Assembly: GCF_001457795.1 (NCBI RefSeq)
Contig: NZ_LN898210.1
Location: forward strand, 124,001-188,000
Reading direction: 5' to 3'
Length of the DNA: 64,000 nucleotides
From: Olsenella massiliensis
GTDB lineage: Bacteria; Actinomycetota; Coriobacteriia; Coriobacteriales; Atopobiaceae
Shown piece after piece: positions 1 to 64,000 of the stretch (its first letter is position 1; every line of letters begins with the position of its first letter). The notes beneath the pieces were generated by a model that was given only the letters and a program-made list of their open reading frames with translations, made no database searches and was not told the DNA's origin. A program made the position numbers and the translations under genes.

Positions 1-2
1 TC

Positions 3-1502
3 AGGTCAAACGAGGGCTCTCTTGCCTCCAACGGGTCCCTCTGCGTCAAGACGGGCGCCTACACCGGCCGCTCCCCGCACGACCGCTTCATCGTGGACAC
101 GCCGGACGTCCATGACGTCATCGCGTGGGGCGCCGCGAACAAGCCGTTCGCCGTGGAGGACTACCAGCGCGTCAAGCAGGCCGTCTGCGACTATCTCAAG
201 GTGCGCGACCTGTACATCGTCCACGCCATCGCCGGCGCCGACCGTCGCTGGTGCCGCAAGTTCCTGGTGGTGTGCGAGAGGGCCAGCCAGGCCCTCTTTG
301 CCCGTCAGCTGCTCGTCAGGCCCTCACGACGTCAGCTCGCGGACTTTGAGCCCCAGGACTTCAGCGTGCTGGTTGCCCCGGGCCTCAAGCTGGATCCGTC
401 CGTGCATCACACGCATTCCGAGGCGGCCGTCCTCATCAACTTCGAGACCCACGAGATCATCGTCGCGGGCACCATGTACTCCGGCGAGATCAAGAAGGCC
501 GTCTTCTCGGTCATGAACTACCTCCTGCCCGTCGAGGACAACGTGCTGCCCATGCACTCCTCGGCCAACATGGACCCCGTGACGGGCGAGACGGCCGTGT
601 TCTTTGGCCTTTCGGGCACGGGCAAGACGACCCTCTCGGCCGACCCCCAGCGCATGCTCATCGGTGACGACGAGCACGGCTGGGCGGAGAACAGCGTCTT
701 CAACCTCGAGGGCGGCTGCTATGCCAAGGCCATCCGCATCTCCGCGGTGACGGAGCCCGAGATCTTTGACGCCATTCGCTTTGGCAGCATCTGCGAGAAC
801 GTCGTGATCGACCCCGTCACCCGCAGGCCCGACTTCTTCGACGGTTCGCTCACCGAGAACACCCGCGCCGCCTATCCCATCGACTACATCAAGAACGCCC
901 AGGTCATGGGGCAGGGACGCTATCCCAATGTGGTGATCTTCCTCACCTGCGACTCCTTTGGCGTCCTGCCGCCCATCTCGCGTCTGGGCCGGGATGGCGC
1001 CATGTATCACTTCCTCTCGGGCTTCACCAGCAAGGTGGCCGGCACGGAGCGCGGCGTCAACCAGCCGGTCCCCACCTTCTCCACGCTCTTTGGCGAGCCG
1101 TTCATGCCCCTTTCGCCGCTGTGGTATGCCGACATGTTTGGCGCCAAGATGGAACGCTCGGGAACGCGCGTCTATCTGATCAACACCGGCTGGACGGGCG
1201 GCTCCTACGGCACGGGTGCGCGCATGGACCTCGCGTCCACGCGCCTCATGGTGAGCGCGGCGCTCTCCGGCAGCGTGGAAGACGCCACGTTCGTCCACGA
1301 CCCGGTCCTCAACGTCGACGTCCCCCAGCACGTTGACGGTGTTGACCCCCACATCCTCAACCCGCGGGACACCTGGCTCGACAAGGCGGAGTACGACCGG
1401 GCGGCGTGCGCCCTCGCCCAGATGTTCGTGGACAACGCCAACGCAAAGTACCCCGACATGACCGACGCGGTGCGCGCCGCCGGACCTCAGCCCCAGGCGT
1501 AG
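3..1502 (+). CDS. pckA: Phosphoenolpyruvate carboxykinase (ATP), 5' truncated
   Basis: ATP-dependent PEP carboxykinase, which interconverts oxaloacetate plus ATP with PEP, CO2 and ADP in the cytosol. The open frame runs from the left window edge, so roughly the first 30-40 codons are missing; about 499 codons are visible against roughly 530 for the family. Visible landmarks are the TGRSPHDRFIV substrate-binding segment near the start, the kinase P-loop GLSGTGKTTLSADP near base 606, the DDEHGW metal-binding motif near base 666, and NTGWTGGSYGTG near base 1180. In fermenting anaerobes this enzyme often works towards oxaloacetate, capturing ATP while fixing CO2; the direction here is inference. 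Identification is certain. Confidence 0.97.
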   Translation, partial: RSNEGSLASNGSLCVKTGAYTGRSPHDRFIVDTPDVHDVIAWGAANKPFAVEDYQRVKQAVCDYLKVRDLYIVHAIAGADRRWCRKFLVVCERASQALFARQLLVRPSRRQLADFEPQDFSVLVAPGLKLDPSVHHTHSEAAVLINFETHEIIVAGTMYSGEIKKAVFSVMNYLLPVEDNVLPMHSSANMDPVTGETAVFFGLSGTGKTTLSADPQRMLIGDDEHGWAENSVFNLEGGCYAKAIRISAVTEPEIFDAIRFGSICENVVIDPVTRRPDFFDGSLTENTRAAYPIDYIKNAQVMGQGRYPNVVIFLTCDSFGVLPPISRLGRDGAMYHFLSGFTSKVAGTERGVNQPVPTFSTLFGEPFMPLSPLWYADMFGAKMERSGTRVYLINTGWTGGSYGTGARMDLASTRLMVSAALSGSVEDATFVHDPVLNVDVPQHVDGVDPHILNPRDTWLDKAEYDRAACALAQMFVDNANAKYPDMTDAVRAAGPQPQA

Positions 1503-1613
1503 GACTAAGATGCGGGCCTGACGCCGGAGCTGTCGCGCCGCCGTCGTCATGCGGCGCCGACCGCGGTCGCGCCGTCGGCAGGGGCGCGACGCAAGAAAGG
1601 GAAGGAGTTCGTC

Positions 1614-1799
1614 GTGGCGACCGACGAGATCAGCGGGGACGCGCTCGACGCGTATCTTCTGCAGCCCGACTGCCCTCAGTGCGGGAGCGATGACGTGGAG
1701 CTGCTGAGCACCATGAGCGACGGCGGCGGAGGCACGATCTGCCAGTACGTCTGCCGCAGGTGCGGGCACGTCTGGGCCGAGACGCGCCCGGGGCGCTGA
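1614..1799 (+). CDS. Small zinc-ribbon protein
   Basis: A 61-residue protein starting at GTG with GAAGGAG about 8 bases upstream. It contains CPQC (residues 20-23) and CRRC (near residue 47), each a CxxC pair, giving a four-cysteine zinc ribbon of the kind seen in small nucleic-acid-binding or transcription-accessory proteins. No catalytic motif is visible. It follows pckA by about 110 bases on the same strand, so it may be read from the pckA transcript, though no linkage is proven. Function unknown. Confidence 0.7.
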   Translation: MATDEISGDALDAYLLQPDCPQCGSDDVELLSTMSDGGGGTICQYVCRRCGHVWAETRPGR

Positions 1800-1898
1800 C
1801 GCCCGCGACGTCACGACGCCGATTAGCGGCGCCGCCATCGACTCGTCGTGTCAATCCGTCAAGCGGCGGGTCATCATGTGAGGGGAGTGTGATGCGCC

Positions 1899-2255
1899 AT
1901 GCCCGACATCGCGCTCAAACGCGTGTATGAGAAGCCGAGTCCCCGGGACGGGCTGCGCGTGCTGGTGGACAGGCTCTGGCCACGAGGCATCTCCAAACAG
2001 CGGGCGCAGCTTGACCTGTGGGACAAGGACGTGGCACCCAGCGTTGAGCTCAGGACGTCCTGGCATCGCGGTGACGTGAGCTTCGAGGACTTCTCCGCGG
2101 CCTATCGCGCCGAGCTTGCGGCCAGCGGCGCGGCGCGGCGACTTTTGGGTTGGGCGGACTCTGCTCCGAGGATGTCCCTGATCTTTGCCGCCAGAGACGA
2201 GCGCATGAACCATGTCGTCGTCCTTGCCGACGTGCTGCGGGCGTTGTCGTCGTAG
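1899..2255 (+). CDS. DUF488 (YeaO-like) protein
   Basis: A 118-residue protein of the DUF488/YeaO family. The diagnostic segment VLVDRLWPRGISK is at residues 23-35, followed by DLWDKDVAPS and the ELRTSWHR stretch, all typical of the family. Length matches family members of about 115-120 residues, so it looks complete. The biochemical role of the family is not established. It is followed by a strong hairpin and then by pta on the opposite strand. Confidence 0.88.
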   Translation: MPDIALKRVYEKPSPRDGLRVLVDRLWPRGISKQRAQLDLWDKDVAPSVELRTSWHRGDVSFEDFSAAYRAELAASGAARRLLGWADSAPRMSLIFAARDERMNHVVVLADVLRALSS

Positions 2256-2313
2256 GGATGTCGCCCAACCTGACGCTCGAGCATGTGCATGGCGTGAGGG
2301 CGTCTCAGACAAC

Positions 2314-2343
2314 GGGACCCCTCCCGAGGGCGGGAGGGGTCCC
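2314..2343. terminator. Convergent hairpin between DUF488 gene and pta
   Basis: GGGACCCCTCCCG and CGGGAGGGGTCCC form a near-perfect 13-bp stem with a short loop, placed between two converging genes. There is no clear T tract on either side, so it may act as a bidirectional terminator or a transcript-end stabiliser rather than a classical intrinsic terminator. Confidence 0.6.
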
Positions 2344-2401
2344 GGTCGTGCTGTGGGGCGCATGGCGCGCACCGCCGGCGCGTGCGGGCGGCCTGCCGTG
2401 G

Positions 2402-3409
2402 CTAGGCCTCGGACTCGGCCTTTGCCTTGGCGGCATCCATCATCTGGGCCTGGACGCAGGTGATGGCGATGACGCCCACGATGTCGTCGGACGAGCAGCC
2501 GCGGGACAGGTCGTTGACGGGCTTCGCGATGCCCTGGAGCAGCGGTCCGTACGCCTCCGCGTCACCAAAGCGCTGGACGAGCTTGTAGGAGATGTTGCCG
2601 CAGGCCAGGTCGGGGAAGATCATGATGTTGACCTTGCCGGCGACGTGCGAGTGCGGCGCCTTGATGGTGGCGACCTCGGGCACGAGCGCGGCGTCAACCT
2701 GCAGGTCGCCGTCAAGCTCAAGCTCGGGGTAGCGCTTGTTCGCGAGCCGGGTGGCCTCCTGCATCTTGTCAGGCACCGCACCCTTGGCGGACCCCATGGT
2801 GGTGAAGGACATCATGCCGATCCGAGGCTCGTCCTCCATGAAGCCCCGCCAGGTCTTGGCCGTGGACGCGGCGATCTCCACGAGCTCCTCGGCGGTGGGG
2901 TCGATGTTGAGGCCGCTGTCCGCAAAGATGAGGGTGCCCTTGTCGCCATACTCGTGCTTGGGCGAGCAGACCACGAAGAAGGCCGAGACGAGCTTGGCGT
3001 CCGGGGCGGTCTTCAGGATCTGAAGCGCGGGGCGCAGCGTGTTGGCCGTGGAGTGGCAGGCACCGGAGACCAGGCCGTCGGCGTCGCCCATCTTGACCAT
3101 CATCATGCCAAAGTAGGTGGCGTCGTTCATGCTCTCGCGCGCCTGGACGATCGTCACGCCCTTGCGGGCGCGCAGCTTGGCGAACTTCTGTGCGTAGGCC
3201 TCATGCTTGTCGGAGTGGCGCGGGTTGATGACGGTCGCGCCGGGGACGTCAACCTTGTCGGAATCGCCCAGGATCACGATGTTGGCGATGCCGGCCGCAA
3301 GGGCCTTCTTGGCGGCCTCGATGACGCGGGGATCTTCGCTCTCGGGCAGGACGATGGTCTTCTTCTGCTTCTTCGCCCGGTCCTTGACCTTCTCGATCCA
3401 CTCACTCAT
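2402..3409 (-). CDS. pta: Phosphate acetyltransferase
   Basis: Converts acetyl-CoA and phosphate to acetyl phosphate and CoA, the first step of the Pta-AckA acetate/ATP pathway. The 335-residue protein fits the short Pta form with only the catalytic PTA_PTB domain. Typical motifs are KTIVLPESEDPRV near the N-terminus, DADGLVSGACHSTANTLRP in the middle, and the C-terminal region ending in ITCVQAQMMDAAK. The open frame extends further upstream, but ATG at 3409 is preferred: it gives the standard family N-terminus and has GGAG just upstream. ackA is not in this window. Transcribed divergently from glf. Confidence 0.95.
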   Translation of the reverse strand: MSEWIEKVKDRAKKQKKTIVLPESEDPRVIEAAKKALAAGIANIVILGDSDKVDVPGATVINPRHSDKHEAYAQKFAKLRARKGVTIVQARESMNDATYFGMMMVKMGDADGLVSGACHSTANTLRPALQILKTAPDAKLVSAFFVVCSPKHEYGDKGTLIFADSGLNIDPTAEELVEIAASTAKTWRGFMEDEPRIGMMSFTTMGSAKGAVPDKMQEATRLANKRYPELELDGDLQVDAALVPEVATIKAPHSHVAGKVNIMIFPDLACGNISYKLVQRFGDAEAYGPLLQGIAKPVNDLSRGCSSDDIVGVIAITCVQAQMMDAAKAKAESEA

Positions 3410-3503
3410 GGGATGCTCCAATCGACAGACGGTATGGGTGCGCGGGTCCTGACCACTCGAAGCGAAGATGAACGTATGCTGGTGTTTAGGCCAACGCATC
3501 TCC

Positions 3504-3548
3504 ATTATACAAACGCGTGATAGAATCAGACCGCCAATCGTTTGGCGG
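3504..3548. promoter_or_regulatory. pta promoter -10 element and divergent-region palindrome
   Basis: On the minus strand a perfect TATAAT lies at 3509-3504, about 95 bases upstream of the pta start; no good -35 is evident. At 3531-3548 an inverted repeat CCGCCAA-TCGT-TTGGCGG lies between pta and the divergent glf. The spacing suits an operator or a short hairpin in the shared intergenic region. The factor that might bind it is unknown. Confidence 0.45.
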
Positions 3549-3634
3549 TGACTGTGCGTCGGTAAATGATATTGCGTTCACCGCATTTTATCGGGCCGCG
3601 TGCGAGCTGCGGCAGAATTGAAGGAGTCTACAGC

Positions 3635-4834
3635 ATGAGCATCAGCCATGGCCTTCCCGAGGGGTTCAGCCCTCAGTCGTACGACGCGATCGTCGTCGGT
3701 GCCGGGTATGCCGGAGCCGTGTGCGCGCGTCGCCTTACCGAGGCCTGTGGCAGCAAGGTGGCCGTCGTGGAGCGTCGCTCGCACATCGCCGGCAACGCGT
3801 ACGACTACGAGGACGAGGCGGGCGTTCTCGTCCACAAGTACGGCCCGCACATCTATCACACCGCCGACGAACGCGTGCATGAGTTTCTCTCGCGCTTCAC
3901 CTCGTGGACCGACTACTCGCACAAGGTCCTCGCCAACGTGCATGGTACGCTCATGCCGGTTCCCTTCAACCATCGGAGCTTGAGGCTCGCCTTTGGCGAC
4001 GAGCGGGGCGAGGAGCTCTACCAGAAGCTCGTGGCGACCTTCGGCGAGAACAAGAAGGTCCCCATCCTGGAGCTGCGTCGCAAGAACGACCCCGACCTCG
4101 AGGAGGTCGCGGACTATGTGTACGAGAACGTCTTTCTGCACTACACCATGAAGCAGTGGGGCAAGACGCCCGACCAGATCGACGCGGCCGTCACCTCGCG
4201 GGTGCCCGTCTTCGTCGGAGACGACGACCGCTACTTTCCCCAGGCCCCCCATCAGGGCATGCCCGCGGAGGGCTACACGACGCTCTTCGAGCACATGCTC
4301 GACCACGACCTCATCAACGTGTTCCTCGACGTGGACGTGCGCGACATCCTCAAGGTCAAGGAGAGCACGGTCGAGGTGTGCGGCAAGCCCTACGGCGGGG
4401 AGGTCATCTACACGGGCGCCCTCGACGAGCTCTTTGACCTGGATTTGGGCGCGTTGCCCTACCGCACGGTGGACATGGTCTTCGAGACGCTCGACATGGA
4501 CCAGTTCCAGCCGGTCGGCACGGTCAACTACACCGTGAGCGAGAACTTCACCCGCATCACGGAGTTCAAGAATATGACGGGCCAGGTGGTCCCGGGCAAG
4601 ACCACCATCCTGCGCGAGTACTCGCGCGAGTATCTTCCCGGCGTGGGCGAGACCCCCTATTACGTCATCGGCAACGCCAAGAATCGCGAGCTCTACCAGG
4701 CCTATCGCGACCGCGTCCGTGGGGTGCTCAACTTCCACGTGGTCGGCCGGCTTGCCGAGTACCGCTACTACGACATGGACGGGGTCGTCGCCTCCGCCCT
4801 CGAGCTTTCCGACGAGATCATTCAGAGCCACTAG
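3635..4834 (+). CDS. glf: UDP-galactopyranose mutase
   Basis: FAD-dependent enzyme that converts UDP-galactopyranose to UDP-galactofuranose, precursor of galactofuranose in cell-surface glycans. The 399-residue protein starts at ATG 3635 with AAGGAG at 3621-3626. It opens with the Rossmann dinucleotide-binding motif IVVGAGYAGAVCARRL, followed by VVERRSHIAGNAYDY and GPHIYHT, then the family's TMKQWGKTP and FPQAPHQGMPAEGYT segments. It is followed after 36 bases by a glycosyltransferase on the same strand, suggesting a surface-polysaccharide unit. Confidence 0.96.
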   Translation: MSISHGLPEGFSPQSYDAIVVGAGYAGAVCARRLTEACGSKVAVVERRSHIAGNAYDYEDEAGVLVHKYGPHIYHTADERVHEFLSRFTSWTDYSHKVLANVHGTLMPVPFNHRSLRLAFGDERGEELYQKLVATFGENKKVPILELRRKNDPDLEEVADYVYENVFLHYTMKQWGKTPDQIDAAVTSRVPVFVGDDDRYFPQAPHQGMPAEGYTTLFEHMLDHDLINVFLDVDVRDILKVKESTVEVCGKPYGGEVIYTGALDELFDLDLGALPYRTVDMVFETLDMDQFQPVGTVNYTVSENFTRITEFKNMTGQVVPGKTTILREYSREYLPGVGETPYYVIGNAKNRELYQAYRDRVRGVLNFHVVGRLAEYRYYDMDGVVASALELSDEIIQSH

Positions 4835-4870
4835 ACATTGGCAACATACCGACAGAGGTGCAGTAAACAG

Positions 4871-5905
4871 ATGCAGAAGACGATCAGCTTCGGCATACCC
4901 TGCTACAACTCAGCCGCGTACATGGACCACTGCATAGCCTCCATCATCGAGGGCAGCGGCGAGGCGGAGGACGTGCAGGTCATTGTCGTGGATGACGGGT
5001 CCGCCAAGGACGACACGCTCGCCAGGGCCCAGGAGTGGCAGCGACGGTATCCCACCATCGTCAAGGCCGTCCACCAAGAGAACGGCGGGCATGGCAAGGC
5101 GGTCCTCAAGGGCATCGAGAACGCCGACGGCGTCTACTTCAAGGTCGTCGACTCCGACGACTGGCTCGAGGCCGGCGCCCTCGCCGCCCTGCTCGAGCGC
5201 CTCCGCGCGTTCATTCGCCTGGACACCCGCGTTGACCTCGTGGTCACCAACTACGTCTACGAGCACGTGGAGGACGGCAAGCAGGTGCCCGTGGACTACG
5301 GCTTTGCCCTGCCCAAGGGCAAGATCATGGGCTGGGAGAAGATCGGCCACTTTAACCTGGCCCAGAACCTCCTCATGCACTCCCTGACCTATCGCACGGA
5401 CGTCCTGTTGGACGGCGGCGTGCCCATGCCGGCCCACACCTTCTACGTCGACAACATCTACGCCTACGTCCCGCTCCCGCGCTGCAAGACGCTCTACTAT
5501 CTTGACGTCGACCTCTATCGCTACTTCATCGGCCGGGAGGACCAGTCGGTCAACGAGAGCGTCATGGTGGGCCGCATCGACCAGCAGCTGAGGGTCACGA
5601 GCATCATGATGCACGCCTACCATCTGTACGATGACGTCGAGAGCCCCAAGCTCCGCAGCTACATGGTCGGCTACTTCACGCTGATGATGGCCGTGTGCTC
5701 CATCTTCTCGCGGCTGTCGGACAAGCCCGACGCCATGGACAACCTCGATGCGCTCTGGGCCGAGCTCAAGGAGTTTGACCCACGCATGTACCGTCGGGCG
5801 CGTCGGGGCATCGTGGGCATCAGCACCAACCTCCCGGGCAAGGGTGGCACCAAGACCACGCTGTGGATCTATCGGGTGGCCCAGAAGCTCTTCAAGTTCA
5901 ACTAG
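4871..5905 (+). CDS. Family 2 glycosyltransferase
   Basis: A 344-residue GT-A fold glycosyltransferase. The N-terminus reads ISFGIPCYNSAAYMDHCI, then VIVVDDGSAKDDT (nucleotide-sugar-binding Asp pair) and VVDSDDWLEA (metal-binding DxD-like motif). No transmembrane segment is obvious. ATG 4871 is preferred over an in-frame TTG at 4838 because it begins the family N-terminus directly. Its placement after glf suggests it transfers a sugar, possibly galactofuranose, in cell-surface glycan assembly; the substrate is inference. Confidence 0.88.
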   Translation: MQKTISFGIPCYNSAAYMDHCIASIIEGSGEAEDVQVIVVDDGSAKDDTLARAQEWQRRYPTIVKAVHQENGGHGKAVLKGIENADGVYFKVVDSDDWLEAGALAALLERLRAFIRLDTRVDLVVTNYVYEHVEDGKQVPVDYGFALPKGKIMGWEKIGHFNLAQNLLMHSLTYRTDVLLDGGVPMPAHTFYVDNIYAYVPLPRCKTLYYLDVDLYRYFIGREDQSVNESVMVGRIDQQLRVTSIMMHAYHLYDDVESPKLRSYMVGYFTLMMAVCSIFSRLSDKPDAMDNLDALWAELKEFDPRMYRRARRGIVGISTNLPGKGGTKTTLWIYRVAQKLFKFN

Positions 5906-5942
5906 GCGTCAATCGACCCGTCCCCGGCCCCGCGACGGCGAA

Positions 5943-5983
5943 CGCCCGCGACGAGCGCCCGAGGCGGGCGTCGGTCGCGGGCG
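5943..5983. terminator. Convergent hairpin between glycosyltransferase and P1 peptidase genes
   Basis: CGCCCGCGAC and GTCGCGGGCG form an outer 10-bp stem, and GCGCCCG/CGGGCG can form an inner one. It sits between two converging genes. There is no T tract. Confidence 0.45.
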
Positions 5984-6006
5984 CATGAGACCGTGCGTGC
6001 CGGTTC

Positions 6007-6984
6007 CTACGCCGGCGTCAGGTCGCGCGCGGCCTTGAGGCCATAGGCCGCCGTGGCGGCCCTGACAGCGTCGACGATGGCCTCCTCAAGAGCCGTGACG
6101 GCCAGCATGCCCACCGAGTCCACGCCCGCCTCGACGTCGCCGTGGGCCATCACGAAGACGGTGTCGCCGTCGTTGGTGGTGTGCGTGGGGACGATGGCAT
6201 GGGCGTAGGCGTCGGCCGCCATCTGGGCGACCTTGGTCGCCTGCGCCTTGGTGAGACGCGCGTTCGTGACCACGCAGGACACGGTCGTGTTGCCGCGGAT
6301 GAGGGGGTCCGCGCCCAGGGCGAGCTCAAGCGCCGCCCTCGCGTCCAGCGGCGTCGTCCCCGTCTCGTCCAAGGTTCCGGCCAGCACCCTTCCGCAGGAG
6401 GGGTCGATGACGCTGCCGCAGGCGTTGACCGCGCTGACGGCGGCGACCACGAGCTCGCCCCGGCTCGCCGCGCCCTGCCCGAGCCCTCCCTTCATGCTGC
6501 GCGTCGGGCCGGCGAACTTTCCCACCGAGCAGCCGCAGCCGGCTCCGTGGTTGCCGCTTGTGAGGGAGGCTCCCGGCTCGAGGGCCCGCGCGCACGCCCG
6601 CGCGCCCATGCTCGCGTCGGGACGCGGCGACGGCTCGCCGCAGGCAAGGTCAAACACGCAGGCGGAGCTCACGATGGGCACCAGGCCCACGCCCACGTCC
6701 AGGCCCACGCCACGACGCTCGAGCTCCTCGGCCACCCCGCAGGAGGCCGCCAGGCCGTAGGCGCTTCCGCCCGAGAGGACCACGCCGTGCAGGACCTGCA
6801 CGGTCTCCTCGGGGCGCAGCAGGTCCGTCTCGCGCGTGGCCGGAGCGCCCCCACGCACATCCACGGCGCCCACGGCGCCCTGGGGGCACAGGATGACCGT
6901 GCAGCCCGTGCCCGTCCGGGCGTTCTCCGCGCTGGCTGCGCAGAAGCCCTCGACCTGGTTGATGTCCGTGATGCGGTGTGTCAT
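6007..6984 (-). CDS. P1 family peptidase (DmpA/NylC-like N-terminal nucleophile hydrolase)
   Basis: A 325-residue member of peptidase family P1 (S58), self-processing Ntn-hydrolases acting on small peptides or amides. Landmarks are ITDINQVEGF near the N-terminus, VLHGVVLSGGSAYGLAA, the glycine-rich NHGAGCGCSVGKFAG, and THTTNDGDTVFVMA near residue 275, which resembles the segment containing the autoprocessing Thr in the NylC-like branch (family knowledge; the exact cleavage residue is inferred). ATG 6984 has GAGGAGGC upstream and is preferred over the longer open frame. It lies 80 bases downstream of maf on the same strand. Confidence 0.9.
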   Translation of the reverse strand: MTHRITDINQVEGFCAASAENARTGTGCTVILCPQGAVGAVDVRGGAPATRETDLLRPEETVQVLHGVVLSGGSAYGLAASCGVAEELERRGVGLDVGVGLVPIVSSACVFDLACGEPSPRPDASMGARACARALEPGASLTSGNHGAGCGCSVGKFAGPTRSMKGGLGQGAASRGELVVAAVSAVNACGSVIDPSCGRVLAGTLDETGTTPLDARAALELALGADPLIRGNTTVSCVVTNARLTKAQATKVAQMAADAYAHAIVPTHTTNDGDTVFVMAHGDVEAGVDSVGMLAVTALEEAIVDAVRAATAAYGLKAARDLTPA

Positions 6985-7064
6985 GCATGCCTCCTCGGCG
7001 ATGGTGTCCTCTGGGTGCGCGGATGAGGCCGCGCGCGGCCGGCCCAAGGCGCCCTTTGCGCCCC

Positions 7065-7703
7065 TCAGCCCCTCAGTGCCCGCTCCAGCAGGCTCGCGCC
7101 CGCGCCCTGGGGGCCCATGAGCTCGTCGAGCTCGCGGACGAGCCGGGAGAGGGGAAGCCCCACCACGTTCGTGTAATCGCCGCGTATGTCGCTCACGAGC
7201 AGGCCCCCGTGTCCCTGTATTCCGTAGGACCCCGCCTTGTCCATCGGCTCGCCGCTCGCCACGTAGGCGCAGACGGCCGCGTCGGAAAGCTCATGAAAGC
7301 GGACGTCGGTGGTCTCCACGAACGAACGGCGCCGCTCCCCCCATATGAGCTCGACGCCCGTCGAGACATGATGGACCCTGCCGGACAGGGCGCGCAGGGT
7401 CGCGCGGGCGTCCTCGGCGTCGCGCGGCTTGCCCAGGACGCGTCCCCCGTCAGTCCATACGGTGGTGTCGGCCGCGATCACCACGACGTGCGCGCGCTCG
7501 TCGCCGAGCATGCCCGCGCAGGCGGCGGCCTTGTCATGCGCGAGGCGCGCCACGAGGTCCCGAGGGCCCTCGTTTGCCCTGCGGCGCTCGTCCACGTTAG
7601 CCGGCCGCTGCTCAAAGCTCAGTTTGAGGCGCTCAAGAAGCTCCCGCCGACGGGGTGACGACGAGGCGAGGATGATGCGGGGGATGTCGGTTCGTGGCGT
7701 CAC
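7065..7703 (-). CDS. maf: Maf-like nucleoside triphosphate pyrophosphatase
   Basis: Maf/HAM1-superfamily pyrophosphatase that hydrolyses non-canonical nucleotides (for YhdE-like members, dTTP/UTP). The 212-residue product starts at GTG 7703 and begins with the hallmark IILASSSPRRRELL. Also visible are ADTTVWTDGG, LGKPRDAEDA, and the C-terminal GSYGIQGHGGLLV followed by GDYTNVVGLPL. The same frame is open further upstream, but only across the ferredoxin gene in a nonsense reading, so GTG 7703 with GGAGAG upstream is chosen. Confidence 0.93.
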   Translation of the reverse strand: MTPRTDIPRIILASSSPRRRELLERLKLSFEQRPANVDERRRANEGPRDLVARLAHDKAAACAGMLGDERAHVVVIAADTTVWTDGGRVLGKPRDAEDARATLRALSGRVHHVSTGVELIWGERRRSFVETTDVRFHELSDAAVCAYVASGEPMDKAGSYGIQGHGGLLVSDIRGDYTNVVGLPLSRLVRELDELMGPQGAGASLLERALRG

Positions 7704-7771
7704 GAAAGCTCTCCATAGAAAGAAGCAGGCCCCGAGAGGCCCGCTTTTGCCGTGCTCTGTCGACGCGAGAC

Positions 7772-8005
<234 letters not shown>

Positions 8006-8237
8006 TCAACCTTTGTACTATGACTCGCCCTAAAACGCTAGCGACATTGACGAAAAAGTGGAAAGTGCCGTCTGTGCAGGCAAAAAGGCGCTCGGCAGAG
8101 CCGCCAAGGCGACGCGCCTGAGAACCTGTACGTTTCGCGGGCTTTTGATTTTCGCATCCTGGGCAAACGCAAAAGGCTAGTCGTAGCAACGTACGCTTTG
8201 AACGGGGCGTCACGTGGCAAGGCCTCCGGGGCCATCG

Positions 8238-8858
8238 TCAGCGCAGGGGAAACGTTCCGCACAGGACGTATATGTTTGCCGCTGCGATGCACGTCAGGCA
8301 CAGTCCGACGACACGCGCCCGCAGGGGCCTCTTTGCCGGGTACGCCTCGATGCGCGCCTTGAAGTCCTCGAAGGTCCCCAAGGTGAAGCCCGTCTTGCTC
8401 AGCTGGACGATGATTGCCCCGTCAAAGACGACAAAGTAGAATCGCTCGCTCTCATAGCGATCCCTGATTGATGACAGAGGGAGCGTCTGCGTCTTGGCGC
8501 CGTCCTTGGCGGTGATGACGCACGCGTCGTCATGAAACTCGTAGCGGGCGACACGGTCGTCCTTGTGCACGAGCTTGACCCTCGCCTGCGTGACCTTGAC
8601 GACCTCCCTGAGCCTGATGCGCCACATGGCGAGCAGGGCTGCGCCAAGCAGCAGGTCAAGTCCGCCTAGATTCAGGAGCATGTGGCGCTGTCCCGAGAGA
8701 GACGTCAGCGCGCATACGACGGAAAGAGCGCCGAGCAGCGTCAGGACGACGCACAGCGACCGATTATACGCAGAGAAGTACGCACGGCGCAGCCATGATG
8801 ACGCATACTCCTTGATAGCGTCCTCGTCGACGGCGTACTCGTTCCTAAAGGTTCCCAT
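8238..8858 (-). CDS. YcxB-like membrane protein, function unknown
   Basis: A 206-residue protein with two adjacent hydrophobic segments in the N-terminal half (about residues 33-55 and 60-80), a soluble middle region and a further hydrophobic C-terminal segment. Order and spacing resemble the YcxB family: two N-terminal membrane helices and a cytosolic PH-like domain containing a V-x-F-DG segment. ATG 8858 has GGAGGG upstream. No enzymatic motif is visible and neighbours give no clue. Confidence 0.65.
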   Translation of the reverse strand: MGTFRNEYAVDEDAIKEYASSWLRRAYFSAYNRSLCVVLTLLGALSVVCALTSLSGQRHMLLNLGGLDLLLGAALLAMWRIRLREVVKVTQARVKLVHKDDRVARYEFHDDACVITAKDGAKTQTLPLSSIRDRYESERFYFVVFDGAIIVQLSKTGFTLGTFEDFKARIEAYPAKRPLRARVVGLCLTCIAAANIYVLCGTFPLR

Positions 8859-8961
8859 GGTTGCCCTCCAAGGTCGCTGTAGTCTCACTGATGACGGCGT
8901 GGCGCACGCGTGGCCAGCGAGTGCCCCAGACGCCCAAGCCCCGCCTTTTGACGTTCGATGC

Positions 8962-10305
8962 TCAATCCCTCCGCGACATCAGACAGACCGTCTCCACGTG
9001 AAAGGTCTGGGGAAAGAGGTCGACGGGCGTCACGCGCACGGGCGCAAAGCTGCCGTGCTCCCTGAAGCGGGCGAGGTCGCGCGCGAGCGTCGCCGGGTCG
9101 CAGGACACGTACGCGATCGCGCGCGCGGGCTGCTTGGAGAGCTTCGTCACCACGTCCTCGTCAAGTCCTGCCCGCGGGGGGTCCACGACGATGAGGTCCG
9201 CCTTCGAGTCGGGAAACTCCCGGCCCGCGTCGCCGCCTATGGCCTCGACGTTGTCCAGGCCCGCAAGCTCCAGGTTGCGCCTGAGGTCGCGGACGGCGGG
9301 CCCATAGGACTCCACGGCGTCCACCGCCGCCACGCGCCGGGCCAAAGGCAACGTGAAGGTGCCCGCTCCGCAGTAGAGGTCCATGGCGACGTCGTCCTCG
9401 CTGGGCGAGAGGCCCTCGAGCACCAGCTTCACGAGTGTCTCGGCGCCCTTGGTGTTCACCTGGAAGAACGAGGGCGCGCTCACGCGCAGGGAGGTGTCGC
9501 CGATGCGCTCGCCCCAGGACCCCTTGCCCGCCAGGCGCTCGACCCCCACGACCTTGCGGGCCTTGCGGGGCCCCTTCGTGAGCACCCGCACGATGGAGGT
9601 CAGCCTGGCGGCGTCTTGAAGCACCTTGGCCACCTGGGCGCGGGGGAAGGGCCCCGGCTCGGTCCAGAGCGCGAGCTCGACCTCGTCGGTGCGGCCCGAG
9701 GCGCGTATGCCCAGGCGCTCGACGCCGAGGTCCCGTGACCCCACAAGGTAGCTGAGCGCCCCCGAGACGGACTTGACGAGCGAGGCATGGCGCCTCTCGA
9801 AGAGGGGGCAGGCCTTCACGCGCACGACTTGCCGCCCGCTCACGTCGTGCATGCCGACGGTCGTCCTGCCGCCCTGGCGCGCGACGACCAGCTCCACCTT
9901 GTTGCGATAGCCCCAGGGGTCGCTCGGCGCCACGCAGCTATCCACGAGCCCCTCGGCGGCGTCCGCCGCGAAGCCGCCGATGCGCGTGAGGGCGTCCACG
10001 ACGTTGGCGCGCTTTGCGTCGAGCTGGCGCTCGGGGGACAGACGTCCCCAGGGGCAGCCGCCGCAGACGCCCACGAGCGGGCAGGGGGGCTCGATTCGCG
10101 CGGGGGAGGGGCTGACCACGCGCTGGACCTCGGTGCGCAGGAAGCGGCCGTGATCCTGCGTCACGCGGGCGTCAACGACGTCGCCCGGGACGCCCCCGGC
10201 GACGAACGCGGTGCGGCCGTCCTTGGCGTGGGCGACGGCGTCGGCGCCGTAGGACAGGCGCTCGACGGCGAGGTCGTGCAGCACGAGTGCGTTGTCCTGC
10301 GACAC
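8962..10305 (-). CDS. TrmA/RlmD-type RNA (uracil-5-)-methyltransferase
   Basis: A 447-residue SAM-dependent RNA m5U methyltransferase of the RlmC/RlmD/TrmA family. Cys75, Cys81 and Cys84 (CPLVGVCGGCPW) form the iron-sulfur motif of the RlmD-like branch. The catalytic half shows DLYCGAGTFTLPLA (SAM binding), VVDPPRAGLDE and the nucleophile segment YVSCDPATLARDL. GTG 10305 is preceded by AGAGGAGG. Whether it modifies 23S rRNA U1939, U747 or tRNA cannot be decided from sequence alone. It lies immediately downstream of ppk on the same strand. Confidence 0.92.
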   Translation of the reverse strand: MSQDNALVLHDLAVERLSYGADAVAHAKDGRTAFVAGGVPGDVVDARVTQDHGRFLRTEVQRVVSPSPARIEPPCPLVGVCGGCPWGRLSPERQLDAKRANVVDALTRIGGFAADAAEGLVDSCVAPSDPWGYRNKVELVVARQGGRTTVGMHDVSGRQVVRVKACPLFERRHASLVKSVSGALSYLVGSRDLGVERLGIRASGRTDEVELALWTEPGPFPRAQVAKVLQDAARLTSIVRVLTKGPRKARKVVGVERLAGKGSWGERIGDTSLRVSAPSFFQVNTKGAETLVKLVLEGLSPSEDDVAMDLYCGAGTFTLPLARRVAAVDAVESYGPAVRDLRRNLELAGLDNVEAIGGDAGREFPDSKADLIVVDPPRAGLDEDVVTKLSKQPARAIAYVSCDPATLARDLARFREHGSFAPVRVTPVDLFPQTFHVETVCLMSRRD

Positions 10306-10326
10306 TGGAAGGCCTCCTCTGCGAAG

Positions 10327-12835
10327 TTAGTTCTTGGGAGAGAAGAGCACGCGCAGGCCCTGGGCGATGAGCGCGAGGCCCCGCGAGAGGCGTCCGCCCC
10401 CCCTGCCGGCGTCGCCGTCGCCTGTGCCGGCGGGACGAGGGCTGCGCCGTGGCGCCCTCGTAGGTCGCTATGCCCGGCAGCTCCACGAGCTCGCGAATCT
10501 GAGCGCGTGACATGTCGGGGTAGATGCCGGCCAGGGGCGAGAGGGACTCCGCCCCCACGCCCTGGGCCGCCCGCGAGCGGCGATAGGCGAGGGCGAGCAG
10601 AAGGTCCTGGCTGTCGACGTGCGGAGCGTCGGGCGGCGCGACGACCTTCTCCCAGTCGCCTCCGGAGGTGAGCTGGCGCGACTTGGCGTTGTCCGCCAGC
10701 TGGATGTTCATGTAGGTCATGACGAGCGAACGGCAGGTGGGGTCGAGCACGGGATAGGCGATCTCCACGCGCCGCTCCGTGTTCCTGGTCATCATGTCCG
10801 CGCTCGAGAGGTAGATGGTGTCGGCGTCGACGCCAAAGGCATAGACGCGCGCGTGCTCCAGGAAGCGGCCCACGATCTGACGGACCACCAGGCCGTCCGT
10901 GCGCCCGGGAACGTTGGCCTTGATGCAGCAGATGCCGCGGACGATCATGAGCATGCGCACGCCCGCCTGGCACGCGTCGGCGATCTTGTCGATCACGTCG
11001 CGGTCGGTGAGCGAGTTCATCTTCATGAAGACCTGTGCGCTCTCGCCGCGCAGCGCGCGCTTGATCTCGCGGTCGAGGCCGCGCATGACCAGGGGCTTGA
11101 GGCCTGCGGGAGCGACGCCCAGCTGCTTGTAGCTGCCCAGGAGGTTGCCCAGGGAGAGATTCCTGAAGAAGGTGTTGCCGTCCTCGCCGATGTCCTCGTT
11201 GGCCGTGAGGAGCATGAAGTCGGAGTAGAGTCGGGCCGTCTTCTCGTTGAAGTTGCCCGTGCCCAGGCAGGTGACGCGGCTGATGCCGCTCTTGTCATGA
11301 TAGGTGATCTGGCAGATCTTTGAGTGGCACTTGTAGCCCTCGGAGCCGTAGATGACCGTGCAGCCGGCGTGCTCCAGCCGGTCCGCCCAGGCGATGTTGT
11401 TCTCCTCGTCAAAGCGGGCGCGCAGCTCCATGAGGACCGTGACCTCCTTGCCGCTCTCGACGGCGGAGATGAGGCTCTCGCAGAGGCTCGACTGCCGGGC
11501 GACGCGATACAGCGTCACCTTGATCGATATGCAGTCGTCGTCGCCCGCCGCCTCGCGCAAGAGGCGCAGGAGGGGAGACATGCTCTCGTACGGATAGAAG
11601 AGCAGCACGTCATGGTCGTTGACCTGATCGCGCATGGGCAGGGAGGCGTCGACCATGGGCGACTGCTGGGGCTCGAAGGGATAGTGCAGGAGCTTGGGGC
11701 GCGCATAGCCGGGAATCCTGTCCTCGAGCCCAAAGACGTACGAGAGGTCCAGGGGCACCGTGGTCCTCGTCACCTTCAGGGGCGGCAGCGCGAGCTCGCG
11801 CGTGATGAAGGTGGTGAGCTTCTCGTCCAGCTCGCCCTGAAGCTCCAGGCGCACCGGCTGGAGGCGCTGGCGCTTCTTGAGGACCTTCTTCATGTGCTGA
11901 CGGTAGTCCTCCTCCTCCTCGACGCCCTCGCCGTCGGGATCGACGTCGGCGTTGCGGGTCACTCGAATGGTCGCCCAGGTGACGGGCTGGTAGGCGCCGA
12001 AGCAGCCGGGCAGGCGAGAGATGATCACGTCCTCGAGCAGGGTGTAGCGCCAACAGCGGTCGGTGGAGGGCAGCTCGACGACGCGATCGAGGCTCGACGG
12101 CACCTCGACGATGCCCAGGAGGCCCTTCTCGCCCGCGCCCATGAGGGAGCAGACCACGTAGAGCTGGCTGTTGCGCAGGTTGGGGAAGGGATGGCGGGGG
12201 TTGACGATCATGGGCGAGAGGATGGGCTGGACGTTCTGGTCAAAGTGCTTGGCCACGACTTGGCCGTCGGCGTCCGTGTAGGACGTCGCCCCCACGCGCG
12301 CGAGGCCGTTCTCGGCGAGGCGCGACTCGATGGCGGCAAACGCCTCCTCGCGTCGGCGCACCAGGGGCGGGAGCATGGACAGGACGCTCTCGATCTGCTC
12401 GGCGGGCGTCTCGTTGGACTTGTTGTCGCGGGGCTGGCGCTTGAGCAGGGCGATGTCCGATAGGCCGCCGATGCGGATCATGAACCACTCGTCGAGGTTG
12501 CTGCCAAAGATGGAGACGAACTTGAGCCGCTCGAAGAGGGGCACGGACTCGTCAAACGCCTCGTCCAGCACCCGGTCGTCAAACTTGAGCCAGCTCACCT
12601 CCCGGTTCTGCGTGTACGAGAAGTCGTATGCGCCGTCCGCGTCCTTGGCGTCGTCGCCCGCGTCGGGCGCCTTGCCAGGGGCCCCGTCACCCGCGTCAAG
12701 GCCCTGGGGGGCGACCTCCTCCGCCGTCGCGGTCGTGTCGGAAGGCGTCGCGCCGCCATCCGTCTCGCCGCCGCGCCCGGCGTCGTTGGCGGTCGTGTCC
12801 TCGACGCCCTTCCTGCCGTCCTTCTTCTTTGCCAT
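10327..12835 (-). CDS. ppk1: Polyphosphate kinase 1 (probable homopolymer frameshift near the 3' end)
   Basis: Reversible polyphosphate synthesis from ATP. After an acidic, low-complexity N-terminal extension of about 70 residues come the PPK1 signatures NREVSWLKFDDRVLDEA, YKCHSKICQITYHD (region of the phosphorylated His) and SSADMMTRNTERRVE. In the frame as given the ORF runs on to 10172, overlapping the methyltransferase gene by 134 bases with an Arg/Pro-rich nonsense tail. Removing one base from the seven-C run at 10397-10403 restores an ending GLRVLFSPKN and a stop at 10327, 21 bases before the next gene. I therefore place the end at 10327, giving about 835 residues. The indel is probably a sequence error. 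Confidence 0.9.
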
Positions 12836-13280
12836 GCGCGTCCCCTCGCGTCGATGATGACCTCTAGGCTAAATAGTAGCAGCCCGCGGCGCGCCCCGCG
12901 TGTAAGCAATTGGCACAGATAGAGATTAACTAATAGAAATTTAAAAAAATAGGATAATACGATATTGTTTGACGTTGATGACACAAAAGCCGTCCGTGGG
13001 TCTCATACACGGAAGCATTCAGGTCACCACTGTCTAAACCTACAATAACACCAGGTAGATTGAATAGTATACCTGTTGCATCGTGACCATACGACCGCTT
13101 ATAGGACGATTCGCACCGTTCCCCTAGAAGTGGGACGTCCAGTTGTAGAGACTAAAACTATTGGATATATTTACGATGTAGTCAGTTATGGCCCTGCGGT
13201 TTGCCAGCGTGTGACAGGCCCGGCCGCGGGAGCCAACCGCCATCGCGTCGCCACGGCGGCGCAGTCGAGTAGGAGGAAGC
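12836..13280. promoter_or_regulatory. AT-rich leader between ppk1 and arcA with a putative arcA promoter
   Basis: This 445-base gene-free stretch serves two divergent genes and is much richer in A+T than the surrounding coding DNA. A reasonable plus-strand promoter is TTGTAG (13143-13148), a 17-base spacer and TATATT (13166-13171), leaving a leader of about 100 bases before arcA. AGTAGGAGG at 13267-13275 is the arcA ribosome site. Half-site-like TGAAT (13060s) and ATTCA (13014) occur but are too far apart for one Arg box. No small gene is convincing. Confidence 0.45.
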
Positions 13281-14531
13281 ATGGCTAACGGTCTGTATGT
13301 CCACAGCGAGATCGGACCCCTTCAGAAGGTCCTTCTCCATCGTCCCGGCGAGGAGCTCTTGAACCTCCCCCCCGACGAGCTTGGTCGCCTGCTCTTTGAC
13401 GATGTGCCGTTCCTCGAGGTCGCCCAGCAGGAGCACGACAAGTTCGCCGAGATCCTTCGCGGCGAGGGCGTCGAGGTCCTGTATCTCGAGAAGCTCGTCG
13501 CCGAGGCCCTTGACGCCGCAGGCAGCCGCGAGGAGTTCACCAACCAGTGGCTCGACGAGTCCGGCCTGCGCGGCAGGCACACCCGTGCCGTCGTGAAGGA
13601 GTTCATGGACTCGATCACGGACACCCAGACCTTCGTCGAGAAGTGCATCGCCGGCATCCGCAAGAACGAGATCGACCTGCCCACGCACTCCTCGAACCTC
13701 CTCGCCGACCTCGTGGGCTACGACCAGGACAGCGAGTCCGACCTGCTCATCGACCCCATGCCCAACGCCTACTTCACGCGTGACCCCTTCGCGATCGTGG
13801 GCAAGGGCGTCAACCTCAACCACATGTTCTCCGTCACGCGCAACCGCGAGACGCTCTTTGGCAAGTACATCTTCCGCGATCACCCCGAGTACAACGACGC
13901 TCCCCTCTGGTACCGTCGTGACTCCGCCTACCACACCGAGGGTGGCGACGTCCTCAACATCAACGCCACCACGCTCGCCATCGGCATCTCGCAGCGTACG
14001 CAGGCCGCGGCCATCGACGCGCTCGCCCAGCACATGTTCTGGGAGAAGGGCGACGAGTGCGAGATCGAGAACATCTACGCCTTCAACATCCCGGTCTCCC
14101 GCGCCTTCATGCACCTCGACACCGTCTTCACCCAGATCGACGTGGACAAGTTCACCATCCATCCGGGCATCATGGGCACGCTGCAGGTCTTCAAGCTCAC
14201 CAAGGGCGCGACCGAGGGCGAGATCAAGATCGAGGAGATGAACGACACCCTCGAGCACGTCCTCGCCAAGGCCATGGGCATCGACTCCGTCCAGCTCATC
14301 AAGTGCGGCGGCGGCGACCCCGTCGCGGCCGCCCGCGAGCAGTGGAACGACGGCTCCAACACCCTCGCCGTCGCCCCGGGCAAGATTTGCGTGTACCAGC
14401 GCAACACCGTCACCAACGACGTCCTGTACAAGGAGGGCCTGGACCTTCTCGTCATGCCCTCCGCCGAGCTCTCCCGCGGTCGTGGCGGCCCCCGCTGCAT
14501 GAGCATGCCCTTCGCTCGTGAGGACATCTAA
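13281..14531 (+). CDS. arcA: Arginine deiminase
   Basis: Hydrolyses arginine to citrulline and ammonia, first step of the arginine deiminase pathway that yields ATP and alkalinises the cytoplasm. The 416-residue length is typical. Recognisable segments are [14 protein letters not shown] at the N-terminus, [17 protein letters not shown] in the middle, the HTEGGDVL motif, and the C-terminal [13 protein letters not shown] carrying the catalytic Cys near residue 405. ATG 13281 follows a strong AGGAGG. It is the first gene of an arcA-argF-transporter cluster; carbamate kinase (arcC), needed for ATP recovery, is not in this window. Confidence 0.97.
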
Positions 14532-14555
14532 GCGTCACAGCGCGTGATGATCTAT

Positions 14556-14580
14556 CCAGGGGCGGCTCTGCTGCCCCTGG
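14556..14580 (+). terminator. Intercistronic hairpin between arcA and argF/arcB
   Basis: CCAGGGGC and GCCCCTGG form a perfect 8-bp stem with a 9-base loop and no T tract. It could stabilise the arcA 3' end or give partial termination, lowering expression of the downstream gene. Confidence 0.4.
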
Positions 14581-14632
14581 CGCACGTACAGATAGGCTGC
14601 CGTACGACGGCATGACGAAAGGATCTGCATCA

Positions 14633-15628
14633 ATGGGCGTAAACCTGCGCGGACGTCACTTCCTCAAGCTTCTTGACTTCACCACCGAGGAGATCGAGTA
14701 TCTCCTTGACCTCTCCGCCGACCTCAAGCGCATGAAGAGGGCCGGCATCCCTCACCGCTACCTCGAGGGCAAGAACGTCGCCATCATCTTCGAGAAGACC
14801 TCCACGCGCACGCGCTGCTCGTTTGAGGTCGGCGCCTACGACCTGGGCATGGGCGTGACCTACCTTGACCCCACCGGCTCGCAGATGGGCCACAAGGAGT
14901 CCATCGCCGACACCGCCCGCGTCCTCGGCCGCATGTATGACGGCATCGAGTACCGCGGCTTCGAGCAGGAGAAGGTCGAGGAGCTGGCCCACTACGCCGG
15001 CGTGCCCGTGTGGAACGGCCTCACCAACGAGTTCCACCCCACGCAGATGCTCGCTGACATCCTGACCTTCAAGGAGAACTTCAACAACGACATCAAGGGT
15101 CGCACCCTGGTCTTCATGGGCGACTCCGCCAACAACGTGGCCAACTCCCTCATGGTCGTCTGCGCCAAGCTCGGCGTGAACTTCGTCGCCTGCGCCCCGG
15201 AGGGCTACTTCCCCGCCGACGAGCTCGTCGCCACCTGCCGCGAGATCGCCGAGAGGAACGGCTCCACCATCAAGCTGACCTCTGACGTCAAGGAGGGCGT
15301 GACGGGCGCCGACTGCATCTACACCGACATCTGGGTCTCCATGGGCATGCCCGACGAGTTCTACAAGGAGCGCATCCCCCTCATGGAGCCCTATCGCGTC
15401 ACCTCCGAGGTCATGGCCCAGGCCAACCCCGGCTGCATCTTCCTGCACTGCCTGCCCTCCTTCCATGACACCAACACCACGAAGGGTGCCGAGGTGGCCG
15501 AGAAGTTCGGCATCACCGAGATGGAGGTCACCAACGAGGTCTTCGAGTCGCCTGCCTCCAAGGTCTTCGACGAGGCCGAGAACCGCATGCACACGATCAA
15601 GGCGGTCATGTACGCGACCCTGAAGTAG
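14633..15628 (+). CDS. arcB: Ornithine carbamoyltransferase (catabolic type by context)
   Basis: Interconverts citrulline plus phosphate with ornithine plus carbamoyl phosphate. The 331-residue protein carries the carbamoyl-phosphate motif [28 protein letters not shown], and the ornithine-binding HCLPSFHD near residue 270. ATG 14633 with AAAGGA upstream is preferred over the in-frame ATG at 14612. Its position directly after arcA and ahead of a YfcC-type transporter points to the catabolic direction, but sequence alone does not separate arcB from anabolic argF. Confidence 0.95.
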
Positions 15629-15655
15629 CATCCCTCGCAAGCGTTCTGGCAATCC

Positions 15656-15688
15656 GGGCCCCCCGCGCCGTGCCACGGGGGGCCCTTT
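15656..15688 (+). terminator. Intrinsic terminator after arcB
   Basis: GGGCCCCCCG and CGGGGGGCCC form a 10-bp GC stem followed by TTT. It ends the arcA-arcB transcript and separates it from the transporter gene. Confidence 0.75.
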
Positions 15689-16313
15689 GCCCACAGGGGC
15701 AAAATGTGGCCAGCCGCCTTGGATCGACAGCCCTCGCGCGAGGATTTTACATGGAGAGGGTATGTAGCAAAGCGCAAAGGGGCCATCCGTAAGGATGTCC
15801 AATACATATGCATAAATAGCGTATGAAACTCACTAGAAATTTCCCTTCGTGACAGTGCGGCGGCGAGGGGCAGAGAACCTCGCACACGCAGGGGGACGTC
15901 CCTGTCAATGACGTCGCGCCACGCTGGCTCACGGTGCGGCCTGAGCGGTCGGGCGACCCCGCAAGGCGCGTTGTGCCCTGCCCGCCAGGGTCGCGCCGCT
16001 CATCGCCCGTCACAAGGCGGGCGAATGCCCTTCGGGGGATGTTCTCGCTTGCCACGGGACTCTCCAGGCCTTTCTGTCTCACGGCGTACGAATGAGCGCC
16101 GCGCCCTTGCCGGGCGCGGCGAGGCGGCCCGTCCGCCCTCGCCGCCCGTCTCACCTTGCTGTCGAGCGCGCTTGCGGAGTATGATGTCCACGGCTCGTCC
16201 CTCCGTCTTTCGGCGTGCGTCCACAGCTGCGCCCACGGTTACGTCCCTTGGGGGTTCCGTTCGCCGGTATATTGGATAACGCTCACGGAGTAATCATTCC
16301 CTCGATTGCTTGC
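15689..16313. other. Gene-free intergenic stretch
   Basis: More than 600 bases between the arcB terminator and the transporter leader. Open frames on both strands here have Arg/Pro-rich compositions, no ribosome sites and no recognisable domain, so I do not call them. I could not match the region to tmRNA, RNase P RNA, SRP RNA or a known riboswitch. It could hold a small RNA or decayed sequence. Confidence 0.4.
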
Positions 16314-16425
16314 TTAGGTACATTTAAGGAGAGGATGAGTTTTTTGTTTGTAGGTATTATTCGTTCGTAGGTAGTTGTGGCCATAAGGCCAAACGGGCGC
16401 GCAAGCGCCAGGAAGGAGTTGCGCC
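16314..16425 (+). promoter_or_regulatory. Leader of the YfcC-type transporter with two tandem hairpins
   Basis: An AT-rich stretch with T6 and TATTAT elements is followed by two compact stem-loops, TGGCC-ATAA-GGCCA (16378-16391) and GGCGC-GCAA-GCGCC (16396-16409, a GNRA tetraloop). GGAAGGAG follows at 16411-16418 and then ATG 16426. The second hairpin ends only two bases before the ribosome site, so it could stabilise the message or affect translation. Confidence 0.4.
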
Positions 16426-18021
16426 ATGACAGAAGAAGCGCAGCCAAAGAAGAAGAGGGGAATGATCAGCTCCTTCTCCATCATCTTCATTCTTCTCGCC
16501 ATCGTCGCCGTCATCACGATCTGCCTCAACGGCCAGACGTACATGCTCGACGGGGTGGAGAAGACCGTCACGGGCGCCACGCTCGGTGACTTCCTCATGG
16601 CACCTGCCAGGGGGTTCGTCGATGCCGTTGACGTCTGCCTCTTCGTTATCGTGCTCGGCGGCTTCCTGGGCATCGTCAACAAGACGAACGCCCTCAACAC
16701 CGGCATCAAGGCCCTCGTCAAGAAGATGGGCGGCAACGAGCTCGTGCTGATTCCCATCCTCATGATCCTGTTCGCGGTCCTGGGCTCCACCTACGGCTTC
16801 TGCGAGGAGACCGTGGGCTTCTACGCCCTGCTCGCCGCCACGATGATGGCGGCCGGCTACGATGCCCTCACCGGCGCGATGATGATTCTGCTCGGCGCCG
16901 GCGTCGGCTGCCTGGGCTCCACGGTCAACCCCTTCGCGACCGGCATCGCCTCCTCCGCCCTCACCTCGCTGGGCATCGAGGTCAACCAGGCCGTCATCAT
17001 CGGCCTCGGCATCGTCCTGCTCATCGCGACCTATCTCGTCGCCGTGTTCTTCACCATCCAGTACGCCAAGCGCGTCAAGGCCGACCCCTCCCGCACGCTC
17101 ATGAGCGCCGGCGAGCTCGAGGCCGCCAACGCCGAGTACGGCATCAAGCATGAGGAGGGCTCGGACGTGGCCCTCACCGGTCGCCAGAAGGGCGTCCTCG
17201 TCATCTTCGCCCTCGCGTTCCTCGTCATGATCATCGGCTTCGTGCCCTGGGAGGACCTCGGCGTCAACGCCTTCGTCTCCGATGCCGCCTCGCACGAGGA
17301 GACCATCGAGGTCACCGCTGCGGACATCATCGACCAGTATGACGGCGACAGCCTCGGCGCCCTCGAGCTTCCCGAGACCACGGCCGGCACGCTCACGTCC
17401 GACGTCACCGACAACGCCGGCTGGTCCTCGTTCCTGACGGGCACCCCGCTCGGCCAGTGGTACTTCGCCGAGTCCACCACCTGGTTCCTCCTCCTCGCCA
17501 TCATCATCGGCATCGTGGGAGGCCTCTCCGAGAAGGAGATCGTTGACGAGTTCATGGCCGGCTCGGGCGACATGATGTCCGTCGTCCTCATCATCGCCGT
17601 CTCCCGTGGCGTCTCCGTCCTCATGAGCAGCACGGGCCTCTCCAACTTCTTCCTCACCTGGGCCGCGGGCGCCCTGGCCGGAACCTCGGGAGTCCTGTTC
17701 ACCATCGGCTCCTACGTGCTCTACTTCTTCCTGTCCTTCCTCATCCCCTCGACGTCCGGCATGGCGACCGTCTCCATGCCCATCATGGGACCCCTTGCCC
17801 AGGAGCTTGGCTTTAACCCCGCCGTCATGGTCATGATCTTCTCGGCCGCCTCCGGCGCCGTCAACCTGATCACGCCCACGAGCGGCGCCATCATGGGCGG
17901 TCTCGCCCTGGCCCGCGTCGAGTACGGCACCTGGGTCAAGTTTGCGGCCAAGATCGTCGGCTGCGTGGCCGTCGTCTCCATGGTGATCCTCGCCATCGCC
18001 ATGATGGCCATCCCCGCCTAA
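16426..18021 (+). CDS. YfcC family basic amino acid / C4-dicarboxylate-type transporter (putative arginine-ornithine exchanger)
   Basis: A 531-residue polytopic membrane protein of the YfcC/DcuC-like ion-transporter superfamily. It has a Lys-rich cytosolic N-terminus, a first membrane helix at about residues 16-36, and roughly a dozen hydrophobic segments. Conserved-looking stretches are GSTYGFCEETVGFYALL and GAGVGCLGSTVNPFATG. C-terminal STSGMATVSMPIMGPLA and ITPTSGAIMGGL resemble the paired re-entrant loops of the superfamily. Coming directly after arcA and arcB, it most likely exchanges arginine for ornithine, as YfcC-type ArcD proteins do; that role is inference. Confidence 0.85.
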   Translation: MTEEAQPKKKRGMISSFSIIFILLAIVAVITICLNGQTYMLDGVEKTVTGATLGDFLMAPARGFVDAVDVCLFVIVLGGFLGIVNKTNALNTGIKALVKKMGGNELVLIPILMILFAVLGSTYGFCEETVGFYALLAATMMAAGYDALTGAMMILLGAGVGCLGSTVNPFATGIASSALTSLGIEVNQAVIIGLGIVLLIATYLVAVFFTIQYAKRVKADPSRTLMSAGELEAANAEYGIKHEEGSDVALTGRQKGVLVIFALAFLVMIIGFVPWEDLGVNAFVSDAASHEETIEVTAADIIDQYDGDSLGALELPETTAGTLTSDVTDNAGWSSFLTGTPLGQWYFAESTTWFLLLAIIIGIVGGLSEKEIVDEFMAGSGDMMSVVLIIAVSRGVSVLMSSTGLSNFFLTWAAGALAGTSGVLFTIGSYVLYFFLSFLIPSTSGMATVSMPIMGPLAQELGFNPAVMVMIFSAASGAVNLITPTSGAIMGGLALARVEYGTWVKFAAKIVGCVAVVSMVILAIAMMAIPA

Positions 18022-18051
18022 GGCGTAGGCCCTCATAGCACGCAAAGGGGA

Positions 18052-18076
18052 GGGCGCCCATGTGGGCGCCCTTCTT
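18052..18076 (+). terminator. Intrinsic terminator after the YfcC-type transporter
   Basis: GGGCGCCCA and TGGGCGCCC form a 9-bp stem with a very short loop, followed by TTCTTT. Confidence 0.7.
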
Positions 18077-18169
18077 TCGCATGTTCGCATGTTCGCATCT
18101 GACGCTCGTCTGACGCTCGTCCGTCTCGCCCGCCGCCGGCGCTTGCGCCTCGCCGTCAGGGCGGCGGCG

Positions 18170-19219
18170 TCAGTACACCATGCCCATGGCCTCGCGGACC
18201 TCGCCGAGCGTCCGGTCGGCGATGGCGTTGGCGCGACGGTTGCCGTCGCGCAGCACGTCCTTCACGAGGTCGAGGTCGTCCTCATAACGACGCCTCCTCT
18301 CGCGTATGGGCGCGAGATAGTCGTTGACGACCTGGGTGACGTAGCGCTTGAGCTGGCCCGCCCCGCCCATGCCGATCTCCTCGGCGATCTCTTCGGGCTT
18401 GCGGCCCGTGCAGAGGGACGCCGTCGTGAGCAGCGCCGAGACGCCGGGGCGACCTTCGGGGTCAAAGCTGATGTTGCGCTCGGAGTCGGTCCTGGACTTC
18501 TTGATGAGCTTGGCCGTCTCGGCCTCGCTCATGCTCAGCGCGATGGCGTTGCCGTAGCTCTTGCTCATCTTGCGGCCGTCAAGGCCGGGAATGAGGGGCG
18601 TTGCGGTCAGAAGCCCCGTGACGTCGGGAAACACCCTGCCGTAGCGCTCGTTGAAACGCCGGGCGATCTTGGACGTGATCTCGATGTGGGGCAGCTGGTC
18701 GCGGCCCACGGGCACGATGTTGCCCTTGCAGAAGAGGATGTCACAGGCCTGGTGGACGGGGTAGGTCAGCAAAAGGCCGGTGAGCGCATGGCCCGAGGCG
18801 GCCTGCTCGGCCTTGACGGTGGGGTTGCGTTCCATCTCGGCCTCGGTGACGAGCGAGAGAAATGGCAGCATGAGCTGGTTGGCCGCCGGAACGGCGGAAT
18901 GCGTGAAGATCATGGTCCTGCGGGGGTCGATGCCGCAGGCAAGGTAGTCCATGACCATGCCGTACACGTTGTCGGCGATGTTGTCGGTGCTGTCACGGTC
19001 GGTGATCACCTGGTAGTCGGCGATGATCACGTTGGTGCTGACGCCCAGGTCCTGCAGGCGCACGCGCTCCTTGATCGTCCCGAAGTAATGTCCCAGATGA
19101 AGCCTGCCGGTGGGGCGGTCGCCCGTCAGCATGCGATAGGCCCCGGGATTGGTGAGCAGGTCTCGTTGAATCTGGTCTGAGCGCTTGAGCGCCGCCTCGT
19201 AGCTGCCCTCGTTTGGCAT
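18170..19219 (-). CDS. trpS: Tryptophanyl-tRNA synthetase
   Basis: Class I aminoacyl-tRNA synthetase charging tRNA-Trp. The 349-residue protein has the HIGH-type signature HLGHYFG at residues 41-47 and a perfect KMSKS at 217-221, with GLDGR just before it. The C-terminal domain shows AEEIG and ends NAIADRTLGEVREAMGMVY, as usual for TrpRS. ATG 19219 has GGAG upstream. It follows the YgjP-like gene on the same strand with 58 bases between. A degraded second copy of its leader and start codon occurs near 22692-22755. Confidence 0.97.
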   Translation of the reverse strand: MPNEGSYEAALKRSDQIQRDLLTNPGAYRMLTGDRPTGRLHLGHYFGTIKERVRLQDLGVSTNVIIADYQVITDRDSTDNIADNVYGMVMDYLACGIDPRRTMIFTHSAVPAANQLMLPFLSLVTEAEMERNPTVKAEQAASGHALTGLLLTYPVHQACDILFCKGNIVPVGRDQLPHIEITSKIARRFNERYGRVFPDVTGLLTATPLIPGLDGRKMSKSYGNAIALSMSEAETAKLIKKSRTDSERNISFDPEGRPGVSALLTTASLCTGRKPEEIAEEIGMGGAGQLKRYVTQVVNDYLAPIRERRRRYEDDLDLVKDVLRDGNRRANAIADRTLGEVREAMGMVY

Positions 19220-19274
19220 GGATGCTCCTTATGCGTGTGATGGTCCCTGGTATGGTACGGCAAAGCCGCCGGAC
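19210..19274. repeat. trpS leader segment duplicated at 22692-22755
   Basis: The stretch spanning the trpS start codon, ribosome site and upstream spacer reappears, in the same orientation and with several scattered differences, inside the aroE/aroC junction. This copy makes functional sense (real start codon and ribosome site); the other does not. Confidence 0.8.
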
Positions 19275-19277
19275 GGG

Positions 19278-20006
19278 CTAGCGCAGGGGAGGATTTGCGT
19301 CAAGATGGGCCTGCCCCGCCTGCCAGCCTGGCTCAAAGCGGTCCATGAGCGCCCAGAAGCGGGGGCCGTGGCTGGGCTCCAGCAGATGACAGAGCTCATG
19401 GGCGCAGACGCAGGCCAGGGAGGCCACAGGCATGAAGCAGAGCTCCGTTGCGAGGGTGATGTCACCCGTCCGCACGTTGCAGGAGCCCCAGCGGCTTCTC
19501 ATGCGACGGATGCGCAGCGCATGGGGGGTGACGCCCATGCGAGGGGCGAGGTCGGCCATGAGGCGCGTCGCCTCGTCGCGCAGCAGCCGACGGGCGAGGG
19601 GCTGGCAGGCGTCCTTGAGCTCCTCGGGCGTCAGGTCATGCGGGGTGACGACGACGAGCTCGTCGCGGCATATCCGAGCGGACCTGCGCGCGCCCTCGAC
19701 CTGCCGCGCGCGCAGCCTGAGGGGGCGTCCCGCCAGCGTGAGCGCGCCCCCGTCGCGCCAGCGCGCTTCCTCCCGGCGGCGCCGGCCCCTCAGGAGGTCC
19801 TGGCGCTGCTCTATCCACGGGCGTCGTTCGCGCACCAGACGCTCGAGTTGACCATCACTGACGTGGGGAGGGGCGCTCATGCGCACGCTGCCGTCGGGGC
19901 GCACGCGCAGGTTGACGCGGCGTACCCCGCCCCGGTGCAGCTCGACGGCAAGGCCGTCCACCGTGATCGTCGTCAGCGGACGAGCGTCATGCGCGCGTAA
20001 TGACAC
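19278..20006 (-). CDS. YgjP-like zinc metallopeptidase (DUF45)
   Basis: A 242-residue member of the YgjP/DUF45 metallopeptidase family. The zinc-binding HExxH motif is HELCH near residue 210, followed by LLEPSHGPRFW with the family's third ligand region. Upstream is MRSRWGSCNVRTGDITLA, matching the conserved R-x-x-WGSC segment. GTG 20006 is preceded by GGAGG. Substrates of the family are unknown. It lies upstream of trpS and diverges from the cyclo-ligase gene. Confidence 0.88.
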   Translation of the reverse strand: MSLRAHDARPLTTITVDGLAVELHRGGVRRVNLRVRPDGSVRMSAPPHVSDGQLERLVRERRPWIEQRQDLLRGRRRREEARWRDGGALTLAGRPLRLRARQVEGARRSARICRDELVVVTPHDLTPEELKDACQPLARRLLRDEATRLMADLAPRMGVTPHALRIRRMRSRWGSCNVRTGDITLATELCFMPVASLACVCAHELCHLLEPSHGPRFWALMDRFEPGWQAGQAHLDANPPLR

Positions 20007-20097
20007 GTCTTTGCCTCCAATGGCCGGTCTCTGTCAGGTCGAACGCAAGGGACGTTGCGCTATTGTATATGGAGTGTGTCGGCGAAGGGAGACCGGG

Positions 20098-20694
20098 ATG
20101 GCAAGCTCCACGGGGGAGGACGCCAGCAAGAGTGCGCTCAGGGAGGGGTACGCGGAGGCTCAGCGGCGGCTGACCCCCGCGCATCGCCGTCGCGTTGACG
20201 GCGAGATCCTCCGTCATCTCGAGGCCCTTCCCGCCTACCGTGACGCCACGGCCGTCCTCGGGTACTACCCCTATCGTGACGAGATTGACGTCACGCCCGT
20301 CCTGCGCAGGGCCCTTGACAAAGGCCGCACGGTGGCGCTGCCCCGCTGCGTCGGCGGTGACGTGTCCCTTCAGTTCGTGGTCGTCGGCTCGTTTGACGAC
20401 CTCGCCGCCGGCGCGCGCGGCGTCCTGGAGCCGACGCGGGGCGAGCCCCTTGACCCCACGCTCGTTGCCGGGTCCGTCTGCCTCGTTCCCGGCCTCGTCT
20501 TTGACGCGCGAGGCTACCGCGTGGGCTACGGCGCGGGTTACTACGACAACTTCCTCGCGCGCTTCACGGGTACGAAGGTCGGTCTCGTGCGAACGCTTCA
20601 GGTCAGCGGGGCGCCGCTGCCCATTGACGAGCATGACGTGGCCGTGGACCTGCTCGTGAGCGACGCGGCCGTCTGGGGCTGCCGTCCGGCCTAG
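20098..20694 (+). CDS. 5-formyltetrahydrofolate cyclo-ligase
   Basis: ATP-dependent conversion of 5-formyl-THF to 5,10-methenyl-THF, returning folate to the one-carbon pool. The 198-residue protein shows the usual N-terminal helix (AEAQRRLTPAHRR), YYPYRDEIDVTPVL, and the diagnostic GYRVGYGAGYYDNFLARF near residue 145. ATG 20098 with AAGGGAG upstream is chosen over a longer open frame that overlaps the divergent peptidase gene. A TATTGTATAT stretch 30-40 bases upstream probably includes the -10 element. Confidence 0.92.
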   Translation: MASSTGEDASKSALREGYAEAQRRLTPAHRRRVDGEILRHLEALPAYRDATAVLGYYPYRDEIDVTPVLRRALDKGRTVALPRCVGGDVSLQFVVVGSFDDLAAGARGVLEPTRGEPLDPTLVAGSVCLVPGLVFDARGYRVGYGAGYYDNFLARFTGTKVGLVRTLQVSGAPLPIDEHDVAVDLLVSDAAVWGCRPA

Positions 20695-20736
20695 GCCCTC
20701 AGGCCAGCCCGCGGCGCGCGGCCGCCTTGGCGCACG

Positions 20737-21720
20737 CTAGGCCTCCCCCTGACGCCGCAGGTGGCTCGCCAGGTCCCTCATCGCCTTGGCGTACCCCTGT
20801 ATGCCCATGCCCATGACCGTCTCGAGACAGGCCTTGCGCACGTAGGACACCTGCCTGAACTCCTCCCGGGCGTCGAGCTTGGAGATGTGCACCTCGATGG
20901 TGGGAATGCCCACCGCCCTCAGGGCGTCGAGCAGGGCGATGGACGTGTGCGTGTAGGCGCCGGGGTTGAGGATGATGCCCGCGTAGGTGCCGTAGGCGTC
21001 CTGGATTGCGTCCACGAGGTCGCCCTCGTGGTTGGACTGGTAGCAGACGCAGTCCTCAAATCCCAGGTCGGCCGCCGTGCGCCTGCACAGGTCGAGCAGC
21101 GTGGCAAAGTCCTGCGACCCGTAGATGCCCGGCTCTCGTATGCCCAGCATGTTGATGTTGGGGCCGTTGACGACGAGCAGCCTGCCAAGGCTGCGGCCCG
21201 CCCCGCCCTGCGCGCCGAGCGCCGTCGGGGCCTCGTCGGGGGCGCCCAGGCTCCCGTCCGCCGGCTCGGCGGCGTCTTTCTCGCTGCGCCGGAGCAGGCG
21301 CGCGAGTTCCATCACCTCGTCGCCGCCCGCACCGGCGGGGGCGGCGGACTCATAGGCAGGGCTCGTCCCCGCCGCGGCGGGGGTCTCGCCGCCGCGCAGG
21401 ACCTGGACGTTCAGGCGTTGTGCGGGCTCCGGGGGACGCTGCGTGGCGTCCCTCGTGCTGTAGGGGTCCACGCCCAGCAGGCGACAGAGCGCATGGTGGA
21501 CGGCCTCGACCTTGTTGGGGCCAAAGACGACCTCGATGCCGTTGGCGCCGCGGCCGACGACGCCCAGGACGCCGGGGATGGACACGAGCCCCTCGCGGTC
21601 GATGAGGGAGGGGTCGGCGACGGCAAGGCGCAGGCGCGTCATGCAGAGCATGTTGGACACAAGGTTATGGGGGCCGCCGATGTGCTCGAGGACATCGGTC
21701 GCCATGTCTTCAGTGGTCAT
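20737..21720 (-). CDS. aroQ: PTS EIIB domain fused to type II 3-dehydroquinate dehydratase
   Basis: A 327-residue two-domain protein. Residues 1-84 match a glucose-type PTS EIIB domain: EHIGGPHNLVSNMLCMTRLRL with phosphorylatable Cys26, then IPGVLGVV and a VVFGPNKVEAVHHAL C-terminal helix. An Ala/Gly/Glu/Pro-rich linker spans about 90-178. Residues 180-327 are a full AroQ dehydroquinase: VVNGPNINMLGIREPGIYG with Arg195 and catalytic Tyr200, SNHEGDLVDAI, NPGAYTHTS with catalytic His, and EVHISKLDAREEFR. AroQ converts 3-dehydroquinate to 3-dehydroshikimate. It is last in the aromatic cluster. The frame is uninterrupted, so the fusion is genuine in this assembly; what the EIIB part does is unknown. 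Confidence 0.88.
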   Translation of the reverse strand: MTTEDMATDVLEHIGGPHNLVSNMLCMTRLRLAVADPSLIDREGLVSIPGVLGVVGRGANGIEVVFGPNKVEAVHHALCRLLGVDPYSTRDATQRPPEPAQRLNVQVLRGGETPAAAGTSPAYESAAPAGAGGDEVMELARLLRRSEKDAAEPADGSLGAPDEAPTALGAQGGAGRSLGRLLVVNGPNINMLGIREPGIYGSQDFATLLDLCRRTAADLGFEDCVCYQSNHEGDLVDAIQDAYGTYAGIILNPGAYTHTSIALLDALRAVGIPTIEVHISKLDAREEFRQVSYVRKACLETVMGMGIQGYAKAMRDLASHLRRQGEA

Positions 21721-21846
21721 GTGTAAGACTCCGGAGCCGCCGTGACAGGTTGATATGGAAACAAGTATAGGGCGCGCCGCCGCAGAGGGGCCCGGTGGGG
21801 GCGAGCGGCGCGACGGGCGATTGCCCGGACGCCTCTGGACGAAACC

Positions 21847-22630
21847 CTAGAGGCCCAGCAGCCTGCGCAGCGCACGCGCGTCGGAGCCGGCGGATCCCGT
21901 GCAGTCCAGCGTGACGTCCGCCCAGGACGCGTAGAGCCTGCTCCGCTCGCGCTCGAGCCGCTCGAGCCCGCATGCCTGGGAGAGGGGCCTGCCGGCAAGG
22001 GAGAGCTGCGAGAGGGGCCGCCTGAGGAGCACGATGGTGCCGTTCTGGTGCAAAAGCGGGTAGTTCTCAGGTCGCGTCACGATGCCGCCGCCGCAGGCGA
22101 CGACAAGGCCCGAGCGCCTGCCGTGCTCGGCGGCGACCTTTGTCTCCGCGCGACGGAAGGCGTCCTCCCCGTGGCGGGAGAGAAGCTCCCGGGCGCTCAT
22201 GCCGCACTGGAGGTCCACAGCGTCGTCAAGGTCGACGAAGGGTCGTCCCACCAGGCGGGCCAGGGCCCTGCCGGCGCTCGTCTTGCCCACGCCGGGCATC
22301 CCGATGAGAAGGACGTTGGCGGTCGTGCGCTCGAGCCAGGCGAGGGTGTCGGCGATGACCTCATCGCCGACGGCGCGACCGAGGAACAGCTCGGCGGACA
22401 GGGCGGCCTGGGCCACGAGCATGGCGAGCCCCGACTCCGCGGGAACGTGAGCGCGCTCGGCGGCGAGGCAGATGCCGGTGCGCAGGGGGTTGTACACGAC
22501 GTCGAGCACCCCTTTAAGCCCGGTCAGGGACTCGATCTGTCCCTCGGCCAAGGGCGAGGCCGGACAGGCGGGAAACATGCCCACGGGCGTCGTGTTGACG
22601 ACGAGGCGGGCGGCCGCCGGGCGCCCCGGC
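21847..22630 (-). CDS. Shikimate dehydrogenase C-terminal part fused to shikimate kinase (5' end lost at a junction)
   Basis: The visible protein starts within AroE. RLVVNTTPVGMFP is the conserved VVNATPVGM segment, followed by LDVVYNPLRT and the end of the NADP-binding half. It continues in frame into a complete shikimate kinase: LLIGMPGVGKTSAGRALA (P-loop), FVDLDDAVD and VVACGGGIV. It would be a bifunctional AroE-AroK converting dehydroshikimate to shikimate 3-phosphate. About 180 N-terminal AroE residues are missing. Upstream of about 22630 the frame becomes Gly/Arg-rich nonsense and then the trpS-leader copy, so the truncation is probably an assembly fault. Confidence 0.82.
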
Positions 22631-22765
22631 AAGGCCTTGCACCCCTGCTTTTTTTCAACACCCCCCTTGGCGCCGCCCCCTCGCCGCCCCCCGTTTGGCA
22701 TGGATGCTCCTTATGCTGGTGTGGGTCCCTGTATGGTACGGCAAAGCCGCCGGGCCGGGCGCGAC
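22631..22765. other. Probable assembly junction with degraded trpS-leader copy
   Basis: Homopolymer-rich sequence (T7, C6 and other C runs) at 22631-22691 is followed by a 64-base near-copy of the trpS leader (22692-22755 versus 19210-19274, same orientation). The junction lies between the truncated 3' side of aroC and the truncated 5' side of aroE. Neither gene's missing part is present, so roughly 1.2 kb of native sequence appears to be absent. Confidence 0.75.
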
Positions 22766-23173
22766 GCATAGCGGCGCCGTCAGGCGCCCGGAGAAGTGCC
22801 CGCCGCCCAGGACGTCCTGGTTGCCGTGCCACTTGGCCCAGGCCGTGAGGTCGGCGTGACCGGGGCGGGGGAGGCGGCGCAGCTCGTCGTAGTCGCGGGA
22901 GCGCGTGTCGGCGTTCTCGATCACGAAGGCCAGCGGCGCCCCGCACGTCGCGCCTCGCTCGTTGAGGCCGGCGACGAAGCGCGGGCGGTCGGCCTCCCTG
23001 CGCGGCGTGGCCCAGGGACCCTGGCCGGGGGCCCGGCGCGCCATGAAGCGCGCGAGCCTTCCCTGGTCGATGACGAGGCCGGAGGGCAGCCCCTCGACGA
23101 CGCCGCCGATGGCGGGCGAATGGGACTGGCCAAAGACGCTGACGCTGAGGGTCGTGCCAAAAGAAGAGGGCAT
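22763..23173 (-). CDS. aroC: Chorismate synthase, N-terminal part only (3' end lost at a junction)
   Basis: Converts EPSP to chorismate using reduced FMN. About 137 residues match AroC: FGTTLSVSVFGQSHSPAIGGVVEGLP (shown in part as FGQSHSPAIGGVVEGLP), RRAPGQGPWATPRREADRP, and HADLTAWAKWHGNQDVLGGG. The protein then breaks at SGRLTAPLCVA, where the family continues for another 220 or more residues. After that point the frame reads into the trpS-leader copy. ATG 23173 lies two bases after the aroA stop. The gene is probably complete in the organism. Confidence 0.85.
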
Positions 23174-23175
23174 GG

Positions 23176-24486
23176 CTACTCCTTGCAGTTCTCGGCGATG
23201 CCCCCAAGCTCGCGGAAGTCATCGAAGAAGCCGGGATAGGACTTGGCGACGCACTCGGCGCCGCGGATGGTCGTGGGGCCCTGCGCGTAGGCGGCCGCGA
23301 CGGCGGCCATCATGGCGATGCGATGGTCGTTCGCGGCGTCGACGACGCCGCCGGCGAGTGCGGGGACGCCCCGGACGGTGATGCTGTCGCGTCCGGCCGT
23401 GACGTCGGCGCCCATCGCGGCGAGCGCCGCGCGGATGGATGCGATGCGGTCCGACTCCTTGAGGCGCAGGCGTGCCGCACCGCTCAGACGGGAGGTCCCG
23501 CTCGCGCAGGCGCACTGCGCGGCGATGGGGGCGGCGAGGTCGGGGATGTCGGCGACGTCCACGTCGAGGGCGCGCAGGGTGCCGCCGCGGACGGTGAGCG
23601 CCCCTCGTGCCCGCGACGCGTGCGCGCCCATCGCGGCGGCGACATCGACGATGGCACGGTCCCCCTGCCTGCTGGCGGGCGTGAGGCCCCTGACGGTGAC
23701 GCCGCCTCTCCCCAGCGCCCCGGCGGCGACCCAGAAGCCGGCGCAGGACCAGTCGCCCTCGACGGAAAGCTCGCCGGGCGAGACGGGACTGGCGGCGGGG
23801 GAGGGCCTCAGGACGAGGCGCCCCTCCCCCCCGTCCTTGACGTCCTCTTCGACCACGTCGATGCCGAAGGCCCTCAGGGCCTCGATGGTCATGTGCAGGT
23901 ACGACAGCGACTCCACGGGCCTGCGCACGGCGATGACGAGGGGGTCGTCCATGACTGCCGATGCGAGCAGCAGACCCGACACGAACTGCGAGGACACGTC
24001 GCCGGGAAGCTCGAAGCGCCCCCCACGCAGACGGCCCCGCACGGTCAGGGGCAGCTCGCCTTGGGGTCCCAGCCGCACCCCATGCTCCGTGAGCTGCTCG
24101 TACAGGGGCGAGAGGGGACGTTGTGCCAGCCTGCCGCGACCGACGAGCGAGCCGGACGTGCCCAGGGCGGCGAGCACGGGGAGCATGAAGCGCAGGGTGG
24201 AGCCCGACTCCCCGCAGTCGAGCACGGCGCGCGCGCGGACGACGGGGGCGCCCTCGCGGCGCCGGACGGGTTGCACGACGAACCCCCGCCGCGTGCGCGC
24301 GACGCGGGCGCCGAGGGCCTCGAGGCAGCGGACCGTGGCGTCGATGTCCTCTGAGCTCGTCGAGCAGCGCAGGTCGCAGGGGGCGTCCGCGAACGCGGCG
24401 AGCAGCAGGAGCCGGTGGGCCATCGACTTGGAGGCGATGGCGTCGAGCGAGCCCGAGAGGGGATGGGGGCAGATGCGCACGTCCAT
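23176..24486 (-). CDS. aroA: 3-phosphoshikimate 1-carboxyvinyltransferase (EPSP synthase)
   Basis: Transfers enolpyruvyl from PEP to shikimate 3-phosphate. The 436-residue protein has the N-terminal ASKSMAHRLLLLAA (PEP-binding Lys), CGESGSTLRFMLPVLAAL, DVSSQFVSGLLLA, DWSCAGFWVAAGALG and the C-terminal RLKESDRIASI and NDHRIAMM motifs, with full family length. Ser in place of the common Asn in the xNESGTT region (here GESGST) is a modest variation. Five bases separate its ATG from the aroB stop upstream, so the two are surely co-transcribed. Confidence 0.96.
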   Translation of the reverse strand: MDVRICPHPLSGSLDAIASKSMAHRLLLLAAFADAPCDLRCSTSSEDIDATVRCLEALGARVARTRRGFVVQPVRRREGAPVVRARAVLDCGESGSTLRFMLPVLAALGTSGSLVGRGRLAQRPLSPLYEQLTEHGVRLGPQGELPLTVRGRLRGGRFELPGDVSSQFVSGLLLASAVMDDPLVIAVRRPVESLSYLHMTIEALRAFGIDVVEEDVKDGGEGRLVLRPSPAASPVSPGELSVEGDWSCAGFWVAAGALGRGGVTVRGLTPASRQGDRAIVDVAAAMGAHASRARGALTVRGGTLRALDVDVADIPDLAAPIAAQCACASGTSRLSGAARLRLKESDRIASIRAALAAMGADVTAGRDSITVRGVPALAGGVVDAANDHRIAMMAAVAAAYAQGPTTIRGAECVAKSYPGFFDDFRELGGIAENCKE

Positions 24487-24491
24487 CGGCG

Positions 24492-25580
24492 TCAGACCCC
24501 GCAGCCCAGGTCGATGAGCTCGGCAAGCTCGTCAAGGCGCACGGTGCGCACCTCGACCTGGCCGATCTTGCGAGGCACCACGATGTTCAGCGTCTGGCCG
24601 TGGCGCTTCTTGTCCCGCGCGGCAAAGTCCACGAGCGCGCGGTGGTCGGCGTCGGTGTCCGTGGGCAGCCCCAGGGAGGCGACGAGGGCCTCGATGCGAC
24701 GGGGGACCTCGGCGTCGCACCAGCCGCGCGCCGCCGCCGCCCGGGCCATGGCGCACAGGCCCACGGCCACCGAGGAGCCGTGGCCCAGCCCAAAGGAGCT
24801 CGCCGCCTCGACGGCATGGCCGATCGTGTGGCCCAGGTTGAGGGTCTGCCTGGCGCCGTGCTCTCGCTCGTCCCCCTTGATCACGTCGCGCTTCGTCCTG
24901 ACGTTGCGCGCCACGACCCACGAGAGGAGCTCATGGTCGGGCACGTCGAGGTCGAGAGGCGTGGTCTCCAGGCGCTCGAAGAGCTCCCGGTCGCGCAGGA
25001 CGCCGTACTTGACGACCTCGCCCAGCGAGTCCCTGAGCAGCTCGGGCGTGAGGGTGTCCAGGCAGTCCATGTCGGCGACGACCGCCGCGGGCTGCCAGAA
25101 GCTCCCGGCGAGATTCTTGCCCGCAGACAGGTCCACGGCGCACTTCCCGCCCACCGAGGAGTCGACCATGGCCAGCAGCGAGGTGGGCACCTGGACGTAG
25201 TCGATGCCGCGCAGGTACAGAGAGGCCGCGAGCCCCGCCATGTCGCCCGTGACGCCCCCGCCGACGGCGACGACGACGTCGTCGCGGGAGAGCCCTCCGG
25301 CGGCGAGCCCCTCAAGCAGGATGGCCAGGGTGCCCATGGTCTTGGAGGCCTCGCCCGCCTCGAAGACGCTCAACGTGGCGGCAAGGTCCGCGTCCACGAG
25401 CGAGCGGGCGACGGCGTCAGCAAAGAGCGGGGCCACGTTGGAGTCCGAGATGACCTGCGCCCGCGTCGCGCGGGGGCAGGCGTCCCTGACGATGCCGCCG
25501 ACCTCATCGATCAGGCCTTCTCCCACATGCACCAGGTAGTCCCTCGACGTCGTCGTGACCGTGATTGTCGTCTCGCTCAT
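24492..25580 (-). CDS. aroB: 3-dehydroquinate synthase
   Basis: NAD- and metal-dependent cyclisation of DAHP to 3-dehydroquinate. The 362-residue protein shows the NAD-binding segment AVGGGVTGDMAGLAASLYLRG in part (GGGVTGDMAGLAA), VPTSLLAMVDSSVGGKCAVD, and the metal-binding LNLGHTIGHAVEAAS. Its ATG overlaps the tyrA stop by four bases (ATGA), showing translational coupling within the aromatic operon. Confidence 0.96.
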   Translation of the reverse strand: MSETTITVTTTSRDYLVHVGEGLIDEVGGIVRDACPRATRAQVISDSNVAPLFADAVARSLVDADLAATLSVFEAGEASKTMGTLAILLEGLAAGGLSRDDVVVAVGGGVTGDMAGLAASLYLRGIDYVQVPTSLLAMVDSSVGGKCAVDLSAGKNLAGSFWQPAAVVADMDCLDTLTPELLRDSLGEVVKYGVLRDRELFERLETTPLDLDVPDHELLSWVVARNVRTKRDVIKGDEREHGARQTLNLGHTIGHAVEAASSFGLGHGSSVAVGLCAMARAAAARGWCDAEVPRRIEALVASLGLPTDTDADHRALVDFAARDKKRHGQTLNIVVPRKIGQVEVRTVRLDELAELIDLGCGV

Positions 25581-26479
25581 CGTCCCTCGATCTCCCTCTT
25601 CAGGCGGTCGCCCTCGACAAGCAGGCGCTCGAGCCTCTCGCCGTCCCGCGCATCGATGGCGTCCTTGTACTGTCGCAGGTTGTCGATGAGCGTGCCGATC
25701 TCGCGCGAGAGGTTGTCGGCGTCATCGAGGAAGAGCTCGCGCCACATGGGCGCGTTGAGGCGGGCCACCCGGGTGAGGTCGCGGTACGACCCCGCCGAGA
25801 AGCCGGCGTGCAGTCGGGCGGACGGGCTCTTGACGTAGGCGTTCGAGACCACGTGGGCCAGCTGGGAGGTGAAGGCGACCACCTCGTCGTGACGCTCCGC
25901 GGTGGTGACGGTGAAGCGCCCGAAGCCGCAGGGGGCCAGCAGGCGCTCGACGCGGTCGAGAAGGTCGAGGCGCTCCACGTCGTCCATGCCCGCGGGGGGC
26001 ACCATGACCATGGGGGCGCCCCTGAACAGGGTCGCGCGCGAGTGCGCGTAGCCCGAGAACTGCGTTCCCGCCATGGGATGGCATCCCACGAAGTGCCAGT
26101 CGTGGCGCGCGGCCATCGGGAGGCAGGCGTCGCAGACGGCCCGCTTGACCCCCACCGTGTCGATGACGACGGCGCCCGGCGCCACGAGCGTCTGCCTGCG
26201 TCGCAGCCAGTCAACGCTCACCCGGGGGTAGCCCGCCAGGATGATGAGCTCGCAGCTGCGGACCAGCTCGTCGGTGAGCCTGCCGTCCACGACGTCCACC
26301 ATCGCGAGCTCGAGCGTGGCGTCGCTGCGGTCCCACGCGTACACCTCGCGTCCCGCCGCGTGCAGGGCGCGGGCAAAGGACCCGCCTATGAGACCAAGGC
26401 ACACCACGCCCACGCGCCCGGGGACGAAGCCCTTCCCGAGCTCGTCGCGCGCCGCTCGCGCCTCGTCGTCCTGCGCCAT
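25577..26479 (-). CDS. tyrA: Prephenate dehydrogenase
   Basis: Oxidative decarboxylation of prephenate to 4-hydroxyphenylpyruvate for tyrosine synthesis. The 300-residue protein has the NAD-binding GVVCLGLIGGSFARAL near residue 23, VVIDTVGVKRAVCDA, and the prephenate-binding GCHPMAGTQFSGY. There is no fused chorismate mutase and no obvious ACT domain, so it is a single-domain form. It lies two bases after the DAHP synthase stop. No pheA or chorismate mutase is visible in the window. Confidence 0.93.
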   Translation of the reverse strand: MAQDDEARAARDELGKGFVPGRVGVVCLGLIGGSFARALHAAGREVYAWDRSDATLELAMVDVVDGRLTDELVRSCELIILAGYPRVSVDWLRRRQTLVAPGAVVIDTVGVKRAVCDACLPMAARHDWHFVGCHPMAGTQFSGYAHSRATLFRGAPMVMVPPAGMDDVERLDLLDRVERLLAPCGFGRFTVTTAERHDEVVAFTSQLAHVVSNAYVKSPSARLHAGFSAGSYRDLTRVARLNAPMWRELFLDDADNLSREIGTLIDNLRQYKDAIDARDGERLERLLVEGDRLKREIEGR

Positions 26480-26481
26480 GC

Positions 26482-27504
26482 CTAGCCCTCCTCGTCCGCC
26501 CTGACGGCCTCCCTGACGAGCGCGATGCGCCGCATGGCATCGGCGAACTGTCGAGGCGTCAACGCCTGGGCGCCGTCCGACCAGGCCTCGCTGGGATGGT
26601 CATGGACCTCGACCTCGAGTCCGTCGGCACCTGCCGCCACGGCCGCGTAGGCGATGGGGCGCACGTAGCGGGCGTGTCCCGTGGCATGGCTGGGGTCGCC
26701 GATGACGGGAAGGTGGGAGAGGCGGTGGAGGACGGGTATCGCGTTGACGTCAAAGGTGTTCCTCGTACGCGTCTCGAAGGTGCGGATTCCTCGCTCGCAG
26801 AGCATGACGTTGGGGTTGCCCTCGCTCATGACGTACTCCGCCGCCATGAGCAGCTCGTCGATCATGAGGCCCGACCCGCGCTTGAGCAGGACGGGCACCT
26901 TCGTCTTTCCCACCTCCCTGAGCAGGGCGAAGTTCTGGGAGTTGCGCGCGCCCACCTGCATGACGTCCACGCCCTTGTCGAGGAAGGTCTGGACGTCGCG
27001 GGGGTCCATGACCTCGCTGACCACCGGGAGGTCGAGCTCGCCGGCGACCTCCATGAGAAGGTCGAGGCCCCGCTCGCCCATGCCCTGGTACGAGTAGGGG
27101 CTCGTGCGCGGCTTGTAGGCGCCTCCCCGCAGCAGCCCGGCGCCTGCCGCCTTGACGGCGCGCGCGATGGCCCTGAGGCCCTCGCCCTCGACGGAGCAGG
27201 GGCCGGCGATCACCTGGAAGCTGCCGCCCCCGACCAGGACGCCGTGGCCGCAGTCTATGACGGTGTCCGCGGGATGGAACTTGCGGTTTGCCTTCTTGAA
27301 GGGCTCGGAGACGCGGCGCACCTGGTCAACGATGTCCAGCGACTCGAGGAGGAGGGGGTCGATCTGCGTGGTGTCGCCGATGATGCCCACGATGGTCTCG
27401 CTGGCGCCCTGCGACACGTTGGTCTTGAAGCCGCGCCTCTCGATCCACGAGACGAAGTGGTCGAGCTGGTCCTGCGTGGCGGTCTCGTTGATGATGGCGA
27501 TCAT
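26482..27504 (-). CDS. aroF: 3-deoxy-7-phosphoheptulonate (DAHP) synthase, class I-beta
   Basis: Condenses PEP and erythrose 4-phosphate, the entry step of the shikimate pathway. The 340-residue protein has an N-terminal ferredoxin-like regulatory domain (about residues 1-70, MIAIINETATQDQLDHFV...) and the catalytic barrel: VIAGPCSVEGE, LRGGAYKPRTSPYSYQG, VGARNSQNFALL, LLKRGSG and the C-terminal VHDHP. This architecture is the type I-beta form, in which the N-terminal domain mediates feedback inhibition. ATG 27504 has better spacing to the G-rich ribosome site than an in-frame ATG at 27513. First gene of the aromatic operon. Confidence 0.94.
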   Translation of the reverse strand: MIAIINETATQDQLDHFVSWIERRGFKTNVSQGASETIVGIIGDTTQIDPLLLESLDIVDQVRRVSEPFKKANRKFHPADTVIDCGHGVLVGGGSFQVIAGPCSVEGEGLRAIARAVKAAGAGLLRGGAYKPRTSPYSYQGMGERGLDLLMEVAGELDLPVVSEVMDPRDVQTFLDKGVDVMQVGARNSQNFALLREVGKTKVPVLLKRGSGLMIDELLMAAEYVMSEGNPNVMLCERGIRTFETRTRNTFDVNAIPVLHRLSHLPVIGDPSHATGHARYVRPIAYAAVAAGADGLEVEVHDHPSEAWSDGAQALTPRQFADAMRRIALVREAVRADEEG

Positions 27505-27555
27505 GTGCGGCATCCGCCCCCTCGTCGGCGCCGACGGCGCCGGTCCATATGAATG

Positions 27556-27584
27556 GGCCGGCCGCGCCTGATGCGCGGCCGGCC
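27556..27584 (-). terminator. Hairpin between tRNA-Arg and aroF
   Basis: GGCCGGCCGCGC and GCGCGGCCGGCC make a perfect 12-bp stem with a 5-base loop, immediately 3' of the tRNA on the same strand and upstream of aroF. There is no T tract. It may end the tRNA transcript or let part of it continue into the aromatic operon. Confidence 0.55.
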
Positions 27585-27595
27585 ACAGACATGTC

Positions 27596-27672
27596 TGGTG
27601 ACCCCAGTGGGGTTCGAACCCACGACCTTTCGCTCCGGAGGCGAACGCTCTGATCCACTGAGCTATGGGGCC
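27596..27672 (-). tRNA. tRNA-Arg (anticodon CCG)
   Basis: Read on the minus strand, the acceptor stem GGCCCCA pairs with TGGGGTC. The anticodon stem TTCGC/GCGAA closes a seven-base loop CTCCGGA with anticodon CCG. The T arm contains GTTCGAACC, and CCA is encoded. A perfect TATAAT at 27690-27685, 12 bases upstream of the mature 5' end, is the probable -10 element. It reads CGG codons. Confidence 0.97.
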
Positions 27673-27771
27673 ATGCGAGAAGAGATTATAGCGAATGTGG
27701 CCCGCGCGGGTGCGTGTTGCGTGATAATCATGGCGCAGAAGACGACAATTCACATTGTTACGGGAGCCGCC

Positions 27772-30462
27772 ATGCCATCCATCGTTGAGTCCCTCAGCGC
27801 CGAGACCTTCAGCACGGCCGTCATCGACGCACGCAGGCCCAAGACCCTCGAGGCGGGCGGCGTCCGTCGTCGCTACGTCGACGTGAGCGCGATCCCGGGG
27901 GCCGACAGGCTTCCCCGTGCCCTCGTCATCCTGCTTGAGAACTGCGTGCGCCGCGCCCGCACGGACGACGACGCGGTGCGCTTCGCCCGTCGCGTCGTCG
28001 AGGCGGGCCTCGCCGGCTCCCAGGGCGAGGAGATCGAGTTCATGCCCGCCCGCGTGCTCTTTCAGGACTTCACCGGCGTCCCCGTCTTCGTTGACGTAGC
28101 CGCCATGCGCGACGCGATGGTCGCCCGCGGCGGTGACCCCTCCCGCGTGAACCCGCGCATTCCCTGCACGCTCGTGGTGGACCACTCCGTCGTCGCCGAC
28201 TGTGCCGGCGAGCCGGACGCGGCCGAGCGCAACGAGGCGCTCGAGGCCGAGCGCAACGCGGAGCGCTTCGCCTTCCTCAAGTGGGCGAGTACGGCCTTTC
28301 AGAACGTCGACATCGTCCCTCCCGCAGGTGGCATCTGCCATCAGCTCAACATAGAGCGCTTCTGCACCGTCGTCGGGACCGACGCCCTGGCCGCCGGCGA
28401 GCTTGCCTGCTTTGACACCCTGGTGGGCACGGACTCCCACACCCCCACGGCCAACGGCCTCGGCGTCCTGGGCTGGGGGGTCGGCGGCATCGAGGCGGAG
28501 GCCGCCGCCCTGGGCCAGCCCATCTCCCTGCTCGTTCCGCCCGTGGTCGAGCTCAGGCTCGTCGGCGCCCTGGGTGACGGCGTCTCGGGCATGGACCTCG
28601 CCCTCACGGTCGCCAAGCTGCTGCGAGACGCCAAGGTCGTCGGGGCGCTCGTCGAGGTCACGGGGGAGGGGGTCGGCGCCCTCACGCCCACGCAGCGCGC
28701 CTGCGTCGCCAACATGACGCCCGAATACGGCTGCACGACCACGCTCTTCCCCGTGGACGAGGCGGCCCTCGACTACCTCAGACTCACGGGCCGGCCGGCC
28801 GGCGACGTCGACTTCGCAAAGGCCTACCTGCGCGCCGAGGGGGTCTTCGGCACCCGGCGGGGCCGTCGCTACGCCCGCACCCTAAAGCTCGACCTCGCCC
28901 GGGTCACGACCTCCCTCGCCGGCCCCTCGCGCCCCCACGCCCTCGTCACGCCCGCCGGGCTCAGGGAGCGATTCCGCCGCGCGGCGGAGGAGCATGGCAA
29001 CGGCGACCTGACGGCCCGCTTTGACGTCACGGTGGGGGGGACGACCCACTCGCTGGGCCACGGGACGCTCGCCCTGGCGGCCATCACCAGCTGCACCACG
29101 GCGACCGACCCCGCCATGATGGTCGCGGCGGGACTTCTCGCCCGGCGCGCCGTACGTCGGGGCCTGAGTCCCAAGCCCTGGGTCAAGCGCATCTTCGCAC
29201 CGGGAAGCCGCGCCACGGAGCTCACCCTCGCCCGCGCCGGGCTTACGGAGCCCCTCTTCAGGCTCGGGTTCTTCACCTGCGGCTTTGGCTGCATGAGCTG
29301 CATCGGCAACTCGGGCGAGATCGACGCGGGCCTCAAGGCGCAGGCGAGCCGCATGGAGCTCACGAGCGTCCTGTCGGGCAACCGCAACTTTGACGGGCGC
29401 ATCTCGCCCGACGTCGCCCAGAACTACCTGTGCCAGCCGGCCCTCGTGGTCGCCTACGCCCTGGCGGGGACGCTCGACATCGACCTGTCACGAGAGCCCG
29501 TCGGCATCGCCTCGGACGGACGGCCCGTCATGCTGCGCGAGCTCATGCCCACGAGCGAGGAGCTGTCTCGGGTGCTCTCGGAGGTCCTCTCGCCCGACCT
29601 CTATCGCGAGGGGACCCGAGGCCTCTTCGAGGGCTCCGAGGCCTGGCGACGGATCAAGGTGCCCGAGGGCAGCACCTTCGCGTGGGACGAGGCGTCAACC
29701 TACATTCGCCGCGCGCCCTACTTCGAGCTTGCCAGGCCCGCCGACGTGGTGACGATCGAGGGCGCGCGCATCCTGGCGCTGCTGGGCGACTTCGTGACCA
29801 CCGACCACATCTCGCCCGCGGGCACCATCGTGAAGGACGCCCCCGCAGCGGCCTACCTGCGCGAGCACGGCGTGGCGGAGCGGGACTTCAACAGCTACGG
29901 GAGCCGGCGGGGCAATCATGACGTAATGGTGCGAGGCACCTTCGCCAATGTCCGCCTCGAGAACGCGCTGGCCGACGGTCGCAGGGGCTGGTGGACCACC
30001 GACCAGCTCGACGGGCGGGTAAAGCCCATCTTCGACGCCGCCGAGCACTATCGCTCCCGGGGGGTTGCCTCCGTGGTCGTGGCCGGCAGGATGTACGGCT
30101 CGGGGTCCAGCCGCGACTGGGCGGCGAAGGGACCCCTGCTTTTGGGCGTGCGCGCGGTCATCGCCGAGAGCTTCGAGCGCATACACCGCTCCAACCTCGT
30201 CCAGATGGGCATCGTGCCCCTCGAGTTCACGGACGGCCAGTCGGCGTCCTCGCTCGGCCTCAGGGGAGACGAGCTCATCGACGTCGGGCCCATCGATCTC
30301 TCTCGGCCGACGGGCGCGCCCGCGCGCTGTCGGGTCGTGGCGCGCGCCGGCGACGGTCGCGCGACGGCCTTTGAGTGCCGCGTCAGGATCGACACGCCCA
30401 TGGAGGGCAGGTTCGTCGCGCGCGGCGGCATCCTCCCGTACGTGCTCGACCAGATGACGTAG
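27772..30462 (+). CDS. acnA: Aconitate hydratase (AcnA type)
   Basis: [4Fe-4S] enzyme interconverting citrate and isocitrate. The 896-residue length and domain order (three N-terminal domains, linker, C-terminal swivel domain) fit AcnA/IRP1. Visible motifs are NVDIVPPAGGICHQLN, TLVGTDSHTPTANGLGVLGWG, VTTDHISPAG, RRGNHDVMVRGTFANVR and GSGSSRDWAAKGP. Cluster cysteines are in AITSCTTATDP and FGCMSCIGNSG. These two segments differ from the usual SCTNTSNP and CTTCIGNSG. ATG 27772 with CGGGAG upstream is chosen; the longer open frame crosses the tRNA. Confidence 0.93.
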   Translation: MPSIVESLSAETFSTAVIDARRPKTLEAGGVRRRYVDVSAIPGADRLPRALVILLENCVRRARTDDDAVRFARRVVEAGLAGSQGEEIEFMPARVLFQDFTGVPVFVDVAAMRDAMVARGGDPSRVNPRIPCTLVVDHSVVADCAGEPDAAERNEALEAERNAERFAFLKWASTAFQNVDIVPPAGGICHQLNIERFCTVVGTDALAAGELACFDTLVGTDSHTPTANGLGVLGWGVGGIEAEAAALGQPISLLVPPVVELRLVGALGDGVSGMDLALTVAKLLRDAKVVGALVEVTGEGVGALTPTQRACVANMTPEYGCTTTLFPVDEAALDYLRLTGRPAGDVDFAKAYLRAEGVFGTRRGRRYARTLKLDLARVTTSLAGPSRPHALVTPAGLRERFRRAAEEHGNGDLTARFDVTVGGTTHSLGHGTLALAAITSCTTATDPAMMVAAGLLARRAVRRGLSPKPWVKRIFAPGSRATELTLARAGLTEPLFRLGFFTCGFGCMSCIGNSGEIDAGLKAQASRMELTSVLSGNRNFDGRISPDVAQNYLCQPALVVAYALAGTLDIDLSREPVGIASDGRPVMLRELMPTSEELSRVLSEVLSPDLYREGTRGLFEGSEAWRRIKVPEGSTFAWDEASTYIRRAPYFELARPADVVTIEGARILALLGDFVTTDHISPAGTIVKDAPAAAYLREHGVAERDFNSYGSRRGNHDVMVRGTFANVRLENALADGRRGWWTTDQLDGRVKPIFDAAEHYRSRGVASVVVAGRMYGSGSSRDWAAKGPLLLGVRAVIAESFERIHRSNLVQMGIVPLEFTDGQSASSLGLRGDELIDVGPIDLSRPTGAPARCRVVARAGDGRATAFECRVRIDTPMEGRFVARGGILPYVLDQMT

Positions 30463-30609
30463 CGGGCGTGCGCCCCTGCCACCAAGGAGAAGGAACGTGA
30501 TTTGTCCAAACTGCGGCACCCATGTCTCTGACGACGCGCTGCGCTGTCCCGCGTGCCGTTGCGACCTGGGCAGGACGACGGCCCTGCCGCGCCCTCAGGG
30601 CGTCTGGTG

Positions 30610-30671
30610 CGCCCTCGCCGGCGCCTTCGTGCAGAGCGAGAACCTGTAGGCCATGGCGCGCAGGGGAGGCG
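30610..30671 (+). repeat. 62-base copy of the mreB 3' end / mreC start
   Basis: Identical to 34205-34266, including the last codons of mreB, its stop and the mreC ATG. It has no ribosome-site or coding logic here and abuts the mosaic-end sequence, so it reads as a chimeric library fragment. Confidence 0.9.
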
Positions 30672-30709
30672 CTGGCACTAATACACATCTAGATGGGTAT
30701 AAGAGACAG
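30672..30709. other. Fused pair of Tn5/Nextera mosaic ends (imperfect)
   Basis: The 38-base stretch matches two head-to-head 19-base mosaic ends (CTGTCTCTTATACACATCT and its reverse complement) with about four mismatches; the right half is AGATGGGTATAAGAGACAG. This sequence is the hyperactive Tn5 transposase adapter used in library preparation. There is no transposase gene or target duplication. Confidence 0.92.
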
Positions 30710-31211
30710 GGTGCGCCCAGGGTCTGGGGGGCGCCAGCGGGCGCCTCTACGCGAGCGTGGCCGCCTCCGCCGACCGGGCGGCCCGCGACGAGGGCAAGGC
30801 CGCCGCCGACCAGCTGTCGCTTGACATCTCGAACTTGATCCTGTCCATCGCGGACATCGACGTCACGTCCGGCACCTACGCGGCCGACGCCCAGAACATG
30901 TCGACGCTGGGCAACTACCTTCGCAACAGGATGGACGCCCTCGACGCCTGCTGGCGTCGGGCCCTTGCGGTCGAGGACCCCGCGGCGCGCGCCGACGAGA
31001 TAGCGAGCTACCTCTCGTCCTCGGTGGCGGCAAGCTGGAAGGGCCAGTTTGACCAGGCCTATGAAGCCATGGCGCCCCAGGCTCGCTAGCTGCGGGCGGG
31101 GCGCCCCGTCCTCTGCCGAATATGTGAACGGAGGGGATGCGCTGATAGAATATCGTGAGGAAATCATGTCTCCGCAGCCGGTCTGCGGCCGTCACGAGGG
31201 GGAATCTGCGC

Positions 31212-31751
31212 ATGGGCCTTTTTGGCGATACGCTGCACACGCCCGGCTACGAGCTCAGCGGGCACGAGGTCGCCGTCTTTGACACGAGCCAGGGCACGAT
31301 TCGCGTGAGCCTGGACGGCGCGGGCGCGCCCATCCATGTTGCCAACTTCTGCGAGCTTGCGAGCGCCGGCTTCTATGACGGGCTCAAGTTCCATCGCTAC
31401 GTGCCTGGCTTCGTGATCCAGGGGGGCTGCCCCAACACGCGCGAGATGGACCCTGAGGACGTCGCCGCCGGCAAGGCGGGCCCCGACGGCCGACCCGGGA
31501 CGGGCGGCCCCGGCTACTGCATCCACGAGGAGTACAGCACCAACCCTCGCAACAGCCACGTTGACGGCGCGCTCGCCATGGCGCGCTCCCAGCTGCCCAA
31601 CTCGGCGGGCTCCCAGTTCTACTTCTGCCTGGGTCCCCAGCATGGCCTCGACGACGGCTATACCGTCTTTGGGACCACGAGCGAGGGGATGGATGTCATT
31701 GGCAGGCTTCGCGCCGGCGACGTCATCAACTCCATTAGAATAGAGGGCTAG
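31212..31751 (+). CDS. Peptidyl-prolyl cis-trans isomerase, cyclophilin type
   Basis: A 179-residue cyclophilin that catalyses proline isomerisation during protein folding. Motifs are VANFCELASAGFYDGLKFHRYVPGF in part (FYDGLKFHRYVPGFVIQGG, catalytic Arg), ALAMARSQLPNSAGSQFYF and GYTVFGTTSEGMDV. No signal peptide or lipobox is visible, so it is probably cytosolic. ATG 31212 with GAGGGGG upstream is chosen over the longer open frame. It is followed after 38 bases by a TPR protein gene. Confidence 0.94.
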   Translation: MGLFGDTLHTPGYELSGHEVAVFDTSQGTIRVSLDGAGAPIHVANFCELASAGFYDGLKFHRYVPGFVIQGGCPNTREMDPEDVAAGKAGPDGRPGTGGPGYCIHEEYSTNPRNSHVDGALAMARSQLPNSAGSQFYFCLGPQHGLDDGYTVFGTTSEGMDVIGRLRAGDVINSIRIEG

Positions 31752-31789
31752 GGACCTCTTGGCCCTGACGCCTAGTTTGGGAGGTTAGC

Positions 31790-33154
31790 GTGAATCAGCA
31801 GGCATTCGACGCAGGCAAGGCCGCGCTTCAGCGCGGCGACGTGCCTGAGGCAGTACGGCAGCTCAGCGCGGCGAAGGGCCCCGGCGAGGTGTCAGGCGCC
31901 GTGGACCATCAGCTGGGCAACTGCTTCATGAGGATGGGCCGCTACGCCGACGCCGCACGCTGCTACGCCGACGCCCTCCAGGACAGGTCCTACGGGCACG
32001 CCGGCGCGCTCGCGTGCAACCGCGGTCGCGCCCTGCTGGCCGCCAATCGTCCCCAGGAGGCGGTCGCATCCCTCACGATGGCCGTCAAGGACGAGGGCTA
32101 CCCGACCCCCTACAAGGCCTACCTGGCCCTGGGCGACGCCTACAAGCGCCTGGGCAACGTCCGCGAGGCGGGCGTCGCCTATCGCAGCGCCGCCATCGAC
32201 GAGAACAACCCCAACCCCTCCGCCGCCCTGCGCGAGTTGGGCGGGTCGTTCATGCAGATGGGCCGTGCCGTGGACGCGGTCGAGGCATATCGCACCGCGC
32301 TCGACTTCTCCCAGCCGCTCGGCGGGCAGAACGCCATCTATGGCGACCTCGGCCTGGCCTACGTGGCCGCCAACCGCATGAGCGAGGCCGTGGACGCCTT
32401 CGCCCACGCGACGGCCGACGGCAGCTACCAGCTGCGTCCCGAGGTCCAGGCCGCCTATGACGCCGCTCAGAAGGCCGTTCGCGCCATCCAGGGCGGCGGC
32501 CCCTCCGAGACGGACGCCTTCCTCGCCGCCGCCGGCTACGGCGCCGGCGTCGACCCCCTCGACCCCACGGGGGCCACGGGCGAGTTCATGCCCTCTCCCG
32601 AGGACACGGGCTTCTTCTCCGTCACCGAGGCGGAGCTCGTCGAGCAGGACCGGCACGACCGCAAGATCCGCCGCAAGCACAAGCACCGCGGCCTCAAGGC
32701 GTTCCTCATCCTGCTGCTTCTGCTCGTCCTCGTCGCGGGCGCCCTCGGCCTCGCCTTCTACCGGGGCTATGGCTGGCCCACGCAGGACAGCGTCGTCGAG
32801 AGCCTCTTCAGTGCCAACGCCTCGGGCGGCGACGTCACGCCGTATCTCGCCTCAGGCGTCTCGGGCGAGCAGCGCGCGCAGATTCAGACCCTGCTTCCCA
32901 CGACCGTGTCCTCCGTCGGCGTCAGCGACGTGACTCGCTCCATGACGAGCTCGCAGCTGACCGCCACGGCAACGCTTCCCGCCGGCGGAGCCCAGCAGTA
33001 CCATGTCACGCTCGTGCGTGACGGCATCGGCTGGAAGGTCTCCTCCGTCGAGGTCGCCTACGCCTCGCGGACCGAGGACTCGACCACCGTCTCCCCTGAC
33101 TCGTCCGTCGGCACGTCCACCGGCACCATTCCGTCAACCACGACGTCGAACTAG
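31790..33154 (+). CDS. TPR-repeat protein with a single membrane helix
   Basis: A 454-residue protein starting at GTG with GGGAGG upstream. Residues 1-235 form about six tetratricopeptide-like repeats (for example QLGNCFMRMGRYADAARCYA and ALGDAYKRLGNVREAGVAY). An acidic linker follows, then a Lys/Arg-rich stretch (RKIRRKHKHRG), one transmembrane helix at about 303-323, and a Ser/Thr-rich exported C-terminal domain of about 130 residues. The predicted topology puts the TPR part in the cytoplasm. Lying directly ahead of mreB, it may be a scaffold for envelope proteins; that is inference. Confidence 0.75.
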   Translation: MNQQAFDAGKAALQRGDVPEAVRQLSAAKGPGEVSGAVDHQLGNCFMRMGRYADAARCYADALQDRSYGHAGALACNRGRALLAANRPQEAVASLTMAVKDEGYPTPYKAYLALGDAYKRLGNVREAGVAYRSAAIDENNPNPSAALRELGGSFMQMGRAVDAVEAYRTALDFSQPLGGQNAIYGDLGLAYVAANRMSEAVDAFAHATADGSYQLRPEVQAAYDAAQKAVRAIQGGGPSETDAFLAAAGYGAGVDPLDPTGATGEFMPSPEDTGFFSVTEAELVEQDRHDRKIRRKHKHRGLKAFLILLLLLVLVAGALGLAFYRGYGWPTQDSVVESLFSANASGGDVTPYLASGVSGEQRAQIQTLLPTTVSSVGVSDVTRSMTSSQLTATATLPAGGAQQYHVTLVRDGIGWKVSSVEVAYASRTEDSTTVSPDSSVGTSTGTIPSTTTSN

Positions 33155-33197
33155 GCCTGGCGGGCCCGCCGCCCGCCGATGCGATTGGATAGAACCA

Positions 33198-34244
33198 ATG
33201 TCGATTCTCGACTCGCTCTTCGGTGAATATGACGGGGACCTTGCCATCGACCTCGGCACCGCCAACACGCTGGTGGCGGCCAGGGGTCAGGGCATCGTCC
33301 TCAACGAGCCCTCCGTCGTCGCCATCGACCAGAGCGCCGACCGCGTGCTCGCCGTCGGCGCCGACGCGAAGCGCATGATCGGCAGGACCCCCGGGTCGAT
33401 CATCGCGGAGCGTCCCCTCAAGGACGGCGTCATCGCCGACTTTGACGTCACCGAGGTCATGCTGCGCTACTTCATCGAGAAGGCCCGCGGCACGCGGCGC
33501 TATCCCTGGTCGCCGCGGCCGCGCGTCGTCGTCTGCGTGCCCTCTGGCGTCACCTCCGTCGAGAAGCGCGCCGTCTTCGAGGCCACGATCTCCGCCGGCG
33601 CGCGTCAGGCCTACCTCATCGAGGAGCCCATGGCCGCCGCCATCGGCGCCGACCTCCCCATCGAGGACCCGACGGGCTCCATGGTCGTCGACATCGGCGG
33701 CGGCACGACCGAGGTGGCCGTCATCGCCATGGGCGGCATCGTCGTCTCCCAGTCCATCCGGACGGCCGGCGACGAGTTTGACCAGACCATCCTCGAGCAC
33801 GTCCGTGATGCCTACAACCTCTCCATCGGAGAGCGCACCGCAGAGGACATCAAGATCAAGGTCGGCTCCGCCGCGCCGCTGGCCGAGGAGCTTGACGTCG
33901 AGGTCAACGGCCGTGACGTCCTCTCGGGCATGCCCAAGGCCGTCCGCATCGAGTCCGAGGAGATTCGCCGCGCCCTGGACAAGCCCCTTGACGCCGTCAC
34001 GAAGGCCGTCAAGGACGCCTTGGATGTCACCCCGCCCGACCTGGCGAGCGACCTCATGTACTACGGCGTCCTGCTCACGGGCGGCGGCGGCCTCCTGAGG
34101 GGTCTTGACCAGCGCCTGCGAGACGAGACGGGCGTGCCCGTCAACGTGAGTCCCACCGCCCTCGAGAACGTCGTCAACGGCTGCGCCAAGGTCCTCGAGG
34201 CAAACGCCCTCGCCGGCGCCTTCGTGCAGAGCGAGAACCTGTAG
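33198..34244 (+). CDS. mreB: Rod shape-determining protein MreB
   Basis: Actin-like ATPase that guides lateral wall synthesis. The 348-residue protein shows the actin-fold nucleotide motifs: LAIDLGTANTLV (phosphate 1), EEPMAAAIGADLP (connect region), VVDIGGGTTEVAV (phosphate 2) and LLTGGGGLLRGL (adenosine). The start ATG 33198 has only a weak ribosome site (TTGGAT). It begins a tight run mreB-mreC-mreD-PBP2-rodA; mreC follows after three bases. Confidence 0.95.
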   Translation: MSILDSLFGEYDGDLAIDLGTANTLVAARGQGIVLNEPSVVAIDQSADRVLAVGADAKRMIGRTPGSIIAERPLKDGVIADFDVTEVMLRYFIEKARGTRRYPWSPRPRVVVCVPSGVTSVEKRAVFEATISAGARQAYLIEEPMAAAIGADLPIEDPTGSMVVDIGGGTTEVAVIAMGGIVVSQSIRTAGDEFDQTILEHVRDAYNLSIGERTAEDIKIKVGSAAPLAEELDVEVNGRDVLSGMPKAVRIESEEIRRALDKPLDAVTKAVKDALDVTPPDLASDLMYYGVLLTGGGGLLRGLDQRLRDETGVPVNVSPTALENVVNGCAKVLEANALAGAFVQSENL

Positions 34245-34266
34245 GCCATGGCGCGCAGGGGAGGCG
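34205..34266 (+). repeat. Source of the 62-base copy found at 30610-30671
   Basis: Native mreB/mreC junction sequence, present a second time beside the mosaic-end adapter near 30.6 kb. Confidence 0.9.
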
Positions 34267-35252
34267 GGGGCCGGGGCATGCCCGACCTTCGCAGAAGCGA
34301 CTCCGATTCGGGTGCGAGGCTCTTCGTGGTCCTGCTGGCCCTCTCGCTCGTCATGTTCACGATGAGCGCCCGCGAGAACGGCTCAGGCCCCTTCACGGCC
34401 GTCCGCGGCGGCTTCATGACCGTCACGACGCCCATCCGCTATGTGGGCTCGATGCTCACGGTGCCCTTCCAGGGGATCGGCAACGTGGTGGGCAACCTCA
34501 CGGCGGGCCAGGAGACCCTCTCGGACCTCAGGGGTCAGAACGAGCGTCTTCAGGCCGAGAACGCGCGGCTCAGGGAGGAGGCCCAGGCGGCCGGGCGCCT
34601 CCAGGACCTCCTCAAGCTCCAGAGCAGCTACGACCTTCAATCGACGGCGGCGCGCATCATCGCGGCCTCCACGGACTCGTGGTCGCGCACCGTGGTCATC
34701 GACAAGGGAACCAGCTCGGGCTTTGCCGTGGGCATGCCCGTCACGGACTCGACCGGCGTCATAGGGCAGATCGTGGAGTGCGGCGCCACCTCCTCCACGG
34801 TGCGGCTTTTGGGTGACGAGAACTCGAGCGTGTCGGCGATGATCCAGTCGAGCCGCGCCCACGGCGTGCTCACGGGGTCGGCCGACGGGACGCTGCGCCT
34901 GACGCTCATCTCCGCCGACCAGAGCGTCTCGGTGGGCGACTCGGTCGTCACGAGCGGCCTGGGCGGCGTCTACCCCAAGGGGCTTCCCATCGGCAGGGTC
35001 CTGTCGGTCAACAAGAGCGAGGGCGACCTGTACTACAGCATCGTCGTCGAGCCCCTCTCGTCCACCGAGAGCTTTGAGGAGGTCCTGGTCATCACCTCGC
35101 TCACGGAGGGGCAGAAGGCGAGCGCCGACGACATCGCCGCGGCGGACGCGCAGGACGCGTCCGTCGTCAGCGAGGCCGCGCCGCCGGCCGACGAGACCGA
35201 TGCGGGGCCCAAGGACGCCGCGGGCACGACGGCCGCGTCGTCGGCGACGTAG
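34248..35252 (+). CDS. mreC: Rod shape-determining protein MreC
   Basis: Membrane-anchored periplasm-side elongasome protein. The 334-residue product has a short Arg/Gly-rich cytosolic N-terminus, one membrane helix at about 23-41, and a coiled coil at about 88-122 (LSDLRGQNERLQAENARLR). The beta-rich MreC domain contains VIDKGTSSGFAVGMPV and VTSGLGGVYPKGLPIGRV. The C-terminus ends in an Ala/Asp-rich tail of about 45 residues. MreC links MreB, MreD and PBP2/RodA. Confidence 0.94.
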   Translation: MARRGGGGRGMPDLRRSDSDSGARLFVVLLALSLVMFTMSARENGSGPFTAVRGGFMTVTTPIRYVGSMLTVPFQGIGNVVGNLTAGQETLSDLRGQNERLQAENARLREEAQAAGRLQDLLKLQSSYDLQSTAARIIAASTDSWSRTVVIDKGTSSGFAVGMPVTDSTGVIGQIVECGATSSTVRLLGDENSSVSAMIQSSRAHGVLTGSADGTLRLTLISADQSVSVGDSVVTSGLGGVYPKGLPIGRVLSVNKSEGDLYYSIVVEPLSSTESFEEVLVITSLTEGQKASADDIAAADAQDASVVSEAAPPADETDAGPKDAAGTTAASSAT

Positions 35253-35288
35253 CGCCCCGCGGGCGACGAGAAGGAGGAGGGGGCAGAC

Positions 35289-35846
35289 ATGCAGGTACAT
35301 GACACCAACAGGCATCGGCGCGACAGCTCCCTGCTCGCCCTCGCCTGCCTCGTGCTCCAGATAGCGCTCGCGCCCAACCTGGCCCTCGCCAACGGGCACA
35401 TCAACTTCGCCCTCGTCTTCTGCGCCGTCATCTCGCTGACGGTCGGGGGCAGCTGGGGCGTCCTGTGCGGCTTTGTAGCGGGCCTCGTCTTTGACCTGTG
35501 CACCACCGGGCCGGTGGGCCTGATGGCCTTCCTGCTGACCGTCGCCTCGTTCGTCATGGGCATGGAGAGCAGGAATCGCCTGCAGGACGACTCGTCGGCC
35601 GCCATGATCCTGTTCTTCATCGTCTGTTTTGGCGTCTGTTTCGCCTACAACCTCGCCATGCTCCTCGTGGGCCAGGCGAGCTCCGTCGTGGACGTCCTCT
35701 TCCTGAGGAGCCTGCCCACCTTCCTGCTGACCTCGCTCACGTTTTTGCCCTTTGCCTACGTCCGCTCTCGCGGGTCCCTTCGTCTTCTGGGCCTCGGCGC
35801 GCAGGCGCGCAGGCACGGAGGCAGACGCGGCCTGAGAAAGCGCTAG
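35289..35846 (+). CDS. mreD: Rod shape-determining protein MreD
   Basis: A 185-residue polytopic membrane protein with five to six hydrophobic segments between residues 14 and 165, including LALANGHINFALVF and the GLVFDLCTTGPVGLMAF loop typical of MreD, and an Arg-rich C-terminus. AAGGAGG precedes ATG 35289. It lies between mreC and the PBP2 gene. Confidence 0.88.
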   Translation: MQVHDTNRHRRDSSLLALACLVLQIALAPNLALANGHINFALVFCAVISLTVGGSWGVLCGFVAGLVFDLCTTGPVGLMAFLLTVASFVMGMESRNRLQDDSSAAMILFFIVCFGVCFAYNLAMLLVGQASSVVDVLFLRSLPTFLLTSLTFLPFAYVRSRGSLRLLGLGAQARRHGGRRGLRKR

Positions 35847-35855
35847 GGTGAGCTC

Positions 35856-37886
35856 GTGAGTCCCGTCATCCTCGTCATCATCGTCCTGCTCGTCATCCTC
35901 GCCTGCCTCGTCGCCGCCTTTGTTATGCTCGGCAGGGGGACGACGCGCTTTACCTTTGACATCGGCGGCGGGGTGCCGCGCGCGTCGGGCGGCAACGACA
36001 GCTCTGCCGAGACGGGCTTCAAGAACCGCCTTCTCGGCCTGAGCGTCTTTGCCGGCTCCGTCATAGGCGCCCTCCTCCTCAAGCTCTGGTCCATGCAGCT
36101 GGTCTCCGCCGACGACTACAGCGCGCAGGCCGAGAGCAACCGGACGCGCACCATCTCGGTGGTCGCGCCGCGCGGCCGCATCCTCGACCGTCACGGCAGC
36201 GAGCTCGTCTCCAACCGGGCAAGCCTGTGCGTGGTGGCCAAGTCCGACGTCGCCGGCGACGCCATCGAGGTCAAGCTGCTCGCCAACCTCATCGGCATGC
36301 CGGCGATGGCCGTCAAGCGCAAGATCGAGAGCACGAGCGAGGGCGCCCAGAGCATGAGGACCGTCGCCGAGGACGTGTCGCGGCGCATCGTCGCCTACAT
36401 CGACGAGCACACGAACCTCTTTCCGGGCGTCCAGGTGACCCAACGGACCCAGCGGCTCTATCCCAACGGCAGCCTGGCCGCCCACGTGCTGGGCTATACC
36501 GGCGCCATCACGGCCGACCAGGTGGACGCCCTCGGCAAGGCGTCGGGGGGCTCCATCAGCTACGAGCTGGGCGACACGGTGGGGCAGGCGGGCATCGAGT
36601 ACCAGTACGAGAGCGTCCTGCAGGGCATCAAGGGGACGCAGACCGTCTACGTCGATGCGGACGGCAACGTCCTGAGCACGTCGAGCAAGGTCGAGCCCCA
36701 GAGCGGGTCCGACATCACGCTGACGATCGACAAGGACGTCCAGGCCGCCGCCGAGGCGTCCCTGGCGGGCCACATCAAGCGCCTGCACGACGCCGGCAGG
36801 CAGGACTGCAACGGCGGCGCCGTCGTGGTCCTGGACGCCACGAACGGCGACGTGCTGGCCCTGGCGAGCTATCCCACCTATTCGCCCAACGTCTTCGTGG
36901 GCGGCATCGCCAACGACGACTGGACGGACCTGTCGTCGGACGCCGCCAACAACCCCATGCTCAACCGCGCCATCGCCGGCCAGTACCCCTCGGGCTCGGT
37001 CATCAAGCCCCTCACCGCCTTCGCCGCGCTCAACTACGGCATCGCCACGGACGCCTCGACCTACGTCTGCACCGGGTACTGGACGGGCTTCGGGACGGGC
37101 TCGGGGCAGTACTGCTGGAACAAGTCGGGGCATGGGTCCATGACGCTCGAGACGGGCATCGTCAACTCCTGCGACGTCGTCTTCTACGAGATCGGCAAGG
37201 GCTTCTTCTACGCCGATGACCCCGAGGGCATGCAGGAGACGTTCCGCGCGTGGGGCCTGGGGTCCAAGGAGGGCATCGACCTGCCGGGCGAGGCGGCGGG
37301 ACGCGTTCCCGACGCTGCCTGGAAGAGGGACTACTACGCCTCCTACAGCTCGGACGACAGCAGCTGGAAGGGAGGAGACGACACCAACCTCGCCATCGGC
37401 CAGGGCGACCTGCTCGTGACGCCGCTCCAGATGTGCTGCGTCTACGCGGGCATCGCCATGGGCGGGACCGTCTACAAGCCTCACCTGCTCAAGTCCGTGG
37501 ACGCCGCCGTGGGCGCGGGCACGGTCATCGACTACAAGGCCAGCGAGACATATCAGGTCAACGAGGCGGACGACAACCTCTCCCTCGTCAGGCGCGCGCT
37601 CAAGGGCGTCATCTATCAGGAGTCGGCGGCCCAGGCCTCGCACTTCACGACGCTCCCGGTGACGGTGGCGGGCAAGACGGGATCGGCCGAGACGGCCAAG
37701 AGCCAGCCCGACGGCTGGTTCGTCGCCTACGCGCCCTATGACGCGCCCCGCTACGTGATAGCCGCGACGATCGAGTACGGCGGCTACGGCAACGAGGGCG
37801 CCATGCTCGTGGTCCGTGACGTCCTGGGCCAGATCTATGACTGCCCGGACACGTCAACCCAGCAGACTTCCAGCGGAGAGAGGTAG
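35856..37886 (+). CDS. mrdA: Penicillin-binding protein 2 (elongation transpeptidase)
   Basis: Class B PBP that cross-links peptidoglycan during side-wall growth. The 676-residue protein has PRGRILDRHG in the dimerisation domain at about 105-114. The transpeptidase motifs are SVIK at 381-384 (nucleophile Ser381), SCD at 438-440 and KTG at 607-609. It carries two hydrophobic segments, 3-25 and 58-77, where one is usual for the family; the first may be an extra membrane helix. It starts at GTG 35856 with a GGGTGAG-like site, ten bases after mreD, and is followed directly by rodA. Confidence 0.94.
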   Translation: MSPVILVIIVLLVILACLVAAFVMLGRGTTRFTFDIGGGVPRASGGNDSSAETGFKNRLLGLSVFAGSVIGALLLKLWSMQLVSADDYSAQAESNRTRTISVVAPRGRILDRHGSELVSNRASLCVVAKSDVAGDAIEVKLLANLIGMPAMAVKRKIESTSEGAQSMRTVAEDVSRRIVAYIDEHTNLFPGVQVTQRTQRLYPNGSLAAHVLGYTGAITADQVDALGKASGGSISYELGDTVGQAGIEYQYESVLQGIKGTQTVYVDADGNVLSTSSKVEPQSGSDITLTIDKDVQAAAEASLAGHIKRLHDAGRQDCNGGAVVVLDATNGDVLALASYPTYSPNVFVGGIANDDWTDLSSDAANNPMLNRAIAGQYPSGSVIKPLTAFAALNYGIATDASTYVCTGYWTGFGTGSGQYCWNKSGHGSMTLETGIVNSCDVVFYEIGKGFFYADDPEGMQETFRAWGLGSKEGIDLPGEAAGRVPDAAWKRDYYASYSSDDSSWKGGDDTNLAIGQGDLLVTPLQMCCVYAGIAMGGTVYKPHLLKSVDAAVGAGTVIDYKASETYQVNEADDNLSLVRRALKGVIYQESAAQASHFTTLPVTVAGKTGSAETAKSQPDGWFVAYAPYDAPRYVIAATIEYGGYGNEGAMLVVRDVLGQIYDCPDTSTQQTSSGER

Positions 37887-37887
37887 C

Positions 37888-39120
37888 ATGGCCCGGGGAA
37901 CCAACATGGGGGAGGCGCTCGGCTCGGTCGTGAGGGGCGCGGGCATGGCCGTGAGCCAGGCCATGGAGAAGAACTTCCGGAGCCCCCGGGCGGGAGGCAG
38001 CGCCCGCAGCCGCTCCAACTTCTACCGGCCGCAGCTGCTGGCGGCGCTCGGCCTCGTGGCCTTCGGGGCGCTCGTCATCTGGACGGCGTCACTCACCATT
38101 GCCGACGCCTCCTTCCCGCGCCACTGCGTCGGCATCGTCCTGGGGCTCGTCGCGGCGTTTCTCGTCTGGCGCTATGACTATCGCGTGCTCGGCAACGCGT
38201 CGCGGGCCCTTTTCATAGCGGACGTCGCGCTCATGATGCTGCCCCTCGTCCCGGGACTGGGCTGGTCGGCGAAGGGCGCCACGGGCTGGGTCAAGGTGCC
38301 CTTCGTTCCCTTGACCTTCCAGCCCTCCGAGTTCGCCAAGCTGGCGACCATCTACCTCATGGCGGCCTTGGGCGCCGAGTACAACGGGCACATCGAGACG
38401 CTCAAGGACTACGTCAAGCTCTGCGCCGTCCTCGTCGTCCCCTTTCTCATCATCCTGCTCCAGCCCGACCTCGGGACGGGGCTCATCGTGCTGGTGACGG
38501 GAGCCTCCATCATCATCTGCTCGGGCGCGAGGCGCAGCTGGGTCATCGTCACGATCGTCCTCATCGTGCTCTTTGCCACCCTCGTCGTCGTGACGTCGAT
38601 GACGCCGGGCCTGCCACACCTGCTCAAGACCTATCAGCTCAACCGACTCACCGTGTTCGTCAACTCTTCGGTCGACCCGGCGGGCAACGGCTATAACCTG
38701 CAGCAGGCCAAGATCGCCGTGGGCTCGGGCGGCTTCTTTGGCAAGGGCGTCGGCAACGCCACGCAGGCGGGCAGCGGCTTCTTGCCCGAGGCTCACACCG
38801 ACTTCGTCTTTGCCCTGCTCGCGGAGGAGTTTGGCTTCATAGGGTCCGTGGGGATGCTCGCGCTCTTCGCAGTCATGATCCTCTCGACGATCGCCCTCGC
38901 GCAGCGCGTGGAGGCGCCCTTCGGTAAGCTCGTGCTCGCCGGCGTGGCCACCATGTGGTCGTTTCAGCTCCTCCAGAACGTGGGCATGTGCATAGGCATC
39001 ATGCCCATCACGGGCATCCCCCTCCCGTTCATCAGCTACGGCTCCTCCTCCATGATGGCCCAGCTCACCGCCGTGGGCATGGTACAGTCTGTGTGGCGTC
39101 ACATCCCCAAGACGGCGTAG
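37888..39120 (+). CDS. rodA: Peptidoglycan glycosyltransferase RodA (SEDS family)
   Basis: SEDS glycan polymerase working with PBP2. The 410-residue protein has a 50-residue cytosolic N-terminus and about ten membrane helices. Visible landmarks are GATGWVKVPFVPLTFQPSEFAKL, shown in part (FQPSEFAKL), LLQPDLGTGLIVL with the catalytic Asp region, FLPEAHTDFVFALLAEEFG, and the C-terminal GIPLPFISYGSSSM. ATG 37888 with GAGAGG upstream lies one base after the PBP2 stop. Confidence 0.94.
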   Translation: MARGTNMGEALGSVVRGAGMAVSQAMEKNFRSPRAGGSARSRSNFYRPQLLAALGLVAFGALVIWTASLTIADASFPRHCVGIVLGLVAAFLVWRYDYRVLGNASRALFIADVALMMLPLVPGLGWSAKGATGWVKVPFVPLTFQPSEFAKLATIYLMAALGAEYNGHIETLKDYVKLCAVLVVPFLIILLQPDLGTGLIVLVTGASIIICSGARRSWVIVTIVLIVLFATLVVVTSMTPGLPHLLKTYQLNRLTVFVNSSVDPAGNGYNLQQAKIAVGSGGFFGKGVGNATQAGSGFLPEAHTDFVFALLAEEFGFIGSVGMLALFAVMILSTIALAQRVEAPFGKLVLAGVATMWSFQLLQNVGMCIGIMPITGIPLPFISYGSSSMMAQLTAVGMVQSVWRHIPKTA

Positions 39121-39161
39121 GCGCCCGCCCGCGCCGTCGCCGCCCACATCAAGGAGCCACC

Positions 39162-40067
39162 ATGGCAAAGAAGTCCGTGTTCTCGCCCGCCGACCTCGCC
39201 GACATGTTCGGGGCGGGCCGCAGGGCCGAGCAAGATCGCATGCGGAGCGTCAACGTCACGATCATGGCGCCGGCCTCTGGCGGCGACGCCTCGCTCACGC
39301 AGGCGGTGCGGTCCGCCTTCGTGCCCCAGCTCGTCACGTCCTCCGTAACGGTGCGCTCCCTCTCGGCCCACCCTGACCCGGCGTCGTTCGACGCCGACTG
39401 GTGCGTCATCCTTCCGGACCCCAGCGGCACGACCGCCGAGGCGGCCGCGCGCGCGGCGGCGTCGGCCATGGTGGCCGCCTGCGTGGTCGTCGAGTCGAGC
39501 CTGGAGGAGCGCGACCTCGGGCTTGCGCCCGAGCTCGAGGGACTCGTCACCTACGTCGTCGCGAGCGACCCCGCGCGGGCCCTGGACGAGATTGCCTCGT
39601 GGGCGCTCGCGGCGCGGCCCGAGAAGGCCGTCGCGTTCGCCGCCAACTTCTCCTTCGCCCGCGCGCGGGCGGTGGAGGCCATCGTCGCGCGCTGCGCGCG
39701 CGAAAACGCCCTCGTGGGCACCGTCGCGATCATACCGGGGGCGGACCTGCCCGTGATGACGCTGAACCAGGCGAAGATGGCGCTCGAGATCGCCGCCGCG
39801 TGCGGCGAGGAGCTCAGGATCGCGAGCGTCGCTGACCTCGCGGGGGTGCTGGGGGCGGGATTTGCCTACCGTGCGCTCGCTCGCGCCCTCGTCGGGGCCA
39901 TCCCCGGCATCGGCCGGGCCGTCAAGGGGGGCGTGGGCTACCTGGGCACGCAGGCGACGGGGCGGGCCGTCGCCCGTCGCGCCCCTCCTGTCGTCGTGCC
40001 CTTCTCAGGCGCCCGACGGCTCCGGGCGGTCGGCGATGAGGCTCGAGCGTCGCGACCGCTTTGCTGA
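39162..40067 (+). CDS. DUF697-family protein with a degenerate GTPase-like N-terminal half
   Basis: A 301-residue protein. The C-terminal part (about 195-290) matches DUF697: IIPGADLPVMTLNQAKMALEIA, then AYRALARALVGAIPGIGRAVKGGVGYLGTQATG, read here as two short blocks and predicted to insert in or sit on membranes. The N-terminal half has the layout of a small GTPase, but its would-be P-loop (VTIMAPASGGDASLTQAV) lacks GxxxxGK[S/T], so it is unlikely to bind GTP. AAGGAG precedes ATG 39162. Its 3' end overlaps the radical SAM gene by 32 bases. Confidence 0.7.
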   Translation: MAKKSVFSPADLADMFGAGRRAEQDRMRSVNVTIMAPASGGDASLTQAVRSAFVPQLVTSSVTVRSLSAHPDPASFDADWCVILPDPSGTTAEAAARAAASAMVAACVVVESSLEERDLGLAPELEGLVTYVVASDPARALDEIASWALAARPEKAVAFAANFSFARARAVEAIVARCARENALVGTVAIIPGADLPVMTLNQAKMALEIAAACGEELRIASVADLAGVLGAGFAYRALARALVGAIPGIGRAVKGGVGYLGTQATGRAVARRAPPVVVPFSGARRLRAVGDEARASRPLC

Positions 40068-41919
40068 GCTGGAGGCCCTGCTGTGGTCCGTCGAGAAGCC
40101 GGTGCGCTACCTGGACCACGAGTGGGGCGCCTGCGCCAACCAGGAGGGCCCCTTCCACGTCTGCCTGCTCTATCCCGACGTCTACGAGGTGGGTCAGCCC
40201 AACCTGGGGCTCTCCATCCTCTACGGCGCCGTCAACGCCGCCGAGGGCCTGTCCTGTGAGCGTTCCTACCTGCCCTGGACGGACCTGATCGACCTCATGC
40301 GCGCCAACGACGTGCCGCTCCTCTCGCTCGAGACGTCCTCGCCGGTCGCGAGCTTTGACGTCGTGGGGTTCACGCTCGCCCACGAGCTGGCCTGCACCAA
40401 CATCCTCGAGGCGCTTGACCTCGCGCGCATCCCCCTCAGGTCATGCGAGCGCGCGGAGGATGACGCGATCGTCGTCGCGGGAGGTCCCTCCGTCTGGAAC
40501 TGCGAGCCCGTCGCGCCCGTCTTTGACGCCATTCTGCTCGGGGACGGCGAGGAGGCTCTCGTCGAGATGTGTCGCGTGGTGCGAGAGGGCAGGGCCGCCC
40601 GCCGGTGCCGTCGTGACATCCTGCGCTCGCTTGCGCGCGTCCAGGGGGTCTACGTCCCCGCGCTGTATGACGTGGTCGTGGACGAGCGTGCCACGCGCTG
40701 GGGCCGGGCGGTCCCCAGACCGGGGGAGGACGTGCCGCGCATCGTCCTCAAGCGCTCCCTCGCCCGACTCGACGAGTCCGACCCCCTTCCCCAGAAGATC
40801 GTTCCCTACCTGCCCGTCGTGCAGGACCGACTGGCCATCGAGGTGCTCAGGGGCTGCTGCAGGGGGTGTCGCTTCTGTCAGGCGGGGATGACCTACCGGC
40901 CCGTCCGCGAGCGGCCGGCAAAGCAGGTGGTCGCCGCCGCCTGCGACGGCCTGACCAAGCTGGGCCATGACGAGGTGTCACTCACCTCGCTCTCGACGAC
41001 CGACCACTCGCAGTGCGCCGCCATCCTGCATGAGCTCAACGCCGTCCTGCGGGAGCGGGGGGTGCGCGTGTCCATTCCCTCCCAGCGGCTCGACTCCTTC
41101 GGCGTCGACATGGCGGCGGAGGTCGCGGGGTCAAAGCGCGGCGGCCTCACCTTTGCCCCCGAGGCCGGCAGCCAGCGCCTGCGCGACGTCATCAACAAGA
41201 ACGTCACCGACGAGGACATCGACGCCGCGGCCGCCAACGCCTTCAGGGCGGGTTGGCGGCGCATGAAGCTCTACTTCATGATGGGGCTTCCCACGGAGAC
41301 CGACGAGGACGTGCTGGGCATCGCGCGCACGGCCGCGCGCGTGCTCGAGCTGGGCCGCTCCCTGGTCGGCAGGGCGGGCAGGTCGAAGGTGTCGGTGTCC
41401 GTCTCGGTGGCCGTCCTCGTCCCCAAGGCGCACACGCCCTTCCAGTGGGCGGGCCAGCTTCCCCTGGCACAACTGCGCCGCCGTCAGGAGCTGCTACTTG
41501 CGGCCAACCGCGACCGCGCCGTCAAGATCTCCTACCATGACGCCGAGGTCTCGCAGGTGGAGGCCGTCCTGTCACGGATGGGCCGGCAGGGCTTCGAGCT
41601 CATCCTGGAGGCCTGGCGGCGCGGCTGCCGCTTTGACGCCTGGATGGACCAGTTTTGCTATGAGGGCTGGGTCGCCGCGGCCGGGGCGTGCGGGCTCGAT
41701 TTGGACGAGATCGCCTCGACGCCCCTGCCGGCGGACGCGTCCTTGCCCTGGGACCACACCTCGCCCGGCGTTTCCAAGGGCTACCTGCAAAGCGAGTGGC
41801 GTCGGGCCCAGGAGGGCCTCACCACGCCCGACTGCACGATGACGGCGTGCACGGGCTGTGGCGTCTGCCCCGTCCTTGGGGTCGACCACGCTCTGGCGGG
41901 TGAGCGCCATGCCCAGTAG
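40036..41919 (+). CDS. B12-binding-domain radical SAM protein (TIGR03960-like)
   Basis: A 627-residue radical SAM protein. A Rossmann-like N-terminal domain (LLYPDVYEVGQPNLGLSIL) is followed by the SAM/iron-sulfur motif CxxxCxxC at Cys274, Cys278 and Cys281. Further on are SLTSLSTTDHSQC and LTFAPEAGSQRLRDVINKNVT in part (FAPEAGSQRLRDVINKN). Near the C-terminus, CTGCGVCP may bind a second cluster. The family is nearly always paired with the DUF2344 protein encoded next and commonly found upstream of rplU, as here. The substrate is not known. Confidence 0.9.
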   Translation: MRLERRDRFAELEALLWSVEKPVRYLDHEWGACANQEGPFHVCLLYPDVYEVGQPNLGLSILYGAVNAAEGLSCERSYLPWTDLIDLMRANDVPLLSLETSSPVASFDVVGFTLAHELACTNILEALDLARIPLRSCERAEDDAIVVAGGPSVWNCEPVAPVFDAILLGDGEEALVEMCRVVREGRAARRCRRDILRSLARVQGVYVPALYDVVVDERATRWGRAVPRPGEDVPRIVLKRSLARLDESDPLPQKIVPYLPVVQDRLAIEVLRGCCRGCRFCQAGMTYRPVRERPAKQVVAAACDGLTKLGHDEVSLTSLSTTDHSQCAAILHELNAVLRERGVRVSIPSQRLDSFGVDMAAEVAGSKRGGLTFAPEAGSQRLRDVINKNVTDEDIDAAAANAFRAGWRRMKLYFMMGLPTETDEDVLGIARTAARVLELGRSLVGRAGRSKVSVSVSVAVLVPKAHTPFQWAGQLPLAQLRRRQELLLAANRDRAVKISYHDAEVSQVEAVLSRMGRQGFELILEAWRRGCRFDAWMDQFCYEGWVAAAGACGLDLDEIASTPLPADASLPWDHTSPGVSKGYLQSEWRRAQEGLTTPDCTMTACTGCGVCPVLGVDHALAGERHAQ

Positions 41920-42664
41920 GGGAGCGAGGAGGCAGGACCAGTTCAGGCTGCGCGTGCGCTACCGCAAGGACGGCCGTCTCGCCTTCCTGGGGCACCTTGA
42001 GGTCATCAATACCGTCAACCGCTGCGTGCGGCGCTCGGGCCTGCCCTTTGCCGTGGGGGCGGGCTTCGCCCGCCGCATGCGCCTGCAGTTTTCCCAGGCG
42101 CTGCCCGTGGGGGCCTCGTCACGGGAGGAGTTCTTTGACCTCTGGCTCACCGAGCGCGTCGGGGCCGATCGGGCCCTCGCCGCCCTCGCAGGGGCGACGC
42201 CGTCCTCACTGGCTCCCTCCCAGGCCGGCTACGTGGCTCACGAGCTGCCGTCCCTCGAAGCCTGGCTCGACCACAGCCTCTGGCGCGTGGGCTTTCTGGG
42301 TCCCGTGGACGAGGTCGCCCTGGCTCGCGGCGTCCAGGAGCTCGAGGGGCGCGGGGAGTTCAGCTATCGTCGAGGCGACACGCTCAAGCGCGTCTCGCTC
42401 CAGGACACGCTCATGGGCTGGAGGCAATGCGGGAGCGGTGCCGCGACGACGCTCGAGCTGAGCTGCGCCACGGGAGCCGCCGCGGCGCTGAGGCCGCGGG
42501 CCCTGGTGACGGCGGCCCTCGCCTCCCAGGGCGTGGCGGACGTCCCCGCCCTGAGGGTGGAGCGTCTTGCCCAGTGGTACGAGCAGGACGGTCGGCGCAT
42601 GTTCGCCCTTGTGCCGGACGGGGGCCAGGACCACCTCCCACCTCGCGATCGGCACGAAAAATGA
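41909..42664 (+). CDS. DUF2344 (TIGR03936) radical-SAM-linked protein
   Basis: A 251-residue protein beginning FRLRVRYRKDGRLAFLGHLE, the family signature, followed by FSQALPVGASSREEFFDLWL. It overlaps the preceding radical SAM gene by 11 bases, so the two are translationally coupled and probably act together; in many actinobacteria and firmicutes they are one locus or a fusion. No catalytic residue assignment is possible from sequence alone. Confidence 0.88.
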   Translation: MPSRGARRQDQFRLRVRYRKDGRLAFLGHLEVINTVNRCVRRSGLPFAVGAGFARRMRLQFSQALPVGASSREEFFDLWLTERVGADRALAALAGATPSSLAPSQAGYVAHELPSLEAWLDHSLWRVGFLGPVDEVALARGVQELEGRGEFSYRRGDTLKRVSLQDTLMGWRQCGSGAATTLELSCATGAAAALRPRALVTAALASQGVADVPALRVERLAQWYEQDGRRMFALVPDGGQDHLPPRDRHEK

Positions 42665-42688
42665 CCAGGCTGTGAAGCCGCTTTCTTG

Positions 42689-42758
42689 TTGACGTCACAG
42701 CACTGCGCTGGTAAAGTTAAGTGCTGTTGCACGTACCGGCATCATTGAAGGGTAAATC
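42689..42758 (+). promoter_or_regulatory. rplU-rpmA promoter and leader
   Basis: TTGACG (42689-42694), a 17-base spacer and TAAAGT (42712-42117 numbering corrected: 42712-42717) form a good sigma-70-type promoter. The 40-base leader ends in GAAGGG at 42747-42752 before the rplU ATG. It may include an L21 leader motif, but I cannot confirm the fold. Confidence 0.65.
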
Positions 42759-43073
42759 ATGTACGCAATCGTTACCACTGGTGGCAAGCAGTATAAGGTT
42801 GCCAAGGGCGACATCATCGATGTCGAGAAGCTCGACGCGCAGCCTGGCGACACGGTCCAGCTTGACGTCCTCATGCTCAATGACGGCACGCGGACGGTCG
42901 TTGACGCTGCCACGCTCGAGGGCAAGAAGGTCAGCTGCGAGGTCGTCGATCAGTTCAAGGGCAAGAAGGTGCTCGTCTTCAAGCTCAAGAAGCGCAAGCG
43001 TTATCACCGCACCCGCGGCCATCGTCAGAACCTGACCAAGCTGCAGGTGTCCGAGCTCCCCGAGCTCGCGTAG
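42759..43073 (+). CDS. rplU: Ribosomal protein bL21
   Basis: 104-residue 50S protein. The N-terminus MYAIVTTGGKQYKVAKGD is diagnostic, and the C-terminal KRKRYHRTRGHRQNLTKLQV contacts 23S rRNA. It is followed after 40 bases by rpmA, the standard rplU-rpmA order. Confidence 0.98.
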   Translation: MYAIVTTGGKQYKVAKGDIIDVEKLDAQPGDTVQLDVLMLNDGTRTVVDAATLEGKKVSCEVVDQFKGKKVLVFKLKKRKRYHRTRGHRQNLTKLQVSELPELA

Positions 43074-43113
43074 CGTTTGGCAACCCAGCGAAAGCAGATA
43101 GGCAGGTACTACC

Positions 43114-43362
43114 ATGGCTCACAAGAAAGGCCTCGGCTCCTCCCGTAACGGCCGCGACTCCAACTCCCAGCGTCTGGGCACCAAGATCTTCGGCGGCCAG
43201 GCCATCAAGACCGGTCAGATCATCGTCCGCCAGCGCGGCACCCACATCACCCCGGGCGACAACGTCGGTCGCGGCAAGGACGACACCCTCTTTGCCCTCG
43301 CCGACGGCGTCGTCGAGTTCACGAAGGGCAAGAAGCACTACGTGCACGTGCGCACGGCATAG
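43114..43362 (+). CDS. rpmA: Ribosomal protein bL27
   Basis: 82-residue 50S protein located near the peptidyl-transferase centre. It begins [20 protein letters not shown], the typical form without an N-terminal cleavage extension, and contains [18 protein letters not shown]. Its N-terminal tail starts directly with AHKKG, so the Prp-protease processing seen in Firmicutes is not required here. Confidence 0.98.
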
Positions 43363-43381
43363 ATGCGTCCCAGAGCGTGCG

Positions 43382-43406
43382 GGGCTCCCTGCGGGGAGCC
43401 CTTTTT
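43382..43406 (+). terminator. Intrinsic terminator after rpmA
   Basis: GGGCTCCC and GGGAGCCC form an 8-bp stem with a 4-base loop, followed directly by TTTTT. Confidence 0.9.
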
Positions 43407-43461
43407 GTTTCGACTTGGCTACCACCAGGCGTCTGCGGTCGCCCGGGGCGCGGGATGGGCC

Positions 43462-43508
43462 TATGCTAGGCACAGGATAGGGAACCAGAGGTGAGAGGGG
43501 AGGTCGCC
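43462..43508 (+). promoter_or_regulatory. Putative promoter and ribosome site of the tryptophan leader
   Basis: TATGCT near 43462 could be a -10 element with no good -35. The GAGAGGGGAGG run at 43493-43503 is a very strong ribosome site six bases before the leader-peptide ATG, which supports translation of the short frame. Confidence 0.5.
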
Positions 43509-43580
43509 ATGCTCGCGAGCGCGTCCAAGGTCATGCGTGGGGCATGGTGGCACGACAGTCTTCCTCCTGGTCGACCGTAG
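43509..43580 (+). CDS. Tryptophan leader peptide
   Basis: A 23-codon open frame, MLASASKVMRGAWWHDSL then PPGRP and TAG. Two consecutive Trp codons stand at 43545-43550; Trp is otherwise rare, and the frame has a strong GAGGGGAGG ribosome site. Its stop codon lies directly after the antiterminator strand at 43569-43576. A ribosome finishing the peptide would therefore cover that strand, while one stalled on Trp codons would leave it free. It is the sensor of the attenuator. Confidence 0.8.
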   Translation: MLASASKVMRGAWWHDSLPPGRP

Positions 43581-43639
43581 GTCGAGTCCCTCGTCCGTGC
43601 GACGCCAAGGGCTCCCGGGTTGACCGGGGGCCCTTTTTT
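43569..43639 (+). promoter_or_regulatory. Tryptophan attenuator: antiterminator and terminator
   Basis: GGTCGACC (43569-43576) is complementary over 8 bp, with one G-U pair, to GGTTGACC (43618-43625), giving the antiterminator. The competing terminator pairs GGGCTCCCGG (43609-43618) with CCGGGGGCCC (43624-43633) around a 5-base loop, followed by T6 (43634-43639). The two structures share bases 43618-43625, so they exclude each other. Stalling at the Trp codons favours the antiterminator; completing the peptide favours termination before the transporter operon. Confidence 0.78.
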
Positions 43640-43710
43640 GTCACCCCTCCCGGACGCCCCGCCTCGTCGCTCATCCGCCCGCGCACGACCAGACCAAGAA
43701 GGAGAGCATC

Positions 43711-44271
43711 ATGTCAGACGTCATTGAACCCCGCACCGTCACCACCACCTCCCAGGACAAGTCAGGCACGCTCGACGTCGCCGCCCTCGTGCTCGTCGCC
43801 ATCCTGCTCGCCGCCGGATTCGTGCTCAACCTGACGGTGGGCAAGGCCCTCGGCGCCACGGGCATCCAGCCTGAGTTCGTCATCGCCGCCTACTGCCTCG
43901 CCATCCTCATCATCCGGCCCACGGTGGGGCAGACGATCGTGATTGCCCTGCTCGCCGCCACCGTCATCCAGATCACGACCTCCGCACCCGGCGTGGAGTA
44001 CCTGTGCGACGTGCCCGCCTCCCTCATCATCCTGCTCGCCTCGCGCCTGACGGGGCGCGGCGGGGCCGGCAAGGTCGTCATCCCCTTCGTGGGGTCGTTT
44101 CTCACCACGGCGGTGTCGGGCATGATCTTTGCCGGCGTCGTCACCCTCGTCATCCGTGCGGTGCCCGTCTCCTTCGTCGCGATGATGCCCATCGTGTTCG
44201 GCACCGCCGTCGCCAACGCGATCATCGTCGCCCTCCTCTATCTGCCCCTCAAGAAGGCTGCCAAGCGCTAA
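43711..44271 (+). CDS. ECF transporter S component, TrpP-like (predicted tryptophan uptake)
   Basis: A 186-residue membrane protein with about five hydrophobic segments, in size and pattern an ECF substrate-binding (S) subunit. Segments GIQPEFVIAAYCLAILI, ITTSAPGVEYLCDVPASL and a Lys-rich C-terminus recall the Bacillus TrpP family (G-x-x-P-[DE]...TS-x-PGG...). AAGGAGAG precedes ATG 43711. The genes for the energising module follow directly, and the attenuator upstream has tandem Trp codons. Both point to tryptophan, or a Trp-related compound, as substrate; this is inference. Confidence 0.75.
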   Translation: MSDVIEPRTVTTTSQDKSGTLDVAALVLVAILLAAGFVLNLTVGKALGATGIQPEFVIAAYCLAILIIRPTVGQTIVIALLAATVIQITTSAPGVEYLCDVPASLIILLASRLTGRGGAGKVVIPFVGSFLTTAVSGMIFAGVVTLVIRAVPVSFVAMMPIVFGTAVANAIIVALLYLPLKKAAKR

Positions 44272-44280
44272 GCTAGGTGT

Positions 44281-44313
44281 CCGTGGAAGGGTCGCCGTGC
44301 GGCCCTTCCACGG
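44281..44313 (+). terminator. Hairpin between the S-component and ATPase genes
   Basis: CCGTGGAAGGG and CCCTTCCACGG form a perfect 11-bp stem with an 11-base loop. There is no T tract, so it may protect the 3' end of the S-component message or reduce read-through, giving more S subunit than ATPase. Confidence 0.5.
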
Positions 44314-44349
44314 AACGGCCCGTCTCGACGCACGAAGGGAAGGAGCGGC

Positions 44350-46133
44350 GTGCCCAGCACTGACCACAACGCGCCCGGCATTGATTCCGGCGCGCCCATG
44401 GTGAGCCTCGAGCGGGTCTCGTTCACTTACGAGGGCGAAAAGCGCCCCGCCGTGCGAGACCTGTCCCTCTCCATACCCCGAGGCGACCTCCTCGGCATCA
44501 TCGGACCCTCGGGCTCGGGCAAGACGACGCTCGCCTCCATCCTCTCGGGCGCGGTGCCGCATCACTTCGCGGGCGAGTTCAGGGGCGTCTGCCGCGTGGA
44601 CGGGCTCGACACCTGCCAGGTCCCGCTCACGGACGTGTCGCGCAGGGTCGGGTCGGTCCTCCAGGACATCGACGCGCAGATGGTCGCCGCCAACGTCGAG
44701 GACGAGCTCCTCTTTGGGGTCGAGAACTTCGGCGTGGCCCACGACGAGATTCCCGATCGCGTGCGGGAGGCGCTTGCGACCTGCGGCATCCTCGACCTCG
44801 CGCATCGGGACATCGCCACGCTCTCGGGCGGCCAGAAGCAGAAGGTCGCCATCGCCGCGATCCTGGCCCTGAGGGCGCCCGTCATGGTGCTCGACGAGCC
44901 CACCGCCGCCCTCGACCCCGTCTCGTCACGGGCGGTCTTTGACACCCTGCGCGAGCTCGTGACGAGACAGGACATGACCGTCATCGTCATCGAGCAGAAG
45001 ATCGCGCTGCTGAGCGAGTACTGCGACCATCTGGCCGTCATGGACGACGGCGACGTCGCCCTGCACGGCACGCCGCGCGAGGTCCTGGCGCACGGCGACG
45101 AGCTGCGCCGCATCGGGGTGGACTCGCCCCGGGTCACGCGCGTCTCGAACCAGTTCGTGGCCCGTGGTCTCATCGGCGCGCCCGAGGTCTGCCTTACGGT
45201 GGGCGAGGCGGAGGACCTCGTCTCGCGCGTGGTGGGACGCGACGCCGCCGACCGGCCGCGCCCCGTCGCGCCCCTGCGCGCCGCCCAGGGACCTGGGGGC
45301 CCCGGGGCGGCGTCCGAGGCCGTCCTGAGCTTGGAGCACGTCTCGTTCACGTACCCGGGCAACACCGCCTCGCTCGTGGACGTGAGCCTGGACGTGCGCC
45401 CCGGCGAGCTCGTCTGCGTCATCGGACAGAACGGGGCGGGCAAGACGACGGCGACGAAGCTCATGAACGGCCTGCTCAAGCCCTCGTCAGGACGGGTTTG
45501 CATCACGGGACTCGACACCGCCCTCACGCGCACCAGCGAGATCGCCCGCCATGTCTCCACGCTCTTCCAGGACCCCGACCGTCAGATATGCAAGGGAAGC
45601 GTCGTGGAGGAGGTCGCCTTCAGCCTCGAGCTGCTCGGCGTCCCGCGGGACGAGGCGCTCCGTCGCGCGGCGGACACGGTCGACCACTTCTCGCTGCCCG
45701 CGTCGGCGGCGCCCTTCTCGCTCGGGCGCGGGCAGCGCCAGATCGTTGCCCTCGCCTCCGTGGTCGTCACGAACCCCCAGGTCCTCATCCTGGACGAGCC
45801 CACGAGCGGGCTTGACTACCGAGAGTGCATGGTCGTCATGGACGCCGTCTCGGCGGCTCGCCAGCAGGGCTGCGCCGTCGTCATGGTCTGCCATGACATG
45901 GAGGTCGTGTCGGACTTCGCCACGCGGCTCGTCGTCATGGCCGACGGCCGCGTCATCGCCGACGGCGACGTGGCCGACGTCTTTGCCGACGAGCGCGTCA
46001 TGCGCGCCGCGAGCGTGCGGCCCCCCGAGATAGCGCGTCTGGCGCGCAGGCTCTCCGAGCGCGTCTCGCCCGCCTATGGACGTGCGCGCGAGGTCGCGGA
46101 CGTGGTCCTCGTCACGGAAGGGCTGGTGGCATA

Positions 46134-46134
<1 letters not shown>
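44350..46134 (+). CDS. ECF transporter ATPase, fused A and A' subunits
   Basis: A 594-residue double ABC ATPase that powers ECF uptake. The first half has GPSGSGKTTLAS (Walker A), LSGGQKQKVAIAAIL (signature) and VMVLDEPTAALDP (Walker B). The second has GQNGAGKTTATKL, the degenerate signature FSLGRGQRQIVALAS, and VLILDEPTSGLDY. The linker is rich in Pro/Ala/Gly around residues 300-322. In many organisms the two ATPases are separate (EcfA, EcfA'). GTG 44350 with AAGGAG upstream. Its stop overlaps the next gene by one base. Confidence 0.92.
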
Positions 46135-49401
<3,267 letters not shown>

Positions 49402-49408
49402 GAGGCGC

Positions 49409-50134
49409 ATGAATCGGGACACGTGCGACAAGGACGGGGGGGCACGCGCCGACGCCGTGCGCGGCGACCTTCCCCCGCTTGGGGCGGACCCAGGGCGCAC
49501 CTACCGCCTCGGCATCATGGGCGGCACCTTTGACCCCATTCACAACGGTCACCTCGTGGCGGCGGAGCAGGCCTTTGACGACCTCGGCCTTGACGTGGTC
49601 GTGTTCATGCCGGCGGGCCGTCCCGCGTTCAAGCAGGACAGGCACGTGAGCCTCGGCGAGCACCGCTATGCCATGACGCTGCTCGCGACCTCCGACAACC
49701 CCCACTTCGTCGCCTCGCGCTTTGAGGTGGACCGCGCGGGCGTCACCTACACCGCCGACACCCTGAGGCTCCTGAGGGACCTGTACCCCGACAACGTGGA
49801 GCTCTATTTCATCACGGGCGCCGATGCGGTGGCGGACATCGTGAGCTGGCGCGACGCCGGCACGATCGCCCGGCTCGCCACCCTCGTCGCGGCGACGCGG
49901 CCCGGCTACGACCTCGGCCGGGCCGAGCGCGCCATCGACCGCTCCCCGTTTGGCTTTGACGTCATCTACCTTGAGGTTCCGGCCCTCGCGATCTCGTCCA
50001 GCTACCTTCGGGCACGCGTCGCCGCCTGCCAGAGCCTGCGCTATCTCACGCCGGACGTCGTGACGGGCTACATCCACAAGCACGCGCTCTACGGGGCCCG
50101 ACCCACCCGCTACGGGTCATTGGAGGACGCATGA
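49409..50134 (+). CDS. nadD: Nicotinate-nucleotide adenylyltransferase
   Basis: Adenylates nicotinate mononucleotide in NAD synthesis. The 241-residue protein has the nucleotidyl-transferase motif GIMGGTFDPIHNGHLVAAE near residue 35, FITGADAVADIVSW, and the C-terminal ISSSYLRARVA. An N-terminal extension of about 30 residues precedes the domain. GGAGG at 49401-49405, abutting the proB stop, precedes ATG 49409. Confidence 0.94.
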   Translation: MNRDTCDKDGGARADAVRGDLPPLGADPGRTYRLGIMGGTFDPIHNGHLVAAEQAFDDLGLDVVVFMPAGRPAFKQDRHVSLGEHRYAMTLLATSDNPHFVASRFEVDRAGVTYTADTLRLLRDLYPDNVELYFITGADAVADIVSWRDAGTIARLATLVAATRPGYDLGRAERAIDRSPFGFDVIYLEVPALAISSSYLRARVAACQSLRYLTPDVVTGYIHKHALYGARPTRYGSLEDA

Positions 50135-50781
50135 CGTCACACGTCGCATCGTCAGGGACCTTGCCGCGCCCGTCCTACGACGAGGGGCGTCGTGAGACGA
50201 TCGCGCGTCTTGAGGGGGACCTTGAGCGGCACATGCGCGGCCTGAGGCCCCGACGCTTCGAACACTCGCTTTCGGTGGCCCTGACGGCCGAGTCGCTGGC
50301 GCGTGCCTACGGCGTCGACCCCTTCGTGGCCCGCTGCGCCGGTATCCTGCACGACTGGGACAAGGTCCTCTCCCCCTCGGAGCAGCTCGAGGCGGCGCGG
50401 GAGCTCGACGTCGACCTGGGCGTCGACCTTGCGCTCGTGCTGCCGCTCCTGCACGGCCTCACGGCCGCGCGACGTCTCGCGACCCTCTACCCGGAGCTGC
50501 CGCGCGAGGTCTTCAGGGCCATCGAGCTCCATACCTTGGGCTCGGCGGACATGACGCCCCTTGACATGGTGGTCTTCGTGGCGGACGCCATCGAGCCGAC
50601 GCGCCGGGCGTCTGCCGACATCGAGGAGGTCAGGGCCATGGTGGCCGCCGGCGCGCCGCTCGACGCGGTGTTTGAGCGCATGTTCGTCGCGGGCATCGCC
50701 TACGTGCTCAAGACGCGTCGCTATCTGTATACGGGTACGATAGACACATATAACCAGCTGGTGCTGGCGCGCCGTTCGTGA
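50131..50781 (+). CDS. yqeK: YqeK-type HD-domain hydrolase (predicted Ap4A hydrolase)
   Basis: A 216-residue HD phosphohydrolase. RRFEHSLSVALTAE and CAGILHDWDK supply the HD ligands, with LLHGLTAA and IELHTLGSADMTPLDMVVFVAD (in part) following. YqeK proteins hydrolyse diadenosine tetraphosphate symmetrically (family knowledge). It overlaps nadD by four bases (ATGA), and nadD-yqeK-rsfS is a common gene order. Confidence 0.9.
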   Translation: MTSHVASSGTLPRPSYDEGRRETIARLEGDLERHMRGLRPRRFEHSLSVALTAESLARAYGVDPFVARCAGILHDWDKVLSPSEQLEAARELDVDLGVDLALVLPLLHGLTAARRLATLYPELPREVFRAIELHTLGSADMTPLDMVVFVADAIEPTRRASADIEEVRAMVAAGAPLDAVFERMFVAGIAYVLKTRRYLYTGTIDTYNQLVLARRS

Positions 50782-50819
50782 GGGCGCCCGCCCGCGACCA
50801 AAGGAGAGGGGTTCGCTAC

Positions 50820-51218
50820 ATGACGATGACATCACGTGAGGTGGCGAAGGTTGCCGCGTTGGCGGCGGACGACAAGAAGGCCGCGGACATCCTGCTCCTT
50901 GACCTGACGGGGCTCTCTGACGTCTGCGACTACTTCCTCATCTGCACCGCGCAGAACAACCCCCAGCTCGATGCCATCGTCGATGAGGTCCGCCAGAAGG
51001 TGAGCGCAAACTGCGGCATCAAGCCGCTCTCGTCCGAGGGGCGCGGCACCGCAAGCTGGGTGCTCATTGACTACGGTTCCCTCGTCGTTCACGTGTTCAA
51101 GCCCGAGGCGCGCGACTACTTCAGGCTCGAGCGCCTGTGGGGCGAGGCGCCTCGCGTGGACCTGGGCCTCGAGGGCGCTCTGAGCGAGCCTGCCGCGCCG
51201 GGGCCCGTCGCGGGATAG
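50820..51218 (+). CDS. rsfS: Ribosomal silencing factor RsfS
   Basis: Binds bL14 and blocks subunit joining when nutrients are short. The 132-residue protein contains VCDYFLICTAQNNPQLDAI, GRGTASWVLIDYGSLVVHVF and FRLERLWGEAP, all diagnostic of the DUF143/RsfS family. ATG 50820 (or 50826) follows AGGAGAGGGG. It is the last gene of the obgE-proB-nadD-yqeK-rsfS run. Confidence 0.94.
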   Translation: MTMTSREVAKVAALAADDKKAADILLLDLTGLSDVCDYFLICTAQNNPQLDAIVDEVRQKVSANCGIKPLSSEGRGTASWVLIDYGSLVVHVFKPEARDYFRLERLWGEAPRVDLGLEGALSEPAAPGPVAG

Positions 51219-51236
51219 TCCCGAGCCCTCCGGAGA

Positions 51237-51261
51237 CGCCTCGCCGTAGGGCGGGGAGGCG
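51237..51261. terminator. Hairpin between rsfS and dinB
   Basis: CGCCTCGCC and the facing GGCGGGGAGGCG form an imperfect GC-rich stem between converging genes. There is no T tract. Confidence 0.35.
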
Positions 51262-51745
51262 CGGCGCGGGTCAGCCCGTCCCGTCGTGGTTGTTGCCCAC
51301 CGTGTCCGACAGGGCCTCCCTCAGGCGCAGGTCGCTGCCGCGGGTGAGCGCGCCCGCGCCGAAGCGCGAGCGGATGCTGTCCTCCACCTCGACGAGGCGA
51401 CGCCGGCCGCCCCCGTCGCCCCCGTCCCGTGTCGTCGGCGTCCCGTCGGGCATGAAGAGGGAGAGCTGCTCCGCCTGCGCCCGGTCGAAGCCGCTGAGCG
51501 CGACGCCCACCAGGCGCACGGCAGTCCCCTCGGACCACACGTCGTCGAGCAGCTCCAGGGCCGTCGGGCCAAACACGCGCTCGTCGTCCGTGGGGCGCGC
51601 GAGCCGCCGGTGCGCCGTGCGCGTGTGGTCAAGGTCAAAGCGGAGCTTGAGCGTGAGCTCGTCGGCGCGCAGGCCCCTTTTGCGCAGGCGGGGACCCACG
51701 AGCGCGCACATGTGGGTCACGGCGGCCTCGAGCTCCCCTCCGCCC

Positions 51746-51779
51746 GTCTCTTATACACATCTAGATGTGTATAAGAGAC
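51746..51779. other. Fused pair of Tn5/Nextera mosaic ends
   Basis: A perfect 34-base palindrome made of two head-to-head mosaic ends, each lacking its outer two bases (GTCTCTTATACACATCT and its reverse complement). It is an adapter-adapter junction from a transposase-made library, not a natural element: no transposase, no target duplication. Confidence 0.95.
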
Positions 51780-51781
51780 CA

Positions 51782-51887
51782 CCCATGCGGACGGCAGGCC
51801 CCTCTTCGAGGTCTCTGCCGTCACCGGTCAGGGAATCGACGAGCTCGTGAGCGCGGTCGCGCGAACGGTCGGTCGCCTCAGGGCCGA
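51782..51887 (+). repeat. 106-base copy of obgE sequence inside dinB
   Basis: Identical to 47838-47943 and abutting the mosaic-end palindrome. It lies on the strand opposite to dinB and breaks its frame. Confidence 0.92.
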
Positions 51888-52448
51888 GACGCCGCTTAAG
51901 GCCTCGACGGGCAGCGGGGCCAAGAACGCCTGCGTCTGCGCGTTCCTGACGACGCAGAGGCCGCGCGGCTTGTCGCGCTCGGAGGCGATCTTTGCCACGG
52001 TCTTGTTGACGCCCAGGCCTATGGAGCAGCTGATGCCCAGGTCGAGGACGCGGCGCTGGATGCGCCGGCAGATGGCGACGGGGTCCTCGCGCGAGTACCG
52101 GCCGGGCGTGACGTCAAAGAAGGCCTCGTCGATGGAAACCTGCTCCACGCGGGGCGTCTCGTCCCCGACGATCGCCATGACGCGCCTCGAAAGCTCGCGG
52201 TAGCGCTCGAAGTGCCCCGTCGTCCACATGGCGTCAGGACAGAGCCTCCGCGCCTGCCATGAGGGCATGGCGGAGTGGACGCCATAGCGTCTCGCCTCGT
52301 AGGATGCCGTCGACACGACGCCGCGCCGCTGCGGTGACCCTCCCACGATGACGGGCCTGCCGCGCCAGTCGGGATGGTCGAGCTGCTCGACGGAGGCGAA
52401 GAAGGCGTCGAGGTCCAAGAGCCCGATGGCAGCTCCCTCCCAGGCCAT

Positions 52449-53723
52449 CTACGCCTCCCTTGCCGAGTGCGGCGACTGGGGCAGGATGACGAAGAAGGTC
52501 GTCCCCGCCGCCCTGTCGCTCGTCGCCGCTATGGATCCCCCCTGAGCCTCCGCGATGCCCTTGGCGATGGCCAGGCCCAGGCCAAACCCCCCGGGTGAGT
52601 CCGTCCGGGTGCGCGAGCCGTCCGAGCGGTAGAAGCGGTCGAAGACGTGCCTGAGGTCGCCGGGCAAAATCGTCTCGCCCTGGTTGGTGACGGACAGGCG
52701 CAGGCGGCGGTGACGCTCCGGGGCGAGACGCACCGTGACCTCGCTGTCCCTGCACGCGTACTTGCAGGCGTTGTCGACGAGGATTCGCACGAGGCGCGAG
52801 GTCCAGTCCGGGTCACCCTGGGTATGGAGTCCCTCGACGATCTCGGTCTTGATGGCGCAGCCCCTGTCGAAGGCGATGGCGTCAAACTCGAGGCAGGCGG
52901 ACTCGACCAGCTCGCTGAGGTCCATCTCGCGGGTGCTGAGAGCGGGGGAGGCGGGGTTGGCGACGCCCTCGTCCGCCTTGGCGAGCTGCAGCAGGTCGAC
53001 GACGAGGCCCCTCATGCGCCGGGCCTCGTCCCGGGTGCTCTCGACCCAGCGTCGGTCACGCGCAAGGAGCGCGTCCGACCTGAGGAGGATGTCGCTGTTG
53101 GCGAGGATGACGGCAAGCGGCGTCTTGAGCTCGTGTGAGGCGTCTGCCACAAAGCGCCGCTGTCGGTCGAAGGCCTCCTGGATGGGCTGGACGACCCAGT
53201 CGGCGAGGAACATGGCGATGATGGTGACCGCTCCCAGCGAGAGGACGAAGGCGACGAGCGAACGCGTCACCTGGCTCTTCCAGAAGCGGTTGTAGCCGCT
53301 CGCGTCGAGCATGGCGATGCGCAGGTTGCCGTTGGCGAGCCTTCGGGACTTCCAGGCGACGTCGAGGCCGTCCACGCGCCCGTCACCCGACGCGCCCCCC
53401 AGCGCCATGGAGACGATTGCCTCGAGATCGTCCGCGTCAAGCGAGACGGACGGGTTGTTGGTGGACAGCACGATGCCGGTGGGGGAGACCTCAAGCGAGG
53501 TCACCAGGACGCCGCTGCCGACGGCGGCCTCGGGGCGCATGTCGACGGCGGGCTGGGCCGAGAGCGACCCCTCGAGGTAATGGCCGAGCACCTGATCCAT
53601 GGCGTTGCTCTTGGCAAGCCAGGAAAACCACAGCGACGCCGCCAGGACGCCCGTGAGGACGAGGCCCACGAGCGTCGTGACGACGATGGTGAACTTTCGC
53701 TTGAGCGGCCCGAGCATGCTCAC
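52449..53723 (-). CDS. Sensor histidine kinase
   Basis: A 424-residue membrane kinase. Transmembrane helices at about 11-35 and 155-175 enclose an extracellular sensor region of about 120 residues. A short linker precedes the dimerisation domain with phospho-acceptor His197 (DASHELKTPLAVI). The ATPase domain has the N box ILVDNACKYA (Asn318) and the G box GGFGLGLAIAKG, with FDRFYRSDGSRT before it. GTG 53723 or ATG 53717 may start it. It lies 23 bases downstream of the response regulator gene. The signal is unknown; the sensor region has no domain I recognise. Confidence 0.93.
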   Translation of the reverse strand: MSMLGPLKRKFTIVVTTLVGLVLTGVLAASLWFSWLAKSNAMDQVLGHYLEGSLSAQPAVDMRPEAAVGSGVLVTSLEVSPTGIVLSTNNPSVSLDADDLEAIVSMALGGASGDGRVDGLDVAWKSRRLANGNLRIAMLDASGYNRFWKSQVTRSLVAFVLSLGAVTIIAMFLADWVVQPIQEAFDRQRRFVADASHELKTPLAVILANSDILLRSDALLARDRRWVESTRDEARRMRGLVVDLLQLAKADEGVANPASPALSTREMDLSELVESACLEFDAIAFDRGCAIKTEIVEGLHTQGDPDWTSRLVRILVDNACKYACRDSEVTVRLAPERHRRLRLSVTNQGETILPGDLRHVFDRFYRSDGSRTRTDSPGGFGLGLAIAKGIAEAQGGSIAATSDRAAGTTFFVILPQSPHSAREA

Positions 53724-53746
53724 CCCCGACAGAGCGTCGCGTGGCG

Positions 53747-54433
<687 letters not shown>

Positions 54434-54599
54434 TGCTGCCTCCTGCGGCTGGTGGATGGGGCGTGCTGACGAGACGGGTTCGAGCCATTGTACTATCTGC
54501 GCCTGTAATTGGCCTTAAACCACGTTGCCCATCGCGCCTCCACACGACTCACGGCACCTGTCGCCCGCCCGATGGCGCCGGCTCCACAAAAACTGTAGC

Positions 54600-54627
54600 T
54601 TGCGCCAGGTGACGCATGTCGTATCAT
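54600..54627 (+). promoter_or_regulatory. Putative rpsP operon promoter
   Basis: TTGCGC (54600-54605), a 16-base spacer and TATCAT (54622-54627), about 75 bases upstream of the rpsP start. The region between the divergent regulator gene and rpsP (54434-54701) holds no other recognisable feature. Confidence 0.5.
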
Positions 54628-54701
54628 AAAGAATCGCTTGTGTGGCAATGCGACGCATGACCAAACCGACCGAGGCGTCGCGCGATGTAAGGAGTACTAC
54701 T

Positions 54702-55025
54702 TTGGCAGTTAAGATTCGTCTCGCCCGTCACGGCGCAAAGAAGCGTCCGTATTACCGCGTCGTCGTCGCCGACGGCCGCATGCCCCGCGACGGCCGCTAC
54801 ATCGACCTCGTCGGACGCTATAACCCGCTGACGAACCCCAAGACGATCGACATCGACATCGAGAGGGTCGACGAGTGGGTCGCCAAGGGCGCCCAGCCCT
54901 CCAACGCCGTCGCCCATCTGATCGACATCGTGAAAAACGGCACTCCCGCCCCCGAGAAGAAGCGCAAGCCCTCCAAGAAGGCTGCCGCCAAGGCCGCCGC
55001 GGCCGCCGAAGAGAGCGCGGAGTAG
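54702..55025 (+). CDS. rpsP: Ribosomal protein bS16
   Basis: 107-residue 30S assembly protein. After the start codon it reads AVKIRLARHGAKKRPYYRVV, diagnostic of S16, and continues GRYIDLVGRYNPLT. The start is TTG at 54702, with AAGGAG at 54689-54694; the upstream ATG codons give non-family sequence. The C-terminus is a Lys/Ala-rich tail. First gene of the rpsP-KH-rimM-trmD-lepB run. Confidence 0.96.
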   Translation: MAVKIRLARHGAKKRPYYRVVVADGRMPRDGRYIDLVGRYNPLTNPKTIDIDIERVDEWVAKGAQPSNAVAHLIDIVKNGTPAPEKKRKPSKKAAAKAAAAAEESAE

Positions 55026-55030
55026 CCGTC

Positions 55031-55309
55031 GTGGACGAGACACGCGCACCCGAGGTCGAGGAGCTTCCCTCCGACAAGGTGGCCGACCTCGTCGAGTTCG
55101 TCGTGTGCGGCTTGGTCACCCACGAGGAGAGCGTCTCCCTTGACGTCACCGACGGTGACGGCGCCTCGCTCATCGAGATCAGCTGCGCCGAGGAGGACGC
55201 CGGGCGCGTCATCGGCAAGCGCGGCCGCACCATCAAGGCCATTCGCACCCTGGCCCGGGCGCTGGGCTCCAAGGTGGGATGCGCGGTAGAGGTCGAGGTC
55301 CTGGGGTAG
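55031..55309 (+). CDS. khpA: KH-domain RNA-binding protein (YlqC/KhpA-like)
   Basis: A 92-residue protein with one KH domain: GRVIGKRGRTIKAIRTLARAL contains the GxxG loop (GKRG). KhpA proteins bind RNA and, with KhpB, affect cell size and division in some Gram-positive bacteria (family knowledge). GTG 55031 with GGAG upstream. Its position between rpsP and rimM is the usual one. It has a slightly long acidic N-terminus. Confidence 0.9.
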   Translation: MDETRAPEVEELPSDKVADLVEFVVCGLVTHEESVSLDVTDGDGASLIEISCAEEDAGRVIGKRGRTIKAIRTLARALGSKVGCAVEVEVLG

Positions 55310-55312
55310 ACG

Positions 55313-55858
55313 TTGCGTCAGAGCTTTCGACAGCTTGCGCGCGTCGAGAAGGCGCACGGACGAAGAGGGGAGGTCGTCGCGGTTCCCGTTGACGGCCTCC
55401 CGTGCTACCTACGCCCCGGCATGACCGTGTGGGCCGTCCCGCCGCCGCTTAAGGCGCCGAGGCGTCTGATGATTCAGGGCCTCAGGGGCGACGGGGAAGG
55501 TCGCCTGGTCTCCTTTGAGGGCGTGGGGGACATCGACGCCGCCTCCGCCTACGTGGGGACCACGCTTCTCGCGGCGACGGACGACCTGCCCGCCGACTTC
55601 TGGCTCCATGACGCCCGCACCCTGGTGGGGCGTCCGGTGCGCGACCTGCGTCGCGGGGACGTGGGCAGCATCGTCGAGGTCATGCGGGGCGTCGCCAACG
55701 ACGGCTGGGTCGTGCGGGGGCCGGACGGCGACCTGCTCGTCGCCGTCGTGGACGAGCAGGTCGTGGGCATTGACGAGGGGGGCGTCGTCGTGGTGCGCCT
55801 GCCGGCGGACGCCCGGGCGGCGACGCCCGGCGAGGACGAGGAGGTGTCAGGCTCATGA
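55313..55858 (+). CDS. rimM: Ribosome maturation factor RimM
   Basis: A 181-residue 30S maturation factor. The N-terminal domain begins LARVEKAHGRRGEVVAVPVD, the family's KxHGxxGEV motif, and the PRC-barrel C-terminal domain includes LVGRPVRDLRRGDVG and VVDEQVVGIDEGGVVVV. TTG 55313 starts three bases after the KH gene stop; the next gene overlaps by four bases. Confidence 0.9.
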   Translation: MRQSFRQLARVEKAHGRRGEVVAVPVDGLPCYLRPGMTVWAVPPPLKAPRRLMIQGLRGDGEGRLVSFEGVGDIDAASAYVGTTLLAATDDLPADFWLHDARTLVGRPVRDLRRGDVGSIVEVMRGVANDGWVVRGPDGDLLVAVVDEQVVGIDEGGVVVVRLPADARAATPGEDEEVSGS

Positions 55859-56607
55859 TGATCGAGGCCCTCTCGGTGATCCCGGAGGTCTTTGACCCCT
55901 ACCTGTCGGCGTCCGTCCTCGGTCGCGCCCGTCGCCGCGGCGTCTTCACCTTCGAGGCGCACGACCTCAGAAGCTGGACGCACGACCGGCATCGCACCGT
56001 GGACGACGCCCCCTTCGGCGGAGGCCAGGGCATGCTCATGATGTGCGGACCCCTCTTCGAGGCCGTCGAGGACCTCAGGGCCCGCGGCCCGAGGCGCCCG
56101 CACGTGGTGTTTTTCTCGCCCTGCGGACGACCCTACAGCCAGGCGCTGGCGCAGGGGCTCGCCGCCCGCGACCGCCTCCTTCTTGTCTGCGGCCGCTACG
56201 AGGGCATGGACGAGCGGGCCTATGAGCTGGCGGACGAGACGGTCTCGCTGGGTGACTACGTCCTGACGGGCGGGGAGCTCGCCGCACTGGCGCTCATCGA
56301 CTCCGTCGTTCGGCTGCTGCCCGGCGCCCTGGGCGACGAGCAGAGCGCCCAGGACGAGTCGTTCTCGGACGGCCTGCTCGAATACGCGCAGTACACGCGC
56401 CCCGCCGACTTTCGGGGCAGGCGGGTGCCCGAGGTGCTCCTGTCGGGCGACCATGCGAAGGTGGACGCCTGGCGCAGGGAGAGCGCCATCAGGCGCACGG
56501 CCCGCTGGCGCCCCGACCTCCTGGACGCCGCGACGCTCACGGTGCTCGAGCGCGCCTTCGCAGGGGAGCTCGCGGGCCGGGCGGAAGGGGAGGGCCAGGA
56601 TGGGTGA
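55855..56607 (+). CDS. trmD: tRNA (guanine-N1)-methyltransferase
   Basis: Methylates G37 of tRNAs, preventing frameshifting. The 250-residue SPOUT enzyme shows FDPYLSASVLGRARRRG, DDAPFGGGQGMLM, VCGRYEGMDERAYEL (SAM-binding knot) and SLGDYVLTGGELAAL. ATG 55855 overlaps the rimM stop. The 3' end overlaps lepB by eight bases. Confidence 0.96.
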   Translation: MMIEALSVIPEVFDPYLSASVLGRARRRGVFTFEAHDLRSWTHDRHRTVDDAPFGGGQGMLMMCGPLFEAVEDLRARGPRRPHVVFFSPCGRPYSQALAQGLAARDRLLLVCGRYEGMDERAYELADETVSLGDYVLTGGELAALALIDSVVRLLPGALGDEQSAQDESFSDGLLEYAQYTRPADFRGRRVPEVLLSGDHAKVDAWRRESAIRRTARWRPDLLDAATLTVLERAFAGELAGRAEGEGQDG

Positions 56608-57196
56608 CATCGATGACGCCTCGGGCGCGGGCGGCGCGCACCTGCGCGAGGAGCGCCGCGATGCCGGCGCCCTCTCGTGGGCCAAGTCCTTCGTCGTCGC
56701 CCTCGTCGTGGTGGCGCTGCTGCGCGCCTTCGTCTTCGGCGTCTACTACGTGCCGTCGGGCTCGATGCTCGACACGATTCGCCAGGGTGACCAGCTGGTG
56801 GGCGAGAAGGTGTCGTACCGCTTCGTGAGCCCCCGCCCCGGCGACGTCGTCACCTTCGATGACCCCGAGGACCCGGGCACGACCCTCATCAAGCGCGTGG
56901 TCGCGACGGCGGGCCAGACGGTGGACATCCATGACGGGAAGGTGTACGTGGACGGCGTCGAGCAGGTGGAGGACTACGTCGAGGGCAGGCCGACCCTCCC
57001 GCTCGACCGCCACGCCCCCGCCCTCGCGGCCGACGTCAGCTATCCCTACATCGTGCCCGGCGACCGCGTCTGGGTGATGGGTGACAACCGCACCAACTCG
57101 CTCGACTCCCGCTACTTTGGCGCCGTGAGCGTCTCGTCGATCACGTCGCGCGCGCTGTTCATCTATTGGCCCTTCGCCGACGCCAGGGGGCTCTAG
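56600..57196 (+). CDS. lepB: Type I signal peptidase
   Basis: Membrane serine/lysine protease that removes signal peptides. The 198-residue protein has a short cytosolic N-terminus, one membrane helix at about 28-48, catalytic Ser55 ([10 protein letters not shown]), catalytic Lys98 (LIKRVVA) and the C-terminal [11 protein letters not shown] box. ATG 56600 overlaps trmD. The protein is shorter than E. coli LepB, like other Gram-positive SipS-type enzymes. Confidence 0.95.
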
Positions 57197-57230
57197 CATC
57201 CCGTCGGGACGGATTGGAGACGCACGGAGG

Positions 57231-58142
57231 ATGGATACGAAATCGCTGACGTTCCAGGACATGATCCTGGCCCTCGAGCACTACTGGGCGGACCAGGGAT
57301 GCACCGTCATGCAGCCCTATGACTCGGAGGTGGGCGCCGGCACGTTCCACACGGCCACCCTCCTGCGCTCGCTCGGCCCCGCCGCGTGGCGCACCTGCTA
57401 CCCGCAGCCCTGCCGCCGCCCCGCCGACGGGCGCTACGGCGAGAACCCCAACCGCATGCAGCACTACTACCAGTTCCAGGTGGTCCTCAAGCCGTCCCCG
57501 GCGGACTCCCAGGAGCTCTACCTCGGCTCGCTCTCGGCGATCGGCCTTGACCCCGCCGCCCATGACGTGCGCTTCGTCGAGGACGACTGGGAGAGCCCCA
57601 CGCTCGGTGCCTGGGGCCTGGGCTGGGAGGTGTGGATGGACGGCATGGAGGTCACGCAGTTCACCTACTTCCAGCAGGTGGGCGGCATCGAGGTCGATCC
57701 CGTCCCCGTCGAGATCACCTACGGCCTGGAGCGCATCGCCATGTACGCCCAAGGCGTCGACTCGGTGTATGACATCGTGTGGAGCTATCTGCCCGACGGG
57801 ACCCCGATGACCTATGGCACGGTGTTCCTCGAGAACGAGCGCGAGTTCTCGACGTACAACTTCGAGGTCGCCAACGTCGACCTCATGCGCGAGAAGTTTG
57901 ACGAGTACGAGGCGGAGTGCCACGCCTGCCTACGGCGCAGGCTGCCGCTCCCCGCCTATGACTGCGTCATGAAGTGCAGTCACGCCTTCAACCTGCTGGA
58001 CTCGCGCGGCGCCATCTCGGCCACCGAGCGCGCCAACTACATCCTGCGCGTCCGCGCCTTGGCCAAGGCCTGCTGCGAGTCATATCTGACGGAGGTGGCG
58101 TCCGCCGTCGAGGGCGCGGGCACGGAAGGGGAGGTGGCCTAG
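57231..58142 (+). CDS. glyQ: Glycyl-tRNA synthetase alpha subunit
   Basis: Catalytic subunit of the alpha2beta2 bacterial GlyRS. The 303-residue protein includes [19 protein letters not shown], shown in part ([14 protein letters not shown]), [34 protein letters not shown] and [19 protein letters not shown] precedes ATG 57231. glyS follows after one base. Confidence 0.97.
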
Positions 58143-58143
58143 G

Positions 58144-60240
58144 ATGGCCGAGACACGCGACTTTCTGCTCGAGATCGGCTGCGAGGAGATGCCCTCCGCG
58201 CCGCTCATGAACGCCCAGAGGCAGCTGGGCGAGCTCGTCCGCGCCGGCCTGGGGCAGGCGGGCCTCGCCTTCGAGGGCCTTGAGACCCTCTCCACGCCCC
58301 GTCGCCTCGCCGTCGTCGTCAGGGGGCTGCCGACCCGGACAAGGGAGGTCCGTGAGACCCGGCGCGGCCCTGCGGCCTCCATCGCGTTTGACGAGGGAGG
58401 AAGCCCCACGAAGGCTGCTCTGGGCTTCGCACGCAAGAACGCCGTCGACTCCGGCGACCTCGTGCGCCGACGTGACGCTGACGGCAAAGAATACGTCTTC
58501 GCCGAGCGCGTGAGCCCCTCCCGCCAGAGCGCCCAGATCCTCAGCGAGCTGTCCGAGCACGTCATGGCCTCCCTGGAGTGGCCCAACTACCGCTCCCAGC
58601 GCTGGGGCTGCGAGCGCCAGACCTTCGTGCGACCCGTTCGCTGGATCTGCGCCCTCTTCGGCGCCGAGGTGGTCCCCGTGACCTACGCGGGCGTCACGAG
58701 CGGCGCCACGACGCGAGGTCACCGGGTCATGGGTGCGGGCGAGCATGAGGTCAAGGACCCGGCGAGCTACGTGGAGACGCTCCGCTCCTGTCACGTGATG
58801 GGCGAGCGCGAGCGCGCGCAGGTCATCCGGGCGGGCATCGCCGACGTCGAGGCCGCCCGCGACGGTGCCCGGGTGGACACGCCCGCCCGCGTCTTTGACG
58901 AGGTCGTGAACCTCTGCGAGTGGCCCCACGTGCTCGTGGGCCGCTTTGACGAGGAGTTCCTCGCGGTGCCCGAGGAGATCATCAGCGAGTCCATGCTCTC
59001 CCACCAGCGCTACTTTCCCATCCTGGACGCCTCGGGCGCCCTCACGCGCGAGTTTGTCGTCGTCTCCAACGCCGACCCGGCCTGCGACGACACGGTGATC
59101 GACGGCAACGAGCGGGTCGTGAGGGCGCGCCTCGACGACGCCAAGTTCTTCTGGGAGGAGGACCTCAAGCGCCCTCTGGAGGACTACGTGAGCCGCCTGG
59201 GCACCGTCGTCTTCCAGGAGCGCCTGGGCACGGTCCTGCAGAAGGCCGAGCGCATGGAGGCCGTCGCCCCCGAGGTCGCCCGCGCGGCGGGCGCAGACGC
59301 CGACGTCGTCGCCCATGCGGCGCGCGCGGCCCGCCTTGCCAAGGCCGACCTCGTCACCCAGGCCGTCGTCGAGTTCACGAGCCAGCAGGGCGTCATGGGG
59401 GGCTATTACGCCCGGGCCGCCGGCGAGCCCGCCGACGTCGCCGACGCCATTCGCGAGCACTACCGCCCGCGGTTTTCCGGCGACGCGCTGCCCACCGGCG
59501 TCGTGGGCACGGCGGTCGCCGTCGCCGACAAGCTCGACACCATCTGCGGCATCTTTGCCATCGACGAGGCCCCGACGGGCTCCAAGGACCCCTTTGCGGT
59601 GCGTCGGGCGGCCATCGGCGTCATCGCACTGCTGCGCTCGCTGCCTCCCGTGAGCCTGTGCGCGCTCATCTCCCTCTCGCTCGACACCTATCAGTCCCAG
59701 GGGCTCCCGTTTGACCCCGAGGTCGCCCTTCGTGCGATCGTCGGCTTCTTCCAGGGGCGCCTGGCGACCATCGCCCGCGAGGACGGCGTCTCCGTCGACG
59801 TCATCGAAGCCGTCACGGCCGTCGGGGTCATCGACCCCGCCGAGTTCCTCGCGCGCGCCCACGCCCTCGAGGACGCCCGCTCAAGAGAGCCCGAGCTCTT
59901 CGAGGATCTGGCCCACGCCTACACCCGTGCCGCCCACCTCGCCGACTCGAGCCTGGCCGGCGAGCCGGACGAGACGACCATGAGCGACGCCGAGCGCGCG
60001 CTGCTCGCGGCCTGCCGCGTGGGGTCCGCCTCCGTGCGCGCCGCGCTCGCGGCGCACGACTACGAGGCCGCCTGCGTCGCCCTCGCCGAATTGCGCCGAC
60101 CAATCGACCGGTTCTTCGAGGACGTTCTCGTCATGGACAAGGACACTGGTATCAGGGAGAATCGTCTTAGGCTCCTCAACCTGTTCGTCTCGGTCTTCAC
60201 GGGCGTGGCGGACGTCGGGGCGCTCTCCAGGGCGCAATAG
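58144..60240 (+). CDS. glyS: Glycyl-tRNA synthetase beta subunit
   Basis: tRNA-binding subunit of alpha2beta2 GlyRS. The 698-residue protein begins DFLLEIGCEEMPSAPL, as usual, and contains the HD-like central segment and DKLDTICGIFAIDEAPTGSKDPFA near residue 465, given here in part (GIFAIDEAPTGSKDPFA). The C-terminal anticodon-binding region ends NRLRLLNLFVSVF. Length is normal. Co-transcribed with glyQ. Confidence 0.97.
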   Translation: MAETRDFLLEIGCEEMPSAPLMNAQRQLGELVRAGLGQAGLAFEGLETLSTPRRLAVVVRGLPTRTREVRETRRGPAASIAFDEGGSPTKAALGFARKNAVDSGDLVRRRDADGKEYVFAERVSPSRQSAQILSELSEHVMASLEWPNYRSQRWGCERQTFVRPVRWICALFGAEVVPVTYAGVTSGATTRGHRVMGAGEHEVKDPASYVETLRSCHVMGERERAQVIRAGIADVEAARDGARVDTPARVFDEVVNLCEWPHVLVGRFDEEFLAVPEEIISESMLSHQRYFPILDASGALTREFVVVSNADPACDDTVIDGNERVVRARLDDAKFFWEEDLKRPLEDYVSRLGTVVFQERLGTVLQKAERMEAVAPEVARAAGADADVVAHAARAARLAKADLVTQAVVEFTSQQGVMGGYYARAAGEPADVADAIREHYRPRFSGDALPTGVVGTAVAVADKLDTICGIFAIDEAPTGSKDPFAVRRAAIGVIALLRSLPPVSLCALISLSLDTYQSQGLPFDPEVALRAIVGFFQGRLATIAREDGVSVDVIEAVTAVGVIDPAEFLARAHALEDARSREPELFEDLAHAYTRAAHLADSSLAGEPDETTMSDAERALLAACRVGSASVRAALAAHDYEAACVALAELRRPIDRFFEDVLVMDKDTGIRENRLRLLNLFVSVFTGVADVGALSRAQ

Positions 60241-60303
60241 GGCCAGCAGCATCGTTTGTGCCGCGAACGTCGTCGGCGGCACCGAGGATTGGGAGGACCA
60301 TAG

Positions 60304-60705
60304 ATGGTGGAAGATTCGCTTGGCGTGGACATCTTCTCGGACGTCACCCCCGTCGTGTTCGTGCTCTCCGACGCGCGCGGCGAGACTGCGGCGAGCGTCG
60401 TCGAGGCGGCAGCCGATCAGTTCAGCGACAAGGTCGTGACCATCAAGCAGCTCGGCAACGTCAAGTCCTTGGACATGGTTCGCACGTACCTGGACTCCAA
60501 CATCACCGCGGACGTGCCCCTGGCGGTGTTTCACACGATCGTCGATCGCAACCTGCGTCGTGACATCCGCCGCGAGCTTGACAGCCGGGGCATTCCGAGC
60601 ATTGACCTGCTCGGCCCCGCCATCACGGTCATCTCGACGCTCACGGGCGAGGAGCCCCGCTACGAGGTGGGCCGCCGCAGCGACAACGAGGCTCAAGTCG
60701 GCTAG
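60304..60705 (+). CDS. Half-length PPDK regulatory protein (DUF299 N-terminal domain only)
   Basis: A 133-residue protein matching the N-terminal half of the bifunctional PPDK kinase/phosphorylase (YqfL/PpsR, about 270 residues): FVLSDARGETAASVVEAAADQF, quoted here as LSDARGETAASVVEAA, then VFHTIVDRNLRRDI and IDLLGPAITVIST. It ends at YEVGRRSDNEAQVG, where relatives continue into the P-loop half (GVSRTSKT-like). No remnant of that half is found in the 184 bases before ppdK. GGAGG precedes ATG 60304. Its place beside ppdK supports a regulatory link, but it cannot be a normal ADP-dependent kinase. Confidence 0.8.
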   Translation: MVEDSLGVDIFSDVTPVVFVLSDARGETAASVVEAAADQFSDKVVTIKQLGNVKSLDMVRTYLDSNITADVPLAVFHTIVDRNLRRDIRRELDSRGIPSIDLLGPAITVISTLTGEEPRYEVGRRSDNEAQVG

Positions 60706-60889
60706 CACATCCAGGCCCTCGTCTGCGCCACAAATATGCCAGGTGGTCAAAGGATTCGATGTTTGGCGGACCTCCCAGGCTCGCGGCGTTGCTGACTAGA
60801 ATGGATTCGATAGGGAGGCGGCGTTTTTGGACGCCGTCTTGCAGGAATGGTACGGACAGTCCGTGCCTGGCTATTGATTGGGGTGTCGC
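60706..60889 (+). promoter_or_regulatory. ppdK leader region
   Basis: 184 bases with a stem-loop CGGCGT-TTTTGG-ACGCCG near 60817-60834 that could end the upstream transcript or sit in the ppdK leader. TTGCTG near 60790 may be a -35-like element. The GGGGTG at 60881-60885 is the likely ppdK ribosome site. Confidence 0.35.
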
Positions 60890-63655
60890 ATGGCTGAAAA
60901 GCATGTATATCGCTTCGGCGTGGACGAGAACGGCCAGAACGTGACGGAGGTCGCCGGCGACTCCGTCGAGAAGGCGCGGTGGATCACCGGCGGCAAGGGC
61001 GCCAACCTCGCCGAGATGGCCAACATCGGCCTGCCCGTCCCCCCGGGCTTCTCCATCACCTGCCAGACCTGCGTCGCCTATTCGAACGCCGGCAACGTCT
61101 GGCCCGACGGCGTCCTCGACGAGATCGACGGATATCGCCAGGACCTCGAGCGTCGCATGGGCAAGAAGATCGGCGACGCCGATGACCCGCTGCTCGTCTC
61201 CGTCCGCTCCGGCGCCCCCTTCTCCATGCCCGGCATGATGGACACGGTTCTCAACCTCGGCCTCAACGACCAGTCGGTCCTGGGTCTCATCAAGAAGACG
61301 GGCAACGAGCGCTTCGGCTGGGACTCCTACCGTCGCTTCATCCAGATGTTCTCCAACGTCGTCATGGGCGTCGAGGGCCAGCTCTTCGAGGATGCCATCA
61401 CCGAGATGAAGCGCGCCAAGGGGGTCAAGCTCGACACCGACCTCGACGCCGACGACCTCAAGGAGCTTACGGACCAGTTCAAGCAGATCTTCGCCAGGAA
61501 CGTCGACTCCCAGGCCCATCCCGAGGTCGCCCCCGACGGCGTCGCCGCCTTCCCGCAGGACCCTCTGCTCCAGCTGCGTCTTGCCGAGCAGGCCGTCTTT
61601 GGGTCCTGGAACACCGAGCGCGCCATCCTCTACCGCAAGCAGAACAAGATCGACGACACGCTCGGCACCGCCGTCAACGTCCAGGTCATGGTCTTCGGCA
61701 ACATGGGCGACACTTCGGCCACCGGCGTCGCGTTCACGCGCAATCCCGCCGACGGCACCAACGAGCGCTACGGCGACTTCTTGGTCAACGCACAGGGCGA
61801 GGACGTCGTGGCCGGCATCCGCAACACGGAGCCCATCTCGGACCTTCCCAAGATCGCCGGCCTCGAGAAGGCGGGCGAGGACCTGTATCGCGTCTTCGAG
61901 ATCCTCGAGGACCACTACGCCGACATGATGGACCTCGAGTTCACCATCCAGGAGGGCAAGCTCTGGATGCTGCAGACCCGCGTGGGCAAGCGCACCGCCC
62001 TCTCGGCGCTCAAGGTTGCCATGCAGATGGTTGACGAGGGCCGCATCACCAAGGAGCAGGCGATCCTGCGCGTGGCGCCCGACCAGCTCGACCAGCTGCT
62101 GCACCCCCAGCTTGACCCCAGCGCGGACTTTGAGGTGGCCGCCAAGGGCATGAACGCCAGCCCCGGCGCCGCCGTCGGCGCGGTCGTCTTCTCCTCCGAC
62201 GCCGCCGTCCACTACGCCAACGTCGAGAAGCCCTGCATCCTCGTCCGCTGGGAGACCACGCCCGACGACCTCAAGGGCATGGTGGCCGCCGAGGGCATCC
62301 TGACCTCGCACGGCGGCAAGACCTCGCACGCGGCCGTCATCGCCCGCGGCATGGGCACCCCCTGCGTCTGCGGTGCCGAGGCGCTCAGGATCGACGCCAA
62401 GAACAAGGAGGTCTCCATCGCCGGCACCGACATCACGCTGCACGAGGGGGACATCATCTCCATCAACGGCACGACGGGCGACATCATCGTGGGCGCCGTG
62501 CCCCTGAAGCGCCCCGAGCTCACCGGTGACCTCGAGCACATGCTCCAGTGGGCCGACGAGGTTCGTCGGGACGCCTCGCGCGGTCGCATCTTCGGCGTGC
62601 GCACCAACGCCGACAACCCCGAGGACGCGCAGCTCTCCGTTGACTTCGGCGCCGAGGGCATCGGCCTCGACCGCACGGAGCACATGTTCCTCGGCGAGCG
62701 CAAGCAGATCATCCAGTCCTTCATCCTCGCCGAGACCGACGGCCAGAAGCAGCAGGCCCTCGGCCAGCTCCTCAAGGCCCAGACCGGCGACTTCGAGGGC
62801 ATGTTCAGGGCCATGGACGGCAAGGCCGTCATCGTGCGCCTGCTCGACCCGCCCCTGCACGAGTTCCTCGACGACCCCCGCGAGCTTGCCGTCGAGATCG
62901 CCCATGCCGAGGGCCGCGGCGAGAACGAGACCCAGATCGAGGCCATGCGCGAGCGCCTCGCCCGCCTGGACTCCTTCCAGGAGGCCAATCCCATGCTCGG
63001 CCTGCGCGGCTGCCGTCTGGGTATCGTCTATCCCGAGCTCAATGACATGCAGGTTCGCGCCATCGCCGGCGCCGCCGCCGCACTCAAGAAGCAGGGCCTT
63101 GACCCCAAGCCCGAGATCATGGTCCCGCTCATCTCCACGGTCGAAGAGCTCAGGCTCGTCCGCGAGCAGGTCGAGGCCGGCATCAAAGCCGTCGAGGAGT
63201 CCGAGGGCGTGGAGCTCTCCATCCCCATCGGCTGCATGATCGAGCTGCCGCGCGCGGCCGTGACCGCCGACGAGATCGGCATGTACGCCGACTTCTTCTC
63301 CTTCGGCACCAACGACCTCACGCAGACCGCCTTCGGCTTCTCGCGCGATGACGTCGAGAGCGCCTTCATCCCGCAGTACCTCGCCAAGAAGGTCCTCAAG
63401 ACCAACCCGTTCGAGACGCTTGACGCCGGCGTCGCCAAGCTCGTCGAGATGGGCGTCAAGGGCGGTCGTTCCGCCAACGAGACCATCGTCTGCGGCGTCT
63501 GCGGCGAGACGGGCGGAGACCCCGACTCCATCAAGATGTACTATGACCTCGGCCTTGACTACGTCTCCTGCTCGCCCTATCGCGTGCCCATCGCACGCCT
63601 CGCCGGCGCGCAGGCCAAGATCCTCTCCAACGGCGGGCCCGCGACGGTCGCCTAG
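60890..63655 (+). CDS. ppdK: Pyruvate, phosphate dikinase
   Basis: Interconverts pyruvate, ATP and phosphate with PEP, AMP and PPi. The 921-residue protein has the ATP-grasp N-terminal domain (GGKGANLAEMANIGLPVPPG, VRSGAPFSMPGMMDTVLNLG in part). The swivel domain has the phospho-His motif LTSHGGKTSHAAVIARGMG, where the Thr two residues before the His is the regulatory site in this family. The C-terminal PEP/pyruvate barrel includes FFSFGTNDLTQTAFGFSRDD in part and the catalytic Cys of VCGETGGDP. With pckA and pta it equips a PPi- and PEP-centred fermentation. Confidence 0.97.
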   Translation: MAEKHVYRFGVDENGQNVTEVAGDSVEKARWITGGKGANLAEMANIGLPVPPGFSITCQTCVAYSNAGNVWPDGVLDEIDGYRQDLERRMGKKIGDADDPLLVSVRSGAPFSMPGMMDTVLNLGLNDQSVLGLIKKTGNERFGWDSYRRFIQMFSNVVMGVEGQLFEDAITEMKRAKGVKLDTDLDADDLKELTDQFKQIFARNVDSQAHPEVAPDGVAAFPQDPLLQLRLAEQAVFGSWNTERAILYRKQNKIDDTLGTAVNVQVMVFGNMGDTSATGVAFTRNPADGTNERYGDFLVNAQGEDVVAGIRNTEPISDLPKIAGLEKAGEDLYRVFEILEDHYADMMDLEFTIQEGKLWMLQTRVGKRTALSALKVAMQMVDEGRITKEQAILRVAPDQLDQLLHPQLDPSADFEVAAKGMNASPGAAVGAVVFSSDAAVHYANVEKPCILVRWETTPDDLKGMVAAEGILTSHGGKTSHAAVIARGMGTPCVCGAEALRIDAKNKEVSIAGTDITLHEGDIISINGTTGDIIVGAVPLKRPELTGDLEHMLQWADEVRRDASRGRIFGVRTNADNPEDAQLSVDFGAEGIGLDRTEHMFLGERKQIIQSFILAETDGQKQQALGQLLKAQTGDFEGMFRAMDGKAVIVRLLDPPLHEFLDDPRELAVEIAHAEGRGENETQIEAMRERLARLDSFQEANPMLGLRGCRLGIVYPELNDMQVRAIAGAAAALKKQGLDPKPEIMVPLISTVEELRLVREQVEAGIKAVEESEGVELSIPIGCMIELPRAAVTADEIGMYADFFSFGTNDLTQTAFGFSRDDVESAFIPQYLAKKVLKTNPFETLDAGVAKLVEMGVKGGRSANETIVCGVCGETGGDPDSIKMYYDLGLDYVSCSPYRVPIARLAGAQAKILSNGGPATVA

Positions 63656-63676
63656 GTGAGGCCAGAGCGGTAGAAC

Positions 63677-63715
63677 GAGAGGGGGAAGGGGTCTGGCCCC
63701 TTCCCCCTCTCTTTT
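63677..63715 (+). terminator. Intrinsic terminator after ppdK
   Basis: AGAGGGGGAAGGGG and CCCCTTCCCCCTCT form a 14-bp stem with a 5-base loop, followed by CTTTT. Confidence 0.9.
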
Positions 63716-63730
63716 GGAAGGGAGTCTCCC

Positions 63731-64000
63731 ATGGGCAAGGGCCTCGCCCTCATCAGTCGCGAGGATCTCGAGGGCAGGGAGCGACGGCTCCTTTGTTGTG
63801 CCGCCTGTCGAGCCGACCAGAGCAAGGGGAGGCTCCGCGCCGAGCAGGACGATCCCTACCGCACCTGCTTTCAGCAGGACCGCGACCGCATCCTTCACAG
63901 CAAGAGCTTCAGGAGGCTGGCCAACAAGACGCAGGTGTTCCTCGCGCCCGAGGGCGACCACTACCGCACGCGGCTCACGCACACGCTCGAGGTGGCGCAG
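63731..64000 (+). CDS. dgt: dGTP triphosphohydrolase-like HD protein, 3' truncated
   Basis: The first 90 codons run off the right edge. [21 protein letters not shown], quoted as [15 protein letters not shown], is diagnostic of Dgt-type dNTP triphosphohydrolases, followed by [17 protein letters not shown] with the first HD-domain His. Dgt hydrolyses dGTP or other dNTPs to the nucleoside and triphosphate. An N-terminal extension with CCAAC precedes the domain. GGGAG upstream of ATG 63731 and a terminator before it suggest an independent transcript. Confidence 0.93.

Follow-up and report, generated by a model that had tools for sequence, protein, structure and literature searches.

What controls the ECF transporter operon of the Olsenella massiliensis stretch presented here (64 kb in total, called the window), and what does this transporter import? 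An earlier sequence-only reading had proposed a tryptophan (Trp) attenuator ahead of a Trp importer. Our analysis leads to the same main reading: positions 43497-43639 form a ribosome-mediated Trp attenuator of a tryptophan ECF importer operon with the gene order S-AA'-T, with a probability of about 0.87. Within this reading, we infer the Trp response, the kinetic choice between helices, and Trp as the substrate from comparative and folding data. The operon most likely imports tryptophan when Trp is short. The mechanism class, classical amino-acid attenuation, is known; the client is unusual.

Architecture of the leader region

The features of the locus are collected in Table 1. The ribosome site, the 23-codon ORF with adjacent Trp codons, the stop codon at 43578, and the 10-bp terminator with its T6 run were all found by direct reading precisely where the sequence-only reading had placed them.

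Table 1 Features of the Trp leader and the ECF operon in the window.
Feature	Position	Strand	Basis
Candidate -10 box TATGCT	43462..43467	+	Sequence, tentative; no convincing -35
Shine-Dalgarno GGGGAGG of leader ORF	43497..43503	+	Sequence
Leader peptide ORF, 23 codons plus TAG, MLASASKVMRGAWWHDSLPPGRP; ATG at 43509, TAG at 43578-43580	43509..43580	+	Sequence (signals by direct reading); WWW of relatives in register
Two Trp codons TGG TGG, regulatory	43545..43550	+	Sequence and relatives
P1 5' arm GCACG, hairpin starting at last Trp codon	43550..43554	+	Pairs with 43596-43600; covariation
Antiterminator 5' strand, core GGTCGACC at 43569-43576	43564..43576	+	13-bp pairing with 43618-43630; covariation
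P1 3' arm CGTGC	43596..43600	+	Pairs with 43550-43554; covariation
Intrinsic terminator, 10-bp stem (arms 43609-43618 and 43624-43633), 5-nt loop, T6 at 43634-43639	43609..43639	+	Sequence; covariation
Antiterminator 3' strand, being terminator loop and part of 3' arm; GGTTGACC at 43618-43625	43618..43630	+	Pairing, covariation
ECF S component, 186 aa, distant TrpP relative	43711..44271	+	Profile matches, predicted fold
Fused ECF ATPases A-A', 594 aa	44350..46134	+	TIGR04520 and TIGR04521 over cut-off
ECF T component, 248 aa	46134..46880	+	PF02361 CbiQ, 95.8 bits

The proposed antiterminator pairing of GGTCGACC with GGTTGACC exists. Its strict exclusivity with the terminator fails for this 8-bp core alone, because the core takes only two bases per side at the top of the terminator stem. 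The extended 13-bp pairing also occupies seven bases of the terminator 3' arm. This duplex, calculated at -24.7 kcal/mol, was the strongest among the 28 duplexes listed. The antiterminator targets the terminator loop and then the 3' arm; the 5' arm is not its main target. The third helix, P1, was missing from the sequence-only reading, and its hairpin is conserved in the relatives.

Most relatives carry three Trp codons in a row, and GCA (43542-43544) occupies the position of the first TGG of these three. The GCA-TGG-TGG of the window is in the same register as the WWW of the relatives, which indicates that the first regulatory codon was changed from Trp to Ala. When the window was scanned for ORFs of 8-40 codons with adjacent Trp codons (WW) and a T5 run no more than 100 nt past the stop, the combination of ATG, ribosome-site-like motif, WW ORF, and T5 was found once on the plus strand, at the present locus, and was absent from the minus strand of the 64 kb. 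The trpS gene is in the window as had been claimed (complement, tblastn match 18173-19204), and the 500 bases preceding it hold no WW leader.

Conservation, covariation and predicted switching

A homologue of the S protein was found in 69 of the 140 family genomes. The 500 bases upstream of the first S gene were scanned for WW ORFs of 6-60 codons, and a WW leader was found in 64 of 70 family loci (64 of the 69 testable, as L030 has no upstream sequence). Applied to the reverse strand, the scan gave 3/70, and mononucleotide shuffles gave 3.8%. The five family loci without a WW leader in the scanned 500 bases are L002, L003, L066, L069, and L070. The S genes of L069 and L070 diverge most (about 40% identity). 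Upstream of them is a suitably placed short ORF, MASKR...EWRL(W/R)S, that contains one or two Trp codons, and a T-run terminator is not obvious there.

A second set of named loci was drawn from Olsenella, Atopobium, Collinsella, Enorma, Slackia isoflavoniconvertens, Gardnerella, and others. It overlaps with the family set, some records being the same genomes. The WW leader was found in 77 of these 80 loci (77 of 78 testable); L103 and L142 lie at contig ends, and the third miss is L071 of O. profusa. The motif TGGTGGTGG was found upstream in 140 of 150 loci; the window, which has WW, was included manually, giving 141. The distance from the Trp codons to the stop is exactly 36 nt in 80 of the 90 distinct leaders, the exceptions being L022, L025, and eight Gardnerella-type leaders. 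The window keeps both the reading frame and the 36-nt spacing.

The attenuator reading is supported by covariation among the relatives, the check that the sequence-only reading had proposed; the Trp codons, the codon-to-stop distance, and the alternative pairings are conserved and covarying there. Helices were counted over an alignment (A2) of the 90 distinct leaders, with structures derived from the same sequences. For the terminator, 96.0% of the cells were paired, the covariation score was 0.369 against at most 0.229 in slid controls, and two-sided changes occurred in 10/10 pairs. For the antiterminator, 85.8% of the cells were paired and the covariation was 0.195 against 0.092 in the best slid control; its outermost pair (columns 38-101) was unpaired in 43 of 88 sequences. 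For P1, which connects the third Trp codon to the stretch past the stop, the values were 76.6% and 0.216 against 0.113 when slid. The covariation score and the percentage paired were reached by 0/500 shuffles in all three helices, a lenient test for related sequences. Two of the five shuffle measures were weak for the antiterminator (reached by 18/500 and 78/500) and for P1 (161/500 and 261/500), the 78/500 and 261/500 belonging to the counts of further pair types.

The clearest compensation is seen between lineages: GGTCGACTC goes with GGGTTGACC in L004 and L010, and GTTTACTC goes with GGGTAAAC in Gardnerella (L080). The Gardnerella rows are apparently one base out of register in A2. When the antiterminator strands were exchanged, Gardnerella segments paired with Gardnerella terminators at a block mean of -15.6 kcal/mol and with Coriobacteriia terminators at -7.9; Coriobacteriia segments gave -15.2 with terminators of their own kind and -10.4 with those of Gardnerella. 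Over all 90 leaders, the averages were -15.8 for own, -13.9 for swapped, and -11.5 for shuffled duplexes; L022 was weak (-8.4). The same exchange for P1 was mixed. Gardnerella arms gave -12.4 within the group and -8.4 and -8.6 across groups, and Collinsella 5' arms paired more strongly with 3' arms from Atopobiaceae (-15.6) than with those from Collinsella (-13.7).

The attenuator is proposed to sense charged tRNA-Trp and to control the S-AA'-T operon in the following way. When Trp is plentiful, the ribosome would reach the stop codon and cover the antiterminator 5' strand, and the terminator would form. When charged tRNA-Trp is scarce, the ribosome would halt at the Trp codons and cover the start of P1. 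The freed antiterminator 5' strand would then pair with the emerging terminator loop and afterwards with the 3' arm, and RNA polymerase would enter the transporter genes.

The energetics of this switch were calculated for all 90 leaders. With a stalled ribosome and a finished terminator, the terminator wins at equilibrium in 83 leaders, and the antiterminator is favored in 7, the window not among them. Since equilibrium favors the terminator, the switch would have to be kinetic. When the RNA was lengthened stepwise and the ribosome was kept at the Trp codons, the antiterminator led in 90/90 leaders through 4 nt of the 3' arm; at 7 nt it led in 69, 72, and 80 of 90 for ribosome footprints of 9, 12, and 15 nt downstream, this range being an assumption. 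In the window, the predicted lead persists to 8 nt. A ribosome placed at the stop codon gave a mean terminator probability of 0.50 for 4 nt and 0.88 for 5 nt of emerged arm, the antiterminator being absent by construction as its strand was masked. In the control without a ribosome, the antiterminator led in 70/90 leaders at 4 nt, 25 at 6 nt, and 13 at 8 nt; owing to this lead, early leakiness is predicted for RNA without a ribosome. The switch may thus be kinetic, as other attenuators are, and we infer this from modelled folding.

The transporter genes and their likely substrate

The AA' gene lies downstream of the S gene in 61/61 and the T gene in 60/61 of the named loci with enough downstream DNA. 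The best named match of the window S protein is that of Olsenella profusa (L071). As a single sequence, the S protein gave nothing useful against Pfam and NCBIfam and no match in a PDB search; a profile gave two weak rows (E 0.48 and 0.94). Its AlphaFold model has a pLDDT of 91.1. Foldseek with this model returned no row with E < 0.001, and its first ten rows are S components. By VIA-align, which settled the fold, ECF-type S components fill the 21 best rows, among them metal transporters' S components of the CbiM/NikM type, with a best row of Z 15.9 (rmsd 2.8 A, 160 residues aligned); some rows have unspecific titles and were taken by us to be S components. The protein shows the six-helix S fold and is encoded beside ECF ATPases and a T component, as an ECF S component is.

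At E up to 1, 31 of the 39 aligned S proteins match the Pfam TrpP family (PF17099), the best at 1.4e-13. Of eight single S proteins, four exceed the gathering score of 27.2 bits (31.3, 31.1, 51.4, and 28.7) and four are below it (25.7, 22.9 for the near relative L003, 16.1, and 16.8). The window S protein has no match to PF17099 at E up to 1, and the search of its own genome with PF17099 gave nothing. The protein misses the gathering score and is therefore called TrpP-like, not TrpP.

The genome itself is 97% complete, and it has no match to TrpA (PF00290), TrpC (PF00218), the trpB2 type (TIGR01415), or the NSS family (PF00209). TIGR01415 also catches TrpB1 adjoining TrpA in relatives, at about 170 bits. 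A genome without matches for Trp synthesis should need Trp import. A TrpA match of at least 150 bits was found in 13 of the 69 family genomes with the S gene and in 32 of the 71 without it. Shared ancestry confounds this comparison, and doubtful matches (85-109 bits) were not counted. Ten of the 13 S-bearing genomes with TrpA also carry the leader.

The Trp-importer reading is supported by the distant TrpP homology, the S-component fold, and the missing Trp-synthesis genes. The operon is likely a Trp importer because a Trp attenuator lies ahead of it in the window and in most of the operon-bearing relatives examined. A likely substrate is thus given, from regulation rather than homology alone, to an S family only partly reached by Pfam. 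The reading predicts a response to Trp shortage in Actinomycetota of the gut, mouth, and vagina (Collinsella, Olsenella, Atopobium, Gardnerella).

Further support came from other genes with such a switch. A covariance model (R1) was built from the leader and used to search other genomes. At E up to 0.01, it matched 81 of the 140 genomes of the family and 155 of the 297 genomes of the order, with a weak tail that holds false matches. At E up to 0.001, 19 of 296 phylum-drawn genomes match, four of them outside the order and weakly (E 3.3e-4 to 5.3e-4). In its own genome, R1 finds the present locus alone at E up to 0.01. Four weak matches were rejected as false: L182, L185, and L190 are tRNA-like stretches (tRNA-Pro by eye) followed directly by a terminator, and L184 is a coding stretch. 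The model is a route to further Trp-acquisition genes, and it led to trpB2 and an NSS symporter.

Twenty chosen places were read, and WW or WWW leaders were found ahead of trpB2-type genes in 12 loci, which had been found via R1 and were hence selected for the presence of a leader. Six of these 12 genes match TIGR01415 (L186 also PF00291), and the other six were assigned by likeness, by eye. Among 19 further trpB2 genes, a hand-picked sample that is not random and includes some known R1 matches, a WW leader with a terminator was found in 9 by eye (11 by script); the WW ORFs of L203 and L204 were judged spurious by eye. A WW or WWW leader, a terminator, and an antiterminator-like pairing precede trpB2 (TIGR01415-type tryptophan synthase beta) in the Coriobacteriia loci L181, L183, L186-L189, L193, L194, L196-L198, L200, L202, L207, L209-L211, L213, L215, L216, and L218. 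In 21/21 trpB2 leaders, the segment past the Trp codons pairs with the terminator loop. The duplex energies were -18.0 kcal/mol for own pairs, -14.8 as the mean of all combinations among these leaders, -14.9 with trpP-type terminators, and -12.5 for shuffled sequences. The loop sequences are diverse, such as GGATTATCG with CGGTAATCC and GGGTCTC with GAGATCC.

Leaders also precede further S genes in L192, L195 (WAW), and L199. In L191 (G191:C1:1547500-1553100, reverse strand), an NSS symporter (PF00209) has its own WWW attenuator and is followed by a second WWW attenuator and then the ECF S, AA', and T genes. In L193 and L194 (genomes G144 and G169), the leader is followed by trpB2 and then by an S gene that continues in frame into the ECF ATPase, an S-A fusion.

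Two different S genes stand close together behind one Trp attenuator in 26 of the 80 named loci, for example L072, L075, and L106. Such tandem S components may differ in substrate.

These arrangements bear on the main competing reading, in which the attenuator is a genuine Trp switch and the cargo is a precursor or relative of Trp, such as indole, kynurenine, anthranilate, or another aromatic compound. The paired S genes, with their possibly different substrates, would fit it, as would the trpB2 genes, whose product would use indole, under the same type of switch in relatives, and the trpB2 and S genes behind one leader in G144 and G169. Against it, the S family is related to TrpP, and the window genome has no TrpB or TrpB2 match, so that indole or anthranilate should be useless there. 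We consider this reading unlikely.

TrpP-like S genes with a WWW attenuator were also found in Gardnerella and other Bifidobacteriaceae (L080, L082, L083, L085, and L087-L092). In the S tree, the window groups with O. profusa and G043, and the four sampled Gardnerella S proteins fall inside Atopobiaceae beside L022 and L005 with strong support, on long branches that the tree program flagged as unsafe. This placement and the shared WWW leader suggest a joint transfer of transporter and attenuator. A wider picture can be drawn for Coriobacteriia, for which we would give somewhat less than even odds. Paralogous leader-peptide attenuators would form one Trp-acquisition regulon that joins an NSS symporter, TrpB2 as the enzyme of indole salvage, and the ECF importer, which frequently has a pair of S components; importer and attenuator would have moved jointly between Atopobiaceae and Gardnerella; and tandem S components would take different Trp-related compounds via one AA'T.

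Leaderless relatives and comparison with known attenuators

The expectation that relatives keep the Trp codons holds in most of the relatives examined that carry the operon and fails in the two nearest S-bearing relatives, G038 (O. profusa) and G039. At these loci (L002 and L003; L071 is the same place as L003), the leader is absent and the terminator is kept. In both genomes, 20 bases separate the -10-like box from the terminator, against 149 in the window; the promoter-like stretch reads CTATGCATAGG in O. profusa and CTATGCTAGG in the window. The intergenic region is 228 bases long in G038 against 348 in the window, and the leader ORF and the antiterminator strand are gone in both relatives. 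The loss in O. profusa was read by eye and measured, and a global alignment puts the gaps elsewhere. G038 and G039 both have trpA and trpC; the window genome and G041 keep the leader and show neither gene. Leader loss in the trpA/trpC-bearing genomes fits a relaxed need, though two lineages prove nothing. The 4 kb taken as the region ahead of the G039 trp operon holds only WW ORFs without context.

The leaderless state raises the reading that the window switch is itself degenerate: two Trp codons would be too few, the terminator would lower expression constitutively, and the locus would be heading to the state of O. profusa. The lost first Trp codon and the sister species with a terminator and no leader point in this direction, together with the R1 score of the window (54 bits), the lowest but one among family matches with E below 1e-7. 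However, the antiterminator of the window is the strongest of the 28 listed, its frame and spacing are intact, and two adjacent Trp codons are sufficient in the E. coli trp leader. We regard degeneration as improbable, slightly more so than a different cargo.

A Trp T-box, a TRAP site, or another RNA switch in place of a translated leader might come to mind, since TRAP controls Bacillus trpP. This is very improbable: covariance models at the gathering score place no T-box or other Rfam family at the leader, the sole match in the window being a tRNA (27599-27672), and the conserved sequence is an ORF with a ribosome site, Trp codons, and a mostly fixed distance to the stop. A chance WW ORF beside an ordinary terminator, which about 4% of such regions could supply, is refuted by the conservation and covariation in Atopobiaceae, Coriobacteriaceae, an Eggerthellaceae species, and Gardnerella, and its probability is negligible.

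Corynebacterium and Streptomyces have classical attenuators of the trp operon, and some Streptomyces also have one ahead of trpS, as described in PMC1262725. The present leader resembles those described there in its leader peptide with double or triple UGG, its attenuator structure, and its GC-rich terminator with a U run. The attenuators in that text precede biosynthesis genes or trpS, whereas here an ECF importer follows, in a genome without Trp synthesis; the pairing of the antiterminator with the terminator loop and 3' arm is a further difference. The words "Transporter", "Atopobium", and "Collinsella" are absent from that main text (PMC1262725). TrpP is counted among the B. subtilis ECF S proteins in PMC11487621. 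A histidine-regulation study touching Coriobacteriales (PMC9413887) showed no Trp attenuator among the matches listed from it. Among the titles listed from the open-access literature, none deals with a Trp attenuator ahead of an ECF transporter or with one from Coriobacteriia. On that basis, the Trp-importer client, the distribution across Coriobacteriia, and the connection with trpB2 have apparently not been described before.

Two further systems are comparable. Bacillus TrpP works with a shared EcfAA'T and is itself under TRAP control. The present S proteins are distantly homologous to it (PF17099) and share ECF-type import; unlike in Bacillus, AA' and T genes of their own adjoin the S gene, and the leader is sensed by the ribosome. 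The E. coli tnaC leader lies ahead of tnaA-tnaB, senses free Trp as an inducer, and acts via Rho. Both tnaC and the present leader encode a peptide that controls an operon with a Trp permease, or a predicted one here; in contrast to tnaC, scarce charged tRNA-Trp should induce the present operon, via an intrinsic terminator.
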